64,000 nt of DNA from Lysobacter silvisoli (lineage in GTDB: Bacteria; Pseudomonadota; Gammaproteobacteria; Xanthomonadales; Xanthomonadaceae): NCBI RefSeq assembly GCF_003382365.1, contig NZ_QTSU01000001.1, forward strand, positions 2,356,001-2,420,000, in the 5' to 3' direction. Positions 1 to 64,000 of this stretch are shown one piece after another (within the stretch, counting starts at the first letter, position 1; every line of letters begins with the position of its first letter). The notes under the pieces are model-generated. The model searched no databases and was not told the DNA's origin. It worked only from the letters and a program-made list of their open reading frames with translations. The translations under genes and the position numbers were made by a program.

Positions 1-1489
1 TCAGCAGGCGCGCCAGGCAGTACTCGAACAGCGACACCCGTCCGTCGGCGTTGACCGCCGCTTGCACCGCGTCGGTGAAGGACTCCAGTTGCGGGCGCGG
101 ACGCAGGCGCAGCACCGGGAACGCCAGCGCGGCCAGCGGCAGGCGCAGCATCGGGTGCAGGCCGGCCAGCGCTCCGGCGCGCAACTGCACCGCCTGCTCG
201 GCCAGATCCTGGCCCAGGCGCGCGGCGATTTCGTAGCGCTGACGCGCGGCCACCGCGGCGTCTTCGTCCAGCAGCAGCGCCAGCAACAGCGGCAGCACCG
301 CCTCGCGCTGCTTGGCCAGCGCGCGCAGTTCGTCGGGCAAGGTGCTCACGATGCTGTCGGCGCGGCGGTAGTCGTCGGCACCGGGCTGGGCCACCTGCGC
401 GGCCACCATCGGCGGGGTCAGCGCGTGCACGCTGTCGGCCGGCGGCAGCGGAGGCGGCACCGCCGCCAGGCCCAGCATCCGGTCCTCCTGCAAGCCTTGC
501 GGCGGTTCCTGCGCCCAGCGCCGCGACAGCTGCTCCAGCTGATCGGCACGGAACGAAGGCTCCAGCGCGCGGATGCGCTCGAGCAGCGGCGGGTGCGTAG
601 CGAACCAACCGTTGACGCCCACGCCGTCGCCGAACAGCATGTGGCTGATTTCCTCGGCGTCGGCGCGGTCGTTGAGCTTGGCGCCTTCGTGCAGGCCGCC
701 GATCTTCTTCAGCGCGCCGGCCAGGCCCGCGGTCTGGCGGGTGAACTGCACCGCCGAGGCATCGGCCAGGCGCTCGCGCGTGCGGCTCACGCTGGCCTTG
801 ATCATGCGGCCGAAGAACAGGCCCACGTAGCCCACCAGCATTGCCAGCAGCGCCGCGACCAGGATCACGCTCACGCTACGGCCCAGGCGTCCGCCGCCGC
901 GTCCGCCCTCCAGGATCTTGCGGCCGATGATGGCCAGCATCAGGATCCCGAACAGCACGCCGATCAGGCGGATGTTCAGACGCATGTCGCCGTTGAGGAT
1001 GTGGCTGAACTCGTGCGCGATCACGCCCTGCAGTTCGTCGCGGTTGAGCCGGTCCAGCGCGCCGCGGGTCACCGCCACCGCCGCGTCGGAGGTCGAATAG
1101 CCAGCGGCGAAGGCATTGATGCCGGCCTCGTGCTCGAGCACGTACAGCTTGGGCACCGGCACGCCGGAGGCGATCGCGATCTCCTCGACCACGTTGCGCA
1201 GCCGGCGCAGGCTGGGGTCGGCGGTGTCTTCGGGCACCGGCACGCCGCCCAGCGACTGGGCCACGGATTCGCCGCCGCCGCGCAAGCTGGCGATGCGGAA
1301 CAGCGAGCCCAAACCGATCACCGCCAAGGTGCCCAGCGTCGCCAGCGCGAGCAGGCCCGGATGCGGACCGGCGAACACCAGCACCGCCAGGTCCACCGCC
1401 AGCACGATGGCGGCCACGGCCAGCACGAACAGCAGCACCAGCCGGGTCGAGGTGCGGCGCGCCTGGGCCTGACGTTCGAAGAAGTTCAT
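1..1489 (-). CDS. M48 family membrane metalloprotease (C-terminus outside window)
   Basis: The reading frame opens with ATG at 1489 (MNFFERQAQ...) and runs off the left edge without a stop, giving 496 codons. Two N-terminal hydrophobic segments (about residues 15-65) precede a zinc-protease domain with the motif HEFSH, the HExxH signature of M48 peptidases, inside the context GVIAHEFSHILNGD. Two further membrane segments follow. The C-terminal third is longer than in HtpX and looks like the tail of larger M48 proteins found next to lemA. It lies 183 bp downstream of lemA on the same strand, a common pairing. Family knowledge suggests membrane protein quality control; the substrate is unknown. 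Confidence 0.85.
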   Translation of the reverse strand, partial: MNFFERQAQARRTSTRLVLLFVLAVAAIVLAVDLAVLVFAGPHPGLLALATLGTLAVIGLGSLFRIASLRGGGESVAQSLGGVPVPEDTADPSLRRLRNVVEEIAIASGVPVPKLYVLEHEAGINAFAAGYSTSDAAVAVTRGALDRLNRDELQGVIAHEFSHILNGDMRLNIRLIGVLFGILMLAIIGRKILEGGRGGGRLGRSVSVILVAALLAMLVGYVGLFFGRMIKASVSRTRERLADASAVQFTRQTAGLAGALKKIGGLHEGAKLNDRADAEEISHMLFGDGVGVNGWFATHPPLLERIRALEPSFRADQLEQLSRRWAQEPPQGLQEDRMLGLAAVPPPLPPADSVHALTPPMVAAQVAQPGADDYRRADSIVSTLPDELRALAKQREAVLPLLLALLLDEDAAVAARQRYEIAARLGQDLAEQAVQLRAGALAGLHPMLRLPLAALAFPVLRLRPRPQLESFTDAVQAAVNADGRVSLFEYCLARLL

Positions 1490-1540
1490 AGAGGCTGGAT
1501 TCGTGGGGAGCGGCTATGGCAGTCGGCGCTGTTTCGATCC

Positions 1541-1625
1541 GTCATTCCCGCGAACGCGGCAATCCTGGGCGTTATCGCGGCATGACGCTGAAGTCTCTGG
1601 ATCCCCGCCTCCGCGGGGATGGCGA
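1541..1625. repeat. REP-like palindromic element
   Basis: The gap between lemA and the protease carries GTCATTCCCGCGAACGCGG, then a spacer, then GGATCCCCGCCTCCGCGGGG. This matches the layout of the element at 26838-26911, so both belong to one dispersed family of paired short hairpins. It may act as a transcript-end or mRNA-stability element between the two genes. Confidence 0.6.
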
Positions 1626-1672
1626 GCAAAAGCCAAGCAGGCATAGCTCGCTTTTCCGAGCGCCCGGGCCTG

Positions 1673-2266
1673 CTAGAACTGCACCTTCGGCGCCTCGCGC
1701 ACCTGCGCGCGGTCGGCCGGAATATCCAGCAGCGCCGCAGCGGCGAAATCGAACATGCCCGCGACCACGCTGGAGGGGAACACTTCGCGCTTGTTGTTGT
1801 AGGCCATGACCGAGTCGTTGTAGGCCTGGCGCGCGAACGCGACCTTGTTCTCGGTGCTGGTCAGCTCCTCGGTGAGCTGCATCATGTTCTGGTTGGCCTT
1901 GAGATCGGGATAGGCCTCCGACACCGCCAGCAAGCGCCCCAGCGCCCCATTCAGCTGGCCCTGGCTCGCGGCCAGTTGTTCCATCGCCGCCGGATCGCCG
2001 GGGTTGGCCTTGGCCGCGGCCAGGCCCGATACGGCCGCGCCGCGCGCGGCGATCACCGCTTCCAGGGTCTCGCGTTCATGCGCCAGATAGCCCTTCACCG
2101 TCTCCACCAGATTGGGGATCAGGTCGAAGCGGCGCTGCAGCTGCACGTCGATCTGAGCGAAGGCGTTTTTGTAGGCGTTACGCGCGGTCACCAGGCCGTT
2201 GTAGATGCCCACCGCCCAAATTGCGACGATGACCACTAAAGCCAACAAAATCAGAATGCTGAACAT
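1673..2266 (-). CDS. LemA family protein
   Basis: A 197-aa protein with one N-terminal membrane segment (residues about 2-23, FSILILLALVVIVAIWAV) followed by a helical LemA domain. Family hallmarks include NGLVTARNAYKNAFAQIDVQ, RRFDLIPNLVETVKGY and the late AYNDSVMAYNN block. ATG at 2266 was chosen because it starts exactly at the membrane segment and has GGGGAG just upstream; a much longer upstream reading has no LemA features. LemA proteins are membrane-anchored with an unknown biochemical role. The M48 protease follows on the same strand, probably as one transcription unit. Confidence 0.93.
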   Translation of the reverse strand: MFSILILLALVVIVAIWAVGIYNGLVTARNAYKNAFAQIDVQLQRRFDLIPNLVETVKGYLAHERETLEAVIAARGAAVSGLAAAKANPGDPAAMEQLAASQGQLNGALGRLLAVSEAYPDLKANQNMMQLTEELTSTENKVAFARQAYNDSVMAYNNKREVFPSSVVAGMFDFAAAALLDIPADRAQVREAPKVQF

Positions 2267-2338
2267 GATTGCTCCCCAATCCCCTGAGATCGGCGCTATT
2301 ATCGGGCGCAACCTCAGCATACGCAGGCGCTGCGACCT

Positions 2339-3724
2339 ATGAAAGACGAGCCGAACCCGAGGTCGCGACGCGTTTACTGGCGGGCGGCGAGCCTCGCCGG
2401 CTTGTTGACGCTGACCCTGGGCTCGGCCGCGCAAACGTCGCTGCGTTGGAACGGCGCGCAGCCCTCCGCGAACGCCGCTAGTTCCGCGCAGACCTTGCCG
2501 CAACCGGTGTCCGGCTACAGCGCCGCGCGCAACGACACCCTGCCGCTGGCCGCAGGCTTCGACGTGCAGCAGTTCGAAGCGATGGCGCAGCAACTCGTCG
2601 CCAACCAGCGCGTGCCCGGCCTGGCCATGGCGATCGTGCACGACGGCCGCATCCTCAGCGCGCGCGGTTACGGCATCACCGACGTCAAGGCCGCCGAACC
2701 CGTCGACGGCCACACCGTGTTCCGACTGGCCTCGCTGTCCAAGGGCGTGGCCGCGACCATGGCCGGCGTGCTGGTCAACGACGGCACCCTGCGTTGGGAC
2801 AGCAAGCTGGTCGACTACATGCCCGGCTTCCAGCTGGTCGATCCCTACGCCGCGCAGCAGATCACCGTGGCCGACCTGCTCAGCCACCGCGTCGGCCTGA
2901 CCCACAACACCTACGACCGCGATCTGGAGAACTACGCCGACTACCGCGTACTCACCCAGAAGCTGGCGTACGCGCCGATGAACTGCCAGCCCGGCACCTG
3001 CTACGGCTACCAGAACATCGCCTTCAGCCTGATCGGCGACGTGGTCTTCGCCGCCACCGGCGACTTCTACAGCCAGGAAGTGCAACGCCGTCTGTTCAAG
3101 CCGCTGGGCATGAACGACGCCAGCCTGGGCCTGGAAGGCATCACCGCCAGCGCGCGCTGGGCCAAGCCGCACGTGCGCGCGCGCGGCGGCTGGGTGTCGG
3201 TGACGCCCAAGCCCACCTACTACCAGTTGCCGCCGGCCGCCGGCGTCAACGCCAGCGCCAGCGACATGGCGCAGTGGCTGCTCGCGCAGACCGGCCACCG
3301 CCCCGACGTTCTGCCCGCGCCGCTGCTGGCCACGCTGCACCAGCCGCTGGTGGACACGCCTGGCGAAACCCGCGGCTCGCCCTGGCGCCGCTCGCGCGTG
3401 AGTTCGGCCGGCTATGCCTTGGGCTGGCGCGTGTACGACTACGCCGGCCACCGCCTGGTGTTCCATGGCGGCGCCGTGCAAGGCTACCGCGGCCTGGTCG
3501 CGCTGCTGCCCGAACGCGACCTGGGCATCGCCGTGCTCTGGAACAGCGAAAGCGCCCTGCCCTCTGGCCTGCTGCCGACCATTCTCGACCGCGCCATCGG
3601 CATGCCCGCCGAGCGCTGGCTCGATGTCGACTTCGACGATCCGACCTTGTACGTGGATGCAGGGCGTCCGACGCCCGCGCCGCCCGGCAGCGAGGCGAGC
3701 ACGGCGACGGCTGCGCCGCGCTGA
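2339..3724 (+). CDS. Exported serine beta-lactamase-like hydrolase (class C / PBP family)
   Basis: A 461-aa protein with an N-terminal hydrophobic export segment (about residues 15-32). The catalytic pattern of the class C beta-lactamase/DD-peptidase/esterase fold is present: S132-L-S-K135 (SxxK), Y224-Q-N226 (YxN) and H376-G-G (the third box, replacing KTG). The C-terminal 25 residues are proline/alanine rich. The family includes esterases, D-aminopeptidases and beta-lactamases, and sequence alone does not choose between them. The HGG box is more typical of esterase/EstB-like members than of true AmpC enzymes. It is transcribed divergently from lemA, with 72 bp between starts. Confidence 0.88.
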   Translation: MKDEPNPRSRRVYWRAASLAGLLTLTLGSAAQTSLRWNGAQPSANAASSAQTLPQPVSGYSAARNDTLPLAAGFDVQQFEAMAQQLVANQRVPGLAMAIVHDGRILSARGYGITDVKAAEPVDGHTVFRLASLSKGVAATMAGVLVNDGTLRWDSKLVDYMPGFQLVDPYAAQQITVADLLSHRVGLTHNTYDRDLENYADYRVLTQKLAYAPMNCQPGTCYGYQNIAFSLIGDVVFAATGDFYSQEVQRRLFKPLGMNDASLGLEGITASARWAKPHVRARGGWVSVTPKPTYYQLPPAAGVNASASDMAQWLLAQTGHRPDVLPAPLLATLHQPLVDTPGETRGSPWRRSRVSSAGYALGWRVYDYAGHRLVFHGGAVQGYRGLVALLPERDLGIAVLWNSESALPSGLLPTILDRAIGMPAERWLDVDFDDPTLYVDAGRPTPAPPGSEASTATAAPR

Positions 3725-4339
3725 GCTGAGGGTTCCGTTGGTTGTTTGAGCATTGCCTCGCCTTGCGGGGCGATGGGGCTGGGTAACGACCTGTGTCGTT
3801 CGAGCCTAGGGCTTCGCGAAAGACTCTCGCCGCGATTTGCGGCCCCGCGGCCCTCACCCCAACCCGCACCCCGGCCCGACCGCACAGCGGTCGGGCGTTC
3901 GGTGCAGCGCGAGCCGGTGGCTCGCAAGCGCTGCCCCTCACCCCGCAAGCCGGAGAGGGGCTCGAAAGCACGGCGGCGTCGAATGCGTTCCCTCTCTCGC
4001 TTGCGGGAGAGGGCTAGGGTGAGGGGGTGAGCGCGGAGCGCGATTGCTTTTTGATCCCTTAGCGGACCTGGTGCCGTAGCTGAGGATTCGCGGTCGCGGC
4101 TTGCGCCGCTCCTACGGAGGCTGGCGCTGCTTTCGCCGTAGATGGGATGCGCGGTCGCGGCTTGCGCCGCTCCTACAAGGGGCCTGCGTGGCTTTTGTCG
4201 GAAAGCGGCGCTCGCGATCGGCTGACGCCGCGGAGGCTAGCGCCCCGACCGGCCGCGCGGTTTTCCGGGCCCCCCAAAAAAAACTCTCCCCCCGCCTGGG
4301 CTGCGGGGAGAGAGCGGTATTACGGCGATCGGGACTTTA
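3725..4339. repeat. Gene-free spacer made of dispersed repeats
   Basis: No supportable gene lies here. Around 3851-4030 are inverted copies of the CCCTCACCCC / GAGAGGGCTAGGGTGAGGG type commonly scattered in xanthomonad genomes. At about 4091-4117 and 4150-4176 two direct copies of GCGGTCGCGGCTTGCGCCGC occur, which belong to the TGTAGGAGC repeat family seen again near 24 kb. The segment ends at the terminator of the histone-like gene. Small reading frames here overlap the palindromes and look incidental. Confidence 0.6.
4276..4312 (-). terminator. Intrinsic terminator of the histone H1-like gene
   Basis: Read on the minus strand, CTCTCCCC pairs with GGGGAGAG across a GC-rich loop and is followed by a run of eight T residues. 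It sits 28 bp past the stop codon of the lysine-rich gene. Confidence 0.85.
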
Positions 4340-4744
4340 TTAGATGAGCGGAGCCGGGGTCGCCGGCATAGCCGCAGCAGCCTTGGCCTTGCGGGCCGGC
4401 TTCTTCGAGGCCTTCTTGGCCTTCTTGGCAGGCTTCTTCGCAGCCTTCTTAGCGGCCTTCTTCGCGGCCTTCTTAGCAGGCTTCTTGGCGACCTTCTTGG
4501 CAGCCTTCTTAGCAGGCTTCTTGGCGACCTTCTTGGCAGCCTTCTTGGCGGTCTTCTTCGCAGCCTTCTTAGCGGGCTTGCGGGCGACCTTCTTGGCGGC
4601 CTTCTTCGCCGGCTTCTTGGCGACCTTCTTGGCAGCCTTCTTGGCTACCTTCTTGGTGGCCTTCTTGGCGGCCGGCTTCTTAGCGACCTTCTTCGCAGCC
4701 TTCTTGGCGGCGGGCTTCTTCTTCGCAGCTTTCTTCGTGGCCAT
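4340..4744 (-). CDS. Histone H1-like lysine/alanine-rich DNA-binding protein
   Basis: A 134-aa protein built almost entirely of KKAAKK, KKVAKKP and KKPAKKA repeats, ending in a non-basic tail (AAAAMPATPAPLI). No globular domain is visible. Such proteins resemble the C-terminal tail of eukaryotic histone H1 and bacterial H1-like proteins, which bind and compact DNA. ATG at 4744 is preceded by GAGGAG with about 9 nt spacing. The DNA is internally repetitive, so length probably varies between strains by slippage or recombination. The long opposite-strand frame is a reflection of the repeats and is not coding. Confidence 0.88.
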   Translation of the reverse strand: MATKKAAKKKPAAKKAAKKVAKKPAAKKATKKVAKKAAKKVAKKPAKKAAKKVARKPAKKAAKKTAKKAAKKVAKKPAKKAAKKVAKKPAKKAAKKAAKKAAKKPAKKAKKASKKPARKAKAAAAMPATPAPLI

Positions 4745-4929
4745 GTGATGGCTCCTCGTCAGTGGTTTTGATCAGCGATCGATCAGGGGTGTTGCGGTTT
4801 TAAAGCCCAGTTGAACCATAGCCGCGGGAGTCGGACCCGCGAGCAGCCGCCGACGCGCCAGGCGCGCCGTAACGGATTCAGCGGCACGTTCCCCGCAATG
4901 GGGTACGTACCCGGCCGCTTGCGGCGGCC

Positions 4930-4965
4930 AAACAAAAACCCGACCCGCACGGAGCGGACCGGGTT
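4930..4965 (-). terminator. Strong intrinsic terminator upstream of the histone-like gene
   Basis: On the minus strand AACCCGGTCCGC pairs with GCGGGTCGGGTT (12 bp with two G-U wobbles) around a TCCGT loop, followed by TTTGTTT. The nearest gene end in this direction is not obvious, which is what points to a small transcript. Confidence 0.75.
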
Positions 4966-5125
4966 GGATAGGGCGCGGCGCCTGCGGACCGAAGAGGAAC
5001 GATTGCGTTTTCGCGAGGGAAGCGAATCCAGCGTCCACCGGTTTGTCGGTCCGGGCGGAGGTTCGTTTTTTGCCGCGCGTTGTCGCTGTCGTTGTACTCA
5101 CTCTCTTCCGCAGGAAACGTCTGCT
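4930..5125 (-). ncRNA. Candidate ~195-nt small RNA (promoter-to-terminator unit)
   Basis: A near-consensus sigma70 promoter (5132-5160, minus) is followed about 195 nt downstream by a strong intrinsic terminator (4930-4965). In between, no reading frame both starts and stops. A frame opening at a GTG (5099-5101) with GGAAGAGAG before it has no stop before the terminator and runs through it to 4772. I therefore prefer a non-coding transcript, or a leader for the histone-like gene that is attenuated. A short coding role for the 5' part (beginning VSTTTATTRGKKR) cannot be excluded. Confidence 0.35.
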
Positions 5126-5131
5126 GGGCGA

Positions 5132-5160
5132 AACCTAATCACGCTTTTTCGCACTGTCAA
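5132..5160 (-). promoter_or_regulatory. Sigma70-type promoter
   Basis: TTGACA (perfect -35 box) and TAGGTT (partial -10 box) are separated by 17 bp on the minus strand. Expected transcription start is about 5125. It drives the candidate small RNA and, by read-through, possibly the histone-like gene. Confidence 0.6.
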
Positions 5161-6093
5161 CAACTCCGGCGATTTTTTTTCGTCCCCGGCCTCCGCCACC
5201 CGAGTCCGGAGCGCGCGTCGCCGACGCTCGCCGACGACGCGCGACGCGAGCTCGAACGCGCGCGCGTTTTCGCGCGCATGAAAAAAACAACTTGTTTTAA
5301 GCGCTTTCGTTCGCACGCGATCGCGCAACGAACGAAAACGCATGTGCGCGCACGCACCGCCGCGGATGCCCGCGAAGGGCGCTAGGGAGGCGATTTCGCG
5401 TTCGTCGGAATGGGCGCGCGAAGGCGCCGCTTTTCGCGCCGCACAAGCCGATTTGCGCGAAAGTGCGCGAACTTTTTCCGCCGCCGCGACCGGTAGCCGG
5501 CGACCGTCGGCGACCGCGATCGCGCTCGACGCAGGTCTCGCGCACGCCGTCGGCGCGTCGCCGCGCGGCGCGTCGGCGAGCCGCTGCGAGCGTCGCCACC
5601 GACACCGCAGGCATGCGCGGCACCGCTGAAATCCAGCGCTTTTGCCGATGCCGCGGCGGCGCCGACGGCAACGCCGCTCGACCGCGACGTGCGCGCGCGA
5701 CCGCCGTCGAAGACGGCACGGCGGCGTGAGCGACGGGTGAAGCGGCGCGCGCGGGAAGCGGACGCCGCTCGCCGACGTCGGCGCCGAACCGGCGACGCAG
5801 CGCGCCGGGCGCTCGGCCGAGGCAGAGAAGCCGAGACTGCGCGCGCATCCTTGCGGAGGCCGGCGCCGGTGCCGGCAAGCGCGACGGGATGGCGGCGCGG
5901 CGGTGGAGCGAACGGGGCCGACGCCCGACGGCTCGGCGCGGCGGCCGCGATTCGCCCGCGCGAACCGGCAGGCGCAGGCCGGACTCGCCATCGATCGCGG
6001 CAGCCGACCGTGCACGGATCGGCAGGATCGTTCGGCCTCGCTGCCGTGGCGCCGTCGGGCGTCGGAGCGGGCATGAGGGCGCTGACCGCGCCG
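5161..6093. other. CpG-rich 0.9-kb region without a recognisable gene
   Basis: The stretch is dominated by CG, CGCG and GCG runs. Long open frames exist in several overlapping phases on both strands, but their translations are arginine/alanine-rich strings without domains, and no phase shows the usual codon bias. A short AT-rich island at 5281-5300 contains the palindrome AAAACAACTTGTTTT. I see no tRNA, rRNA or mobile-element signature. Confidence 0.5.
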
Positions 6094-6126
6094 CAAAAAC
6101 GCGAACGGCCGCATCAGCGGCCGTTG
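6094..6126 (-). terminator. Intrinsic terminator of gcvH
   Basis: On the minus strand AACGGCCGC pairs perfectly with GCGGCCGTT around TGAT, then CGCGTTTTTG follows. It lies about 60 bp after the gcvH stop. Confidence 0.7.
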
Positions 6127-6184
6127 CGTGCGGCCGGACCTGGGTCCGGCCTGGCATTGCGCGGACCGCAGTCCGCGAGACGCC

Positions 6185-6580
6185 TTAGTGGTCGTCGTCT
6201 TCCAGCAGTTCGGCGTAGTCGTCCGGCGCCAGCAGCTCGTTGAGCTGGTCGGGCTCGTCGATCTCGACGGTGAAGATCCAGCCTTCGCCGTAGGCGTCTT
6301 CGTTGATGGTCTCGGGCTTGTCGCTGAGCGCGGCGTTGACCGCGGTGACGGTGCCGCTGACCGGGGCGTACACGTCCGAGGCGGCCTTCACCGACTCGAC
6401 CACCGCGCAGGCGGTGCCGGCTTCGACGCGGTCGCCGATGTTCGGCAGCTCGACGTAGACCAGGTCGCCTAGCAGGCCCTGGGCGTGGTCGGAGATGCCG
6501 ACGGTGACTTTGCCGTCGCCTTCGACGCGGGCCCACTCGTGGGACTTCATGAACTTCAGATCGCCGGGAATTTCACTCAT
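6185..6580 (-). CDS. gcvH: Glycine cleavage system H protein
   Basis: A 131-aa lipoyl-carrier protein of normal length. The lipoylation site is K65 in [18 protein letters not shown], and the N-terminal [21 protein letters not shown] block is characteristic. H protein shuttles the aminomethyl intermediate between the P, T and L proteins of the glycine cleavage complex in the cytoplasm. gcvT lies two genes upstream on the same strand, with an isomerase-like gene in between; gcvP is not in the window. A terminator follows the stop. Confidence 0.97.
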
Positions 6581-6668
6581 GGCTGGCCTCGAACTCTGCG
6601 GGGGCGGCTGTGGGGGAGACGGCGCCTAGTTTAACGGCGTCGCGGCAACATGCGAGAGAGTGTGGCGG

Positions 6669-7301
6669 TCAGTCGCGACCGCCGTCGTGAAGATAGGGCG
6701 GACGGCCGCTGAGCAGCGCCTCGCGCAACTCCTCGACGCGATCCTGACCCCAGAACGGTTCGCCGTCGAGCACGTAGCCCGGCAGCCCCGGCAGGTCGGC
6801 GGCGATGGCCGCTTCGGTATTGCGCTGGTAGGCCGCGACCGTTTCTTCCGCATCGGCCGCGGCCACGACCTGCGCCGGGTCGAAACCGTGACGCTCGAGC
6901 AAGTCCGCGACCCGCATCAGGTCGCCCAGATCGTGATCGTGTACCCATAGCGCGCGGAACGCGGCGTCCATGTAGGCCGACGGATCGCCGCCCGCGGCGG
7001 CGATCGCCAGCGCGCAGCGGTCGGCCAAGCTCGGATCGGTGGGAAAGAACCTGGGCGCCAGGTTCAAGGGCAGGCCGCGGCGCGCGCGCCAACGCTGCAG
7101 CTCGACCAGCCGGTAGCGCTGGCGCGCTGGCGCGCGCTGGCCCAGCGGCACGCCGCCGTTGGCCGCGAACAGATCGAAGATGCGCACCGGCCGGTAGACC
7201 ACCTCGGCGCCGGCCTCGCGCACCGCGTCCAGGAACGTGGCGTGGCCCAGGTAGGCGTAGGGCGAGATCAGGCTGAAGTAGTAATCAACGCGCGCGGCCA
7301 T
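6669..7301 (-). CDS. 2-hydroxychromene-2-carboxylate isomerase-like protein (DsbA/GST-kappa fold)
   Basis: A 210-aa thioredoxin-fold protein beginning MAARVDYYFSLISPYAYLGH, where SPYAYLG is the glutathione-binding/catalytic Ser region of HCCA isomerases. The late LPGLPGYVLDGEPFWGQDRVEEL block is the family's cis-Pro and C-terminal signature. Characterised members isomerise 2-hydroxychromene-2-carboxylate with glutathione during aromatic degradation; the natural substrate here is unknown. It starts 9 bp after gcvT and lies 88 bp before gcvH, so it sits inside the glycine cleavage cluster. Whether it is functionally linked or a passenger is not clear. Confidence 0.85.
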   Translation of the reverse strand: MAARVDYYFSLISPYAYLGHATFLDAVREAGAEVVYRPVRIFDLFAANGGVPLGQRAPARQRYRLVELQRWRARRGLPLNLAPRFFPTDPSLADRCALAIAAAGGDPSAYMDAAFRALWVHDHDLGDLMRVADLLERHGFDPAQVVAAADAEETVAAYQRNTEAAIAADLPGLPGYVLDGEPFWGQDRVEELREALLSGRPPYLHDGGRD

Positions 7302-7310
7302 GGCGGCGGC

Positions 7311-8417
7311 TCAGCCCAGCACGCCGTCCTGCGGCTGGCCGTCGCGCACGAACGGGAACTTGACCACGCGCACCGGCACTTCCTTGCCGCGGATGTCCAC
7401 GCGCACGTCGCCCGGCTGACCGGCCGGCACGCGTGCGAACGCGATCGCCTTGCCCAGGGTCGGCGAGAACGTGCCCGACAGGATCTCGCCGTCGCCGTTG
7501 GCGGTCAGCACCTTCTGGCCGTGGCGCAGCACGCCCTTCTCGTCCATCACCAGGGCGATCATCTGGCGCGGCGCACCGGCGGCCTTCTGCTGTTCCAGCG
7601 CGGCGCGGCCGATGAAATCCCGGCCCTCGTCCAGGGCGACCGTCCAGGCCAGCGCGGCCTCATAGGGGCTGACGCCGTCGTCCATGTCCTGACCGTAGAG
7701 GTTCATGCCCGCTTCCAGGCGCAGCGTGTCGCGCGCGCCCAGACCGGCCGGCTTCACGCCCGCGTCCAGCAGCGCATTCCACAGCGCCACTGCGGCGCTC
7801 TCGGGCACCAGCACTTCGAAACCGTCTTCGCCGGTGTAGCCGGTGCGGGCCACGAACAGTTCGGTGCCGTCGGCGGCCTGGGCCTCGCCGGCGACGAACT
7901 TGCCGAGCTTGCCGATGCGGGCGCGGTCTTCCTCGCGCAGCAGGCCCAGCACCTTCTCGCGCGCGTTGGGGCCCTGCACGGCGACGATCGACAGTTCGGG
8001 GCGCTCGCTCACCTGCACGTCGAAGGCGCGCGCCTGCTCGCCGATCCAGGCCAGGTCCTTGGCGCGGGTGGCGGCGTTGACCACCAGGCGGAAGCGCTGT
8101 TCGGACAGGAAATAGACGATCAGGTCGTCGATCACGCCGCCTTGCGGATTGAGCATGCAGGTGTACAGCGCCTTGCCGGGCTTGGTCAGCTTGTCGACCG
8201 AGTTGGCGACCAGGTGGCGCAGGAACTCGCGCACGCGCGCGCCGGTGAGGTCGACCACGGTCATGTGGCTGACGTCGAACATGCCCGCGTCGCGGCGCAC
8301 CTGGTGGTGCTCCTCGATCTGCGAGCCGTAGCTGATCGGCATGTCCCAGCCGCCGAAGTCGACCATCTTGGCGCCGAGCGCGCGGTGGGCGTCGTTGAGG
8401 ATGGTCTTCTGGGTCAT
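7311..8417 (-). CDS. gcvT: Glycine cleavage system T protein (aminomethyltransferase)
   Basis: A 368-aa protein of typical length. It contains the N-terminal [18 protein letters not shown] block, the MFDVSHM motif, [15 protein letters not shown], and the [16 protein letters not shown] signature of the aminomethyltransferase family. The T protein transfers the methylene group from the lipoyl arm of GcvH to tetrahydrofolate and releases ammonia. It is the first gene of the gcvT-isomerase-gcvH run. I looked at the 118-bp leader for a glycine riboswitch and did not find one. Confidence 0.97.
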
Positions 8418-8535
8418 GAGCGGCAGGGCCTGATGCGGTGGGGGGTCCGCGATTATTTCACGACCGCGCGCCGCCTGGCCCGCGTACGCCTGCGCATGGG
8501 ACGCGCGGGTGGCGCCCGGGGCCCTACCCGCGCCT

Positions 8536-9090
8536 TTATTCGGCGCCGAACCCTTCGTTGTAGCAGCGCACGCTGGCCGGCGGCACTTCGACGAACTTGC
8601 CGCTGTCGCGGTCCAGGCGCACCGCCCAGCGCGAGGCCTGGAAGGTTTCCTGGGCCGCGGCGTCGGCCACGGCGGTGTCGACGATGGCGATCAGGCCGGC
8701 GTCCTCGACGCCGTCGCGCTGGCAGGTGGCCACCGACAGGTACTCGCCGCGCTTGAGCTTGGGATAGGGCACCACGTCGGTGATCTTCCAGCGCGGCGAG
8801 TTGCCCTCGCGGCCGGCGAACTCGCCGGCGTAGAGCTTGATCGAGCGGTCCTGGGCATCGTCCAGGGTGCCGATGGAGCGCGCGCAGATCTGCTCGGGCG
8901 CGCTGCCCGAGCCCACGCAGCTGCCGGTGTTGGACTTCAAACCGTCCGGATACGGCGGCACCACGCGGCCGATCCAGACCGATGCCGGCGCCGGCATCGG
9001 CGCCGCCGCAGGCGCCGCGACCGGTGGCGTCGCAGCCGCCGGCAACGCCGTACCACCGGTCGCGAGCAGCAGGAGCAGGCAGACGCGCAT
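8536..9090 (-). CDS. Secreted protein of unknown function
   Basis: A 184-aa protein with a signal peptide ([20 protein letters not shown]) and an alanine/proline linker. The conserved-looking mature domain (about residues 38-184) has three or four cysteines that could form disulfides. ATG at 9090 begins 5 bp after the NfeD-like gene's stop, so the two are likely co-transcribed with the SPFH gene. The family is not recognised. Its position in an SPFH-NfeD operon suggests an envelope role, but nothing in the sequence names one. Confidence 0.7.
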
Positions 9091-9095
9091 GGCGC

Positions 9096-9536
9096 TCAGT
9101 CCGCCGCCTCGACGCGCAGGCTCATGCCGTCCACGCCGGTCACGCGCACGCTGGCGCCGGCCGGCAACTCCGGGCCCAGCACTTCCCAATAAGCGTCGGC
9201 GATCTGCACCCGGCCGCGGCCCTGTTCGATGCCGCGTTCCAGCGCGACCACGCGGCCCACCAGTTGCTGCGCTCGGCGGTTCAGCGCCGGCTGGTCGCTC
9301 TTGCGCTCGCGGCCGCGGAACCAGGTGCGGTAGACCTGGATGGAGACGAAGCTCAGCACCACGAACGCGGCCACCTGCGCCAGCACCGGCATGCCCGGCA
9401 GCACCAGCACCAGTACGAACACCGCGGCGGCGGCGAAGCCCAGCCACAGCATGAACGCGCCGGGCAGCAGCGCCTCGGCCGCGAACAGCAGCAGGGCCAC
9501 CGCGGCCCAGGTCACCATCTGCCAGTCCAGGCGCAT
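9096..9536 (-). CDS. NfeD-like membrane protein
   Basis: A 146-aa protein with two or three N-terminal hydrophobic segments (residues about 8-72) followed by a cytoplasmic OB-fold NfeD domain (LVGRVVALERGIEQGRGRVQIADAYWEVLG...). Short NfeD proteins are almost always encoded beside an SPFH/stomatin gene and act with it in membrane microdomain organisation. That arrangement is present here: the SPFH gene ends 3 bp upstream. Family and context agree. Confidence 0.9.
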   Translation of the reverse strand: MRLDWQMVTWAAVALLLFAAEALLPGAFMLWLGFAAAAVFVLVLVLPGMPVLAQVAAFVVLSFVSIQVYRTWFRGRERKSDQPALNRRAQQLVGRVVALERGIEQGRGRVQIADAYWEVLGPELPAGASVRVTGVDGMSLRVEAAD

Positions 9537-9539
9537 CGC

Positions 9540-10493
9540 TCAACCTCCTCGCGGCGCCGGCGGCGGCACCGCGCGCGGCGCCGCCTGGCGGTCCAGCGCT
9601 TCCTTGGCCAGCTCGGCGATGCCGCCCAGCGAGCCGATCACGCCGGCCGACTCCATCGGCATCATCACGAACTTCTGGTTCGGCGCCTCGGCCAGCGACT
9701 TGAACGCTTCGATGTACTTCTGCGCGACGAAGTAGTTGATCGCCTGCACGTTGCCCGAAGAGATCGCGTCGGACACCAGCTGGGTCGCCTTGGCCTCGGC
9801 CTCGGCCAGGCGCTCGCGCGCCTCGGCTTCGCGGAACGCGGCTTCGCGCTTGCCCTCGGCCTCCAGGATCGCGGCCTGCTTGTCGCCCTCGGCGCGCAGG
9901 ATTTCGGACTGGCGGTGGCCCTCGGCCTCGAGGATGTTGGCGCGCTTCTCGCGCTCGGCCTTCATCTGCCGGGCCATGGAATCGACCAGGTCGCGCGGCG
10001 GCTGGATGTCCTTGAGTTCGATGCGGTTGACCTTCAGGCCCCAGGGATGGGTGGCCTGGTCCACCGCCAGCAGCACCTTGGCGTTGATCTCGTCGCGCTT
10101 GGACAGCGACTCGTCCAGGTCCATGGAACCGATCGCGGTACGGATGTTGGTCATGACCAGGTTGAGGATGGCGACTTCGAGCTGGGCCACCTCGTAGGCG
10201 GCCTTGGCCGCGTCCAGCACCTGGAAGAACACGATGCCGTCGACCTTGACCACCGCGTTGTCCTTGGTGATCACGTCCTGGCTGGGCACTTCCAGCACCT
10301 GCTCCATCATGTTGATCTTGCGGCCCACGCCCTGGTAGATCGGCACCAGGAAGTGCAGGCCCGGGGTCATGGTGTGGGTGTACTTGCCGAAGGCCTCCAC
10401 CGTCCATTCGTAGCCCTGCGGCACCATGCGCACGGCCTTGAACAGCACGATGATCGCCGCGACCAGCAGTACGACGGCCAATATCTCTCCCAT
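9540..10493 (-). CDS. SPFH/Band 7 membrane protein (stomatin/QmcA-like)
   Basis: A 317-aa protein with an N-terminal membrane anchor (GEILAVVLLVAAIIVLFKAV), a Band 7 domain (about residues 25-190, including VPSQDVITKDNAVVKVDGIV) and a long alanine/glutamate coiled coil (about residues 185-245). ATG at 10493 is preceded by GGGAGGGGG and starts at the membrane helix; a longer upstream frame is less likely. Proteins of this type form oligomers in membrane microdomains and influence protease FtsH in other bacteria. It heads the SPFH-NfeD-secreted protein operon. Confidence 0.93.
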   Translation of the reverse strand: MGEILAVVLLVAAIIVLFKAVRMVPQGYEWTVEAFGKYTHTMTPGLHFLVPIYQGVGRKINMMEQVLEVPSQDVITKDNAVVKVDGIVFFQVLDAAKAAYEVAQLEVAILNLVMTNIRTAIGSMDLDESLSKRDEINAKVLLAVDQATHPWGLKVNRIELKDIQPPRDLVDSMARQMKAEREKRANILEAEGHRQSEILRAEGDKQAAILEAEGKREAAFREAEARERLAEAEAKATQLVSDAISSGNVQAINYFVAQKYIEAFKSLAEAPNQKFVMMPMESAGVIGSLGGIAELAKEALDRQAAPRAVPPPAPRGG

Positions 10494-10579
10494 GGTGCCC
10501 CCTCCCTTATAGATAGGAGGAGTATAGGCCCAGCCGACCCCTGCGACGGTTTCGCCCCCGGCTGCATCCCTACCCGGAC

Positions 10580-11197
10580 ATGCCCGCCACATCCAGCTTC
10601 GCCATCGACGTCCCGGACTCCCTGCTCGCCCGCGCGCGCGCCGGGGAGCGGGCGGCGTTCGAGCAGATCTACCGCTGGTTCGAGCGCCCGGTCTACACCC
10701 TGGCGCTGCGCATCCTGGGCGGCGGCGCCGGCGACCGCGACGAGGCGTCCGAGGTGCTGCAGGACACCATGCTCAAGGTGCTGGCCCGGATCGGCGATTT
10801 CCGTGGCAATAACGGCGGCGGCAGCAACGCCGGAGATGGCGGCAGCAGCCCGTTCTGGGGCTGGCTGCGGCAGATCGCGATCAACGAAGCGCTGATGCGC
10901 CTGCGCAGCCAGCGCCGCCACGAGCACGCCCTGGTGCTGGACGACGACCGCCTGGCCGACGACCTGGCCGCGCCGCCGCCGGCCGCGGCCGACGCCTCGG
11001 CGCTGGCGCGCGCCCTGGCGCAGCTGCCCGCAGCCACCCGCAGCGTGCTGTGGCTGTACCACGCCGAGGGCTACACCCACGACGAAATCGCGGCGCTGAT
11101 GCAGCGCACGCCCAGCTTCTCCAAATCGCAGCTAGCGCGCGGCAGCCGCCGCCTGCGCGAACTGCTGGAACCGACCACGGAGGCGACCCATGCCTGA
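10580..11197 (+). CDS. ECF-family RNA polymerase sigma factor
   Basis: A 205-aa protein with sigma region 2 (FEQIYRWFERPVYTLALRIL ... EVLQDTMLKVL, residues about 28-75) and region 4 (LPAATRSVLWLYHAEGYTHDEIAALM, about 150-180), separated by a glycine- and alanine-rich linker. It directs RNA polymerase to specific promoters, probably under control of the next gene. The downstream gene overlaps its end by 8 bp, so the two are translationally coupled. Divergent from the SPFH operon by 86 bp. The trigger is unknown. Confidence 0.92.
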   Translation: MPATSSFAIDVPDSLLARARAGERAAFEQIYRWFERPVYTLALRILGGGAGDRDEASEVLQDTMLKVLARIGDFRGNNGGGSNAGDGGSSPFWGWLRQIAINEALMRLRSQRRHEHALVLDDDRLADDLAAPPPAAADASALARALAQLPAATRSVLWLYHAEGYTHDEIAALMQRTPSFSKSQLARGSRRLRELLEPTTEATHA

Positions 11198-12089
11198 CGC
11201 CAACGACCGCCAGCGCCCGCCGGCGCCGCAAGACTGGTCCGCCGCGTTCGCCGCGCTGCCGGCGGAAACGCCGCCCGCCGACGGCTGGGCGCGCGTGGCC
11301 GCGGCCTTGCCGGCCACCACCGCCGCAGCCGTATCACCGCCGCACAGCGGCGCCGCCGCATTGCGCCGGCGCCGTGCGCGCTGGCCGGCCTGGGCGGCTA
11401 TGGCCGCCGCACTGTCGGTGGCGGCGCTGCTGCCGCTAGCGCTGCGCAACGGCGAGCAGCCGCACGGCGCGCTGGACCCGGCGACCACGACGGCGCAAAC
11501 GCCGGCCGCCGTGCCGGCCGCCGATCCGCGCGCGACCACGCCTACGTCCGACACGGCGACGCCACCCGCTGCCGTCGCCAGCATCGAACCCGGCACCCGG
11601 CCGCCGGCCACCGCCGAACGCGAGCCGGCGACGCAGGCACCACGCCACGCCCGCCCCGACCGCGGCACGCGCGCCGCCGCGCGCCGCCCGGTGCGCAGCG
11701 CCATGCCCCCGGTCGCCAGCGATACGCCGCCCGACACCGCGCTCGCGCAGGCCACGCGAGCGCCCGCGCCGACCGACCCCGATGCCGAGGCCAATGCCGC
11801 CATCGCCCGCTGGCAAGGCGAATCGGCGCAGTTGGAAGCGCTGGTCGCGCTGGCCCGCGACGACCGCGTCGGCAGTGCCGGCGCCGCCCTGCTCAGTGCC
11901 GACCTGGACGACCGGATCGGCGTGATCGACGCCACCCTGCGCCAGGACGACCTGCCGCCCGCGCAGCGCGCCGCGCTGTGGGAGCAGCGCGTGCGCAGCC
12001 TGCGCCAGCTGGCCGGGGTGGAAAGCACCCAGCGCTGGCTGGCCGCCTATGGCGAACGCCAGGACGGCGCGCTGGTGCGCGTCGATTGA
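11190..12089 (+). CDS. Probable membrane anti-sigma factor
   Basis: A 299-aa protein with a short cytoplasmic N-terminus, one membrane segment (about residues 70-90, WPAWAAMAAALSVAALLPLAL), a long Ala/Pro/Thr-rich linker, and a C-terminal helical region. It lacks the HxxxCxxC zinc anti-sigma motif. The call rests on topology and on the 8-bp overlap with the ECF sigma gene, a standard arrangement for sigma/anti-sigma pairs. The composition of the linker suggests it spans the periplasm. The alternative is an unrelated membrane protein. Confidence 0.6.
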   Translation: MPDANDRQRPPAPQDWSAAFAALPAETPPADGWARVAAALPATTAAAVSPPHSGAAALRRRRARWPAWAAMAAALSVAALLPLALRNGEQPHGALDPATTTAQTPAAVPAADPRATTPTSDTATPPAAVASIEPGTRPPATAEREPATQAPRHARPDRGTRAAARRPVRSAMPPVASDTPPDTALAQATRAPAPTDPDAEANAAIARWQGESAQLEALVALARDDRVGSAGAALLSADLDDRIGVIDATLRQDDLPPAQRAALWEQRVRSLRQLAGVESTQRWLAAYGERQDGALVRVD

Positions 12090-12138
12090 GCGCCTTCGCG
12101 CATCCATAGCCACGAATACCCACCATGAGGTCCGCTCC

Positions 12139-13581
12139 ATGAGCGTCACGAACTCCCGCCGCATCCGCATCGCCGCGCTGGCCCTGGCGGTGGCCGCCAC
12201 CCTGGCGACGGTCGCAGCCGCGCAAGAAGGCGCCGACAAGACGGTGCGCACCCGCACCGTGATCGGCAGCGCCAACGACGACCCGGAACTGAAGGCGGCC
12301 ATGGATCAGCTGCGCCAGGCCCAGCAACGCGTACGCGAACTGGCGCGCGGCCGCGCCGAAACGATCGAGCGCGAGGGGCTGGACGATGGCCAGCGCCGGA
12401 TCGAAATCCACCGCATCGCCAACGACGCGGCGCTGGACGGGCGGGGCCGCGCCGAAGTCGCGCGCGAAGCGGCGGAACGCGCGCGGCTGTACGCGCGCGA
12501 CGTGCAGATGCGAATCGGCGACGGCGACGAGCGCCGCATCGTGATCCGCGGCGAGGCGCAGCGTCCGCTGCTGGGCGTGGTGCTGGGCTCGGACGAGCAG
12601 CGCGGCGCGCGCATCGTCGCGGTCACTCCCGACAGCGCGGCCGCGCGCGCGGGCCTGCGCAGCGGCGACCGCATCGTCGCCATCGACGGCCAGGCTCCCG
12701 CTGCCGGCAGCGATGGCCGCACGCGCCTGGCCGCCACCCGCGCCGCGCTGGATTCGCTGGACGTGAAGACGCCGGTGGCCATCGACTATGAGCGCGACGG
12801 CCGCAAGCAGTCGGTCAAGGTCACTCCACGCATGGGCGACCAGGTGCTGGTGTTCAACGGCGACGAGGGCCAGGTGTTCACACCGGGCGGCGACGTGGTC
12901 ATGCGCCGCTTCGAGCTGGACCGCGACGGCGTGCGCGAGTACGCCACCGAGCTGGCCGAGATCGCCACCATCAACCGCCAGGTGCGCGCGGACCTGGCCC
13001 AGTTGCGCACGCCGCTGTGCAAGGACGGCGACGACGACTGCCGGCTGCCGGCGCTGGTCGAGGCGTTCCGCTGGAACGGCCTCAACCTGGCCTCGGTCGA
13101 CAACGGCCTGGGCCGCTACTTCGGCACCGAACGCGGCGTGCTGGTGCTCAGCGCCGGCAACGAACTGTCGGGCCTGCAGCCCGGCGACGTGATCCGCAGC
13201 ATCGACGGCAAGACCGTCAACACTCCGCGCGAGGCCATGGACGCGCTGCGCGCGCGGCCGGAAGGCAGCGAGGTCGCGGTGAGCTACCTGCGCGACCGCA
13301 AGGACGGCAGCGTCAAGCTCAAGGCGCCCAAGGCGCTGCGGCTGATGATTCCGCCGGTGCCGCCCGCGCCGCCGATGCCGCCGATGCCCGCGCGCCCGGC
13401 GGTGCCCGCACCGCCCGCGCCGCCTCGCGCCGCGCTGCCGGTGCCGCCCTCGCCGCCCAAGGCGGCACTCCCGGCCGTGCCTGCGCCGCCCGCGCCTCCG
13501 GCGCCACCCAAGGGCGCGCCGCCGGCTCCGCCTACCCCACCGTCGCCGCCCCCCGCGCCGATCGCCCCGGTCGTGGTCTGA
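12139..13581 (+). CDS. Exported two-PDZ protein with long proline-rich tail
   Basis: A 480-aa protein with a signal peptide (residues 1-29, ending AAAQ). An Arg/Glu-rich helical stretch (about 50-135) is followed by a first PDZ domain (about 142-230, PDSAAARAGLRSGDRIVAIDG), a linker with a CKDGDDDC loop, and a second PDZ domain (about 333-395, LSGLQPGDVIRSIDGKT). From about residue 404 to the end it is a PPxPP-type proline-rich tail. No protease domain is present, so this is not DegP. ATG at 12139 is the start of the signal peptide and has GAGG upstream. It follows the sigma/anti-sigma pair by 49 bp and may be a periplasmic sensor or target of that system. Confidence 0.75.
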   Translation: MSVTNSRRIRIAALALAVAATLATVAAAQEGADKTVRTRTVIGSANDDPELKAAMDQLRQAQQRVRELARGRAETIEREGLDDGQRRIEIHRIANDAALDGRGRAEVAREAAERARLYARDVQMRIGDGDERRIVIRGEAQRPLLGVVLGSDEQRGARIVAVTPDSAAARAGLRSGDRIVAIDGQAPAAGSDGRTRLAATRAALDSLDVKTPVAIDYERDGRKQSVKVTPRMGDQVLVFNGDEGQVFTPGGDVVMRRFELDRDGVREYATELAEIATINRQVRADLAQLRTPLCKDGDDDCRLPALVEAFRWNGLNLASVDNGLGRYFGTERGVLVLSAGNELSGLQPGDVIRSIDGKTVNTPREAMDALRARPEGSEVAVSYLRDRKDGSVKLKAPKALRLMIPPVPPAPPMPPMPARPAVPAPPAPPRAALPVPPSPPKAALPAVPAPPAPPAPPKGAPPAPPTPPSPPPAPIAPVVV

Positions 13582-13596
13582 CCGGATTGCGGCCGC

Positions 13597-13636
13597 GTCG
13601 CCGATGCCTGCGCTGGCATCGGCGACGCGGCGGTTT
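13597..13636 (+). terminator. Intrinsic terminator after the PDZ gene
   Basis: GTCGCCGATGCC pairs with GGCATCGGCGAC, followed by GCGGCGGTTTT. It ends the ECF sigma factor operon before the convergent heme operon. Confidence 0.7.
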
Positions 13637-13647
13637 TAGCGCCGCGC

Positions 13648-14595
13648 TCAGCGTCGCTCGGCCGGCGCCGGCTCCACCCACTTGGCGAACACCGCATCGA
13701 TGTCGGCATCGGCCACCGGCTTGCCTTCCTGCACACCGCCGGCCTGCTCGAACAGCGGAATGATCATGGCCATGCCGTCGATCTTGGTCTTCAGGCGCGC
13801 GCCCGGGGCCTTATCCAGAAAGACCGACCAACGCTGGCGCACCTTGACCCAGTAGCCTTTCGTGGCCTCCCAATAGGTGTAGGCCGGCTTGAAGTCCACG
13901 TCCCGGGTCTTCTGGTAATCGTTGAAGCCGAACTCGCGCGCCAGTTCCACCTGGCTGCCGTCGGGCTTGCGCAGCACCTTGGTGTTGAACTGCTCGTGGG
14001 TCCAGCCGCCCGGGGTCAGGGTGTGGCGGTTGATCGCGCTGACCGCGTTGTAGTCGCTGCGCTTGGTGTACTCGCGACGCGGCAGCGGGCGCCAGCTCAG
14101 GTCGCTGGTCCAGGTCGCGGTGCCGTTGCGGTATTCCCAGCGGCCGGTGCCGCAGTAGCGCGGCGCGTCGCTGACTTCGTACACGCACTGGGTCCAGGCA
14201 CCGCGGGTCAGCTCGGCCGGAATGGCGCGCACCTGCCAGGTCTGGTCGGCGCTGAACTCGAAGCGCTGCTTGGCCTCAAACGTCCAATCCTGGCGCCAGT
14301 GCTTGGTCACGTGGCCGCTCTTCTCGTCCACCAGGATGTGCTGCAGCACGACCTTGGTCGGAGTGTCCTCCACCACGATCACGGTCTCGTTGCCGCCGCT
14401 GCGCATGGCCGGCGCGCGTTCGTAGCCGGGTTGCAGCAGCACGGTTTCGTCGAAGGCGAAGTCGACGATGTACTCGCCCTGCATCGCCAGGATCGAGGCG
14501 CGGTCGCGCGCGGCGTCGGTGGTCGCGGGCGCGGCGGCCCAGGCTGGCGCGGCCGTGCAGGCGAGCAGGCAGGTGGCTAGCAGTCGGTGGCTCAT
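13648..14595 (-). CDS. DUF6607 family exported protein of the heme locus
   Basis: A 315-aa protein with a signal peptide ending AAPAWAA. The mature part is rich in Trp and Tyr and has blocks such as KHWRQDWTFEAKQRFEF, CVYEVSDAPRYCGTGRWEYRNG and TPGGWTHEQFNTKVL, which I recall as DUF6607. The family has no assigned biochemical activity and is often encoded beside TonB-dependent heme or iron receptors. Here it is the last gene of a Fur-box-controlled run hemP, TonB receptor, 177-aa protein, DUF6607. A periplasmic role in heme or iron handling is inference. Confidence 0.75.
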   Translation of the reverse strand: MSHRLLATCLLACTAAPAWAAAPATTDAARDRASILAMQGEYIVDFAFDETVLLQPGYERAPAMRSGGNETVIVVEDTPTKVVLQHILVDEKSGHVTKHWRQDWTFEAKQRFEFSADQTWQVRAIPAELTRGAWTQCVYEVSDAPRYCGTGRWEYRNGTATWTSDLSWRPLPRREYTKRSDYNAVSAINRHTLTPGGWTHEQFNTKVLRKPDGSQVELAREFGFNDYQKTRDVDFKPAYTYWEATKGYWVKVRQRWSVFLDKAPGARLKTKIDGMAMIIPLFEQAGGVQEGKPVADADIDAVFAKWVEPAPAERR

Positions 14596-14640
14596 GGTCG
14601 TGTGTCTCGTCGGTGGTTGCGGTAAGAAAGAAGTTGGGAA

Positions 14641-15174
14641 TCAGGAATGCGGCGCCAGCGCGGCGTCGCGTCGGGCCAGGCAACAACAGGCATGCGCGGC
14701 GATCAGGCGGGCGCCGTGCGCGGCGGCGATGCGGCGCGCGTGGCGCGCGCCCACGTCCGACAGCTGCGCCGCTTCGGCCACCAGGATGCGGCGGCCCTCG
14801 TGGTCGACGACCACACGCAGGCGCAGCACCTGCGCGCGCCAACCGCGCATGCGACGCCACCACCGCGCCGCGCTGGGCCAACGCGGCGGCGGCCGCGACG
14901 GCAGCGCCAGGCTGACCTGGTCCCAGGCCAGGAAATCGCTGTCGGGCAACAGATGCAGGCGCCAGCATGCCCGGCCGTAGCCGTCGCGGAACACCATGGC
15001 TTCGTTCGCGGCCAGGCCATCGGGCCCGGCCACGCGCACCGCCTCGGTGGCCGCGAGCCAGCCATCCAGCGCGTCGCGCTGGCGCGCCGGATGCAGGCAC
15101 AACACGCTCGCCACCGCGGCCAGGCGTTCGGCCGCGGGCAAGACGCCGCTGGGCGGAGCGGGCGGCGCGCGCAT
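14641..15174 (-). CDS. Heme-locus protein of unknown function
   Basis: A 177-aa protein with no signal peptide or membrane segment, rich in Arg, Ala and Trp, with a CxxC-like cluster (HACCCLAR) near the C-terminus. It starts 4 bp after the heme receptor's stop and lies 45 bp before the DUF6607 gene, so it is in the same transcript. A comparable unnamed gene at this position is, as far as I recall, usual in xanthomonad/Stenotrophomonas heme receptor operons. The sequence alone does not show a function. A cytosolic partner in heme utilisation is a guess from position. Confidence 0.65.
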   Translation of the reverse strand: MRAPPAPPSGVLPAAERLAAVASVLCLHPARQRDALDGWLAATEAVRVAGPDGLAANEAMVFRDGYGRACWRLHLLPDSDFLAWDQVSLALPSRPPPRWPSAARWWRRMRGWRAQVLRLRVVVDHEGRRILVAEAAQLSDVGARHARRIAAAHGARLIAAHACCCLARRDAALAPHS

Positions 15175-15178
15175 GCGC

Positions 15179-17488
15179 TTACCAGTTCACCGCCAGGCTC
15201 AGGCCCAGGTTGCGGCCCGGCGAGGTGTAGCGGTCCAGGGTGGCGCTGCTGGCGGCCAGGGTGCTGGGCAGGTCGCCGCCGTCCCAGTACTTCTTGTCGC
15301 CCAGGTTGAACACGCCCACGTCCACGCGCGTGCCCGGGGCGAAGCTGAAGTGCGCGAGCAGGTCGAGCACGCCGTAACCGGGCGTGGCGAACAGCGTGGC
15401 TTGCGGCAGGTCGCTCTTGCGCCGGGCGAAACGGCCGGCCAGCTCCACGCCCCAGTCGTCGCGGTCGTAGGCCAGGCCCAGCGAGGCGCGCAGCGGATCG
15501 ATCGAGGACAGGGCCGCGCCGGTGTCGCGGTCCTCGCCCTTGGACCAGGCCGCCGCGCCGCGCAGCGACCAGCCCTCCCAGCCCGGCGACAGCGCGCCGA
15601 AGTCGACGCCGCCGCGCACTTCCATGCCGCGGATCTCGGCCTGGCTGACGTTCTGCGACTGGAACACCATCAGCCCCTGCGTATTGGTGCCGACGAAGCG
15701 CTGCGACTCGATGAAGTCGTTGTAGCGGTTGTAGTAGACCGAGGCTTCCAGGTAAGCCGCCTCGCCCGAGTAACGCAGACCCAGCTCGACGCCGTTGCTG
15801 GTCTCGGGCTTGAGCTGCGGGTTCGGGATCGCGGTGTAGCCGAACTGCAGATTGGTGAAGCCCAGGTTGACGTCGTTGTACGGCGGCGCGCGGAAGCCGC
15901 GCTGGTAGCCGCCGAACAGCGACCAGTCCTGGCTGAAATGCCACACCGCGCCGAGCTTGGGCGAAACCGAGGTCTTGTTGAGCGAACTGACCTGCACGCC
16001 CGGGTTGTCGGCGGCGAAGATCGCATCCACGCGCGGGTCCAGCTCATAGCGGTCCACGCGCACGGCCGGCACCAGGCGGAAGGCGCCATCGGCGAAGCGC
16101 ATTTCGTCCTGCACGAACAGCGCCGCGGTGGTGGTGCGGCTGACCGGGAAGTCGCGCACCGGGAACACGTCGGGCGAAATGGTCTTGGTGACCGCGCCGG
16201 TGGTCAGGTTGGTGGCCTGGCCGTCGCGCTTCTGCCGGATATCGCTGCGCGCGTACTCCAGGCCGTAGGTCAGGGTGTGCTGGACCGAGCCGGTGGCGAA
16301 GTCCTTGTGCGCGGTGCCCTCGATGCCGACGGTGCGCTGGTCGAAATTGAACTCGCGCTCGCGCCGGGTCGGATTGGTCGGGCGCCCGCCGACCACGGTC
16401 ACCCGCTCCTCCACCGTGCGCTGGGTGGTCTCGCTGTCCTGGCGGTAGACCTGCCACTGCAGCGCGTCGGCGAAGCCCGCGTCCAGCGCGTCCGCTTCGT
16501 GCGCGAACGACACCCGCGCGCGGGTCTGGTGGTCGTCGCCCAGCAGCGACAGGGTGCGCGCGACCGGTGCGCCCGGCGCCGCGGCGGCGTTGCCGCGCGA
16601 GCTCAGCACGTCGGTATCGGTCTGGTCCTCATTGCCTTCCACGGTCAGCTTGAAGCGCTGGTGCTCGCTGGGCGCGAACACCAGCTTGGCCAGCAGGCTG
16701 CGGCCGTCGCTGTCCTGCGGATTGGCGGCGGTGCGGCTGGCGTCGTCGCTGCGGCGCGTGCCCCTGTTTTCGGTTTCCTGGCCCTGGCGGTGACCCACCG
16801 TCACCAAGCCCGACCAGCGCTCGCCGCCGAAGGCCGCGGTGGCGCCGCCGAACAGGCCGCGGTTCTCGCCCTGGTAGCCGAGCTTGAAGCCGAAGTAGCT
16901 GTCCTTGCCTTCGCTCAGATAGTCGGAAGGATCCTTGGTGACGAACGCGACCACGCCGCCCAGGGCGTCGGAGCCGTACAGCGCGCTGCTAGGCCCGCGC
17001 ACGATCTCGACCCGCTTGAGCGTGTCCAGATCGACGAAGTTGCGGTTGGCGTTGGAGAAGCTGCCGATGGCGAAGGCGTCCGACACCGGAATGCCGTCGG
17101 TCTCCACCCGCACCCGGTTGCCGCCCAGGCCGCGGATGCGGATGTCGCCGATGCCGAAGCGGCCGACCGCATTGCCGACGCCGATGCCCGGCTCGTAACG
17201 GAACAGGTCCTTGAGGTCGCGCACCAGTTCTTCGTCCATGCGCTCACGGTCGATCGCGGTGACCACCGCCGGCACGTCCTGCAGCTCGCGCTCGGTGCGG
17301 GTGGCGGTGACCACGATGCGTTCGAGTTCGCGCGCGCCGGCGCCGGCGCCGTCCGGCGATTCGGCGGCGGCGTCGGCCGCGGCGGCGATGCCGGGCAGCG
17401 CCAGGAGCAGGGCCAGCGTCAGCGTGCTGGGAACGAGAGTTGCGGTAACGGACCGGCGGCCGCCGATATCGGAATGGGCGCGATGCAT
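15179..17488 (-). CDS. TonB-dependent heme/hemoglobin receptor
   Basis: A 769-aa outer-membrane receptor with a signal peptide (to about residue 38), a TonB box (ERIVVTATRTE), a plug domain and a barrel ending in an aromatic-poor but typical LSLAVNW. The barrel has GFRAPPYNDVN and NPQLKPET, corresponding to the FRAP and NPNL boxes around the conserved histidine region of heme receptors. It imports heme across the outer membrane using TonB energy. It lies downstream of hemP and a Fur box, so it is expected to be induced by iron limitation. Confidence 0.9.
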   Translation of the reverse strand: MHRAHSDIGGRRSVTATLVPSTLTLALLLALPGIAAAADAAAESPDGAGAGARELERIVVTATRTERELQDVPAVVTAIDRERMDEELVRDLKDLFRYEPGIGVGNAVGRFGIGDIRIRGLGGNRVRVETDGIPVSDAFAIGSFSNANRNFVDLDTLKRVEIVRGPSSALYGSDALGGVVAFVTKDPSDYLSEGKDSYFGFKLGYQGENRGLFGGATAAFGGERWSGLVTVGHRQGQETENRGTRRSDDASRTAANPQDSDGRSLLAKLVFAPSEHQRFKLTVEGNEDQTDTDVLSSRGNAAAAPGAPVARTLSLLGDDHQTRARVSFAHEADALDAGFADALQWQVYRQDSETTQRTVEERVTVVGGRPTNPTRREREFNFDQRTVGIEGTAHKDFATGSVQHTLTYGLEYARSDIRQKRDGQATNLTTGAVTKTISPDVFPVRDFPVSRTTTAALFVQDEMRFADGAFRLVPAVRVDRYELDPRVDAIFAADNPGVQVSSLNKTSVSPKLGAVWHFSQDWSLFGGYQRGFRAPPYNDVNLGFTNLQFGYTAIPNPQLKPETSNGVELGLRYSGEAAYLEASVYYNRYNDFIESQRFVGTNTQGLMVFQSQNVSQAEIRGMEVRGGVDFGALSPGWEGWSLRGAAAWSKGEDRDTGAALSSIDPLRASLGLAYDRDDWGVELAGRFARRKSDLPQATLFATPGYGVLDLLAHFSFAPGTRVDVGVFNLGDKKYWDGGDLPSTLAASSATLDRYTSPGRNLGLSLAVNW

Positions 17489-17686
17489 GGAGTCAGCTCG
17501 TGAGTGGAGACGAGGCTGGCTGGCATGCCGTGGCTACGGCGGCTGGCGGCCTGGAGTGAGGTTTGCGGCCGCGCCACGGAGCGCGGCGACGGCAAGGCAT
17601 CGCCGCACCGCACTCCCTTCCTTGGGAACGCGGCGCGGCAATGCGGTAGGCGACGTGGGGGAGCGGCGGCCTGGGACTGCGGGGTC

Positions 17687-17917
17687 TTACTTGGTCAGGA
17701 TCAGCTTGTCGTTGCGGGTGTGGCGCAGGCGGTAGACCTCACCGCCGTGGCGGATCAGCACTTCGCGCGCGCCGCGCAACAAGGCGACGCTTTCGATCAG
17801 CAGGGTGCTGGTCGCGGTCATCGCGGGGGCGGCGACCGCGGCGGTGGCGGCCACCACCGGGGGGAGGGAGCGGTCGGTACGAGGTTTGAGCTGCAACACC
17901 GGCTGGCGCAGGGACAT
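17687..17917 (-). CDS. hemP: Hemin uptake protein HemP
   Basis: A 76-aa protein whose C-terminal half carries the HemP signature: SVALLRGAREVLIRHGGEVY followed by RLRHTRNDKLILTK. The N-terminal half is low-complexity. HemP proteins are small cytosolic proteins needed for heme-receptor expression; in related bacteria they act as positive regulators. It is the first gene after the Fur box, with 198 bp between it and the receptor gene. The intervening DNA shows no further gene. Confidence 0.88.
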   Translation of the reverse strand: MSLRQPVLQLKPRTDRSLPPVVAATAAVAAPAMTATSTLLIESVALLRGAREVLIRHGGEVYRLRHTRNDKLILTK

Positions 17918-17949
17918 GGCAGGCGACTCGATCAGGGTTCGCCATTGAT

Positions 17950-17968
17950 GATAATGATTCTCATTTGC
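17950..17968 (-). promoter_or_regulatory. Fur box of the heme operon
   Basis: GATAATGATTCTCATTTGC matches the 19-bp Fur consensus at 15 positions. It lies 33 bp before hemP on the minus strand, where it would repress the operon when Fe(II) is plentiful. Confidence 0.85.
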
Positions 17969-18017
17969 CAGTCAACACCCGTTTCGACCGTTTGTCGGGG
18001 TTAGTGCTGGGCCGCCG

Positions 18018-18237
18018 AACGGCAAAAGCAAAAGCAAATCCCCCTTCGTCCGCTGCGCGGACGCCCGCCCCCTTTGTCGAAGGGGGCTAAGGCCCGCGCG
18101 CAACGTCTTCGCCTCCGCTTGTCTTCCCCCCTTTTAAAAAGGGCGAGAGCGTGGGCTTGCGAACCGCAGGTTCGCGCACGATCGAACGCCAGCAAGCTGT
18201 GCTTGCTGGCCGGAGGAATGAGGGGGATTTGCTCTGA
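18018..18237. repeat. Intergenic palindromic element (AGCAAATCCCC family), copy 1
   Basis: The element starts AAGCAAATCCCCCTTCG and ends GAGGGGGATTTGCT, i.e. with inverted termini. Inside are GC-rich hairpins (CCGCTGCGCGGACG, CCCCCTTTG/CGAAGGGGG). Related copies occur at 24528-24600, 54640-54775 and 58850-58975. It carries no gene. Confidence 0.6.
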
Positions 18238-18257
18238 CCCCAAAGCGCAGCGCCGCC

Positions 18258-19226
18258 TCAGCTGACCGCCTTCTCCACCCGATCCCAGTCGCACTCGCCG
18301 TAGCGCTCGGTCAGTTCCAGCGCCTGCAGGTTCTGCAGCAGCTGCTCGCTGCGCGTCGCGCCCAGGATCACGCTGGACACGTGCGGGTTGCGCAGGCACC
18401 AGGCGATGGCCAGCGCTGCCGGCGTCGCACCCAGTTCCTGAGCGACCGCGCTGAACGCGCGCGCGCGCTCGATCCGGCGCTGCTCGGGGCTGAGCACGCT
18501 GCGTTGCAGCCAGCGGTAATCCTCGTGGTCCAGGCGCGAACCCGCGGGCACGCCGTCGTTGTATTTGCCGGTGAGCAGGCCCGATGCCAGCGGCGACCAG
18601 ATCGTGGTGCCCAGGCCGAGTTCGGCGTACAGCGGGGCGTATTCCAGCTCCACCCGTTCGCGGTGCAGCAGGTTGTACTGCGGCTGCTCCATGGTCGGCG
18701 CATGCAGATGATGCGCGCGGGCGATCTTGTGCGCCTCGCGGATCTGCGCCGCCGGCCATTCCGAGGTGCCCCAATACAGCACCTTGCCCTGGCGGATCAA
18801 CGCATCCATCGCCCACACGGTTTCCTCGATCGGCGTGTCCGGATCGGGACGGTGGCAGTAGTACAGGTCCAGATGGTCCACGCGCAGGCGTTTGAGCGCG
18901 TCGTTGCAGGCCTCCGTCACGTGCTTGCGCGACAGGCCCTTCTGGGTCGGCAGCGGATCGGCGGCGGCGCCGAACATCACCTTGCTCGACACGCAGTAGC
19001 CGTCGCGCGGCAGGCGCAGGTCGGCGATCACGTCGCCCATGACCCGCTCGGCCTCGCCGTTGGCATAGCCCTCGGCGTTGTCGAAGAAATTGACCCCATG
19101 GTCCCAGGCCGCGGCGATCAGCTCGCGCGCGCCGCCGCGGCCGATCTGGGTGCCGAAGGTGACCCAGGCGCCGAACGACAGCGCCGACAATTGCAGGCCG
19201 GACGAGCCCAGGCGGCGGTATTGCAT
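18258..19226 (-). CDS. Aldo/keto reductase (potassium-channel beta-subunit type)
   Basis: A 322-aa NADPH-dependent oxidoreductase. It starts MQYRRLGSSGLQLSALSFGAW and has NFFDNAEGYANGEAE (catalytic Asp and Tyr), SSKVMFG (Lys), LDLYYCHRPD (His) and GTSEWPA. These match the AKR6/AKR14-type proteins of the Shaker beta/YghZ group. Family members reduce aldehydes and ketones, including methylglyoxal. ATG at 19226 begins the canonical N-terminus; upstream in-frame sequence is not AKR. The gene stands alone, flanked by repeats. Confidence 0.93.
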   Translation of the reverse strand: MQYRRLGSSGLQLSALSFGAWVTFGTQIGRGGARELIAAAWDHGVNFFDNAEGYANGEAERVMGDVIADLRLPRDGYCVSSKVMFGAAADPLPTQKGLSRKHVTEACNDALKRLRVDHLDLYYCHRPDPDTPIEETVWAMDALIRQGKVLYWGTSEWPAAQIREAHKIARAHHLHAPTMEQPQYNLLHRERVELEYAPLYAELGLGTTIWSPLASGLLTGKYNDGVPAGSRLDHEDYRWLQRSVLSPEQRRIERARAFSAVAQELGATPAALAIAWCLRNPHVSSVILGATRSEQLLQNLQALELTERYGECDWDRVEKAVS

Positions 19227-19313
19227 GAGGTGCTCCGATAGCGATCGAACGAACCGGCATGCTACCCGCTGCGCCGTTAGCCGGGGATCGCGGCGGCGAC
19301 GGCCGCCTCCCCC

Positions 19314-19416
19314 CTGTGGGAGCGGCGTGAGCCGCGATCGGCCGCCGGCGTGGCTGCCGAGCTCGGCGGGCGACACCGCGACTGAGTCTCAATCGCGGCT
19401 CACGCCGCTCCCACAG
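19314..19416. repeat. Inverted pair of TGTGGGAGC-type REP sequences
   Basis: CTGTGGGAGCGGCGTGAGCC (19314 onward) is repeated in perfect inverted orientation ending at 19416, with about 53 bp between the arms. This is the BIME-like arrangement of the TGTAGGAGC repeat family also seen near 24 kb. Confidence 0.75.
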
Positions 19417-19474
19417 GCGCGGTCGGATCGCGCCGGCGTTCAGGCAGTCCGGTGCGGCTTGCGCCGCGAGCGGC

Positions 19475-19480
19475 TACAAT
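19475..19480 (+). promoter_or_regulatory. -10 box before the Mn2+ riboswitch
   Basis: TACAAT, with an expected start at about 19487, a few bases before the riboswitch aptamer. No clear -35 box is visible at 17 bp. Confidence 0.45.
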
Positions 19481-19493
19481 GCGCGCACTTCCT

Positions 19494-19632
19494 CCTCCGG
19501 GGAGTAGCCCCTTCCGGCCACGGCCGTGAAGACCTGCGTCAACACACTTGGCCGGCAGGCCATGGCGCAGGAGCGGCAGCCAGCGGACTCCGCCCAGCGG
19601 ACCACGCCAGCGACCACGGGCAAGACCGAAGG
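19494..19632 (+). promoter_or_regulatory. yybP-ykoY manganese riboswitch
   Basis: The 5' P1 strand CCTCCGG leads directly into the conserved loop GGAGTAGCC, and the 3' loop GGGCAAGACC leads into CCGAAGG, which re-forms P1 with one mismatch. These two loops make the Mn2+-binding site in the known aptamer. It lies upstream of a GDT1-family cation exporter, a known class of target for this riboswitch. A GC-rich hairpin (GCCGGGCC with GGCCCCGG-like arm) near the start codon could be the expression platform. Confidence 0.88.
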
Positions 19633-19726
19633 CAGGCGTTGCGCGATCACACTGGCGAAAGCCGGGCCGGGCCGCGTGGCGTTTGCCTTCGCCTCCGTGC
19701 GAAGCCCGGCCCCGGAAATCCCCGCG

Positions 19727-20299
19727 ATGCACACTTTCCCGCTGGCCACCGCTGCCCTCTCGACCGGCACCGTCGCCCTGGCCGAGATCGGCGACAAGAC
19801 CCAGTTGCTGGCCCTGCTGCTGGCCGCGCGTTTCCGCCGGCCCTGGCCCATCGTCGCCGGCATCCTGGTGGCGACCCTGCTCAACCACGCCCTGGCCGCC
19901 TGGCTGGGCGCGCTGGTCGCGCAATGGCTGCAGCCGCACACCCTGCGCTGGATCGTCGCCGCCAGTTTCCTGGCGGTCGCGCTGTGGACGCTCAAGCCCG
20001 ACCGGATCGACGAGGGCGAGACCCTGCCCGCGCGCGGCGCCTTCGTCGCCACCACCATCGCCTTCTTCGTCGCCGAGATCGGCGACAAGACCCAGGTGGC
20101 CACGGTGCTGCTGGCGGCCAAGTACTCGCCGCTGTGGGAAGTGGTGGCCGGGACCACGGTGGGCATGCTGCTGGCCAACGTGCCGGTGGTGCTGCTGGGC
20201 AGCCGCTTCGCCGACCGCCTGCCGCTGAAGGCCGCGCGCTACACGGCTGCGGCCGTGTTCGCGGCTCTGGCGCTGTGGGTGGGGCTGCGCGGGCTGTAA
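19727..20299 (+). CDS. TMEM165/GDT1 (UPF0016) family manganese exporter
   Basis: A 190-aa six-helix membrane protein made of two homologous halves. Each half carries the signature ExGDKT: E20-I-G-D-K-T and a second AEIGDKTQ near residue 117. The family transports Mn2+ or Ca2+ against protons; bacterial members such as MneA export manganese. The Mn2+ riboswitch upstream supports that reading. ATG at 19727 was chosen because it lies after the riboswitch and at the start of the first conserved helix; the upstream in-frame extension overlaps the aptamer. Confidence 0.92.
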   Translation: MHTFPLATAALSTGTVALAEIGDKTQLLALLLAARFRRPWPIVAGILVATLLNHALAAWLGALVAQWLQPHTLRWIVAASFLAVALWTLKPDRIDEGETLPARGAFVATTIAFFVAEIGDKTQVATVLLAAKYSPLWEVVAGTTVGMLLANVPVVLLGSRFADRLPLKAARYTAAAVFAALALWVGLRGL

Positions 20300-20376
20300 G
20301 CCGCGCTCCCGGGGCGGCGGCCCTGCCCCGTCCCGGTCGCGCGCGCTATGCTCGCCCGGTCCAACGGGAAGACCCT

Positions 20377-21513
20377 ATGCACGCCACGGGCGGACGCTTG
20401 CGCGACATCGCGGTATCGCTGCTGTCGCGGCCCGACGAGATCATGCTCGAGGTGGGCGCCGGCGGCGAGCTGCTGGTGGCGCGGCTGCGCGCGGTGCTGG
20501 CGGCCATGCTGCTGCTGTTGCCGCTGTTCAACGCGATCGGCGGCGGCACCATCCGCGAGACCCTGATCGGCCTGGGCGGGGCGATCTTCGTCAACGTGTT
20601 CGCGCAGCTGTGGCTGGTGCTGGCGCGGCGCCCGCGGCGCTACCGCTGGCTGCCCTTCGCCACCGCCGGTTTCGACGTCACCGCCACCACCCTGGTGCTG
20701 ATCGCCCTGGCATTCGAGCACCTGCCGGCCTCGCTCAACAGCCTGATCGTGTGGTGCGGCTACATCCTCTCGATCCTGCTGACCGCGCTGCGCAGCGACG
20801 GCCGGGTGACCCTGTTCGCCGGCGGCCTGGCGATCGCCCAGTACAGCCTGCTGGCGCTGGCGGTGTTCGCCCTGGCCAGTTCGCCCGAGCAGCTGATTTC
20901 CACCGATTACGGCGCCGTCACCCCCGGCGGCCAGGGCCAGCGGGTGATGCTGCTGGTGATGGTGGCGCTGATCACCGCCATGGTGGTCTACCGCATGCAA
21001 CGGCTGATCGAGATGTCCGGCACCGACGGCCTGACCCGGCTGCCGAACCGGACCTGGCTGGTGCACCGCATCCAGCGCCTGTTCGACGCGGTGCGCCACG
21101 ACGGCGGCAGCCTGACCCTGGCCCTGATCGATCTGGACCATTTCAAGCGCATCAACGACGAGAACGGCCACCACGCCGGCGACCGCGCGCTGCGCCATGT
21201 GGTGGCGGTGCTGCGCGAGCAGACCGGCGCGACCGAATGGCTGGTGCGGCTGGGCGGCGAGGAGTTCGTGCTGCTGCTGCGCAAGCCGCTGGGCACGGCC
21301 TGGGAACAGGTGGACGCGATCCGCCAGGTGCTGGCCGAACGCCCGTTCGAGCCCGGTCGCGGCGCCGACCCGCTGCGCCTGACCTTCAGCGCCGGCCTGG
21401 CCGGCTACCCGCAGGAAGGCGCCGACCTGTCGCGCCTGCTGCGCCGCGCCGACCACCGCCTGCAGCAGGCCAAGCAGCAGGGCCGCAACCGGGTGGTGGC
21501 GCGCGACGGCTGA
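20377..21513 (+). CDS. Membrane diguanylate cyclase (GGDEF domain)
   Basis: A 378-aa protein with an N-terminal multi-helix membrane sensor region (about residues 35-205) and a C-terminal GGDEF domain (about 215-378). The active-site motif is GGEEF at residues 293-297, and the substrate-binding DLDHFKRINDENGH is intact, so it should make cyclic di-GMP from two GTP. No EAL domain is present. The membrane part is of the unnamed six-helix type and its signal is not known. It follows the GDT1 gene by 77 bp. Confidence 0.92.
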   Translation: MHATGGRLRDIAVSLLSRPDEIMLEVGAGGELLVARLRAVLAAMLLLLPLFNAIGGGTIRETLIGLGGAIFVNVFAQLWLVLARRPRRYRWLPFATAGFDVTATTLVLIALAFEHLPASLNSLIVWCGYILSILLTALRSDGRVTLFAGGLAIAQYSLLALAVFALASSPEQLISTDYGAVTPGGQGQRVMLLVMVALITAMVVYRMQRLIEMSGTDGLTRLPNRTWLVHRIQRLFDAVRHDGGSLTLALIDLDHFKRINDENGHHAGDRALRHVVAVLREQTGATEWLVRLGGEEFVLLLRKPLGTAWEQVDAIRQVLAERPFEPGRGADPLRLTFSAGLAGYPQEGADLSRLLRRADHRLQQAKQQGRNRVVARDG

Positions 21514-21711
21514 GCCCGCGGCCGCCGCAGGCCCGTGCTTGCGGCCCGTTCATCCGGGCCGCTGGCGCGGCGCGGCTTGCCCGGGCGCGGACGCGTGGAC
21601 TAGGCTGCGCCGCCGGCCACAGAAAAGGCCGGCGGCCCGCGCCGTGCGCGGCCTCATAACTAAGACTGGATATTCGGCCGTCCGGACCCCGGGGGGCACG
21701 GGGAGAACTGA

Positions 21712-23010
21712 GTGGATTCTATCGTCCGGGTGGTATTCGGCCTGTTCGGCCTGGCGGTGCTGATCGGCATCGCGTGGCTGTTCTCCAACAACAAGCGCCG
21801 CGTCGATTGGAAGCTGGTGATCACCGGCGTGTCGCTGCAGATCGCGTTCGCCGCGCTGGTGCTGCTGGTGCCCGGCGGCAAGGACGCGTTCGACGCCATC
21901 GGCAAGGGCTTCGTGCACGTGTTGGAGTTCGTCGGCGCCGGTTCGAAGTTCATCTTCGGCGACCTGATGGACATCAACAAGTTCGGCTTCATCTTCGCCT
22001 TCCAGGTGCTGCCGACCATCATCTTCTTCTCCGCGCTGATGGGCGTGCTGTACCACCTGGGCGTGATGCAGGCGATCGTGCGCGGCATGGCCTGGGCGAT
22101 CACCAAGGTCATGCGCGTGTCCGGCGCGGAAACCACCAGCGTCTGCGCCAGCGTGTTCATCGGCCAGACCGAGGCGCCGCTGACCGTGCGCCCCTACATT
22201 CCGAAGATGACCGAATCGGAGCTGATCACGATGATGATCGGCGGCATGGCCCACATCGCCGGCGGCGTGCTCGCCGCCTACGTGGGCATGCTCGGCGGCG
22301 GCGATCCCGAGGCGCAGGCGTTCTACGCCAAGCACCTGCTGGCCGCCTCGATCATGGCCGCACCGGCCACCCTGGTGATCGCCAAGATCCTGGTGCCCGA
22401 GGTCGGCGAGCCGCTGACCCGCGGCACGGTCAAGATGGAAGTGGAGAAGCACACCGCCAACGTCATCGACGCGGCCGCCGCCGGCGCCGGCGACGGCCTG
22501 CGCCTGGCGCTGAACATCGGCGCGATGCTGCTGGCTTTCATCGCCCTGATCGCACTGGTCAACGCGCCGCTGACCTGGATCGGCGAGCAGACCGGCCTGG
22601 CCGCGGCCATCGGCAAGCCCACCGATCTGTCCACCCTCCTGGGCTTCGTGCTCGCGCCGATCGCCTGGGTCATCGGCACGCCCTGGGCCGACGCCAACGT
22701 GGTCGGCGGCCTGATCGGCGAGAAGGTGGTGCTCAACGAATTCGTCGCGTACACGCACCTGGCCGACATCGTCAACGGCAAGGTCGCCGGCGTGGCGCTG
22801 AGCGAACAGGGCAAGCTGATCGCGACCTATGCGCTGTGCGGCTTCGCCAACTTCAGCTCGATCGCGATCCAGATCGGCGGCATCGGCGGCCTGGCTCCGG
22901 AGCGTCGCGCCGATCTGGCCCGCTTCGGCATGCGCGCGGTGCTGGGCGGCTCGATCGCCACCTTCATGACCGCGACCATCGCCGGCGTGCTCACCCACTT
23001 CGCGCCCTGA
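21712..23010 (+). CDS. Concentrative nucleoside transporter (NupC/CNT family)
   Basis: A 432-aa inner-membrane protein with the CNT signatures GQTEAPLTVRPYI (substrate and cation site), MIGGMAHIAGGVLAAYV, and the late CGFANFSSIAIQIGG. CNT proteins import nucleosides with H+ or Na+. The start is GTG at 21712, preceded by GGGGAG. A ribokinase gene begins 4 bp after its stop, so imported nucleosides and their ribose moiety are likely used together. A perfect 10-bp hairpin at 21609-21636 lies in the leader. Confidence 0.95.
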   Translation: MDSIVRVVFGLFGLAVLIGIAWLFSNNKRRVDWKLVITGVSLQIAFAALVLLVPGGKDAFDAIGKGFVHVLEFVGAGSKFIFGDLMDINKFGFIFAFQVLPTIIFFSALMGVLYHLGVMQAIVRGMAWAITKVMRVSGAETTSVCASVFIGQTEAPLTVRPYIPKMTESELITMMIGGMAHIAGGVLAAYVGMLGGGDPEAQAFYAKHLLAASIMAAPATLVIAKILVPEVGEPLTRGTVKMEVEKHTANVIDAAAAGAGDGLRLALNIGAMLLAFIALIALVNAPLTWIGEQTGLAAAIGKPTDLSTLLGFVLAPIAWVIGTPWADANVVGGLIGEKVVLNEFVAYTHLADIVNGKVAGVALSEQGKLIATYALCGFANFSSIAIQIGGIGGLAPERRADLARFGMRAVLGGSIATFMTATIAGVLTHFAP

Positions 23011-23014
23011 TGCC

Positions 23015-23983
23015 ATGAGCCGGGTCGTGGTGGTGGGTTCGTTCAACGTCGACCACGTGTGGTCGGTGGCCGCGTTGCCGCGCCCGGGCGAGACCCTGGC
23101 CGGGCAGTACCACACCGGCCCCGGCGGCAAGGGCTTCAACCAGGCCACCGCCGCGGCGCGCGCGGGCGCCAGCACCGGCTTCATCTGCGCGCTGGGCGAG
23201 GACGCCGGCGGCCAGCTGGCGCGCGCGCTGGCCACGGCCGACGGCATCGAGCTGCACGAGCTGCGCAGCGACGCGCCCACCGGCACCGCCGGCATCTACG
23301 TCGACCGCGACGGCCGCAATTCCATCGTCATCGGGCCCGGCGCCAACGCCGAGCTGTCGGTCAGCTACGTGGACCTGCAGCGCGAGGCCATCGGCCAGGC
23401 GCGGGTGGTGCTGGGCCAATTGGAATCGCCGCCGGCCTCGGTCGCGGCCGCGTTCGCGCATGCGCGCGGCGCCGGCGCGCTGACCCTGCTCAATCCCGCA
23501 CCCGCCGACGCGGTGGCCACGCCCGAACTGTGGGCCGCGGCCGATGCGATCACGCCCAACGAAACCGAGTTCTGCGCCCAACTCAAGCGCCACACCGGCG
23601 CGGTGATCGATCCGGACAAGCTGGCCGCCCTGGCCGACGACGAATTGCACGCCGACTGCCGCCGCTTGCTGCCGCATGGCAGTGTGGTGGTGACCTTGGG
23701 TGCGGCGGGCTGCTTCATCTCCCACGCCGACGGCCAGTGGCGCGGCGACGAACGCGGCTACTACCGCGTGGCCGCCTCGGCGGTACGCGCGGTCGACACC
23801 ACCGGTGCGGGCGATGCCTTCAACGGCGCGCTGGCGGCGTCGCTGGCGCGCGAGCCGGCGCAGGCGTTCGCCGCGCATGTGGCCTACGCCAGCCGCTATG
23901 CCGGACTGTCCACCGAACGCGCGGGTGCCGCCTCGTCGATGCCGCGCGACAGCGAAGTGCGCGCACGCTTCGGCGCGGGCTGA
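23015..23983 (+). CDS. rbsK: Ribokinase (PfkB family)
   Basis: A 322-aa sugar kinase. It has the N-terminal VVVVGSFNVDHVWSVAALPRPGET block with substrate-binding residues, GPGGKGFNQATAAARAG (PfkB signature 1), and DTTGAGDAF with catalytic D267 and the anion hole. It would phosphorylate ribose or a related sugar with ATP. Tight linkage with the nucleoside transporter suggests it uses ribose or deoxyribose released from nucleosides; PfkB relatives such as nucleoside kinases cannot be ruled out from sequence. Confidence 0.88.
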   Translation: MSRVVVVGSFNVDHVWSVAALPRPGETLAGQYHTGPGGKGFNQATAAARAGASTGFICALGEDAGGQLARALATADGIELHELRSDAPTGTAGIYVDRDGRNSIVIGPGANAELSVSYVDLQREAIGQARVVLGQLESPPASVAAAFAHARGAGALTLLNPAPADAVATPELWAAADAITPNETEFCAQLKRHTGAVIDPDKLAALADDELHADCRRLLPHGSVVVTLGAAGCFISHADGQWRGDERGYYRVAASAVRAVDTTGAGDAFNGALAASLAREPAQAFAAHVAYASRYAGLSTERAGAASSMPRDSEVRARFGAG

Positions 23984-24032
23984 ACGCCAAGCCGCCTCGC
24001 GGCGGCCATCATCTCGTCACCCCGATAGCTTC

Positions 24033-24262
24033 CTGTAGGAGCTGCGCAAGCTGCGACCGCGAATCCGCAGCTGCATCGAAAGCTGCGGTTTCCCCTGTAG
24101 GAGCTGCGCAAGCTGCAACCGCGAACCCACAGCTGCGTCGAAAGCTGCGGTTCCCCCTGTAGGAGCTGCGTGAGCTGCGACCGCGAACCTGCATCTACGA
24201 CGAAGGCTTTGGTTCTGTGGGATCTGTGCCTTCTGTGGGAGCGGCGTGAGCCGCGATCCGCT
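24033..24262. repeat. Tandem 62-bp repeats of the TGTAGGAGC family
   Basis: Three copies start at 24033, 24095 and 24157 with an exact 62-bp period, each CTGTAGGAGCTGCG...AAGCTGCGG. A diverged fourth copy (TGTGGGAGCGGCGTGAGCC) lies at about 24234. The copies differ by a few substitutions. No cas genes or spacer-like unique units exist, so this is not a CRISPR array. Confidence 0.8.
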
Positions 24263-24331
24263 CCGAACTCGCGAAGGTGTTTGGGTGTGCTGGTTGAAGC
24301 AACAGCAACAGCTTCCGTCCGCGAGCGGCCG

Positions 24332-24378
24332 GGTTACTTTCTTTTGATAAGCGTCAAAAGAAAGTAACCAAAGAAAAA
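24332..24378. repeat. Perfect inverted repeat GGTTACTTTCTTTTG
   Basis: GGTTACTTTCTTTTG (24332-24346) and its exact complement CAAAAGAAAGTAACC (24355-24369) flank an 8-bp loop, followed by AAAGAAAAACG. I recall this AT-rich palindrome as a dispersed xanthomonad repeat. On either strand the hairpin could stop transcription from rbsK or shield the siderophore receptor. Confidence 0.7.
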
Positions 24379-24527
24379 CGCTTCACCAGAGCTCCCCTGC
24401 GAGAGCGATGCGTGCGCAGGGATTTTCCGATCGGGCATCCTGCCCGAGCGGAAAACGGCGCACGTCCTGTGCGCCGCCCTTTGGGTCTGCTGTTGGGACT
24501 GCGAGTTCGATGCTTGCGTTGAGGGGC

Positions 24528-24600
24528 AACAGCAACAGCAAATCCCCCCTTGCCCCCCTTTTTCAAAGGGGGGAACTTGTGGAGGACGGGATTGGGGGGC
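24528..24600. repeat. Intergenic palindromic element (AGCAAATCCCC family), copy 2
   Basis: AGCAAATCCCCCCTTGCC is followed by CCCCCTTTTTCAAAGGGGGG and a degenerate right end (GGATTGGGGG). It is shorter than the other copies. Together with the repeats above it fills most of the 708-bp spacer 23984-24691, in which I see no gene. Confidence 0.55.
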
Positions 24601-24641
24601 CGGCCGCGTTGGCGCTGCCGCCTGGATGCGCACTGTCAAAT

Positions 24642-24660
24642 GAGAATAACTCGCATTATC
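24642..24660 (+). promoter_or_regulatory. Fur box of the siderophore receptor
   Basis: GAGAATAACTCGCATTATC matches the 19-bp Fur consensus at 12 positions, including a full right arm CATTATC. It lies 31 bp before the receptor's start codon. Confidence 0.7.
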
Positions 24661-24691
24661 ATGGCGTCCCCCGCAGTTCCCGGACCCGGTA

Positions 24692-26818
24692 ATGCCCCCT
24701 CGCCACCTGCTCGCCAGCGCCCTGCTGGCCGTCCTCGCCGCGCCCGCCGTCGCCCAGGCCGATGAAGACGCCACCGACCTCGATCGCGTCACCGTCTCCG
24801 CCAGCACCAGCCGCCTGCCCGACTCGGAGGCCGCGCTGCCCAACACGATCACGGTGATCGACCAGGCCCAGCTGCGCCAGCAGTTGGCGGTCACGCAGGA
24901 CATCTCGCAGGTACTGGCCAACCTGATCCCCTCGTTCTCGCCCTCGCGGCAGAAGCTCACCAACGGCGGCGAGACCCTGCGCGGGCGCAAGCCGCTGTAC
25001 CTGGTGGACGGCGTGCCGCAGTCCACGCCGCTGCGCGAAGGCGGCCGCGACGGCCACACCCTGGACCCGGCGATGATCGAACGCATCGAGGTCATCCACG
25101 GCGCCAACGCCATGCAGGGCCTGGGCGCGTCCGGCGGCATCATCAACATCATCACCAAGCGCGCCCCGCGCGAGGACGGCGCCAGCTTCCAGGAAGTGAC
25201 CCTGGGCGCGAGCACCGCCTTGCCCAGCCAGAGCGACGGCAGCGGTTACCGCGCCTCCTACCTGTTCGGCACGCGCCAGGGCGCTTTCGACTTCGTCGGC
25301 GGCGCGTCCTACGCCAGCGAAGGCCTGTACTACGACGGCAACGGCGACGCGATCGCGGTCAACGACATCCAGGGCGACCTGATGGACGCGCGCAGCCACA
25401 ACCTGTTCGCCAAGCTCGGCTGGGCGCTCGACGAGGAGCGCCGCCTGCAGCTGACCCTCAACCGCTACGAGTTGCAGGGCAACAACGATTACATCACCGT
25501 CAACGGCAACCCCGCCACCGGCCAGCTCGCCACCTCGGCACGCGGCAGCCGCGAGGGCGAAGGCGCGCGCAACCGTTCGACCTCGGCGGTGCTGGACTAC
25601 ACCGACAAATCGCTGGCCGGCGGCTACTTCCAGGCGCAGCTGTACTGGGTGGATTTCAACGGCCTGTACGGCGCCAGCGACTGGGGCGATTTCTGGCGCG
25701 ACGGCCGCGACCTGAACTGGTGGGACCAGTCGCAGAACGTGTCGGAAAAGCTGGGGGGCAAGTTCAGCTGGTCGCGCGACAACCTGTTCGACCAGCGCCT
25801 GCGCGTCACCCTGGGCCTGGACTGGGCGCGCGACAAGACCTACCAGGAGCTGGTGGTGGCGCGCATGAACTGGGTGCCGGAAACCCAGTACGAATCCTGG
25901 TCGCCGTTCGTGCAGGCACAGTGGTGGATCAGCGACAAGTTCATGCTCACCGGCGGCCTGCGCTACGAGCGCGGCAAGCTCAGCGTGGACGACTTCACCA
26001 CCATTCCGGCCAACGCCGGCGGCAGCCGCTTCGTCCAGGGCGGTTCGCCCAAGACCAGCGAGACCCTGCCGAACTTCGGCGCGGTCTATGAGCTCAGCGA
26101 TGCGCTGAAGTTCTACGCCTCGTATTCGGAAGGCTATACGGTGGCCGACATCGGCCGCGTGCTGCGCGGCATCACCGCGCCGAACCAGCGCGTGGACAAC
26201 CTGGTCGACCTGTCGCCGGTGGTGTCGGACAACCGCGAGATCGGCGTGGATTACGACGACGGCCGCTGGCTGCTGCACCTGGCCGCGTACTGGTCGGATT
26301 CCGACCTGGGTTCGCGCCTGGCCTTCGACACCGCGACCCAGAGCTACAACGTGGTGCGCGAGCGCACCGAGATCCGCGGCATCGAGGGCAACGTGGCCTT
26401 CCAGTTCAGCGACGCCACGCGCGTGGGCCTGGGCTACGCCGGCGCCAAGGGCCGCTACGACAGCAACGGCGACGACCGCGTCGACAGCGACCTGCCCGGC
26501 ATCAACATCAGCCCCGATCGCGTCACCGCGTTCTGGGACCAGACCTGGAGCGAGCGCATCTCCACCCGCCTGCAGGGCAGCCGCTCGCTGGACCGCGACT
26601 TCGATCTGCGCGGCGCGCAGGTGGCCAGCGCCGACGGTTACACCACGGTGGACCTGCAGGCGCGTTTCGCCCTGCCGGTGGGCACGCTGAACCTGGGCAT
26701 CGAGAACCTGCTGGACGAGCAGTATGTGACCTACTACTCGCAGAGCACGCCGCGCGCCGACACCTACGTGGCCGGCCGCGGGCGGGTGTTCAGCGCGAAC
26801 TGGACGCACCGGTTCTAA
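24692..26818 (+). CDS. TonB-dependent siderophore receptor
   Basis: A 708-aa outer-membrane receptor with a signal peptide (MPPRHLLASALLAVLAAPAVAQA), a TonB-box-like LDRVTVSASTS, a plug domain with LRGRKPLYLVDGVPQSTPL and IEVIHGANAMQGLGASGGIINIITK split across its usual positions, and a beta barrel ending in FSANWTHRF. The plug and barrel resemble ferric hydroxamate/carboxylate receptors (IutA-like group); the exact siderophore is not readable. A Fur box precedes it and a PepSY membrane protein follows by 139 bp, a common partner for releasing iron from siderophores. Confidence 0.9.
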   Translation: MPPRHLLASALLAVLAAPAVAQADEDATDLDRVTVSASTSRLPDSEAALPNTITVIDQAQLRQQLAVTQDISQVLANLIPSFSPSRQKLTNGGETLRGRKPLYLVDGVPQSTPLREGGRDGHTLDPAMIERIEVIHGANAMQGLGASGGIINIITKRAPREDGASFQEVTLGASTALPSQSDGSGYRASYLFGTRQGAFDFVGGASYASEGLYYDGNGDAIAVNDIQGDLMDARSHNLFAKLGWALDEERRLQLTLNRYELQGNNDYITVNGNPATGQLATSARGSREGEGARNRSTSAVLDYTDKSLAGGYFQAQLYWVDFNGLYGASDWGDFWRDGRDLNWWDQSQNVSEKLGGKFSWSRDNLFDQRLRVTLGLDWARDKTYQELVVARMNWVPETQYESWSPFVQAQWWISDKFMLTGGLRYERGKLSVDDFTTIPANAGGSRFVQGGSPKTSETLPNFGAVYELSDALKFYASYSEGYTVADIGRVLRGITAPNQRVDNLVDLSPVVSDNREIGVDYDDGRWLLHLAAYWSDSDLGSRLAFDTATQSYNVVRERTEIRGIEGNVAFQFSDATRVGLGYAGAKGRYDSNGDDRVDSDLPGINISPDRVTAFWDQTWSERISTRLQGSRSLDRDFDLRGAQVASADGYTTVDLQARFALPVGTLNLGIENLLDEQYVTYYSQSTPRADTYVAGRGRVFSANWTHRF

Positions 26819-26837
26819 GCGGCGTCCTTTGGGGGGC

Positions 26838-26911
26838 GTCATCCCCGCGAAAGCGGGGATCCAGGGCTCCACCGAAGCATGACTCTGAAGTCCGCCTTCG
26901 CGGGGATGACG
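26838..26911. repeat. REP-like palindromic element
   Basis: GTCATCCCCGCGAAAGCGGG...CCGCCTTCGCGGGGATGACG: two short hairpins in inverted arrangement between the siderophore receptor and the PepSY gene. It belongs to the same family as 1541-1625; a minimal single hairpin of related sequence lies at 60905-60930. Confidence 0.7.
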
Positions 26912-26957
26912 AGCCTGAGGTTGTTCAGATCTTCCGCACCATCCAAACCCGCCAACA

Positions 26958-28085
26958 ATGCCCAGCATGACGTCGCGCCAGGCTCCCCACCCGATCAAGC
27001 GCCGCCTGCGTGCGGCGCTGAAGTGGCTGCATCTGTGGCTGGGCCTGAGCGTGGGCCTGGTCTTCGCGATCGTGGCGCTGAGCGGCACGGTGCTGGCGTT
27101 CCAGCGCGAGATCCTGGCGTGGTCGCAGCCGCAGCTGACGGCCGCGCCGCTGCCCGCGCCGGCGCAGCGCGAAGCGGCTCTGGCGCGCATCGTCGCCGAC
27201 TGGCAGGCGCTCGGACTGAGTTCGCTGGACCTGCCCACCGCGCAGCTACCGGTGTGGCAGGGCTACTTCCCCGACGGCGAGCGCCGTTACTTCGGCGGCG
27301 CCAGCGGCGAGCTGCTGCTGGTGCGCAACAAAGGCAACGACTGGGTGCTGTGGCTGCGCGATCTGCACACCCACCTGCTGGCGGGCAAGGCCGGCGAGCA
27401 GGTGCTGGGCGTGGTCGGTCTGATCGCCTTGTTCCTGCTGCTCAGCGGCCTGTACCTGTGGTGGCCGCGGCTGAGCGCGCTGGGCGCGAGCCTGCGCTGG
27501 TACCGCGGGCCGCCGACGCGGCGCTGGTTCAGCTGGCACCGCAGCGCCGGCGCGCTGCTGCTGCCGCTGACCCTGCTGGCCGTGCTCACCGGCGTGGGCA
27601 TGGTCTACGACGGCGCCGCGCGCAGCCTGCTGCGCACCGCCCTGGGCGACGGCCCCGACGCACGCAAGCCGCCCAAGCTGGCCGCGCGCGACGCCACGAT
27701 CGACTGGGCGGCCGTGCTGCGCGCCGCCGACGGCCGCCTGCCCGGCGCCCAGCTGCGCCGCATCGGCCTGCCCAAGGGCGACAGCGGCCTGGTCACCGTG
27801 CGCCTGCGCGCGGCCGGCGAGTGGCACCCGGTGGGCCGCAGCATGGTCTGGCTGGACCCCTACCGCGCGCAGGTGCTGGGCGTGCACGACGCCACCGCCC
27901 AGGACGCCGGCGCGCGCGCCAGCGAGGCGCTGTATCCGCTGCACGGCGGCTTCGTCGGCGGGCGCCTATGGCAATGGGGGGTGGCCTTCACCGGGCTGGT
28001 CCCGGCCTTCCTGCTGGTCACCGGTTTCCTGTTCTGGCGCCGCCGCACCGCGCCGCGCCGGCCCCTGCCCGCCACCTCCGGATAG
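26958..28085 (+). CDS. PepSY-associated membrane protein (putative ferric-siderophore reductase)
   Basis: A 375-aa inner-membrane protein with four membrane segments (about residues 23-47, 145-170, 195-217, 335-360) and periplasmic PepSY-type loops. Marker blocks are KWLHLWLGLSVGLVFAIVALSG, RDLHTHLLAG and WFSWHRSAGALLLPLTLLA, whose conserved histidines could bind heme. Such proteins follow TonB siderophore receptors and are thought to reduce Fe(III) in the periplasm. An alternative in-frame start lies at 26967. Expression is probably shared with the upstream Fur-regulated gene. Confidence 0.88.
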   Translation: MPSMTSRQAPHPIKRRLRAALKWLHLWLGLSVGLVFAIVALSGTVLAFQREILAWSQPQLTAAPLPAPAQREAALARIVADWQALGLSSLDLPTAQLPVWQGYFPDGERRYFGGASGELLLVRNKGNDWVLWLRDLHTHLLAGKAGEQVLGVVGLIALFLLLSGLYLWWPRLSALGASLRWYRGPPTRRWFSWHRSAGALLLPLTLLAVLTGVGMVYDGAARSLLRTALGDGPDARKPPKLAARDATIDWAAVLRAADGRLPGAQLRRIGLPKGDSGLVTVRLRAAGEWHPVGRSMVWLDPYRAQVLGVHDATAQDAGARASEALYPLHGGFVGGRLWQWGVAFTGLVPAFLLVTGFLFWRRRTAPRRPLPATSG

Positions 28086-28150
28086 ACGCGTCACACGGCC
28101 TTGGCTACTGTGCCCGGAAGGGGCGCCCGCCCCCTCCAGGAGGACCAGCG

Positions 28151-28486
28151 ATGGCCGGCAAGTTCGTGATCAGCAAGCGCTCCAACGGCGAATTCCAGTT
28201 CGTGCTCAAGGCCGGCAACGGCGAGCCCATCCTCAGCAGCGAGGGCTACTCGGCCAAGGCGTCGTGCAGCAACGGCATCGAGTCGGTGCGCAAGAACAGC
28301 CAGGACCCCAAGCGCTACGAACTCAAGACCGCCAGCAACGGCAAGTTCTATTTCAACCTGACCGCGAGCAACGGCCAGGTCATCGGCACCAGCCAGATGT
28401 ACGCCGACGCCGGCGGCCGCGAAGGCGGCATCGCCTCGGTCACGGTCAACGCGCCCACCGCGACGGTGGACGGCACCACGGATTGA
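28151..28486 (+). CDS. YegP family (DUF1508) protein
   Basis: A 111-aa protein of two tandem DUF1508 units: FVISKRSNGEFQFVLKAGNG...EGYSAKASCSNGIESVRKN and RYELKTASNGKFYFNLTASNG...MYADAGGREGGIASV. ATG at 28151 follows AGGAGG with 8 nt spacing; the much longer open frame upstream is the shadow of the PepSY gene. DUF1508 proteins are small, soluble and of unknown biochemical role, often associated with stress or growth-phase expression. Confidence 0.93.
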   Translation: MAGKFVISKRSNGEFQFVLKAGNGEPILSSEGYSAKASCSNGIESVRKNSQDPKRYELKTASNGKFYFNLTASNGQVIGTSQMYADAGGREGGIASVTVNAPTATVDGTTD

Positions 28487-28552
28487 AGATATCCGGCCCG
28501 GCCGGCCTGCGCCGGTCGGGCGGCGATGCGCGCCTGCGCGTTCGATGCACCC

Positions 28553-29095
28553 TCAAACGCGGCGCAAGTGCGCGCCTATCGTTCCGGCGACGAAGTAGGC
28601 GTCGATCTCCGGCAGCAGCGCCACGGCTTCATCGACCGCGACGGTCGCATCGGGCGCATCCCCACCCCAGAGCGGACGCTGCGGCGCGAACCAGGTGCGT
28701 AGCAAGGGGCGCCGGTACAGCGTGCAGTAGGCCGGCAGGTAGTGCACCCACATGTCTTCGGCGGCCACCGGTCCGGCGGCGTGGACGATGCCATCCAGCG
28801 GAAACGAGGCGAAGTTGAGGCGGAAGCCGACGCCGTCGCGCTTGTCGATCTGGATTTCGATCTGGTCGTAACCCTGCGGGGTGCGCCGACGATGGCGGCC
28901 GAACGGAAACGCGGCGCGGATGCCCGGATCGCGGCGATCCTGCGCATCCAACGGCGCGGCCTCGAAGCCGCGCCGTTGCAGTTCCGGCAGCAGACGCTGC
29001 TCCAGCGCGGCCAGCACGCCGGCCGCGGCGGATTTACTGGCAGCCACACCCACCGCCGGGCCCCGCGGCGTTGCCCGCGCCGCCGCCTGCGGCAC
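28553..29095 (-). CDS. Putative immunity protein for the RHS toxin (DUF4304-like)
   Basis: Up to 180 aa. An N-terminal helix (LEQRLLPELQRRGFE) is followed by GYDQIEIQIDKRDGVGFRLN and a C-terminal LPEIDAYFVAGTIGAHLRRV. This order resembles DUF4304, a family common among toxin-immunity genes; the match is from memory. The frame opens inside the end of the RHS gene (stop at 29034). A GTG at 29047 is a plausible later start. Position directly behind a polymorphic RHS toxin is the standard place for the cognate immunity gene. The alternative is an unrelated hypothetical protein. Confidence 0.6.
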   Translation of the reverse strand: MPQAAARATPRGPAVGVAASKSAAAGVLAALEQRLLPELQRRGFEAAPLDAQDRRDPGIRAAFPFGRHRRRTPQGYDQIEIQIDKRDGVGFRLNFASFPLDGIVHAAGPVAAEDMWVHYLPAYCTLYRRPLLRTWFAPQRPLWGGDAPDATVAVDEAVALLPEIDAYFVAGTIGAHLRRV

Positions 29096-32000
29096 CGCCC
29101 GCCGCCGCGCCGGCGCGGCCGACGAAGTCGTAGCCCCAGCGTTCGACGTGATAAAGGTCGCCCATGCCGTTGGCGGCCGCGCGCTGGGCCTTGGTGAGTC
29201 CCGAAGTACCGAACTTGGATTCCACGTAGTAGGTCGTCCCCCGGATCGAGCGCCAGGTGCTGTCCACCACGGTACGGTAACCGGGAATGCTGCGGGTCTG
29301 GGTTTCGACCAGGCGGCTGCCCTTGGCCCAGTTGTTGACCAGCGACAGGGTTTCGCCGATCTGGCCCTTGGTGCCGTTGGACAGGCCCTTGGTGAAGTTG
29401 ACCAGGCCGCGTCCGGCCAGGCCGCCGCCGACCGCGCCCAGGGCCGCCGACAAACCGGCCTGGCCCCAGTTGATGCAGTCGAAGTTACCGCCGTTCTGGA
29501 TCAGCTGCAGCGCCACGTCCACGCCGAAGCCGATGCCGGCGCCGATCAGGAAGTTGATGAACTTACCGGTGGGATCGTTGTACGAAATCGGATCGCCGGC
29601 GACGTAGGCATAGGTGTTGACGTCGCCGCCGCCGAAGCCCAGCGGGTCTTCGCTGAGGAAGCGGCCCATGCCCGGGTGGTAGTAACGCGCGCGGTAGTGG
29701 TACAGGCCGCTGTCGTCGAGTTCGCGCCCGGTGTAGCGGTAGGGATTGTTGTGGCTGCCCAGGCTGGCCTGGGTCTGGCCGTAGGGCGTGTAGTCGTAAC
29801 GCTGCACCAGGTTGCCGCTGCCGTCGGTGAGGCCACGGGTGCTGCCGATAGCGTCGGTCAGGAAGTAGGTGCGGCCGTTGACGTCGGTGCGGGCGAAACG
29901 CTCGTCGATGTCGGCGCCGGTGAGGATGCCGGCGACGTTGCTGCCGCGGGTCTCCTGCACCGGATCGGCGCCGTCGTACAGGTAGCCGGTGCTCTGCCCG
30001 TTCTCGGCCTTGCTGGTGCGCCGGCCCATGGCGTCGTACTGGAACGCGGCAATGGTCTGCCCGCCCTGCACGATCGCCACCAGCTGGTCGCGCGCATCCC
30101 ATTGGTAGCTGCGCGTGCCGTCGCCGGTGAGGTTGCCGTTGGCGTCGTAGCTGAGCGTGGCGCCGTTGTACTGGGTCTGGCGATTGTTGTCGTCGAAGGC
30201 ATTGCCGGTGCTGGCCGCCGGCAACAGATTGCTGGCCAGGCTGCCGGTCTGGGCGATGCGTTGGCCGGCGCGGTCGTAGGCGTAGCCCAGGTCTCCCAGC
30301 GGACTGCCGTCGGGCTTGAGGTAGGCGATGCCGGTGACCTGGCTGGACGCATCGTAGGCGTAGCCGGCCTTGACCCCGTTGGGCAGGGTCAGCTGGCTGC
30401 GGCGGCCCAACGCGTCATACTGGAATTCGACGGTTTCGCTGCCCTGCAGGATGCGGGTGAGCTGGTCGGCGGCGTTGTACTGGTATTCGACCTTGGCCTG
30501 GCTGCCGGCGGTCATGCCCACGCGGCGGCCGATCGCGTCGTACTCGTAGGCCACCGAACCGCCGGGGCTGGCTTCCTGCAGGATGCGGTCGTAGACGTCG
30601 TACTGCCAGCTCAACAGGCCCGACACGCTGTCGTCCACCTGCAGCAGGCGGTCGGCGGCGTCGTAGCTGAAGCCTTGGGTGCTGCCGTCGGCATAGGTGG
30701 TCAGATTCGGGCGGCCGAGCGCGTCGTAGGCGAAGCTGGTGGTCTGCTGCTTGCGGTCGGTGTAAGCGGTGACCCGGCCGATGGCGTCGTAGGCCCAGCT
30801 TTCGGCCTGGCTCAAGGCATCGGTGCGCGCGGTCATGCGATCGCGGTTGTCGTAGGCGTAGGTGATGCCGGTGCCGTGCGGCAGCAGCGCCGCGGTCAGG
30901 TTGCCGTTGTGGTCGTAGGCCAGGTCGGTGGCGTTGCCTTCGGCGTCGACGATCTTCTTGACCCGCCCGGCAACGTCGTACTCGCGGCGCAGGATGCGGC
31001 CCTGATCGTCGCGCACCACCACCAGCCGGCCCAGGCTGTCGTAGGCGAAGCCGGTCGCGCGGCCCAGCGGATCGACCACCGCGGTCAGCTCATTGCCGTC
31101 GTAGTGGTACAGGGTGGTGTTGCCGGCCGCGTCGGTCGCGGTCAGCGGCTGGCCGTTGCCGTTGCAGGTGATCTGGGTGACGCGGTTGAGCGGGTCGACC
31201 ATGCGCGACAGGCAGCGGTTGACGTACTCGAAGCGGGTCGTGCGGTTGAACGGGTCGGTGATGCTGGCCAGGTCGCCCTCGGCCGTGTAGCTCATGCTCA
31301 CGGTCTTGGCATCGGCCGTGCCGGCCAGGTACTTCACCTGCGTGGTCAGGCCCAGGCCGTTGTACTGGAACTCGGTACGACGGCCCAGCGCGTCGATGCG
31401 CGCGCTGATCCGCTCGGAGCCCGAGGCGTGCTCGAACTGCACGGTCTGCGCCTGCGGCGTGCCGTAACCGACGGTGTCGCTGACCGGATAGCGCTGCGGG
31501 CCGAACACCAGGCGGCGCTTGCGGCCGTCGGCCTGGGTCACCAGCACGCCGTTGCCGTTGCCGTCGTCGTGCAGGTAATCGATATCGATCTCGCTGCCGT
31601 CGGCCAGGGTCTGCTTGGTGACCTTGCCCAGGATGTCGGGCTGGCCCGGCACCAGGTTGCGGTAGGTGTTCAGGAACTCGCGATGGCCGCGGCGGTTGGT
31701 CAGCGACTTGAAGTTGTGCGCGATCACCTGCCCGGAGGTGGGCGTGCCGATGGCGCCGAACATCAGCTCGTAGCTGTAGCTCTCGAAGCTGCCGTCCGGG
31801 AAGTTGACCCGGGTCAGCATGCCGTCGGTGTACTGGTAACTCCAGGTGCGGCCGGTGTGGTCCTGGGCGCTGGCGATGCGGTTGCCGGTGTCGTAGCTCA
31901 GGGTGATGCTGCGGCCGCCCGGCGAGGTGATCTTCTTCAGCAGGCCGGCTTCGAACGACAGGTCGACGCGGTTGCCGTTGCGGTCTTCGATGCCGCGCAG

Positions 32001-34499
32001 CGGCGAGCGGCCGGCGTTGTAGTAGCCGGAGCCGAAGAACATGCGGTTGCCGTTGCGCAGACGCATCCAGTAGCCATGGCCCCAGGTGCTGTCGTTGGCG
32101 TGGTTGAGCACCGCGCCGCTGAAGCTCGTCGACGAGCCGGACTGGCGCCACTCGCCGGTGCCGCCCGAGCCCGAGATGCGGCCGAAGCGCACGAACGAAC
32201 CGTTCGGCAGCACCATCCACATTTCGTTGTAGCCGCTGGGCGCGTGCAGCGTGTACTCGTAATTGGACGCGATGCCGATGCCGAACGCGCGCTTGCGCAC
32301 ATCGTGCTGGCGATAGCTGCGCGACAGCCCGATCGACATCAGATCGGGGATGGCGATGTCCGTCGCGCTGTGCAGGAACGAGCCGGTCGCCAGATCGATC
32401 GGATCGCCGGCCACCGCGCCGCCGCCCGAACCCGATGAACCGCAGCCCTCGTTGCAGTTGGGCTGGTCCGGTTCCGGCGGCGGATCGTCGCCGGGCACCG
32501 TGTAGCTGCCGCCCATGGTCTGCTGCAGCGCCACGCCCTGCTCCGGCACGAACTGTCTGCCGTCCTCGCCCACCCGGCCCTGGCCGTACACCCGCCAGCC
32601 TTCTTGCGGGTCGTAAATCCAGAAGTTCGACAGCGTGCCCGGCGCATGGCCGTCGTAGTTCGGGTACGACACCCGCACGCCCTTGGCCGCCTCCGGCGTC
32701 AGGCCCTGGATCACCGCGCCGCCCGGCTCCACGGTGAAGTACATCGGGTAGTTGTCCGCCACCGGGAACGGCGCGCGGTTCACCGGCGTGGGCACCAGCG
32801 CCAGCTCCGTCACCAGACGGCCCTTGCGGTCGCGGATCACCGCGCCGGCCGGGATCGTCACTTCCAGCCCCGGCATGTCCGGGTGGCTCAGCACCACGTC
32901 GCGGGTCAGCGGCGAGGGAATCTTGACCTTGTCGCGCGCGCTGATGCGCGGCAGGTGCATCAGGTAGGGCAGTTCGGTCAGGCGGCCGCGCTGCACGTCC
33001 ACGCCGACCACGAACTGGCCGTACTCCACGCCGTCGCGATTGGCGGTGCTGCCGTCCACATACAGCTCCTGGCGGCCGGCCGGCACGTCGAACAGCAGGA
33101 AGCTGCCGTCGGCGCGCGTGCGCGTGCTTTGCCCGCCCGCGCTGACTTCCACGTCCGCCACCGGCGTCTGGTCCACCCGCAGCACCTGGCCGCGCAGCGC
33201 GGTCACCCGGTACAGCGCGGCGATGCGCGCCATGTCGCGGTGGGTTTGCGCTTCCGCGCCGGGGCCGTAGATGCGCCAGCGGCTGTCGGTGTTGTTCTGG
33301 CCCGGCGTCCACACGCCCTCGCGCAGTTGGTCGCTGCGGCGGCAGGGCTGATCGCTGGTGCAAGCCGACTGGCCGCCGGGGCCGGTGGTCAGGTGCAGGG
33401 CGCCGTCGCCCTTATCGCCTGGGTCGTGGCCCGCATCCGCGGCCAGCGCCGCGGTGTGGAAATCCACCGCCACCAGCGGCAGCGGCTTGCCTTCGGCCGA
33501 ATAGCCGCCTTCCAGCATCAGGGTGTAGTCGGCGTCCGGGAACAGCGGCTGCTTGGGGGTCACGAACAGCAGGCGGCCCTGCTCCACCGGCACCACCGCG
33601 ATCGCGGCGCGGCCGCCGGGGCCGAACAGGGTCGCGCTGCTGGCGTTGAGCGCGTCCACCCGCATCGCCCGGTCGAAGCGCAGGCTGAGCCGTGCATGGG
33701 GGTCCACGTCGCGCGCGCCGGCGCGCGGCAGCGAACCGGTCAGGGCCGGGGCGGCTTTCGGATCGGGGGCAAGCGCCGGTTCGGCGGCGACGAAGCGCGC
33801 CTGCTCGGCGTCGTAACGCAGTTCGCCCGCGTAGCCACGGCCTTGTCCGTCCACGCCGCCGCTCAGGCGCACGCTGCCGTCGGCCTGCAGCGTGGCGCGA
33901 TGGCCCAGCCGCGGCGGCGACAGGTCGCCGGCGGTGCGGCGCGTGCCGCGCGCGCGTTCGTCCCACAGTTCGGCCTGGGCCACGCCGCCGCCGGCCGAGG
34001 ACCAGCCGCCGCTGACCAGCACCCGACCGTCGCTGAGCACCGTGGCGCTGTGCGCGGCACGCGGCAGCAGGTCGACATCGGCCGGGGTCAGCGACTGGCG
34101 CAGCGGATCGAACCACAGGCCCTTGCCGTGCAGGCGACCGGCGCTGTCCACCCCGCCCCACACCAGCACCCGGCCGCTGGGCAGCAGGGTCAGGCTGGCC
34201 AGGCGCCGCGGCGCGGGCAGGGTCCAGCGTTGCAGCACGCGTTCGCCGGCCGGCTCGATCCGGCTCAGGCGCAGGCGGCTGCCGTCGCGCTCCAGGCTCA
34301 GCCAGCGCCCGTCGGGCAGTTGGGTGCGCGCTTCGGCCGCGTTCACCGTCAGCCGTTGCGACAGCGCCACCGGCAGCGGCTCCAGCGCCGCGCCTGCGTC
34401 GCCGATGCCCAGCGATGCGCCGCCGATCATGCCCACCAGCGCCAATGCCAGCACGCCGTAGCGCCACTGGGTCTGCAGTCCTTGTCCGATGTGTGCCAT
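29034..34499 (-). CDS. RHS-repeat protein with nuclease-like C-terminal toxin domain
   Basis: An 1,821-aa secreted protein. It has a signal/anchor segment (about residues 14-38), Kelch-like repeats (about 60-240), a Big_5/Ig-like domain (about 250-350), a carboxypeptidase-regulatory-like domain (about 430-490) and many YD/RHS repeats (about 690-1580). The RHS core is GLYHYRARYYHPGMGRFLSE...NDPTG, ending near 1645. The final ~175 residues differ in style and contain GQIGETL, VVDSTW and VESKFG (E-x-K near residue 1760), a pattern of PD-(D/E)xK nucleases. ATG at 34499 follows GGAGGA. No PAAR or VgrG is nearby, so type VI secretion is not indicated. Confidence 0.9.
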   Translation of the reverse strand: MAHIGQGLQTQWRYGVLALALVGMIGGASLGIGDAGAALEPLPVALSQRLTVNAAEARTQLPDGRWLSLERDGSRLRLSRIEPAGERVLQRWTLPAPRRLASLTLLPSGRVLVWGGVDSAGRLHGKGLWFDPLRQSLTPADVDLLPRAAHSATVLSDGRVLVSGGWSSAGGGVAQAELWDERARGTRRTAGDLSPPRLGHRATLQADGSVRLSGGVDGQGRGYAGELRYDAEQARFVAAEPALAPDPKAAPALTGSLPRAGARDVDPHARLSLRFDRAMRVDALNASSATLFGPGGRAAIAVVPVEQGRLLFVTPKQPLFPDADYTLMLEGGYSAEGKPLPLVAVDFHTAALAADAGHDPGDKGDGALHLTTGPGGQSACTSDQPCRRSDQLREGVWTPGQNNTDSRWRIYGPGAEAQTHRDMARIAALYRVTALRGQVLRVDQTPVADVEVSAGGQSTRTRADGSFLLFDVPAGRQELYVDGSTANRDGVEYGQFVVGVDVQRGRLTELPYLMHLPRISARDKVKIPSPLTRDVVLSHPDMPGLEVTIPAGAVIRDRKGRLVTELALVPTPVNRAPFPVADNYPMYFTVEPGGAVIQGLTPEAAKGVRVSYPNYDGHAPGTLSNFWIYDPQEGWRVYGQGRVGEDGRQFVPEQGVALQQTMGGSYTVPGDDPPPEPDQPNCNEGCGSSGSGGGAVAGDPIDLATGSFLHSATDIAIPDLMSIGLSRSYRQHDVRKRAFGIGIASNYEYTLHAPSGYNEMWMVLPNGSFVRFGRISGSGGTGEWRQSGSSTSFSGAVLNHANDSTWGHGYWMRLRNGNRMFFGSGYYNAGRSPLRGIEDRNGNRVDLSFEAGLLKKITSPGGRSITLSYDTGNRIASAQDHTGRTWSYQYTDGMLTRVNFPDGSFESYSYELMFGAIGTPTSGQVIAHNFKSLTNRRGHREFLNTYRNLVPGQPDILGKVTKQTLADGSEIDIDYLHDDGNGNGVLVTQADGRKRRLVFGPQRYPVSDTVGYGTPQAQTVQFEHASGSERISARIDALGRRTEFQYNGLGLTTQVKYLAGTADAKTVSMSYTAEGDLASITDPFNRTTRFEYVNRCLSRMVDPLNRVTQITCNGNGQPLTATDAAGNTTLYHYDGNELTAVVDPLGRATGFAYDSLGRLVVVRDDQGRILRREYDVAGRVKKIVDAEGNATDLAYDHNGNLTAALLPHGTGITYAYDNRDRMTARTDALSQAESWAYDAIGRVTAYTDRKQQTTSFAYDALGRPNLTTYADGSTQGFSYDAADRLLQVDDSVSGLLSWQYDVYDRILQEASPGGSVAYEYDAIGRRVGMTAGSQAKVEYQYNAADQLTRILQGSETVEFQYDALGRRSQLTLPNGVKAGYAYDASSQVTGIAYLKPDGSPLGDLGYAYDRAGQRIAQTGSLASNLLPAASTGNAFDDNNRQTQYNGATLSYDANGNLTGDGTRSYQWDARDQLVAIVQGGQTIAAFQYDAMGRRTSKAENGQSTGYLYDGADPVQETRGSNVAGILTGADIDERFARTDVNGRTYFLTDAIGSTRGLTDGSGNLVQRYDYTPYGQTQASLGSHNNPYRYTGRELDDSGLYHYRARYYHPGMGRFLSEDPLGFGGGDVNTYAYVAGDPISYNDPTGKFINFLIGAGIGFGVDVALQLIQNGGNFDCINWGQAGLSAALGAVGGGLAGRGLVNFTKGLSNGTKGQIGETLSLVNNWAKGSRLVETQTRSIPGYRTVVDSTWRSIRGTTYYVESKFGTSGLTKAQRAAANGMGDLYHVERWGYDFVGRAGAAAGGAAGGGAGNAAGPGGGCGCQ

Positions 34500-34548
34500 C
34501 GCTAGTCCTCCTTGCCTGCTCGCGTGCCCGATCCGATCCGTGGATGCG

Positions 34549-37500
34549 TCAGGGCGTTTCGACCAACGTCACTTGCGCCGTAACGGTTTCGCCCTGGCCC
34601 GGATCGATCCAGACCAGGTATTCGCCGCCGGCCGGCAGATTGAGATTCATCGTCAGCGCGTCGCGCACCCAGTTCGATTGCAGCGCCGTGCCGTCGGGTT
34701 TGTAGACCGTGTAATAGACATCGCGATTGACCGGCGATGTGACCTGCCCGGCGATGCGCAGCGACACTGCGCGCCCGGCGGTGCCGGCGAAGCTCAGCCG
34801 ACCGTTGCGGCCGTGGCGCGACAGGTCCAGCGCGTAGTCGGTGTTGGCGGTCAGGCCGGCGGACAGGTCGCTGCTCAGGCTGGCCTGGAACGCGAGCGTG
34901 GCCTGGCCCGGCGCGACGATCACGCGGTGGGAGCCGCCCATCAGGTTGCCCAGATTGATATCGCAGCCGCCGTTGCTGACGTAGCAGGTTTCCGACGTCA
35001 GCGTGCTGCCGTCGGGCCGGTACACATAGACGCTGGCATACGTGGCACCGCTCATGCTCAGGCCGCTCACGCCCAGGCCCAGGTTCTGGCCCGGCGTGGC
35101 GACAAAATCGAACACCACGTTCTGGCCGACCGTTTGCGTGGCATAGCCCAGGCTGGCGCCGTCGACGTCCAACTGCGCGGCCGTGCCTGGCGTCAGGCTG
35201 ATCTCGGCGGTGACGGTTTCGCCGAGCATGGGATCGACCCAGACGAAGTAGTCGCCGTCGACCGGCAGGGTCAGATTGAGCGTGGCCGCGCCGCGCACGT
35301 TGGACGACTGCAGCACCGTGCCGTCGGGCTTGTACACCGCATAGCTCACGTCGCGGTTGGCCGGCACGGTGACCTGGCTGGCGATGCGCAGCGCCACCGC
35401 CTGGCCGGCGCTGCCGCTGAAGCCCAGGCGAGCGTTGCGGCCGTTGCGCGACAGATCCAGCGCATGGACCGCGTTCGGCGCCAGCGTCGCGACCAGGTCG
35501 TTGGACAGCGCGGCCTGGAACGAGACCATGCCCGCGTCCGGCACCACCAGCACGCGGTGGCGTCCACCGGAGAGGTTCCACAGATTCAGATCGCAACCGC
35601 CGTTGCTGACGTAGCAGGTGTCGTAGGCGAGCTGGCTGCCGTCGGGGCGGTAGACGTAGACCGTGGCGTTGCTGCCGCCGCTGACCGCGAACTGCGACAG
35701 CCCCAGGCCGACGTTCTGGCCAACGCTGGCGTCGAACTCGAAGCCCACGTTCTGCGCCGCGGTCTGGGTGACGTAGCTGGCGACCGTGCCGTCCACCTGC
35801 TGCACGCCGCCCACGCCGGTGGACAGGATCACGCCGGCATTGGCGGTTTCGCCGTAGTTGGGATCGACCCACACGTAATAGTCGCCGCTGGCGGGCAGGG
35901 TCAGGTTCATGGTCAGCGCAGTGCGCACCGTCACCGTCTGCAACACCGTGCCGTCGGGCTTGTACACACCAACGCTCACGTCGCGGTTGGCCGGCACGGT
36001 GGTCTGCCCGGAGAAGCGCAGGGCCACGGTCTGGCCGGCGCTGCCGGCGAAGGACAGACGCGCGTTGCGACCCGGCTGGGCCAGCGCCAGGGCGTAGGCA
36101 GTGTCGGCCTGCAGCGTGGTCGCCAAGTCCAGCGTGGCGGTGGCGCGGAAGCTCATCGTGCCGTCGTTGGGCACCACCACCACGCGGTAGGTACCGGCGG
36201 ACAGGTTGCTCAGGTTGGCATCGCAACCGCCGTTGCTGGGATAGCAGTTCTCGTAGCCGTGCTGGCTGCCGTCGGGCCGGTAGATGTAGACCGTGGCCGA
36301 GCTGCCGCCGGTTATGACCAGCTGATCCAGGCCGATGCCGACATTCTGACCGTTGCCGGCGACGAAGGTGAACGCCGCCTGCTGGCCCGGCACCTGGGTG
36401 GCATAGGTCTGTGGCGTGCCGTCCAGCGCCTGCGTGCCGATGGCGCCGGCCACCAGGGTCAGCTGCGCGGTCGCGGTCGCTCCGTAGTACGGATCGACGA
36501 ACACCGTGTAGCTGCCGCTGGCCGGCAGGTTGTGCAGGTGGTAGGTGCCGTTGGCGTTGACCGCCGAACCCTGCAGCAGGGTCCCGTCGGGCTTGTAGAT
36601 CGAGTAGTACACGTCGCGGCTGGCCGGCACGGTGACCTGGCCGCCGACGCGCAGGGCCAGGCTCTGCCCGGCCTGCGCATCGAAGCTCAGGCGCGCGTTC
36701 TGGCCGCGACGCGACAGGTCCAGCGCATAGGCCGTGCCCGGCAACAGCGTGGCGGTGGCCTCGGCGCTCAGCGAGGCCTTGAAGCTCATGGTGCCGTTGC
36801 CGTTGCTAGGCGCCGACACCACCACGGTGTGCTGGCCCGCGCTGAGGTTGTTGAGGTCGAGTTCGCAGCCGCCGCTGCTCTGGTAGCAGGTCTCGTACAC
36901 CAGCTGGCTGCCGTCGGGGCGATACACGGTGACCGTGCCGTAGCCGTTGGTGATGCCGCCGACGGCGTAGTCGCTAATGCCCAGGCCCAGGTTCTGGCCC
37001 TGGCTGGCGTTGAAGCGCAGCGTGGCGGTCTGCCCGGCCACGCTGGTGGCCAGCACGCTGGGCGCGCCGCCCACCACCGGCGTGTTGACCACGCCCGCGC
37101 TCAGCAGCACCTGCATGGCGGTCTTCTCGCCGTTGAGCGGATCCAGCCACAACAGATAGTCGCCGCTGCTGGGCAGATTGAGGTTCAAGCTCACCGCGTC
37201 GCGCACGTTGCCCGATTGCAGCGCGCTGCCGTCGGGCTTGTACACCGCGTAGGCCACATCGCGGCTCGCCGGCGTGGTCGTGGTGCCCGACAGGCGCAGG
37301 GTCACGCTCTGGCCAGCGCTGCCGGCGAAGGACAGGCGCGCGTTGCGGCCGTACTGCGCCAGGTTCAGCGCGTAGGCGTTGTCCACCGTCAGCGCCGCGC
37401 CCAGATCGGTGCTCACCGCCGCCTGCAGGCTCATCGTGCCGCTGTTGGGCACCACCTGCACGCGGTAACGGCCGCCTTGCAACTTGGACAGGTTGACGTC

Positions 37501-40500
37501 GCAGCCGCCGTTGCTCTGGTAGCAGGTTTCGTTGGTGAGCTGGCTACCGTCGGGGCGGTAGACGTACACCGTGGCGTAAGTGCCGCCGCTCATCGTCAGC
37601 TGGCCAATGCCCAGGCCCAGGTTCTGGCCGGTGCTGGCGGTGAAGTCGAAAGCGATGCGCTGGCCCGCGGTCTGCGTGGCGTAAGCGCTGGCGGCGCCGT
37701 CGATGGGCTGCAGCGGATCGCTCGGGCCCGGCACGCTCGGATCGCCGGCGCCGCCGGTCTGGGTGAGCTGCGCGCTCACGCTGGCGCCGTAGTAAGGATC
37801 GACGAAGACCGCGTACGTACCGCTGGCCGCCAGGTTGCTCAGGGTCATGGTGCCGCTGGCGCCGTAGGCACCGCCTTGCAGCGTGGTGCCGTCGGGCTTG
37901 CTCACCGTGTAGTACACGCTGCGCCCGCTGGGCAGAGTGGTCTGCGCGGCGATCTGCAGCGAGACCGTCTGCCCGGCCGTGGCGTTGAAGCTCAGGCGTG
38001 CGTTCTGGCCGCGGCGCGGCAGATCCAGCGCATAGGCGCTGCCCGCCGCGAGCGTGCCGACGGTGTCCGGCGTCAGTGTGGTCTTGAAGCTCATGGTGCC
38101 GTTGCCGGCCGTCGGCGCCATCACCAGCACCGTGTACTGGCCCGCGCCCAGGCGCGGCAGGTCCAGATCGCAACCGCCGTAGGTCTGGTAGCAGGTTTCG
38201 CTGGTGAGCTGGGTGCCGTCCGGGCGATAGACGTAGACGCTGCTGGTGCCGTTGGTGACGCCGTTGACCACGTAGTCGCTGATGCCCAGGCCCAGGCTCT
38301 GGCCTTCGCTGGCGCTGAAGCCGAAGTAGGCGTGCTGGCCGGCGACCGAGGTCGCATAGCTGTCGGTGCCGCCGCCCACGGTGGACGAACCGGTCACGCC
38401 CGAGGACAGGGTCACGCTGACCGCCGCGGTCGCGCCGTAGTACGGATCGACGAAGACGGTGTAGCTGCCGCTGGCCGGCAGCTGGTTGAAGTTGTAGGTG
38501 CCGTTGGCGTTGACCGCGGCCGTGTGCAGCTGGCTGCCGTCGGGCTTGAACACGGTGTAGGTGACGTCGCGGCCCGCGGGCGTGGTGGTCTGCCCCGCGA
38601 AGCGCAGCGCCACGGTCTGGCCGGCCACGGCATCGAAGCTCAGGCGCGCGTTCTGGCCACGGCGCGCCAGATCCAGCGCATAGGCGGTGTCGGGCTGCAG
38701 CGCCGCCACGACTTCAGCCGACACGGTGGCCTTGAAGCTCATCATGCCGTTGCCGCCGCTGGGCGCGTTCACGGTCACGCTGTACTGACCGGCGGCCAGA
38801 TTGATCAGGTCCAGATCGCAGCCGCCGTAGCTCTGGTAGCAGGTTTCGCTGGTGAGCTGGCTGCCGTCCGGTCGATAGACGTAAACGCTGCTGGTGCCGT
38901 TGCTGATGCCGCCGACGATGTAGTCGCTGATGCCCAGGCCCAGGTTCTGCCCGGCCGTGGCGGTGAAGTTGAAGTAGGCGTGCTGCCCGCTGGCGGTGGT
39001 GGCGAACGTGGTCGGATCGCCGTCCACCGGCGTGGCGCCGGCGCTGCCGGACACCAGGCTCAGCTGCGCGGTCGCGGTCACGCCGTAGTAGGGATCGACG
39101 AACACCGTGTAGTTGCCGCTCACCGGCAACACGGCGAAGTTGAAGGTGCCGTTGGCGTTGACCGCCGCGCCCTGCAGCAGGCTGCCGTCGGGCTTGCTCA
39201 TGGTGTAGTACACGTCGCGGCCGGAGACCGGCGCGGTGGCCTGGCCGGACACGCGCAGGGCCAGTGCCTGACCGGCGGTGCCGGCGAAGCTCAGGCGCGC
39301 GTTCTGGCCGCGGCGCGGCAGGTCCAGCGCATAGGCGGTGTCGGCCTGCAGCGTGGCGGCGACTTCAGGCGATAGCGTGGCCTTGAAGCTCATGGTGCCG
39401 GTGCCCGCACTGGGCGCGCTGACGGTGACGTTGTAGGTGCCGCCGACCAGGTTGATCAGATCCAGCTCGCAACCGCCGTAGCTCTGGTAACAAGTCTCGG
39501 TCACCAGTTGGCTGCCATCCGGGCGGTACACGTACACGGTGCTGTTGCCGTTGGTCACGCCGCCGACCGCGTAATCGCTGATGCCCAGGCCCAGGTTCTG
39601 GCCCGGCGTCGCGGTGAAGCTGAAATACGCCTGCTGGCCGGCCACCGAGGTGGCGAACGAGCCCGCATCGCCGCCCACCGGCGGCGCGCCGGTCACGCCC
39701 GAGGCCAGGGTCAACTGCGCGGCCGCGGTGGCGCCGTAGTAGGGATCGACGAAGACGGTGTAGGTGCCGTCCGCCGGCAGGCGGGCGAAGTTGAAGATGC
39801 CGTTGGCGTTGACCGCCGCGCCCTGCAGCAAGCTGCCGTCGGGCTTGTAGACCGAGTAGTAGACGTCGCGGCTGGCCGGCACCGTGACCTGGCTGGCGAT
39901 GCGCAGCGCCAAAGTCTGCCCGGCCGTGGCGGCGAAGCTGTAACGGCCGTTCTGGCCGCGGCGCGACAGGCCCAGTTCGTAAGGCGTATCGGCCTGTAGC
40001 GCGGCGGTGGCTTCCGCCGACACGCTGGCCTTGAAGCTCATGGTGCCGCTGCCCTGGCTGGGCGCGGCCACGGTCACGCTGTACTGCCCCGCGCCCAGGT
40101 TGAGCAGGTCGAGCTCGCAGCCGCCGTTGCTCTGGTAGCAGGTCTCGGTCGCCAGCTGGCTGCCGTCGGGGCGGTACACGTGGACGGTGCTGTAACCGTT
40201 GGTGACGCCGCCGACCGCGTAATCGCTGATGCCCAGGCCCAGGTTCTGGCCGGCCGTCGCGGTGAAACTCAGGTAGGCGTGCTGACCCGTCGTGGTGGTC
40301 GCCAGCGCGGTCGGATCGCCGCCCACGGTGGGCGTGCCGGTCACACCGGAAGACAGGGTCAGCTGCGCATCGGCGCTGGCGCCGTAATAGGGATCGACGA
40401 AGACCGTGTAACGGCCCGACGCCGGCAGCTTGGCCAGGTTGTAGGTGCCGTTGGCGTTGACCGCCGAGCCCTGCAACAGGGTGCCGTCGGGCTTGCTCAG

Positions 40501-42744
40501 GGTGTAGTAGATATCGCGGCTGGCCGGCACCGTGACCTGGCCGGCGATGCGCAGCGCCAGGGTCTGCCCGGCGCTGGCGTCGAAGCTCAGGCGCGCGTTC
40601 TGGCCGCGGCGCGGCAACGACAGCGCATACGCGCTATCGGCCAGCAAAGTGCCGGTGCTGTCGGCCGACAGCGTGGCCTTGAAGCTCATGGTGCCGTTGC
40701 CGCTGCTGGGCGCGGTCAGGGTCACGCTGTAGGTGCCCGCGGACAGGTTGGGCAGGTCCAGGTCGCAGCCGCCGTTGCTCTGGTAGCAGGTTTCGCTGAG
40801 CAGCTGGCTGCCGTCGGCGCGATAGACGTAAACGCTGCTATAGCCGTTGGTGACGCCGTTGACCACCAGGTCGCTGATGCCCAGGCCCAGGTTCTGGCCC
40901 TGGCTGGCGCTGAAGCGCAGATAGACGTTCTGGCCCGCGCTCGCGGTGGCGTAGCTGCCGGTGTCGCCGCCGACTTCCGGCGTGCCGGTCACGCCGGTGT
41001 GCAGGGTGACCTGGGCGTTGGCGGTCGCGCCGTAATAAGGATCGGCGAACACCGCGTAGGTGCCGCCCACGGGCAGGTTGGCGAGATTGAAGGTACCTGC
41101 GCCGTTGATCGCCGCGCCCTGCAGCAGGCTGCCGTCGGGCTTGTACACGCTGTAGTAGACCTGCTGGCTGGCCGGCAGCGTAGTCTGCGCAGCCACGCGC
41201 AGCGCCAGGGTCTGGCCCTGCGTGGCGACGAACGACAAGCGCCCGTTCTGGCCGCGGCGCGGCAGCGCCAGCGCGTACGCGGTGTCGGGCGCCAGCGTGG
41301 TCGTGACTTCGTCCGACAGCGTGGCCTTGAACGCCATGGTGGCGTTGCCGCTGCTGGGCGAGTTGACGGTGAGGGTGTAGCTGCCCGGCGCCAGGTTGAT
41401 CAGATCCAACTCGCAGCCGTTATTGCTCTGGTAGCAGGTTTCGTAAGCGAGCTGGCTGCCATCGGGGCGATGCACGTAGGCGTAGCTGTAGCCGCTGGTG
41501 GTGCCGCCGATGGTCAGTTCGCTCAGGCCGATGCCCAGGTTCTGTCCCGAGCCCGCCACGAACACCATGCGCTTGCTTTGGTAGGCCGACGTGGTCGGCA
41601 CCGTCAACGCACCGTCCTCGATGCGCAGCAGCTTGTTCTTCTCCAGCGCCACGCTCCACGATGCCGGCACCGCGCTGGGCTTCATCAGCAGCAGATAGGT
41701 CGATGCGTTCAACCGCGGCAGGTGCACCGTCGGGCTGGTCGCGCTCACGCTGCCGTTGGCCACCACCGCGTTGGTCGGGCCGTACAGCGTGTACGTCACC
41801 GTCGTGGCCAGACCGGTGAACTGCAGGCTGCTCATCAGCCCCGCTTCGCCGTCGATCAGCAGGCCCAGCTGCTGGTTCGCCGCGCTCGCCGACAGGCTCT
41901 GCGCCGGGCCGTCCACCAGCAACCGCCCGGCATTGACGAGGTCGCCCGCGTTCACGCCGTTGGGCGGCACCACCACGATCTCGTCGCTGACCGCGCGGCC
42001 GTACGGCGTCAGCACCGTCACCCGGCCGCTGCCCGTGCCCGGCGGCACCGGGAACGTCAGCTGGGTGTTGCCGATCGCGCTGGGCAGCGCGTAACGCCCG
42101 TTCAACAGCACCCGGGTCTGGTCCGGCATCGGGTACAGCCGCTGGCCGTCCACCGTCACCGACGCGCCCGCCGCCGCCACCAGCGGCGCTACCGCGGTGA
42201 TCGCCGGCGGCAGCGCGTTCTCGTCCACCACGAAGTCGGCCGGGCCGGTCGCGGTCTGCGTGCCCACCGTCACCGTCAGCGGGCCGGTGGTCGCGCCCAG
42301 CGGCACCAGCGCCACCAGCTCGGTCGCGCTGGCCGACGTCACCGTGGCCGCGGTGCCGTTGAAGGCCACCGTGTTCTGCGCCGGCGTCGCGCTGAAACCC
42401 TGGCCTTGGATCGTGATCGGCAGGCCCACGCCGCCGCGCGCCGGCGCGAAGGCGAACACCGCCGTTTCGCTCGCCGCCAGGCGCTCGATGCGCAGCAGGT
42501 TGCCGATCTTGTCGTAGACGTAGCGCGCGCTCTGGCCGGCGTCGTTGGTGGTCACCACCAGCCGGCCGCTGCCGTCGTAAACGTACTTGGCCGCCACCGC
42601 CCAGGAGCCGGCGAGCAACGCCAGCAGCGCGATCAGGACGATGCCCAGCGTGCGTCGCGATGGCCGCAGCAGCGCCGCGGCGCCGCGTGCGACGAGATTA
42701 CGGGTATGCAGGCGTAGCCCGATCCGACGACCCAGCTGGTCCAT
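34549..42744 (-). CDS. Giant secreted repeat protein with YD, IPT/TIG and 11 PPC-like repeats
   Basis: About 2,731 aa, one open frame. A signal anchor (about residues 33-52) is followed by two RHS-like YD units (KYVYDGSGRLVV, ARYVYDKIGNLL), IPT/TIG-type beta domains (about 75-240), then 11 tandem repeats of about 213 aa from about residue 380 to the end. Each repeat has GQNLGLGIS, VYVYRPDGSQL, a C-Y-x5-C pair (ETCYQSNGGCELDL), YALDLxRRGQNARLSF and YTVFVDPYYGAT; these resemble prepeptidase C-terminal (PPC) beta-sandwiches. The cysteines suggest an extracellular location. GTG at 42747 is an alternative start; AGGGAGAG precedes both. It ends 49 bp before the RHS gene and is likely its partner. 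Confidence 0.88.
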   Translation of the reverse strand: MDQLGRRIGLRLHTRNLVARGAAALLRPSRRTLGIVLIALLALLAGSWAVAAKYVYDGSGRLVVTTNDAGQSARYVYDKIGNLLRIERLAASETAVFAFAPARGGVGLPITIQGQGFSATPAQNTVAFNGTAATVTSASATELVALVPLGATTGPLTVTVGTQTATGPADFVVDENALPPAITAVAPLVAAAGASVTVDGQRLYPMPDQTRVLLNGRYALPSAIGNTQLTFPVPPGTGSGRVTVLTPYGRAVSDEIVVVPPNGVNAGDLVNAGRLLVDGPAQSLSASAANQQLGLLIDGEAGLMSSLQFTGLATTVTYTLYGPTNAVVANGSVSATSPTVHLPRLNASTYLLLMKPSAVPASWSVALEKNKLLRIEDGALTVPTTSAYQSKRMVFVAGSGQNLGIGLSELTIGGTTSGYSYAYVHRPDGSQLAYETCYQSNNGCELDLINLAPGSYTLTVNSPSSGNATMAFKATLSDEVTTTLAPDTAYALALPRRGQNGRLSFVATQGQTLALRVAAQTTLPASQQVYYSVYKPDGSLLQGAAINGAGTFNLANLPVGGTYAVFADPYYGATANAQVTLHTGVTGTPEVGGDTGSYATASAGQNVYLRFSASQGQNLGLGISDLVVNGVTNGYSSVYVYRADGSQLLSETCYQSNGGCDLDLPNLSAGTYSVTLTAPSSGNGTMSFKATLSADSTGTLLADSAYALSLPRRGQNARLSFDASAGQTLALRIAGQVTVPASRDIYYTLSKPDGTLLQGSAVNANGTYNLAKLPASGRYTVFVDPYYGASADAQLTLSSGVTGTPTVGGDPTALATTTTGQHAYLSFTATAGQNLGLGISDYAVGGVTNGYSTVHVYRPDGSQLATETCYQSNGGCELDLLNLGAGQYSVTVAAPSQGSGTMSFKASVSAEATAALQADTPYELGLSRRGQNGRYSFAATAGQTLALRIASQVTVPASRDVYYSVYKPDGSLLQGAAVNANGIFNFARLPADGTYTVFVDPYYGATAAAQLTLASGVTGAPPVGGDAGSFATSVAGQQAYFSFTATPGQNLGLGISDYAVGGVTNGNSTVYVYRPDGSQLVTETCYQSYGGCELDLINLVGGTYNVTVSAPSAGTGTMSFKATLSPEVAATLQADTAYALDLPRRGQNARLSFAGTAGQALALRVSGQATAPVSGRDVYYTMSKPDGSLLQGAAVNANGTFNFAVLPVSGNYTVFVDPYYGVTATAQLSLVSGSAGATPVDGDPTTFATTASGQHAYFNFTATAGQNLGLGISDYIVGGISNGTSSVYVYRPDGSQLTSETCYQSYGGCDLDLINLAAGQYSVTVNAPSGGNGMMSFKATVSAEVVAALQPDTAYALDLARRGQNARLSFDAVAGQTVALRFAGQTTTPAGRDVTYTVFKPDGSQLHTAAVNANGTYNFNQLPASGSYTVFVDPYYGATAAVSVTLSSGVTGSSTVGGGTDSYATSVAGQHAYFGFSASEGQSLGLGISDYVVNGVTNGTSSVYVYRPDGTQLTSETCYQTYGGCDLDLPRLGAGQYTVLVMAPTAGNGTMSFKTTLTPDTVGTLAAGSAYALDLPRRGQNARLSFNATAGQTVSLQIAAQTTLPSGRSVYYTVSKPDGTTLQGGAYGASGTMTLSNLAASGTYAVFVDPYYGASVSAQLTQTGGAGDPSVPGPSDPLQPIDGAASAYATQTAGQRIAFDFTASTGQNLGLGIGQLTMSGGTYATVYVYRPDGSQLTNETCYQSNGGCDVNLSKLQGGRYRVQVVPNSGTMSLQAAVSTDLGAALTVDNAYALNLAQYGRNARLSFAGSAGQSVTLRLSGTTTTPASRDVAYAVYKPDGSALQSGNVRDAVSLNLNLPSSGDYLLWLDPLNGEKTAMQVLLSAGVVNTPVVGGAPSVLATSVAGQTATLRFNASQGQNLGLGISDYAVGGITNGYGTVTVYRPDGSQLVYETCYQSSGGCELDLNNLSAGQHTVVVSAPSNGNGTMSFKASLSAEATATLLPGTAYALDLSRRGQNARLSFDAQAGQSLALRVGGQVTVPASRDVYYSIYKPDGTLLQGSAVNANGTYHLHNLPASGSYTVFVDPYYGATATAQLTLVAGAIGTQALDGTPQTYATQVPGQQAAFTFVAGNGQNVGIGLDQLVITGGSSATVYIYRPDGSQHGYENCYPSNGGCDANLSNLSAGTYRVVVVPNDGTMSFRATATLDLATTLQADTAYALALAQPGRNARLSFAGSAGQTVALRFSGQTTVPANRDVSVGVYKPDGTVLQTVTVRTALTMNLTLPASGDYYVWVDPNYGETANAGVILSTGVGGVQQVDGTVASYVTQTAAQNVGFEFDASVGQNVGLGLSQFAVSGGSNATVYVYRPDGSQLAYDTCYVSNGGCDLNLWNLSGGRHRVLVVPDAGMVSFQAALSNDLVATLAPNAVHALDLSRNGRNARLGFSGSAGQAVALRIASQVTVPANRDVSYAVYKPDGTVLQSSNVRGAATLNLTLPVDGDYFVWVDPMLGETVTAEISLTPGTAAQLDVDGASLGYATQTVGQNVVFDFVATPGQNLGLGVSGLSMSGATYASVYVYRPDGSTLTSETCYVSNGGCDINLGNLMGGSHRVIVAPGQATLAFQASLSSDLSAGLTANTDYALDLSRHGRNGRLSFAGTAGRAVSLRIAGQVTSPVNRDVYYTVYKPDGTALQSNWVRDALTMNLNLPAGGEYLVWIDPGQGETVTAQVTLVETP
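34552..41600 (-). repeat. Eleven in-frame tandem repeats of about 640 bp
   Basis: The GQNLG-coding block recurs at about 41.53, 40.89, 40.24, 39.60, 38.95, 38.30, 37.62, 36.99, 36.35, 35.71 and 35.08 kb. Spacing is 630-650 bp except one 680-bp unit containing an extra linker. Repeats 1-6 and 8 are of one subtype, 7 and 9-11 of another. Long exact DNA matches between neighbours make this a recombination hot spot and an assembly risk. Confidence 0.92.
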
Positions 42745-42874
42745 CACGCTCTCTCCCTAGAGCTCGGCGATTCCGCCGCTCCGTGTGCTGTCGCACTCGC
42801 CGCGCCATCCACGGCGCGTCCATGCCGTCATTTAGATCGATGATCCATTACAACGTCAAGCGTGCCAGACTGAT

Positions 42875-43933
42875 TTGGTGAACCGTCTCAGCACATCGCA
42901 ACTTGCGATTGCCGCCTGCCTGGCGTTGGCGACGATCGCCTGCGCGCCATCGGACACGCCGAAGTCCGTCGACAGCGCGACGCAGAACGCGCGAATCGCA
43001 CTGGGAAAACGCCTGTTCTTCGACGCGCGGCTCAGCGCCACCGGCGAAGTGAGTTGCGCCAGCTGCCACAACCCTCGATTGGCATTCTCAGACGCGCGTG
43101 CGGCGTCGCAAGGCGTGCATGGCAAAGCAGGCACCCGCAACGCGCCATCGCTGCTGCAAACTGCGACGGAGCGCAATTTTTTCTGGGACGGACGCGAGCA
43201 ACGACTCGAAGCGGCGGTGCTGCAGCCCTTCACCAATCCGGTCGAAATGGGCTTGGCCGACGGCGCGCTGATGCAGCGGGTGCGCGCGCAACCCGACTAT
43301 CGCGCGGACCTGCAAGCCGCCTATCCCGAACGCGGCGACGCGATCGGCGAAGCCGAACTCGGCGCGGCGCTGGCCGCGTACCTGCGCTCGCTGCCGCGCG
43401 ATCGCAGCGACTACGACCGCCACGCAGCCGGAGACCGCGACGCGCTCAGCGCCGAGCAACTGGCGGGTCTGGAAGTGTTCCGCGGCAAAGCGCAATGCGC
43501 GAGTTGCCACCTCAGCACCGGCGCGCCCGCGACGTTCACCGACGACGGCTTCCATCACCTGGGCGTGAACGACGCCGCTATAGCCGGACGCGTCGCCCAG
43601 CTGTTGCAGGAACTGCCGCCGCCGGGCCCGACCTTGGGCCGCACCGTACTCAGCCGCGCCGACATCGCCGGCCTGGGCCGTTTTGCGGTCACCCGCAAGC
43701 CCGCCGACCTGGCCGCGTTCCGCACGCCCTCGCTGCGCAACGTGGCCGCGACCGCGCCGTACATGCACGACGGATCGGTGGCCACGCTGGAGGCGGCGGT
43801 GGACCAGGAGATCTATTACCGCAGCCTCAAGCACGGCCGGCCGATCTCGCTGACCGTGGCGGAACGGCGGCAGTTGCTGGCGTTCCTGCAGGCGCTGACG
43901 GACCGCGACTACGTCGCATCGGCGCAACCGTGA
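42875..43933 (+). CDS. Diheme cytochrome c peroxidase/MauG-family lipoprotein
   Basis: About 352 aa. A lipoprotein signal (lipobox LATIAC, acylated Cys at residue 23) is followed by a cytochrome domain with two heme sites, C61-A-S-C64-H65 and C208-A-S-C211-H212. The order of blocks (GKRLFFDARLSATGEVSCAS, APSLLQTATERNFFWDG, FRTPSLRNVAATAPYMHDGS) is that of bacterial cytochrome c peroxidases and MauG. It would reduce hydrogen peroxide or oxidise a partner in the periplasm, anchored to a membrane. The start is TTG at 42875 or GTG at 42878; no strong ribosome site is seen. It is divergent from the giant repeat gene. Confidence 0.9.
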   Translation: MVNRLSTSQLAIAACLALATIACAPSDTPKSVDSATQNARIALGKRLFFDARLSATGEVSCASCHNPRLAFSDARAASQGVHGKAGTRNAPSLLQTATERNFFWDGREQRLEAAVLQPFTNPVEMGLADGALMQRVRAQPDYRADLQAAYPERGDAIGEAELGAALAAYLRSLPRDRSDYDRHAAGDRDALSAEQLAGLEVFRGKAQCASCHLSTGAPATFTDDGFHHLGVNDAAIAGRVAQLLQELPPPGPTLGRTVLSRADIAGLGRFAVTRKPADLAAFRTPSLRNVAATAPYMHDGSVATLEAAVDQEIYYRSLKHGRPISLTVAERRQLLAFLQALTDRDYVASAQP

Positions 43934-43986
43934 AGCGATGATCCAGCGCGATGCGGCCGCGCGCAGGCGCGCGCGACCGCCGGGGC

Positions 43987-44487
43987 TTACTTGCCCTGCT
44001 CGCCCGGCGCCGACGGTGCGGGCTCCGCTGCGGCCGGCGGCGCGGCCTCGGCCGGCAGGCTGCCGCTCACTTCGATTTCCTGGCGCCCCGCCGGCTTGCC
44101 GTTGAGCGTGGCCTCGACCACGTAGCGGCCCAACGGCCAGGGGCCGTTCTTCGGGAATTCCAGGTTGGTCGTGGTCGCGCCGCTGGGGCTCACGCTGCGG
44201 TTGGCCTCGCTCACGCTCTGGCCGTTGGCCATCGCCACCAGCTTGACCGCCAGCGCCTGGTCCTTGGCCACGCCCTGGGTCTTGATCGAGGCGATCAGCT
44301 TGTCCTCGGGCGCGAACAAAGTCAGCGGCTGCACCGCTTGGTCGGTGCCCACGCTCTTGCCCACGTCAAGCGCCTGGAAGGTGAGCGCCTGCGGCGCCGC
44401 TGCAGCGGTGTCGGCCGATTCGGTGCCCGGCTTGCAGGCCGACACGGCGAGGGCAACGGCCAACACGGTCATGAGCTTCGCTTTCAT
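43987..44487 (-). CDS. Lipoprotein of unknown function
   Basis: A 166-aa protein with a lipoprotein signal peptide (MKAKLMTVLAVALAVSAC, acylated Cys at residue 18). An Ig-like beta region follows (TFQALDVGKSVGTDQAV ... GPWPLGRYVVEATLNGKPAG), then a Pro/Ala/Glu tail. The WPLGRYVVEATLNG stretch resembles extracellular beta-sandwich proteins. It stands alone between convergent cytochrome and divergent dusB genes. No function is assigned. Confidence 0.8.
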   Translation of the reverse strand: MKAKLMTVLAVALAVSACKPGTESADTAAAAPQALTFQALDVGKSVGTDQAVQPLTLFAPEDKLIASIKTQGVAKDQALAVKLVAMANGQSVSEANRSVSPSGATTTNLEFPKNGPWPLGRYVVEATLNGKPAGRQEIEVSGSLPAEAAPPAAAEPAPSAPGEQGK

Positions 44488-44677
44488 CGAATTCCTTTCC
44501 TCGAATGCGCAGTAGTGATCGACGGAACCGGCTCCCGGCCCGATCGCCGCGCGACGGCGCGGCCGATGGCCGGATTATGGGCCAAGGACCGGCGAATTTC
44601 GCATCGCTCAGCGCGGGTCCCGCGCGGCCGGGTCACCGGTCCCGGCCCGCCTTCCGGCCCCACGCTACAATGCCGCC

Positions 44678-45676
44678 ATGCGTATCGGCCCCTACCAGAT
44701 CGCCCACCGGACGGTGCTCGCGCCCATGGCGGGCGTCACCGACAAACCGTTCCGGGTGCTGTGCAAGCGCCTGGGCGCGGGGCTGTGCGTGTCGGAGATG
44801 ACCACCAGCGACGCACGTTTCTGGAACACGGCCAAGTCGCGCCACCGCATGGACCACGAGGGCGAGCCGGCGCCGATCAGCGTGCAGATCGCCGGCACCG
44901 TGCCGGAAATCATGGCCGAGGCCGCGCGCCACAACGTCGAACACGGCGCGCAGATCATCGACATCAACATGGGTTGCCCGGCGAAGAAGGTCTGCAACGC
45001 CTGGGCCGGTTCGGCGCTGATGCGCGACGAGGCGCTGGTGGGCCGGATCCTGGACGCGGTGGTGCGTGCGGTGGACGTACCGGTGACCTTGAAGATCCGC
45101 ACCGGCTGGGACCACGACCAGCGCAACGCCCTGAGCATCGCGCGCATCGCCCAGGAAGCCGGCGTTCAGGCGCTGGCGGTGCACGGCCGCACCCGCGACC
45201 AGCAGTACACCGGCCGGGCCGAGTACGACACCATCGCCGCGGTCAAGGCCGAACTGCGCATCCCGGTGCTGGCCAACGGCGATATCGACTCGCCGCTCAA
45301 GGCCGCGCAGGTGTTGGCGTACACGGGCTGCGACGCGGTCATGGTCGGCCGCGCCGCGCAGGGGCGGCCGTGGATCTTCCGCGAAATCGCCCACTACCTG
45401 GCCCACGGCATCCTGCTGCCCGAGCCTTCGCTGCGCGAAGTCCGCGACCGGTTGATGGGCCACCTGGAACACCTGCACGCGTTCTACGGCGAGCCGTCGG
45501 GCGTGCGCATCGCGCGCAAGCACCTGGGCTGGTACGCCAAGGATCGTCCCGAGAACGCGGCCTTCCGCGCGGTGGTCAACCGCGCCGATACCGCCGAGGC
45601 GCAGCTGCGCCTGACCCGCGACTACTTCGATGCGCTGATCGCCGGAGTGCCGCCGGAGTTGCCGGCCGCGGCCTAA
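44678..45676 (+). CDS. dusB: tRNA-dihydrouridine synthase B
   Basis: A 332-aa FMN enzyme. The N-terminal LAPMAGVTDKPFR and ISVQIAGTVPEIM bind FMN, the catalytic Cys is in DINMGCPAKKV, and GRTRDQQYTG, LANGDI and VMVGRAAQGRPWIFRE complete the TIM barrel. Dus enzymes reduce specific uridines in tRNA D-loops using NADPH. The usual fis partner gene does not follow; a hydrolase gene on the opposite strand converges 14 bp after the stop. Confidence 0.95.
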   Translation: MRIGPYQIAHRTVLAPMAGVTDKPFRVLCKRLGAGLCVSEMTTSDARFWNTAKSRHRMDHEGEPAPISVQIAGTVPEIMAEAARHNVEHGAQIIDINMGCPAKKVCNAWAGSALMRDEALVGRILDAVVRAVDVPVTLKIRTGWDHDQRNALSIARIAQEAGVQALAVHGRTRDQQYTGRAEYDTIAAVKAELRIPVLANGDIDSPLKAAQVLAYTGCDAVMVGRAAQGRPWIFREIAHYLAHGILLPEPSLREVRDRLMGHLEHLHAFYGEPSGVRIARKHLGWYAKDRPENAAFRAVVNRADTAEAQLRLTRDYFDALIAGVPPELPAAA

Positions 45677-45689
45677 GCCGGCGGCAAGA

Positions 45690-46742
45690 CTAGGGCGCCG
45701 CCGTGGCGCTTGCGGCTTCGCTCTTGCCGGCCGGCAGCGCCGGCTCGTGCCAGATCCGCGTCCACATCGCCGGCAGACGGTCGGCCGCTTTCCACGGCCA
45801 CTGCAGTTGCTGCGCGGGCACTTCGCTCCAACCGCCGGCGCCGCCCCGGGCGACCACGAAGCGGAAGTTGTAATCGGGCTCCAAGCCCATGCGCAGGTCG
45901 CTGAGCACCAACTGGCCATCGCGCTGTTCGGCTTTCATGAAGCCGTGATTGAACCAGGCCAGCCGCGCCACGGACGGATAGCCGGCGACCTGGCGATAGG
46001 CGTCCACGTCGGAGTCGTAGGCGTGGAAGCGCATCGGTCCGCGGTCGGCGTACAGCGAGCGCTCGCCTTCGACGTAGCCGGTCGGCGTCATCGCCACCAC
46101 GCGCCACAGCAGGATGTTGAACGGCATCGGCACCGAGAAGCGCGGTGCGTCGCCCAGGCCCATCGCCGCCAGCGCCGGCTGCGCGGCGCTTTCCACGCGT
46201 TGCTTGGCCCACAGCGAGCCGCCCAGGTACAGCGTGCTCAGCGCCAGCCCCAGCAGCAGCGCCGGTTGCGCGCTGCGGCGCTCGCGCGCGAACCAGGCCC
46301 AGACGCAGGCGACCAGCAGCCAGACGGTGTAGAGGGGGTCGATGATGAAGATGCTGGACCACATCGCCGGGCGCACCGTCAGCGGCCACAGCAACTGGGT
46401 GCCGTAAACGGTGAACGCGTCGAGCACGGGATGGGTGAGCAGCGCCGCCTGCATCGCCCAGAACCAGCGCACCGGCGATTGCGCGACGCGCCCGCCGCGG
46501 CTGCGGAACCAGGTCCACAAGGCCCAGGCGATGAGCGGCAGCACCAGCAGCGAATGGCTGAGGCTGCGGTGCCAGGTCATGCGCGACACCGGATCGTCGG
46601 TGAGCAGGTTCACCGGGATCACGTCCAGGTCCGGCAAGGTGCCCAGCGCGGCGCCGGCGAGCAGGGCGGCGCGGCGGTGGCCGGCGGGGGCGATGGCGGC
46701 GCTGAGCGCGGCGCCGAGCACGATCTGGGTCAGGGAATCCAT
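45690..46742 (-). CDS. Membrane-bound metal-dependent hydrolase (YdjM/DUF457 family)
   Basis: A 350-aa protein starting MDSLTQIVLGAALSAAIAPA, with several membrane segments (about residues 85-185) and the metal-binding pattern LPDLDVIP...RMTWHRSLSHSLLVLP and THPVLDAF. These Asp and His blocks define the YdjM-type family. The C-terminal half (about 185-350) is a soluble region. In E. coli the relative is SOS-induced, but no LexA box was identified here. The natural substrate is unknown. Confidence 0.9.
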   Translation of the reverse strand: MDSLTQIVLGAALSAAIAPAGHRRAALLAGAALGTLPDLDVIPVNLLTDDPVSRMTWHRSLSHSLLVLPLIAWALWTWFRSRGGRVAQSPVRWFWAMQAALLTHPVLDAFTVYGTQLLWPLTVRPAMWSSIFIIDPLYTVWLLVACVWAWFARERRSAQPALLLGLALSTLYLGGSLWAKQRVESAAQPALAAMGLGDAPRFSVPMPFNILLWRVVAMTPTGYVEGERSLYADRGPMRFHAYDSDVDAYRQVAGYPSVARLAWFNHGFMKAEQRDGQLVLSDLRMGLEPDYNFRFVVARGGAGGWSEVPAQQLQWPWKAADRLPAMWTRIWHEPALPAGKSEAASATAAP

Positions 46743-46821
46743 GCGTGCATGCTAGCGCGCACGGCGCCGCGGCCGGTCGGGCCGCGGCGCCGCGGTTCAG
46801 CGCTGCGCCAGCCGCGGCAGG

Positions 46822-47208
46822 CTAGCGCTGGAACGGCCGGATCAGCCCGACCGGATTGCCTTCCGGATCCTGGATCATCGCGAAGCTGTAGCCGTCGGCA
46901 TCGGCCGGCGCCATGTACTCGCGGCCGCCGGCCGCGACCGCCGCATCGATGGTCGCCTGCAGATCGTCCACCAACAGATAGAAGTTATGGCCGGGCTCGA
47001 AACCGGGCGCATGCGCATCGGCCTGGCCGATGCCACCCAGCAAGGGCTGCATGCGCACCGGAAAGTGCACATAGGCGAAACCGGCGTCGCCGGCCCGGTA
47101 CTGCCAGCCGAACACCTGGCTGTAGAAGGCCTGCATCGCCGCCTGGTCGCGGGCGATGATCTCGAACATCGCCACGGGATGACGGTTGACCGCACCCGCA
47201 TCGCTCAT
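46822..47208 (-). CDS. VOC (glyoxalase/bleomycin-resistance fold) protein
   Basis: A 128-aa single-domain VOC protein (VAMFEIIARDQAAMQAFYSQVFGW ... FAMIQDPEGNPVGLIRPF), two beta-alpha-beta modules. VOC enzymes include glyoxalases, dioxygenases and antibiotic-binding proteins; a candidate metal ligand set is His11, and the late Glu of DPEG is conserved. Its ATG overlaps the ferritin-like gene's TGA as ATGA, so it is translationally coupled and is the last gene of the six-gene operon. Reaction unknown. Confidence 0.9.
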   Translation of the reverse strand: MSDAGAVNRHPVAMFEIIARDQAAMQAFYSQVFGWQYRAGDAGFAYVHFPVRMQPLLGGIGQADAHAPGFEPGHNFYLLVDDLQATIDAAVAAGGREYMAPADADGYSFAMIQDPEGNPVGLIRPFQR

Positions 47209-48245
47209 GGCATGCCTCCCTGGGTCTTCACGTATTCGAAGCTCGGGCCCACGGTCTGGCCGCTGTCCGGGTCGGCCACGGTCTGCATCATCGCTACCGC
47301 CAGCACGCGCAGGTCGTACATCAGGCCGATGGCGCGATCCAGCGTTTCGGGATGGCCGTTGAAGGTGATGTGCAACGCGTTGAGCAGGGCGCTGTAGTTG
47401 TAGGCGAACTGCTCGATGCGCGTGCGCGCCTGGCTGCCGACGGTGAAGTCGGCGATCTTGCAGTTCGGCCGCAGCGGCCAGACCCCGGACGGATCGAATT
47501 CGATCGGCGTGCCGGCATAGGCGTAACCGTCGGTGGTGACCACCAGTTCGCGGCCGGCGACGATGGAGCCGAAGGTGTAGAAATGCGCCGGCTCGCCCGG
47601 GGCCTGGAACGGATCGAGCGCCGTGCCCTCGCCTTCGAGCTTGATGATGTCGATGGCGTGGCAGGCCGAGTCCACGTCGACGATGGGGAACAGCTTGTCG
47701 GGCGTGAACCAGCGCGGCGCGACCACCTGCGGCGGCGCGGTCTTGTGGGTGAAAATCGACGGGCCCAGCGCGCGGATGCGTTCCTGGATGGCGTCGTAGA
47801 ACTGGCCGATGGTGGCGTAGCCCTGTTCGGCGGCGCTGAGCTTGATCGGAATCTCCTGCTCCGGCTCCTCGATGGCCATGAACACGTTCTTGACCAGCGG
47901 AATCGAGAACGCCTCGATGCCCACGATCAGGCCGTTGCCGATGTCCATCGGCAGCGGACCCGGGTAGTCGGGCACGAAACCGCGCTTGTCGATCTGCGGA
48001 TGGCCGCCGATGGCGATCAGGATGTTGCCGGCGATGCTCATGTGCAGCATCTCCTGCACGATGATGCTGCGGATCAGCGCGGCGATGCGCAGGTTGGTAC
48101 CCGGGCGCAGCGACAGCATCGCGGTCAGATAGGGCGGAATGGTGCTGTGCTCCAGCTCCACCGCGCATTGCAGGTAGCGGTGCAGGTCGATCGGATCTTC
48201 GACCGCGCGGATGGCGCTGATGATCTCCGGACGCAGGCGGATCAT
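47205..48245 (-). CDS. VioB/RebD-type ferritin-like protein (iminophenyl-pyruvate dimer synthase family)
   Basis: A 346-aa protein whose first 110 residues match the ferritin-like domain of VioB/RebD: QCAVELEHSTIPPYLTAML with the iron ligand Glu, and IIVQEMLHMSIAGNILIAIG with the ExxH motif. In VioB and RebD this domain oxidatively couples two imine molecules from an amino acid. The later part (AHFYTFGSIVAGRELV ... EFDPSGVWPL) is the usual C-terminal extension. No tryptophan oxidase (VioA/RebO) is nearby, so the substrate is probably not tryptophan. It overlaps both neighbours by ATGA. Confidence 0.85.
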   Translation of the reverse strand: MIRLRPEIISAIRAVEDPIDLHRYLQCAVELEHSTIPPYLTAMLSLRPGTNLRIAALIRSIIVQEMLHMSIAGNILIAIGGHPQIDKRGFVPDYPGPLPMDIGNGLIVGIEAFSIPLVKNVFMAIEEPEQEIPIKLSAAEQGYATIGQFYDAIQERIRALGPSIFTHKTAPPQVVAPRWFTPDKLFPIVDVDSACHAIDIIKLEGEGTALDPFQAPGEPAHFYTFGSIVAGRELVVTTDGYAYAGTPIEFDPSGVWPLRPNCKIADFTVGSQARTRIEQFAYNYSALLNALHITFNGHPETLDRAIGLMYDLRVLAVAMMQTVADPDSGQTVGPSFEYVKTQGGMP

Positions 48246-50182
48246 GAGGACTCTCCCGGCTCTTGACCCGCGCGCTCGCGGCGCGCGAGGTATTGCAGGA
48301 CGAAGGCGGTCTTGCCGGCGCTTTGCAGCGGTGCCAGCTCGACCTCGGGCGGCTCCGGCGCAGCGGAGGCCAAAGCTCGGGGCGCGGGTTCGGCCATCGG
48401 CGGATGGCCCAGCAGCGGCAGGCCGTCGGGGCCCGGCGAGTCCAGCCAGCGCAGGATGGTCGCGCGGTCGCCGGCGCTGAGGTCGCGCGTCACCGGCATG
48501 TGGTTGGGGTCGTGGATCGGCAGCGAAAACGCCAGGCGCAGGGCCTTGAGCCGGGTGCACACCGAGTTGTAGCTGCGCAGGTCGACCACGTAACGGCTCA
48601 TGATCGGGTAGAGGTTGCCGTACTGGGTGAACAGCGGTTGGATGTGCTGGTACCAGGTCGGCTGCGACGGCGGCTCGACTTTGGTGTAGGCCAGCACGCT
48701 GATGTAGTTCAGCGGATTGGACACGTAGCCGGCCGGTTGCGTGGCCAACTGGTAGCCGATGCCGTAGAGCTGGCCGGCGATGTAGCCGCGCGGCCGCCCG
48801 GGTCCGTCGGGCGCGGCGCTGAGTTCCACGCGGGCGCGGCCGTTTCCGTCGGTAGTGGCGCTGGCCGCGTAGGCGACGCCGTCGGCGGGCGTGGCGATAT
48901 CGGGGATGGCCGCATGCGGGCGCGTGGGCGGGGTCATCTTGTCGCCGCCGCCGGAACCGCCCATGAAGCCCTGGATGGCGCTGAGCGCGACCGTGGCGCC
49001 GGCGGTGGGCACACCGAAACGACTGGCGTAGAGCTCGATGTCGGCGCGCTCGCCCGGGTCCAGGCGGAACACGAAGTTATCGGCGCGCAGGTACTGGCCA
49101 TCCAGCGATTCCTGCAGCAGCACCTTGTAGCTGCCGTCGGCCTGCGGCGACAGCAGCAGCAGGGGGCAGCCGGGCAGCAGCGACTGCGCCTGGGTATTGC
49201 CGCTGAGGTCGTAGCTCTGCACGCCGGCGGTCTGTGCGTACCAGTGCGGCTCTTGGTAAGGCACTTCGCCGATCACCGCCACCGCCGACGCAGGCACATC
49301 GGTCAGTTCGGTGCTCGGGTTGGTCGTGGCCACGCCGATCAGCAGCGGCCCCAGGTCTTCGAAACCGGCGTCGGCGCTCTTGATCGGCAGGGTATTGCCC
49401 AGGTCCAGGGTCAGCGCCGCGCCGTCGAACTTTCCCTGCGCGTCGTAGACGCCGTTGAGCGGCGCCAGCGGCGATTGCTTGCCCGGCACCGCCACCATCT
49501 GCCGGCCGAGCACGAAATGCTTGGGCTCGCCACGCAGGTAGGGGCCGATGCTGCCGACCACGTGGCCCAGGGTGTAGCGCGGAATCGTGGCGTCGCGGCC
49601 ATAGCCGTAGACGTTGAAGGCGATCGACAGCAGGCCGTCCTGGGTCGCGTCGCGCAGTGCGCGCAGCAGCGGCGAGTCCAGCGCCGTATCCCAGTCGATG
49701 CCCTCAAGCACCGACTGGTAGTTGGCCGCCAGCTTCTGGTCCATGGCCACGCCGTTCTTCTGCCGCTGCCACAGGTTGCAGAACGGCGCCGGCTTGAATT
49801 CGCCGCTGAGCGCCTGCTTGCGCGCCGCGTCCAGCAGCCGCACCTGCATGCCCCAGATCTGCGACACCATCTGTTGCTGCGGGTCCAGGTCGACCAGCTT
49901 GCCCGGTGCGCGCTGGTCGGCGTTCTCCACCAGCATGCCGATCGCGGGGTCGTCGGCCGGCGTGCGCAAGGCGCGGCCGTCCAAGGCGCCGCCGGTCACC
50001 GCGCAGTCGAGGAAACGGAAGATGCCGGTGCCTTCGGGGTTCCAGCTGCCGTTCTGGTTGTACTGCTGGTATTCCGGCACGAAGGATTCGTTCTGGAAGG
50101 TGCGGACGTCGTTGTTGATGGTGGAGACGTCGGCCTGGAACCAGCCGCGGAAATGCAGGCGCGGCGCGTCTAGGTAACTCAT
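48242..50182 (-). CDS. Protein resembling the VioB N-terminal region
   Basis: A 646-aa protein starting MSYLDAPRLHFRGWFQADVS, which closely parallels the VioB start (SILDFPRIHFRGW) and continues with beta-rich segments. No ferritin motif is present; that part is encoded by the next gene, which overlaps by ATGA. The pair therefore looks like VioB split into two polypeptides. A C-terminal region (about residues 430-620) carries GYIAGQLYGIGYQ and ISVLAYTKVEPPSQPTWYQHI. GGAGCACC precedes the ATG. The biochemical role of the N-terminal part of VioB is itself not settled. Confidence 0.75.
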   Translation of the reverse strand: MSYLDAPRLHFRGWFQADVSTINNDVRTFQNESFVPEYQQYNQNGSWNPEGTGIFRFLDCAVTGGALDGRALRTPADDPAIGMLVENADQRAPGKLVDLDPQQQMVSQIWGMQVRLLDAARKQALSGEFKPAPFCNLWQRQKNGVAMDQKLAANYQSVLEGIDWDTALDSPLLRALRDATQDGLLSIAFNVYGYGRDATIPRYTLGHVVGSIGPYLRGEPKHFVLGRQMVAVPGKQSPLAPLNGVYDAQGKFDGAALTLDLGNTLPIKSADAGFEDLGPLLIGVATTNPSTELTDVPASAVAVIGEVPYQEPHWYAQTAGVQSYDLSGNTQAQSLLPGCPLLLLSPQADGSYKVLLQESLDGQYLRADNFVFRLDPGERADIELYASRFGVPTAGATVALSAIQGFMGGSGGGDKMTPPTRPHAAIPDIATPADGVAYAASATTDGNGRARVELSAAPDGPGRPRGYIAGQLYGIGYQLATQPAGYVSNPLNYISVLAYTKVEPPSQPTWYQHIQPLFTQYGNLYPIMSRYVVDLRSYNSVCTRLKALRLAFSLPIHDPNHMPVTRDLSAGDRATILRWLDSPGPDGLPLLGHPPMAEPAPRALASAAPEPPEVELAPLQSAGKTAFVLQYLARRERAGQEPGESS

Positions 50183-50246
50183 GGTGGTGCTCCTGGCTAT
50201 GCGGCCCCGCGCGCGGGGCCGGCTCCTTGCTGGGATCGGGCTGCGG

Positions 50247-51209
50247 TTACTTCTGCTTGGCGTCCTGGTCCGGACAGTCGCCCTCGAACAGGCAGCACCA
50301 CTCCGGCTCCACCGGGCACATCTGCGCGACCTGATCCCAGGTGGCCGCCGGGTCCGGGCGTTCGTCGCGGAAGTTGCTGTAGTTCTGGCTCACGATCGGC
50401 GCGTTCGGCGGATCGGTGGGCGAGCCGGAGAAGTAGAACGACTGCGGATGGCGATAGGGCTCGGCGTTGGCGTCCATCGGCCGGTCGGAGGTGGGATCGC
50501 GCCAGAACGCGTAGCCGAACAGGATCTTCTGCGGCCCGACCTCGCGCGCATAGGCCTGGATGCTGCCGCCCAGGTGGGTGCTGCGCTGCGCGTCGTAAGG
50601 CAGGTGCTCGATGAAGTCGCGGCGCGGCGGATGGTTCTTGGGCGAGAACTTGCAGCACTGCGGCGTGCCCGGCGGCCGATCGGCGTAGCGCAGGAAATAG
50701 GCCTTGTTGCCCAACGACACGAAGGCGCAGGTGAAGTTGTTGGCCATCGGGAAGATCGGCAGGCATTGCTTGTCGTAGAACTCCATCATCGCGCCCTCGC
50801 CGTCCTTGTCGGCGGGCACGTAGGTGGAGTCGTAGTAGGTCGCGCCGTAGGACACCTGGTAGTCGTCCGGGGTCAGCCCGGTCGGCGGCGACGCGTACGG
50901 CGGCGGGTACTGCTCGTAGTCCTTGAACACCCGGTACATGGTCCAGCTGCTGACCCACCACTTCGGATACAGCGGATCGGTGGGTTCGCCGGCCTTGCGC
51001 GGATAGGTGCAACGCGAGGCGGGCACGCAGCCTTTGTCGTTGTGCACGCCGCCGGTGTAGTAGGTGTGGCGCTCGGCCGGCGTCTGCTTGCCCTTGACCG
51101 CCTCGGTGCGCGGGCCCGACGCCCAGGCCGTGCCGATCAGCAGCGCGGCCGCGGCCAGGCCGGCGGCCGCGGCGGCGCATGATGCGTAAACCTTCCTTGT
51201 CCTGCTCAT
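50247..51209 (-). CDS. Secreted Cys-rich protein of unknown function
   Basis: A 320-aa protein with a signal peptide (VYASCAAAAAGLAAAALLIG, cleavage near AWA). The mature part has about ten cysteines, including CCKF and EWCCLFEGDC, and many Tyr and Pro residues. The pattern suggests a disulfide-stabilised periplasmic or extracellular protein. It overlaps the VTT gene by ATGA and is followed 64 bp later by the VioB-N-like gene. I do not recognise the family. Confidence 0.75.
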   Translation of the reverse strand: MSRTRKVYASCAAAAAGLAAAALLIGTAWASGPRTEAVKGKQTPAERHTYYTGGVHNDKGCVPASRCTYPRKAGEPTDPLYPKWWVSSWTMYRVFKDYEQYPPPYASPPTGLTPDDYQVSYGATYYDSTYVPADKDGEGAMMEFYDKQCLPIFPMANNFTCAFVSLGNKAYFLRYADRPPGTPQCCKFSPKNHPPRRDFIEHLPYDAQRSTHLGGSIQAYAREVGPQKILFGYAFWRDPTSDRPMDANAEPYRHPQSFYFSGSPTDPPNAPIVSQNYSNFRDERPDPAATWDQVAQMCPVEPEWCCLFEGDCPDQDAKQK

Positions 51210-51925
51210 GGCGCAGTTCCTCCATCGTGCTCACGGGGTACTACCGGACCCGCGCCGGCGGTCAGCCGGCGCAGGAAGAATCGATGCAGGCACCAGGCCG
51301 CGACCGGCAAGACCGCCATCGCCGCCAGCATCGCCAGCGGCTGCGCCTGGCGCAGTCCCAGCCAGGCGCTGGCGCCGTACAACGCGCCCAGCGCGCACGA
51401 CGCCAGCGCCGCATGCGCGAACGCGGCCGTCGCCGGCAAGCCCCACGCGCCGGCCAGGAGCGCGCTGAGTTCGGCCAGCACCGGCAGCGGACGCGCGATC
51501 ACGATCCACCACAGCGCGCGTTCGCGCGCCCGCGCGCTGGCGCGATCCCACAACGCCGCGCCGATCCAGCGCCGCAACCGCGCCTGCGGCAGCAGCCGGC
51601 CCAGCGCATAACCCAGGGCGAAACCGAGCAGGCTGCCGGCCGCGACCGCGGCGCCGCCCCACAGCGGTCCCAGGCTCCAGCACAGCAGCATCGCCACCAC
51701 GCTGCTGGGCACCGGCAGCAGCACGTCGGCCACCAGCAAACCGATGCCCAATGCGGCCAGCCACAGCGGCGCCTGCTGCGCGGCCAGCCAGGCCGGCGCG
51801 GCGCGGTCCATGGCCTCGCCCCACAGCGCGAACGGCGCCAGCACCGCGACCAGCAACAGGCAGGCGAATGCGGCCAGGCGCCACCACGAAGCGCGAGCGA
51901 CGGCGGCGGACGCGGCGCGGTTCAT
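51206..51925 (-). CDS. VTT-domain (TVP38/DedA-like) membrane protein
   Basis: A 239-aa protein with about five membrane segments and the VTT-type block VLLPVPSSVVAMLLCWSLGPLWGGAAVAAGSLLGFALGY split over two helices, followed by ARARERALWWIVIARPLPVLAE. DedA/TVP38 proteins move or flip phospholipids and undecaprenyl phosphate in other bacteria. The ATG at 51925 overlaps the TonB receptor's stop (ATGA); an upstream ATG at 51937 is also possible. Its stop overlaps the next gene's start. Confidence 0.85.
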   Translation of the reverse strand: MNRAASAAVARASWWRLAAFACLLLVAVLAPFALWGEAMDRAAPAWLAAQQAPLWLAALGIGLLVADVLLPVPSSVVAMLLCWSLGPLWGGAAVAAGSLLGFALGYALGRLLPQARLRRWIGAALWDRASARARERALWWIVIARPLPVLAELSALLAGAWGLPATAAFAHAALASCALGALYGASAWLGLRQAQPLAMLAAMAVLPVAAWCLHRFFLRRLTAGAGPVVPREHDGGTAP

Positions 51926-53838
51926 TGCAACGCCCATTGCAAGGCCAGACGCAGCCGCCGCCCGGGCAAGGGATTGCCCAGGGTTTCGGCTTCGCGCGCA
52001 TTGCCCAGGTTGTCCACCGCCAGCAGCAGGCGCGCCGGGCCGAGTTGCTGCTGCAGGCTCAGGTCCAGCGTGGTCGCGGCATCCAGCCAGGCATCGCCGG
52101 TGGGAACCGAGGAATCGAAGCGGCGACCGAGGTGACGCAGCGCCAGGCCCAGCTCGCGCCGCTCGCCCAGCGGCAGGTCCAGCCGCGCGCTCCACTGCAG
52201 GCGCGGCCGATAACGCAGACGCGTGTCGCCGTCTGCGTCGCGCACGCGCATCCAGTTGCCGTCCAGGCTCAGCCGCCAGTCGTTGCGGTAAAGGCGGCTT
52301 GCGCTCCATTCCAGCCCCTCGGCTTCGATGCGCGCGCGGTTGACCAGTTGCGGCGGCGGCCCGGCGTCGAAATCGACCAGATCGCGGTAGCGCGCGCTGT
52401 AGACGGTGAAGCGCGCACGCCAGGGCGCCTCATCCGAGGTCGCGTAGTACAGCTCGCGCTGCAGCGCCCGCTCGGGCCGCAATGCGGGGTTGCCGACCAG
52501 CGGATGGCCCAGTGCGTAGAAGCTGGGCTGCTTGGACGAACGCGCCAGCGACAGCCCCCACTCGCCGCGGCCGGGCGCCAGCGCGCGCTGCAGCGACAGC
52601 ATCGGCTGCCACTGGCCGTCGGCGCGGCTGGCGCGCTCGTAGCGCAGGCCGCCTTGCGCGGCCCAGGCCGCGCCTTGCCAGCGCGCCTCGGCATAGGCGC
52701 TGGCGGTGTCGCGTTGCAGGGCGAAGCGTGCGGGCAGGACGAAGAAACCGAAATCGATGAGGCTGTCGAGTTCGCCGCGCTCGCGCTGCGCCTGCGCGCC
52801 GACGCCGAACAGCCAGCGCTCGCCGGCCGGCGACTGCCAGGCCAGCGCGGCTTCGTCGCGACGGTAATCGCTGAGGCTGCGCGTGGGCGGCAGGCCGAAG
52901 GGATCGCGCAGGCCCGGCGCCACCCCCGGCGAATCCTCCTCGCCGTCGCGGGCCAGATGCGCCAGTTGCGCGCGCAGGGTGCCGCCGGCGCCGGTGCGGT
53001 AATCGCCGCGCAACGAGAACTGGCGGCTGCGGCTGCTGCGCCGGTCCAGCGCACGGATCGCGGCGTAATCGCGACCGCCGCTGTCGTCGGGATAGCCGCG
53101 GCCGACGCTGTCGGCGTAGCGCGCATTGGCGTGCAGCGCGAGCCGCTCGTCCCAGCCGTGCTGCCAGCCCACGTCCACCGCGCGGGTGCGCTGGAAACCG
53201 TCGGCGCCGTCGCCCTGTTCGTGCTGCGCGGCGCCTAGACGCAGCGCAGCACCCGACCAGGCCGCCTGTGCGCTGCGCAGCTCGTGCCCGCCGACGGCGA
53301 AGCCCACGCGCGCGCCCGGCTGCGCGCGGCGGGTGTGGATGTGGATCAGGCCCGCGATCGCATCGGCGTGGGCCACGCTGGCGTTGCCGCGCACGATCTC
53401 GATGCGCTCCACGTCCTGGCTGGACAAGGCATTGAGATCGACCGCACTGCCGCGCGAGGACAGCGGATCGTTCTGGCGTACGTGATCGACCAGCACCACC
53501 ACGTGGCTGGGATCGGCGCCGCGCAGGTACAGCGCGCCGTAGCCGCCGCTGCCGGCACCGCGGTCGACGACCACGCCGGCCTGGCGCGAGAGGATCTCGG
53601 CCACGCTCAGGCCTTGCAGCGCATCCAAGTCGGCGCGCTCGAGCACGGTCACGTGCTGGCTGGCCACGGCGGCGCTGATCGGCAAGGTGCTGGCGCTGAC
53701 CTGGGTGCGGTCGAGGTCGTGGATGCGCTCGGGCGCGGTTTGCGCGGCCGAAACCGGCATCTGCAGTAGCGCGCACAACGACGCCGCCAGCGCATAGCGC
53801 CGACGGCGGACAACGAAATCCGGATACGTTCGGACCAT
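51922..53838 (-). CDS. BtuB-like TonB-dependent receptor
   Basis: A 638-aa outer-membrane receptor. It has a signal peptide (YALAASLCALLQMPVSAAQ), a TonB-box-like DRTQVSAST, a plug with SVAEILSRQAGVVVDRGAGS, LYLRGADPSHVVVLVDHVR and IEIVRGNASVAHADAIAG, and a barrel ending LRLALQWALQ. Plug spacing and the short barrel resemble BtuB. No convincing cobalamin riboswitch or Fur box was found upstream, so the ligand is open. ATG at 53838 follows AGGGACGGGG; a longer open frame upstream lacks a signal peptide. It heads the operon that continues to 46822. Confidence 0.85.
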   Translation of the reverse strand: MVRTYPDFVVRRRRYALAASLCALLQMPVSAAQTAPERIHDLDRTQVSASTLPISAAVASQHVTVLERADLDALQGLSVAEILSRQAGVVVDRGAGSGGYGALYLRGADPSHVVVLVDHVRQNDPLSSRGSAVDLNALSSQDVERIEIVRGNASVAHADAIAGLIHIHTRRAQPGARVGFAVGGHELRSAQAAWSGAALRLGAAQHEQGDGADGFQRTRAVDVGWQHGWDERLALHANARYADSVGRGYPDDSGGRDYAAIRALDRRSSRSRQFSLRGDYRTGAGGTLRAQLAHLARDGEEDSPGVAPGLRDPFGLPPTRSLSDYRRDEAALAWQSPAGERWLFGVGAQAQRERGELDSLIDFGFFVLPARFALQRDTASAYAEARWQGAAWAAQGGLRYERASRADGQWQPMLSLQRALAPGRGEWGLSLARSSKQPSFYALGHPLVGNPALRPERALQRELYYATSDEAPWRARFTVYSARYRDLVDFDAGPPPQLVNRARIEAEGLEWSASRLYRNDWRLSLDGNWMRVRDADGDTRLRYRPRLQWSARLDLPLGERRELGLALRHLGRRFDSSVPTGDAWLDAATTLDLSLQQQLGPARLLLAVDNLGNAREAETLGNPLPGRRLRLALQWALQ

Positions 53839-54278
53839 AGTGCCCCGTCCCTGGTCACTCGCCCCTTCGCCGGCCGCAGCGCTCAGTCGCGTCCACGACC
53901 AGCCAAGCCCCTGTGCAGCGGCCGTCGCGCTCCCCGTTCCCTGGCGCGCGCGGCCGCGACATGAGGTTGGCACAGAATGCCGGCAGCCGCCAATGCCGGG
54001 CATCGTCGCCCGTTCGCGGGATCGGAGCGTGCGTTTGCCGGAAACGGCACAAGCGCGGCCGGCCTGCGCCGCGCGCATCCGGATTCGGATGACGGCAGAC
54101 GTGCCTGCGTTGCAGCCGTTCGTCGGTTATGCGCCGCGCATGACGTCAGTCACGGGCCGTTCCGGCACTCGTGCGCGTGCGCGCGCGAGCCAATGATGAC
54201 AACGCCGGAGTACCCCACGCCGGCCTGCGCCGAGACCCTCGCAGCCCTGAGCCATGGAGGCTCCGTTCGGAGACCGTC
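53839..54278. other. Gene-free spacer between TonB operon and small exported protein
   Basis: 440 bp, GC-rich, between divergent genes. It contains a weak hairpin GCCGGCATT/AATGCCGGC at about 53980 and no clear riboswitch, repeat family member or tRNA. Promoters for both directions presumably lie here but are not recognisable. Confidence 0.5.
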
Positions 54279-54584
54279 ATGAACGCAAGAACCGTCCTGT
54301 TCGCCGTCGCCATGGCCGCAGCGGCCCTGCCGGCGAGCGCCAACGAAGTGGTGTCTTCGCTGTCCGCCGAGACCGGCCTGAGCCAGCGCAAGGTGCAGAT
54401 GATCCTGGGCAACCGCACCGCCTACGCCGAATACCCCTACACCTACCAGCGCTCGCTGGCGCAGTTCAAGCGCGCGCTCGGCGACGAGCGCTACCAGCGG
54501 CTGATGGCCGGGCACAGCATCCGTGTCGGCGACCGCGAGGTCGCGCTCAGCGGCGTCAGCGCGCGCGACGTGGCTGCTAAGTAA
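54279..54584 (+). CDS. Small exported protein of unknown function
   Basis: A 101-aa protein with a signal peptide (MNARTVLFAVAMAAAALPASA). The mature part, about 80 residues, is helical and basic (SLSAETGLSQRKVQMILGNRTAYAEY ... FKRALGDERYQRLMAG). ATG at 54279 follows GGAG. No family is recognised. Its single-domain size and export signal suggest a periplasmic protein. Confidence 0.75.
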   Translation: MNARTVLFAVAMAAAALPASANEVVSSLSAETGLSQRKVQMILGNRTAYAEYPYTYQRSLAQFKRALGDERYQRLMAGHSIRVGDREVALSGVSARDVAAK

Positions 54585-54639
54585 GCGCAGGTTCGGCGCC
54601 GGCGCCCTTCCCTCCCCCAGTTGAGGGCGCTGGGCTGGC

Positions 54640-54775
54640 GACTAAAAGCAAATCCCCCTCAATCCCCTTTTTCAAAGGGGGGAAGACTCACAGTGGCGTT
54701 ATAAGCCCGCTTCGAAAACGGGCGTGGGCGGCCACGCAGCGGACGGCGGGGGATTTGCTTTTGCTTTTAAGCCGC
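54640..54775. repeat. Intergenic palindromic element (AGCAAATCCCC family), copy 3
   Basis: It begins AAAAGCAAATCCCCCTCAATC, contains CCCCTTTTTCAAAGGGG and a GCTTCGAAAACGGGC hairpin, and ends GGGGGATTTGCTTTTGC, the exact inverted complement of its start. The right end overlaps the last codons of the phosphoesterase gene. Confidence 0.7.
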
Positions 54776-55588
54776 GTGCGGCAGCCGCGTCGGCTGCTGC
54801 GGCTCGCGCGCCGGCAACATCGCCAGCGTATCGCCGTGATGCGACAGCAGGCGCAGCGTGCCGTCCGGGTCCTCGGCCAGCGCGGTCAGGCTTTCCACCC
54901 AGTCGCCGTCGTTGGCGTAGACGCAACCGTCGCGCTCGAACAAGCCGGCGCGGTGGATGTGGCCGCAGATCACGCCGTCCAGGCCGCGCCGGCGCGCGTC
55001 GTCCAGGCCCGCCTGCACGAAACGGGCGATGTAGCGCTCGGCCGCACCGCTCTGGCGCTTGAGGAATTCCGACAGCGACCAATAGCGCAAGCCGCAGCGG
55101 CGGCGCGCGCGGTTGAGCAGCTGGTTGCCGGTGAGGATGCGGTAATACAGCCAGTCGCCGAACTGCTCTTGCAGACCGCCGAAATGGGTGACGCCGTCGT
55201 AGTCGTCGCCGTGGGTGACCAGCAGGCGGCGGCCGTCGGCGGTGACGTGGATGCTGCGGCGGCGGATCGACATGCGCGGCAGCGCCAGGCCGCAGAAGCG
55301 GCGGATCGGGCGGTCGTGGTTGCCGGGCACGTAGATCAGCTCGGTGCCGGCGCGGCGCAGCGCGTGCAGGGCTTCGATCACCCGGTACTGGGCCGAACCC
55401 CAGGTCACGCGCTTCTGCGCCATCCACCACAGATCGACGATGTCGCCGACCAGATACAGCCGGTCGCAGCGCAGCCGGCCCAGGAACTCGGCCAGCTCGG
55501 CGGCATGGCAATGCTTGGAACCCAGGTGCACGTCCGACAGGAACACCGCGCGTCGGCGTGGCGGCAGTTGGGCGACGGTGGAGGTCAT
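54767..55588 (-). CDS. LpxH-like UDP-2,3-diacylglucosamine diphosphatase family phosphoesterase
   Basis: A 273-aa calcineurin-type metallophosphoesterase with all metal motifs: SDVHLGSKH, GDIVDLWW, GNHDRP, HGDDYD and GHIHRA. LpxH proteins hydrolyse UDP-2,3-diacylglucosamine in lipid A synthesis; this member is of the COG2908 group whose paralogues often sit outside the lipid A operon. It overlaps the upstream acyltransferase gene by ATGA, suggesting a joint role in membrane lipid metabolism. Confidence 0.85.
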   Translation of the reverse strand: MTSTVAQLPPRRRAVFLSDVHLGSKHCHAAELAEFLGRLRCDRLYLVGDIVDLWWMAQKRVTWGSAQYRVIEALHALRRAGTELIYVPGNHDRPIRRFCGLALPRMSIRRRSIHVTADGRRLLVTHGDDYDGVTHFGGLQEQFGDWLYYRILTGNQLLNRARRRCGLRYWSLSEFLKRQSGAAERYIARFVQAGLDDARRRGLDGVICGHIHRAGLFERDGCVYANDGDWVESLTALAEDPDGTLRLLSHHGDTLAMLPAREPQQPTRLPHAA

Positions 55589-57342
55589 GCGCTGCTCGGG
55601 CTGGCCACGGAAACCTCGTCGCGCGGCGGCGCGGCCACGGCCGCAGGCTCGCCCACGCTCAGGTAGCGCTCGCGCTTCTTCGGACGCAGGCGCTCCAGGT
55701 CGACCTCGATCAGGCCGTCGACCGCATCGCTGAAGGCCGGGTCCACGCCGAAGGCGAGGAACCGCGCCCCGCCCGGCTCGCACAGATCGGTGTACTGCTT
55801 GTAGAGCATGGGCAGGGTCGCGCCCAGCGCGTCCAGATTGCCCTTGAGCACGCGGAAGGCGGTGCCGGCGTCGAGCTCGTCGAACTGCGGCGGCGCGGCG
55901 CGGTACGCGAAGGGCTGGCGCGATTCGGCCAGACCGGCGTCGCCGCCGTAGTAACGCGCGTAATAGGCCACGATCTGCTCGCGCGCGGCCGGCGGCAGCG
56001 CGGCGCTGATCGACACCGGGCCGTACAGGTAGCGCACGTTGCGGTGGCGGGCCAGGAAGGCGCCGATGCCCTGCCACAGGTAGTCGATGCTGCGGCTGCC
56101 CCAGTACTCCGGGGTCACGAAGCTGCGGCCCAGCTCCATGCCCTGGGCCAGGCGCGGCACGGTGTCGTCGGCGTAGCGGAACAGCGAAGCGGTGTAGAGC
56201 CCGGCCAGGCCGCGTTCGGCCAGCACCTGGGCGCCGCGGGCGATGCGATAGGCACCGGCGATCTTGGTGGCGCCCGCGTCCCACAGCACGATGTGCTCGT
56301 ACCAGCTGTCGTACACGTCCACGTCCAGGCGCCGCCCGGTGCCCTCGCCCACCGCGCGGAAGGTCAGTTCGCGCAGGCGGCCGATCTCGCGCAGCAGCGG
56401 CGAGCCCGCGGGCAGGCGGCCGACCCGGATCTGCTTGCCGTCCAGGGTGCAGCCCAGCGAGATCAGCGCCTCGACCTCGGCGCGCACCAGCGCCGGCGCC
56501 ACCGGTTCGATCAGCGGTTCCGGTCCCAGCGGCGCCGCGCGTTCGCGCACCGTGCCGATGGCGTGCAGCTCGCGCCGCACCTCGCGCAGCAGGCGGTGGG
56601 GGTCGCCGTCGGCCGGCAGTTGCAGCGGGCGGCCGATGCGCAGCGCGATCCGGCGCGCACGGCGGGCGAACATCTCGCGCGCCAGCAGCGCGGTGCCGGC
56701 CGGCTTGAACAGGGCCGAAGCGCCGTAAAAAAGTGCCGAATTGCGCGCTTCGATGCGCACCGGCAGCACCGGCGCGCCGGTCTTGCGGGCGAATCGCAGG
56801 AACCCGCGGCGCCAGCGCCCGTCGGTGACCCCGCGCAGGCCCAGCCGCGCGACTTCGCCGGCCGGGAACACGATCACGCACTGCTCGGCTTCCAGTGCGG
56901 CCTCGATCGCCGCCAGGCTGTCGGCACTGGGCCGGCCGCCGAGGATGCGCACCGGCAGGATCAGCCCGTCCAGGCCTTCCAGCGCCAGCAACAGGTCGTT
57001 GGCGACGATGCGCACGTCGCGCCGCACCCGGCCGACCACGTCCAGCAGGGCCAGGGCATCGATCGCGCCGGAGGGGTGGTTGGCGACCACCAGCAGGCGG
57101 CCGCTGGCCGGAATGCGCTGCTGCTCGGCCGCATCCACGCTGTAGCGCGCCTGCAGGAACTCCAGCGCCGCGGTGACGAAGGCGAAGCCGCGCAGGTGGC
57201 CGTTCTCGGCCAGGAAGGCGTCGACCATGTCGAAGCGCGACCAGCGCCCGAGGGTGCGCAGCAACGGCCGGGCCAGCCGTTCGCGCCGGCCACGGAACCA
57301 GTGGGGGTAGCGTTCTTGCAGGCGGCGTTCGAGTTGCAGCAT
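55585..57342 (-). CDS. Bifunctional acyltransferase, OlsF-like (ornithine lipid synthesis candidate)
   Basis: A 585-aa protein with two acyltransferase parts. Residues about 60-260 are PlsC-like, with H89-P-S-G-A-I-D95 (HxxxxxD) and FPAGEVARLG. Residues about 300-530 are GNAT/OlsB-like (RVGRLPAGSPLLREIGRLRE, YEHIVLWDAGATKIAGAYRI, LGRSFVTPEYWGSRSIDYLWQGI). This domain order matches OlsF, which makes ornithine lipids in one polypeptide from ornithine and acyl-ACP. ATGA overlap with the phosphoesterase shows one transcript. Alternatives are other dual N-/O-acyltransferases. Confidence 0.8.
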   Translation of the reverse strand: MLQLERRLQERYPHWFRGRRERLARPLLRTLGRWSRFDMVDAFLAENGHLRGFAFVTAALEFLQARYSVDAAEQQRIPASGRLLVVANHPSGAIDALALLDVVGRVRRDVRIVANDLLLALEGLDGLILPVRILGGRPSADSLAAIEAALEAEQCVIVFPAGEVARLGLRGVTDGRWRRGFLRFARKTGAPVLPVRIEARNSALFYGASALFKPAGTALLAREMFARRARRIALRIGRPLQLPADGDPHRLLREVRRELHAIGTVRERAAPLGPEPLIEPVAPALVRAEVEALISLGCTLDGKQIRVGRLPAGSPLLREIGRLRELTFRAVGEGTGRRLDVDVYDSWYEHIVLWDAGATKIAGAYRIARGAQVLAERGLAGLYTASLFRYADDTVPRLAQGMELGRSFVTPEYWGSRSIDYLWQGIGAFLARHRNVRYLYGPVSISAALPPAAREQIVAYYARYYGGDAGLAESRQPFAYRAAPPQFDELDAGTAFRVLKGNLDALGATLPMLYKQYTDLCEPGGARFLAFGVDPAFSDAVDGLIEVDLERLRPKKRERYLSVGEPAAVAAPPRDEVSVASPSSA

Positions 57343-57521
57343 GGCGCGTCGCGGTGGCGGCGGTTTGCCGCGCAGCCTGCGCCGGCGCGGCGACAGCCAG
57401 ATGGCGGCCGCGCGTCAGCCGTGTGACAGCGCCGTAGCCGGCCGATTAACCCCCCGACAACGCCCGATAGGGGCACAATGCGCCGAACCCGCCCAGGCTG
57501 TATCATAGGCGGCCATCTTTT

Positions 57522-57539
57522 TATCCGAATCGAAGGATA
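57522..57539 (+). promoter_or_regulatory. Small hairpin overlapping the metK ribosome-binding site
   Basis: TATCC and GGATA can pair around GAATCGAA; the 3' arm overlaps the AAGGAT Shine-Dalgarno sequence of metK. The hairpin is short and may be incidental; no known SAM riboswitch class fits. Confidence 0.3.
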
Positions 57540-57547
57540 TTCGACCG

Positions 57548-58771
57548 ATGTCCAGCTACCTGTTCACCTCCGAGTCCGTCTCCGAAGGCCACCCGGACAA
57601 GATCGCCGACCAGATTTCCGATGCGGTGCTGGACGCGATCCTGGCCCAGGACAAGCGCGCCCGCGTGGCCTGCGAAACCCTGGTCAAGACCGGTGCGGCC
57701 ATCGTCGCCGGCGAGGTCACCACCACCGCGTGGGTGGACATCGAGTCGCTGGCGCGCAAGGTCATCAACGACATCGGCTACAACAATTCCAATGTCGGTT
57801 TCGACGGCCACACCTGCGCCATCATCAACATGCTCGGCAAGCAGTCGCCGGACATCGCCGCGGGCGTGGACCGCAAGAAGCCGGAAGAACAGGGCGCGGG
57901 CGACCAGGGCCTGATGTTCGGCTACGCCTGCAACGAGGCGCCGGAATTCATGCCGGCCCCGATCTATTACTCGCACCGTCTGGTCGAGCAGCAGGCCAAG
58001 GTCCGCAAGCAGAAGAACTCCAAGCTGCCGTGGCTGCGCCCGGACGCGAAGTCGCAGGTCACCCTGCGCTACGACGCCGACCACAAGGTCGCCGGCCTGG
58101 ACGCGGTGGTGCTGTCGACCCAGCACGACCCGGGCATCAAGCAGAAGGACCTGGTCGAGGGCGTGTACGAGCACATCCTCAAGCCGGTGCTGCCCAAGGC
58201 GTGGCTGGACAAGCTGCCCAAGAACAAGGTGCACATCAACCCGACCGGCATCTTCGTGATCGGCGGCCCGGTGGGCGACTGCGGCCTGACCGGCCGCAAG
58301 ATCATCGTCGACAGCTACGGCGGCATGGCCCGTCACGGCGGCGGCGCGTTCTCCGGTAAGGACCCGTCCAAGGTCGACCGTTCGGCTGCTTACGCCGCGC
58401 GCTACGTGGCCAAGAACATCGTCGCCGCCGGCCTGGCCGACAAGTGCGAAGTGCAGGTCTCCTACGCCATCGGCGTGGCCGAGCCGACCTCGATCTCGGT
58501 CACCACCTTCGGCACCGGCAAGATTCCGGACGAGAAGATCGAGAAGCTGATCCGCAAGCACTTCGATCTGCGCCCGTACGGCATCGTCAAGATGCTGGAC
58601 CTGATCCACCCGGTCTACCAGCTCACCGCCGCCTACGGCCACTTCGGCCGCAAGCCCAAGGAAGTCAGCTACGTCGACGCCGCCGGCAAGAAGCACACCG
58701 CCACCGCGTTCTCGTGGGAAAAGACCGACAAGGCCGACGATCTGCGCAAGGACGCCGGCTTGAAGAAGTAA
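57548..58771 (+). CDS. metK: S-adenosylmethionine synthetase
   Basis: A 407-aa protein of standard length with all family signatures: [18 protein letters not shown] (ATP site), [15 protein letters not shown], and [19 protein letters not shown] (phosphate loop). It makes SAM from methionine and ATP. Regulation at the leader is discussed above; a terminator follows the stop. ahcY, which recycles the SAH left by SAM-dependent methylation, is 5 kb downstream. Confidence 0.98.
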
Positions 58772-58798
58772 GCAGCGCAGCGGTATCGCGCGGCACGG

Positions 58799-58830
58799 AA
58801 CGGAGCGCTACGGCGCTCCGTTTTCGTTTT
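58799..58830 (+). terminator. Intrinsic terminator of metK
   Basis: AACGGAGCGC pairs with GCGCTCCGTT around TACG, followed by TTCGTTTT. It lies 27 bp after the stop. Confidence 0.85.
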
Positions 58831-58849
58831 GGGGTGGACCAAAAAGCCC

Positions 58850-58975
58850 CCCTCAATCCCCCTTTTCAAAGGGGGAAGACAAGCAGGCAACGGCGAATTC
58901 GACCGGCAGGCTGTTAGCCCCCTTTGACAAAGGGGGCGGGCGTCCGCGCAGCGGGCGACGGGGGATTTGCTTTTG
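58850..58975. repeat. Intergenic palindromic element (AGCAAATCCCC family), copy 4
   Basis: It starts CCCCCCTCAATCCCCC, has CCCTTTTCAAAGGG and CCCCCTTTGACAAAGGGGG hairpins, and ends GGGGGATTTGCTTTTG. The AGCAAA left terminus is degenerate. No gene lies in this spacer. Confidence 0.6.
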
Positions 58976-59075
58976 CCGTGGCTCTTGAGCGCGCGCACCT
59001 CCACTTCACCCACGCCTCATCCTGCGCGCACGCCTGCGGAACAGCCTGTGCTCGTCGCTACGCAGGAGCCCGCGC

Positions 59076-59306
59076 GTGTCCAAGCCCCCAATCTACCCGC
59101 AACTTTCGGTCAGTCTGCTGTTCCTGGGCAGCGCCTGCTTCATCGCCTATGGCCTGATCGGCTCGCACCTGGACGCCGACGGCACGCTGCGCGAGCCTTT
59201 CGCCTTGCTGCCGATCGGCTGGGCCCTGATCGCGGCCGGTGCGCTGATCGCGCTGATCGGCTTCGCCCGCACGCGCCTGCGCGTGCGGTCGCGGCGTCGG
59301 TCTTGA
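59076..59306 (+). CDS. DUF3955 family small membrane protein
   Basis: A 76-aa protein with two membrane segments (about residues 9-27 and 44-64) and the DUF3955 pattern IGSHLDADGTLREPFALLPIG. The start is GTG at 59076 after GCAGGAG. The family has no known function. It is followed 13 bp later by the radical SAM gene and is likely co-transcribed. Confidence 0.8.
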   Translation: MSKPPIYPQLSVSLLFLGSACFIAYGLIGSHLDADGTLREPFALLPIGWALIAAGALIALIGFARTRLRVRSRRRS

Positions 59307-59319
59307 GCGAGGCGCCCAC

Positions 59320-60870
59320 ATGTCGAATCCTTCCTTACGCATCCTGCTGCTGAACCCGCCGCACACCGCCATCGGCAGCCGCGTGCCGCGCGAACAGCTG
59401 CCGCCGCTGGGCCTGCTCAGCATCGGCGGGCCGCTGCTGGACGCCGGTTTCGCGGTGGAATTGCTGGACGCCGAATTCGGCCCGCTGTCCGTCGACGAGG
59501 TCGTGCGCCGGGTGCTGGCGCAGGCGCCGGACGTGCTGATGCTGGGCCATTCCGGCTCCACCTCCGCGCACCCGACCGTGGCCGAGATCTGCGCCCGGCT
59601 CAAGCGCGCGCGGCCGGCGCTGACCATCGTCTACGGCGGCGTGTTCCCGACCTATCACTGGCGCGACGTGCTGCTGCGCGAGCCGGCCATCGACGTGATC
59701 GTGCGTGGCGAAGGCGAACGCACCGCGCTGCGGCTGATGCAGGCACTGGCGCGCGGCGAGAACCTGGCCGGCGTGCCGGGGCTGGCCTACCGCCGCGACG
59801 GCACCGCGGTCGAAACCGGCCAGGCCGAGATGATCCTGGACCTGGACGAGTACCGGGTGGGCTGGGAGCTCATCGACCACGACCGCTATTCCTATTGGGG
59901 CGGCATGAAGGCGGTGGTGGTGCAGTTCTCGCGCGGCTGCCCCTACCTGTGCAGCTACTGCGGCCAGCGCGGCTTCTGGTCGCGCTGGCGCCACCGCGAT
60001 CCGGTCAAGTTCGCGCGCGAACTGGCGCGCCTGCATCGCGAGCATGGCGTGCGCCTGATCAACTTCGCCGACGAGTTGCCCACCGGTTCGCGCAAGGCCT
60101 GGCAGGCCTTTCTGGAAGCGCTGATCGCCGAGAACGTGGACCTGACCCTGGTCGGCTCCACCCGTGCCGGCGACATCGTGCGCGACGCCGACATCCTGCA
60201 CCTGTACAAGCGCGCGGGCGTGATCCGCTTCCTGCTCGGCATCGAGAGCTATTCCGAGGCCACGCTGCAGAAGATCCGCAAGGGCGCCAGCGTCAGCGAG
60301 GACCGCGAGGCGATCCGCCTGCTGCGCGCGCACGGCATCATTTCCATGGCCACCTACGTGGTCGGCTTCGACGAGGAAAGCGACCGCGATTACTGGCATT
60401 CGCTGCGCCACCTGCTGCGCTACGACCCGGACCAGATCCAGCTGCTCTACGTGACTCCGCACCGTTGGACGCCCTACTACGACAGCGTCGCCGACCGCCC
60501 GGTGATCCAGACCGACGCGCGCAAGTGGGACTACAAGCACCAGGTGCTGGCCACCAGCCGGCTGCGGCCGTGGCGGGTGCTGCTGTGGGTGAAGGCGATC
60601 GAGGCGATCGTGCAGCTGCGCCCGCGCGCGCTGTACCGCAGCCTGCTGCACCCGGACCGCGAGGTGCTCAAGGGCATGCGCTGGTACGTGCGCATGGGCC
60701 GGCGGGTATGGCTGCGCGAAGTGCTGGAGTTCTGCTTCCGCGGCGGCCGTACCCGGCAGGGGCCGACCGTGGCCGAGTTCTGGGGCGAGTCGCTGGCGCA
60801 GGAGGAGTACGCGCTGGCCAAGCCGGCGCGGCGGGGGATTGCGATTCGGACGTTGCAGGCAGGCGGTTGA
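59320..60870 (+). CDS. B12-binding radical SAM protein (BchE-like group)
   Basis: A 516-aa protein. The N-terminal cobalamin-binding domain (about residues 8-150, LRILLLNPPHTAIGSRVPRE, LGHSGSTSAHP) is followed by a radical SAM domain with C207-P-Y-L-C211-S-Y-C214 for the 4Fe-4S cluster. The C-terminal region (YKHQVLATSRLRPWRVLLWVK) is of the type found in BchE, the anaerobic Mg-protoporphyrin cyclase. A non-phototroph does not need that reaction; methylation or ring formation on an unknown substrate is likely. SAM and B12 would be required. Confidence 0.88.
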   Translation: MSNPSLRILLLNPPHTAIGSRVPREQLPPLGLLSIGGPLLDAGFAVELLDAEFGPLSVDEVVRRVLAQAPDVLMLGHSGSTSAHPTVAEICARLKRARPALTIVYGGVFPTYHWRDVLLREPAIDVIVRGEGERTALRLMQALARGENLAGVPGLAYRRDGTAVETGQAEMILDLDEYRVGWELIDHDRYSYWGGMKAVVVQFSRGCPYLCSYCGQRGFWSRWRHRDPVKFARELARLHREHGVRLINFADELPTGSRKAWQAFLEALIAENVDLTLVGSTRAGDIVRDADILHLYKRAGVIRFLLGIESYSEATLQKIRKGASVSEDREAIRLLRAHGIISMATYVVGFDEESDRDYWHSLRHLLRYDPDQIQLLYVTPHRWTPYYDSVADRPVIQTDARKWDYKHQVLATSRLRPWRVLLWVKAIEAIVQLRPRALYRSLLHPDREVLKGMRWYVRMGRRVWLREVLEFCFRGGRTRQGPTVAEFWGESLAQEEYALAKPARRGIAIRTLQAGG

Positions 60871-60956
60871 TGGCATCTCGCCGCAGCGCGCATATCGCGT
60901 CATCGTCATTCCGGCGAAAGCCGGAATGACGGAAACGAAACGAGCATCGGAAGCAC

Positions 60957-60984
60957 AAAAAACGGGGCGCCGTAGCGCCCCGTT
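60957..60984 (-). terminator. Intrinsic terminator of the S9 peptidase gene
   Basis: On the minus strand AACGGGGCGC pairs with GCGCCCCGTT around TACG and is followed by a T run. It lies 22 bp after the stop. An isolated REP hairpin (GTCATTCCGGCGAAAGCC...) is at 60905-60930. Confidence 0.88.
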
Positions 60985-61005
60985 CCGTATCGCTGGACCG
61001 ACGGC

Positions 61006-63525
61006 TTACTTCGCCGCCTTGGCCTTCCCCGCCTTGCCCTTGCCTTCGGCCGGCTTGGCGCCCTTGACGTAGGTCTCCAGCCAATCGTTGGACTCGGCCA
61101 GCATGTGCAGGATCGATTCGCGCGCGCGGTAGCCGTGCGATTCGTTGGGCAGCATCACCAGGCGCGCGTTGCCGCCCAGGCCCTTGATCGCGGCGTACAT
61201 GCGTTCGCTCTGGATCGGGAAGGTGCCGGAGTTGTTGTCCTGCTCGCCGTGGATCAGCAGGATCGGATCCTTGATCTTGTCGGCGAAGTTGAACGGCGAC
61301 ATGGTTTCATAGGTGCTCTGCGCCTGCCAGTAGTTGCGCTCCTCGGCCTGGAAACCGAACGGCGTCAGGGTGCGGTTGTAGGCGCCGCTGCGGGCGATGC
61401 CGGCCTTGAACAAGCGCGTGTGCGCCAGCAGGTTGGCGGTCATGAACGCGCCGTAGGAATGGCCGCCGATGGCGATGCGTTCGCGGTCGGCCACGCCGCG
61501 GCGCACCACCTCGTCCACCGCCGCCTGGGCGCTGGCGGTGAGCTGCTGCAGGTAGGTGTCGTTGGGCTCCTTGTCGCCCTCGCCCACGATCGGCATCGAA
61601 GGATCGTCCAGCACCGCGTAGCCCATAGCGAGGAAGGCCTGCGGGCCCCAGTAGCTGATCGCGTTGAAGCGGTAGGGCGAGTCGGTGACCTGGCTGGCCG
61701 CGCTGGCGGATTTGAACTCCTGCGGGTAGGCCCACATCAGCAGCGGCAGCGGGCCGTCGCGCTTGGGCTCGTACTTCGGCGGCAGGTACAGGGTGCCGGT
61801 GAGCTCGACGCCGTCGGCGCGCTTGTAGCGGATCTGCTCCTTCTTCACGTCCTTGAGCTGCGGCGTGGGGTGCGGAAAGCGGGTCAGCGCGGTCGGTGCG
61901 GCGTCGGCCTTGCCCAGGTCGCGCAGGTAGTAGTTGCTGGGCTCGGTCGGCGATTCGCGCGTGGTGAGCAGGCGCGTGCCGCCCTCGTCCAGCAGCGCGC
62001 GCGGCGCTTCGTAGTACGGCGCTTGCGAATGGAACAAGCGGGTCTTGCTGCCGTCGGCCAGGTTGAGCTTGTCCAGGAACGGACGGTCGCCCTCGGGCGA
62101 GGCGCCGGCACCGATGAGGAACACGCTGTCGCCATCCATCCGCAGACGCTGATTGCCCGAGGCGTCGGGCTCGGTCACCGGGTCGCCGGGATCGGCGTAA
62201 CGGTCCTCGTAGGAGCCTTCGAACACCAGCTGCGGCGCGCGGCCGACGTCGTCGGGCGCCACGCGCCAGCGCTTGGTCTGGCGCGTCTTCCACCACGACT
62301 CGCTGATCAGGGCCAGATCGCCGCGGCCCCACTGCAGGTCGGACACGCGCATGCCCAGCTGGGCCAGGGTGACCGGCGGCTTGTCGAAGGGCGCGGCCTG
62401 CATCAGCACCGCGTCGCGGATGGCGACCTGCTTGGCCGGGTCGCCGCCGTCCTGGGCTTCGGCCCAGACCAGGGTGGCCGGCGCGTCGGCGCGCCAGCCG
62501 ATGTAGCGCACGCCGGTGGGCACGGCGTCGTTGCCGGTGGGCAGGCCGTCGACCAGCGGCAGCTTGGCCACTTCGTGCACCAGCTTGCCGTCGGCGGCCA
62601 GCACCTCGATGCGGCGCGGGAAGTACACGTAGGGCACCAGGTAGGAGAACGGCCGTTCCACGCGCTGGGCCAGCAGCAGCTTGCCGTCGGGCGACGGCGA
62701 GAGCGCGGTGTACAGGTCGGGCAGGCCGAGCTTGGCGACCTGGCCGCGCAGGTCCACCAATGCCGGTTGTGCCGTCAGGTAATGCGCGAACACGCGCGCA
62801 TCGTTCTCATTCTTGAGCATGTCCTGGAAGGTGCGGATCTGGCGCACCGTGCCGCCGCCCTGGGTCTGCTGGGTGGCGGGACCCGTGGGAATGCCGTCGG
62901 ACACCGGCGCCGCGCCCTGGTCTTCGGGGCGCAAACGCACCAGCAGGTGCAGGCCGTCGGGCATCCAATCGTAGCCGTTGCCGACCACGGTGTTGAGCGG
63001 TTGCTCGATCAGGCGGCGCGCGCTGCGCGTGCCCACGTCCACCAGCCACAGTTCGTTGGCGCCGGTCTTGGCGTCGACATGGTTGAACGCGATCCGGCTC
63101 TGGTCCGGCGACCACTCCAGACTGGCCAAGGCCAGCGGCTGCGGCAGGCCCTGCACGCGCATTTCCTTGCCGCTGGCCACGTCCAGCAGCCACAAGTCGG
63201 TGCCGAAGCTGAACCGGCTTTGCGAATAGCTGCGCGGGTTGATGCGCAGCCCGGCCAGCTTGAGCTCGGGCTGGGCGACCACGTCGATGCCCGGCAGGGC
63301 CGGCGTGCGCACCAGCGCGGCCAGGTCGCGATGCGGGCTGAGCATCAGCGCCGGCGGCCGCGGCGCGTCGACCAGGGCCTGCAGGGCCGGTGGCGGCAGT
63401 CGGTAACCGCTCTCGGCGGTGGCGGATTTGGCCGGCGCGGCCGCAAGGGCGGCGGCACCGGGCGCGAACAGCAAGGTGGCGATCAGTGCCAGGGAAACAC
63501 AGCGAGGCCGTAAGGGCGTCTTCAT
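61006..63525 (-). CDS. Exported prolyl oligopeptidase-family (S9) peptidase
   Basis: An 839-aa protein with a signal peptide (to about residue 30), an N-terminal beta-propeller (about 60-560) and an alpha/beta-hydrolase domain. The catalytic triad is S690 in GGHSYGAF, D763 in HGEQDNN and H797 in ESHGY. The GGHSYGAF variant and overall layout match S9 glutamyl-endopeptidase/S9C-type proteins of xanthomonads. It probably cleaves peptides in the periplasm or outside the cell. ATG at 63525 begins the signal peptide; the C-terminus ends in a Lys/Ala tail (KGKAGKAKAAK). Confidence 0.93.
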   Translation of the reverse strand: MKTPLRPRCVSLALIATLLFAPGAAALAAAPAKSATAESGYRLPPPALQALVDAPRPPALMLSPHRDLAALVRTPALPGIDVVAQPELKLAGLRINPRSYSQSRFSFGTDLWLLDVASGKEMRVQGLPQPLALASLEWSPDQSRIAFNHVDAKTGANELWLVDVGTRSARRLIEQPLNTVVGNGYDWMPDGLHLLVRLRPEDQGAAPVSDGIPTGPATQQTQGGGTVRQIRTFQDMLKNENDARVFAHYLTAQPALVDLRGQVAKLGLPDLYTALSPSPDGKLLLAQRVERPFSYLVPYVYFPRRIEVLAADGKLVHEVAKLPLVDGLPTGNDAVPTGVRYIGWRADAPATLVWAEAQDGGDPAKQVAIRDAVLMQAAPFDKPPVTLAQLGMRVSDLQWGRGDLALISESWWKTRQTKRWRVAPDDVGRAPQLVFEGSYEDRYADPGDPVTEPDASGNQRLRMDGDSVFLIGAGASPEGDRPFLDKLNLADGSKTRLFHSQAPYYEAPRALLDEGGTRLLTTRESPTEPSNYYLRDLGKADAAPTALTRFPHPTPQLKDVKKEQIRYKRADGVELTGTLYLPPKYEPKRDGPLPLLMWAYPQEFKSASAASQVTDSPYRFNAISYWGPQAFLAMGYAVLDDPSMPIVGEGDKEPNDTYLQQLTASAQAAVDEVVRRGVADRERIAIGGHSYGAFMTANLLAHTRLFKAGIARSGAYNRTLTPFGFQAEERNYWQAQSTYETMSPFNFADKIKDPILLIHGEQDNNSGTFPIQSERMYAAIKGLGGNARLVMLPNESHGYRARESILHMLAESNDWLETYVKGAKPAEGKGKAGKAKAAK

Positions 63526-63668
63526 GGGCGATCCGCGTGCTGGAAGGGCTGAAACGCAGCGCTGCCGCGGCTTGCGACCCCTGCCGGCGGGCGCTGCGTC
63601 GATGAACGGGTGCGGGCGCCTGGGCCCTCCCCCGGTCGAGAATAGCGGCTTCCGCGGCCGACTACCGG

Positions 63669-63674
63669 TACAAT
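63669..63674 (+). promoter_or_regulatory. -10 box before the SAH riboswitch
   Basis: TACAAT, with an expected start at about 63681, immediately ahead of the aptamer. No clear -35 box at 17 bp. Confidence 0.4.
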
Positions 63675-63685
63675 TCTGCCGGTTC

Positions 63686-63760
63686 GCCGAGGGGCGCTGC
63701 GACCGCGACGCAAGAGCGCGGCCAGGCTTGGCGAAATTCACCCGTAACAACGGCGCCCGA
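63686..63760 (+). promoter_or_regulatory. SAH riboswitch
   Basis: GCCGAG (63686-63691) pairs with CTTGGC (63727-63732) as P1. The conserved GGGGCGCTGCGACC and GGCCAGGCTTGG blocks follow, and GGGCGC (63692-63697) pairs with GCGCCC (63753-63758) as the pseudoknot. This is the published SAH-element architecture, placed directly before ahcY, its standard target. SAH binding should raise ahcY expression. Confidence 0.95.
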
Positions 63761-63830
63761 TGTCCGCGGTCCACCGCCACCGGCCGGTTTCACCGGCCCC
63801 GCGCGGCGACCCAAATAATCGGAGCTCACA

Positions 63831-64000
63831 ATGAACGCTGTAGCCAAGACCTTCTCCACCGACGGCGACTACAAGGTTGCCGACATCTCGCTGGCCGACT
63901 GGGGCCGCAAGGAAATCGACATCGCCGAGCACGAGATGCCGGGCCTGATGTCGATCCGCAAGAAGTACGCCGCCGCGCAGTCGCTCAAGGGCGTGCGCGT
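63831..64000 (+). CDS. ahcY: Adenosylhomocysteinase, N-terminal part (continues past window)
   Basis: ATG at 63831 follows CGGAGCTCACA. The visible 56 codons read [20 protein letters not shown] and continue with [20 protein letters not shown], the standard N-terminus of S-adenosylhomocysteine hydrolase. It splits SAH into adenosine and homocysteine, relieving inhibition of methyltransferases, and is controlled here by an SAH riboswitch. The rest lies to the right of the window. Confidence 0.97.

Follow-up and report, generated by a model that had tools for sequence, protein, structure and literature searches.

The window (the whole 64,000-nucleotide stretch of Lysobacter silvisoli DNA that was analysed) carries on its minus strand a histone H1-like gene, preceded by a promoter and by a leader whose open reading frame contains an intrinsic terminator. 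The features are as follows:

5160–5155, minus strand: −35 element TTGACA (window sequence; conserved pattern, 359 of 395 genomes in the family)
5137–5132, minus strand: −10 element TAGGTT, after a 17-nt spacer (sequence, alignment)
5124–5110, minus strand: 5′ hairpin P1, GCAG 5124–5121 with CTGC 5113–5110 (alignments)
5101–4772, minus strand: leader ORF with a GTG start, 109 codons, TGA at 4774–4772; open, peptide not conserved
5059–5034, minus strand: hairpin P3, TCCGCC 5059–5054 with GGTGGA 5039–5034 (alignments)
4965–4929, minus strand: intrinsic terminator, stem 4965–4937 plus a T-rich tail, inside the leader ORF (scan, conservation); proposed attenuator
4885–4815 (approximate), minus strand: second conserved leader block with a hairpin like a tRNA T-arm, GCGGGTCCGACTCCCGC (by eye)
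4760–4751, minus strand: ribosome site of the H1-like gene, GACGAGGAGC (sequence; similar in the relatives' rows inspected)
4744–4340, minus strand: histone H1-like Lys/Ala-rich ORF, 134 aa (ORF list; named by composition)

The first-pass annotation had placed a promoter-to-terminator unit directly upstream of a histone H1-like gene, and this neighbour was found as described, the ORF lying at 4744–4340. The ORF has no match in Pfam or NCBIfam, and the anti-SD duplex at its ribosome site has a median energy of −8.1 kcal/mol in 82 representatives. On the far side of the promoter, about 0.9 kb of very GC-rich DNA without a clear gene (5170–6110) separates it from gcvH (6580–6185), and two copies of GCGGTCGCGGCTTGCGCCGCTCCTAC, perhaps a REP-like element, lie at 4090–4176, downstream of the H1-like gene.

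The perfect TTGACA with 17-bp spacing that the same annotation had reported was confirmed in the sequence, and the promoter pattern TTGACA-N12-GTGATTAGGTTTCG is present with at most two mismatches in 359 of 395 Xanthomonadaceae genomes, never with more than one match per genome row; its reversed control scored 0 among the matches listed. Carriers, again among the matches listed, belong to Xanthomonas, Stenotrophomonas, Pseudoxanthomonas, Luteimonas, Thermomonas and Lysobacter. One copy close to those of Stenotrophomonas (L055) comes from a record titled Bacillus subtilis SK7B5, so that assembly is probably contaminated or mislabelled. Bases flanking the −10 element are strongly conserved in the alignment of family loci, and transcription would start near 5125. 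A generic consensus scan of 3500–7000 listed no promoter, because the −10 box is weak. The 36 family genomes without the pattern are grouped in few genera. In G088 and G255, both among these 36, the H1-like gene lies behind a diverged promoter (loci L209 and L210), and the frame open towards H1 has a GTG at 59 nt from TTGACA. Another pattern-less genome, G028, also gave no match in a search with the H1 protein; this search matched only 4 of 18 genomes and missed G039, which has the gene, and is thus too insensitive to show absence.

Among 176 loci with the pattern, 14 end within 350 nt of the promoter and are not testable for H1, 159 have an H1-type start, and three (L029, L058 and L088) have a MATRK-type ORF at 368 nt. 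The H1-like gene is thus found downstream of the promoter in all 162 testable loci, at 257–488 nt from TTGACA; since some genomes are represented twice among the 176, distinct counts are given separately, and here there are 153 distinct sequences.

The terminator stem has 12 pairs, 8 of them G–C, a loop of 5 and the tail TTTGTTTGGC, so the 12-bp stem with a U-tract described in the annotation stands, and the hairpin is kept at a near-constant distance in relatives. A lone terminator-like match is weak evidence, because 3.5 kb contained 9 against 5.1 ± 2.1 expected, and conservation is the stronger argument. For the comparison, 90 representatives were chosen from 169 loci at <88% identity, and dropping the 4 with no H1 start in reach left 86. 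Terminator-like hairpins occur in 68 of these 86, about ten of them farther downstream than the usual site, versus 9.5 ± 2.8 in mononucleotide shuffles. Of the 59 representatives with a hairpin at the usual site, 53 have its end 195–216 nt from TTGACA; the sequence of the hairpin varies. U-tracts are weak in the Xanthomonas terminators, and the single-strand folding energy of the unit is unremarkable (z = −1.06).

The GTG frame that spans this terminator is open in nearly every relative. In a set of 82 representatives (L156 and the GTG-less L095, L169 and L174 being left out), it contains one stop (L157) between GTG+6 and 62 nt before H1, versus 68 stops in 47 loci and 33 stops in 24 loci for the other two frames and 78 ± 8 stops in 49 loci expected from a first-order Markov model. 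The limit of 62 nt was chosen after the stop positions had been seen and was applied unchanged to a second sample; counting the distal region to 25 nt before H1 gives 45 stops, because the natural stop of the frame falls there, and the limit at 62 nt leaves one. When all 158 loci whose start could be placed are taken together, the GTG frame has 10 stops in 7 loci (L049, L078, L091, L112, L156, L157 and L159, each interrupted farther than 62 nt upstream of H1), versus 161 stops in 93 loci and 47 in 35 for the other frames; in L049 and L156 the early stop lies ahead of the hairpin. On the opposite strand, the three frames are interrupted by stops in 44, 68 and 50 of the 82 loci. The GTG itself is absent in 4 of 162 loci (L095, L123, L169 and L174), and the ribosome site before it is no better than control windows (−3.0 vs. 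−3.2 kcal/mol). In the clade of L047 the frame seems to decay, L049 having an early stop after an indel and L123 having lost the GTG, while L047 is intact; this clade is a natural experiment on the leader frame.

The frame also ends at a particular place. Among the 108 loci that bear a terminator, the GTG frame passes it in 106, the window included, and reaches its stop in the interval from terminator to H1 in 105, versus 48 and 49 for the other frames; on 104 distinct sequences these end-position counts become 101, 46 and 46. New stops were further counted among the 934 substitutions that separate 52 independent gapless pairs, with the GTG fixed by motif: 0 were seen in the GTG frame versus about 24 expected, and 26 versus 50 and 11 versus 28 in the other frames. 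As the other frames thus show about half or fewer of the expected stops, scaling by them brings the figure expected for the GTG frame down from 24 to nearer 11, and its lack of new stops remains conspicuous. The second sample comprised 20 regions, 17 of them usable and 3 of these repeating known sequences; in the usable loci the GTG frame has 0 stops versus 12 and 10 in the other frames, and two of the 20 loci have an H1-like gene without GTG or ATG at the expected place. Some frame comparisons took the longest GTG/ATG frame, which biases them towards openness; in the key openness counts the start is set by its position or by a motif, and the pair test repeated in this way gave the same outcome.

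What is kept open does not behave as a protein sequence. The pN/pS of the leader frame is 0.92 (52 pairs; the two alternative frames give 0.88 and 0.89) compared with 0.26 for H1 codons 2–16 (44 pairs), and the GC content by codon position is 0.61, 0.64 and 0.67 in the leader frame versus 0.47, 0.46 and 0.83 in H1. A near-neutral peptide together with depleted stops indicates that openness is selected and a particular peptide is not; judged from these substitution patterns, translation of the leader, rather than its product, seems to be under selection.

With the promoter, the terminator, a frame kept open without a conserved peptide and a constant linkage to H1 legible in the DNA itself, the preferred reading, to which we give a probability of about 0.58, is ribosome-coupled attenuation of the H1-like gene in the manner of the E. 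coli pyrBI leader. Such a mechanism needs just this: a product-less open frame that spans a terminator and stops close to the ribosome site of the following gene. RNA polymerase would start near 5125 and produce a leader with the 5′ hairpin, the GTG at 5101, which would serve as the start codon, and the open frame, which is usually of about 80–136 codons and would give no sequence-specific product. The intrinsic terminator would lie inside this frame, about 40 codons from its start. A ribosome close behind the polymerase would prevent the terminator hairpin (and Rho loading), and H1 would be transcribed; when translation fails or lags, the hairpin would form and a short RNA of about 165–220 nt would be released. 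The ribosome would stop 13–58 nt before the H1 ATG, and with the leader stop this near the H1 ribosome site, translation of H1 may also be coupled.

The pause site upstream of the pyrBI terminator is U-rich; unlike it, the H1 leader shows no U-rich pause tract upstream of the terminator when inspected by eye. The H1 leader also departs from pyrBI in its gene, in its longer ORF (about 80–136 codons) and in its second conserved block after the terminator; the T-arm-like hairpin of this block is swapped for other hairpins in some relatives. The likeness lies in the order of parts, namely a promoter, a leader ORF spanning an intrinsic terminator and a structural gene just after it, as far as pyrBI/pyrL is described in the portions consulted of two papers, according to which the pyrBI terminator sits within a 135-bp leader gene (PMC4824070) and coupled translation of pyrL prevents it (PMC5021804). 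As in pyrBI-type attenuators, the peptide sequence would not be the signal, given the pN/pS of 0.92 and the flat codon positions.

A second explanation accepts the same leader and gives the terminator a secondary role, or that of a processing hairpin: the open frame would shield the RNA against Rho or degradation, or bring ribosomes to the H1 start. As the main account it is unlikely. A terminator was found in 108 of 158 loci, and the 50 without one by the rule used, Stenotrophomonas maltophilia among them, mostly retain the open frame, so in these loci, at the least, part must be played by Rho protection or by translational coupling with H1. Delivery of ribosomes is also consistent with the position of the stop, which lies 13–58 nt upstream of the H1 ATG in 79 of the 80 representatives having one. 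However, the terminators of the 108 loci sit at a near-constant place within the frame, and under a similar rule they are found in 68 of 86 representatives versus 9.5 in shuffles, both of which argue against this explanation.

A third explanation, in which promoter and terminator delimit an independent trans-acting sRNA and H1 is served by another promoter, appears improbable, despite the almost constant length from promoter to terminator. The unit is never apart from H1 in the testable loci of the first sample, and in the second sample the H1-like gene lies behind the promoter in 19 of 20 loci, the exception (L264, the same place as L155, for which the scripted search had given no promoter match) being a two-mismatch promoter match with no H1. 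A shorter promoter pattern matched five genomes of the wider order outside the family, and in four of these (L216 and L218–L220), which represent two sister families, an H1-like gene follows it at 256–283 nt; the match in the fifth, L217, which has no H1-like gene, is probably due to chance. Between terminator and H1, no second conserved promoter was seen by eye in the family loci. This linkage within the family, in the second sample and in the sister families, together with the lack of a visible second promoter, argues that the promoter belongs to H1, and the unit is probably the 5′ leader of the H1-like gene rather than a free-standing sRNA gene. In addition, the terminator is absent from several genera, and an sRNA would not need an open frame. 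The first-pass annotation had left the choice between an sRNA and an attenuating leader; the linkage (162 of 162, 19 of 20 and, outside the family, 4 of 5) favours the leader and speaks against an independent sRNA; the terminated RNA may conceivably have an extra role as an sRNA.

The sister families also constrain the attenuation reading. One of their loci has promoter and H1 with all three frames closed; promoter and H1 predate the open frame, which weighs against attenuation. An RNA model of the leader (R1) matched 35 of 36 genomes of the own family among the matches listed and none of the other 164 genomes drawn from the order (145 of them summed rather than taken row by row), the two sister families in which the promoter–H1 link holds being without a match. 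The leader sequence therefore looks restricted to the family, though promoter plus H1 are older.

The structured parts of the leader offer the sRNA explanation some further support, in that P1 and P3 show changes on both sides of their pairs. The unfitted and model-fitted alignments gave 77.9% and 86.3% paired cells for P1, and 96.4% and 94.9% for P3, compared with 35–51% overall for slid control structures (unfitted alignment); alignment A1 comprised 74 of the 90 representatives, divergent ones being left out. In the fitted alignment, both-sided changes occur in 3 of 4 pairs of P1 and in 3 of 6 pairs of P3. The covariation in related genomes that the annotation had suggested as a check is thin in number, with three such pairs in each hairpin and only 5 and 4 cells. 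As both-sided cells are few and slid controls give as many (up to 29 vs. 18 in the actual structure, unfitted alignment), the covariation signal is limited. With the model-fitted alignment, RNAalifold retained P3 alone, and an APC-corrected G-test gave mostly phylogenetic noise, with its top pair belonging to P1. P3 is possibly an RNA polymerase pause hairpin. A long-range helix P2, joining the ribosome site to a downstream CUUCC stretch, was rejected: 64–66% of its cells are paired, with a permutation p of 0.05, and 35% of other leader stretches pair equally well (67 loci).

That the frame encodes a small functional protein is very doubtful. The frame is open and its start codon mostly conserved, and aligned frames had suggested a conserved small protein; this candidate was excluded by pN/pS (0.92), by GC by position and by substitutions that are nearly equal across the codon positions (273, 300 and 312 in the proximal 36 codons; 49 pairs). 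Related leaders often differ by 1- or 2-nt gaps, L039 and L144 use different frames for the distal half of the leader, and the frame of the window has no match in Pfam or NCBIfam. The annotation had argued that a protein is unlikely because the frame crosses the terminator: its outcome holds, as no peptide is conserved, but its reasoning does not, since relatives strongly retain an open frame across the terminator (106 of 108 loci). Likewise, the coding conservation of the GTG frame that it had named as evidence against a small RNA was found for openness and not for peptide sequence. Least credible of all is chance, i.e., a U-poor, GC-rich leader without selection on the frame. Frames are often open at such composition and one other frame is also short of stops (33 vs. 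78), but the depletion is specific to the GTG frame in the pairs (0 vs. 24, or about 11 when scaled) and in the second sample.

The unit resembles no catalogued RNA in the searches made. Rfam 15 gave no match at the unit above the gathering cut-off and two matches in the window, both far away; weak matches in the window appear solely under an E-value threshold. An SAH riboswitch (RF01057, 55.3 bits) lies at 63683–63765 on the plus strand, and a yybP-ykoY manganese riboswitch match at 19494–19581, also on the plus strand, has exactly the gathering score of 45 bits. Among 14 related loci the only match was L031, a 6S locus added as a control, and 16 further loci gave 0 matches. 6S RNA (RF00013), raised by the length of the unit, was rejected, as the 6S match of the genome lies elsewhere and none is at the unit.

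Several known systems share single elements with the H1 leader. Amino-acid leader peptides of the trp, his and thr type combine a translated leader and a terminator with a conserved run of regulatory codons. The H1 leader likewise pairs a frame with a terminator; unlike theirs, its ORF runs through the terminator rather than ending ahead of it, and no conserved run of regulatory amino-acid codons was found in it, the peptide being near neutral (pN/pS 0.92). arfA is made from a non-stop mRNA, with a terminator inside its ORF, and encodes a conserved rescue protein; the H1 leader has the terminator inside the ORF as well, but its frame is without a Pfam match and without peptide selection. The small RNA that inhibits Hc1 in Chlamydia is IhtA.

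Literature on related systems was consulted in part. Premature termination and uORFs in E. coli 5′ UTRs, as presented in the sections consulted of PMC7815308, likewise involve early transcript ends, in other genes and another organism. Inhibition of translation of the histone-like Hc1 by a Chlamydia small RNA appears as a reference title in a Xanthomonas oryzae sRNA paper (PMC3039613), whose consulted text mentions histone only in that reference; it is a parallel for the RNA control of a bacterial histone-like protein proposed here, with the difference that the H1 leader RNA is the gene's own leader. sX13 is, in the consulted part of PMC3771888, a family-restricted Xanthomonas sRNA downstream of polA; the H1 leader, too, looks restricted to Xanthomonadaceae, at a different locus. 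In the consulted text of a 2010 survey of premature terminators (PMC2965389), Xanthomonas appears once, for rpsL, and the word histone is absent. The portions of the literature searched contain no description of the H1 leader; a transcript at this position may nonetheless have been published from Xanthomonas dRNA-seq. Ribosome-coupled attenuation is a known kind of control, of which the H1-like leader would be a new case with a putative function.

A broader proposal is put forward tentatively, the balance being somewhat against it: in most of the family, a sequence-free leader, i.e., an ORF of 80–136 codons kept only for its translatability across a terminator, would dose the H1-like protein. 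The physiological signal would then be the closeness of ribosome and polymerase, which H1 output would report, tying nucleoid compaction to translation capacity. Because leader ORFs are mostly short, selection that keeps a frame open while leaving its peptide free is difficult to demonstrate; with some 150 distinct natural replicates in one family, the idea that translation itself, rather than its product, is the regulatory input can be tested by comparison alone. The case also carries a caution, namely that the inference of no protein from a frame that crosses a terminator may be wrong. If the proposal is true, the dose of a histone-like nucleoid protein would be linked to transcription–translation coupling in Xanthomonas, Stenotrophomonas and Lysobacter relatives.
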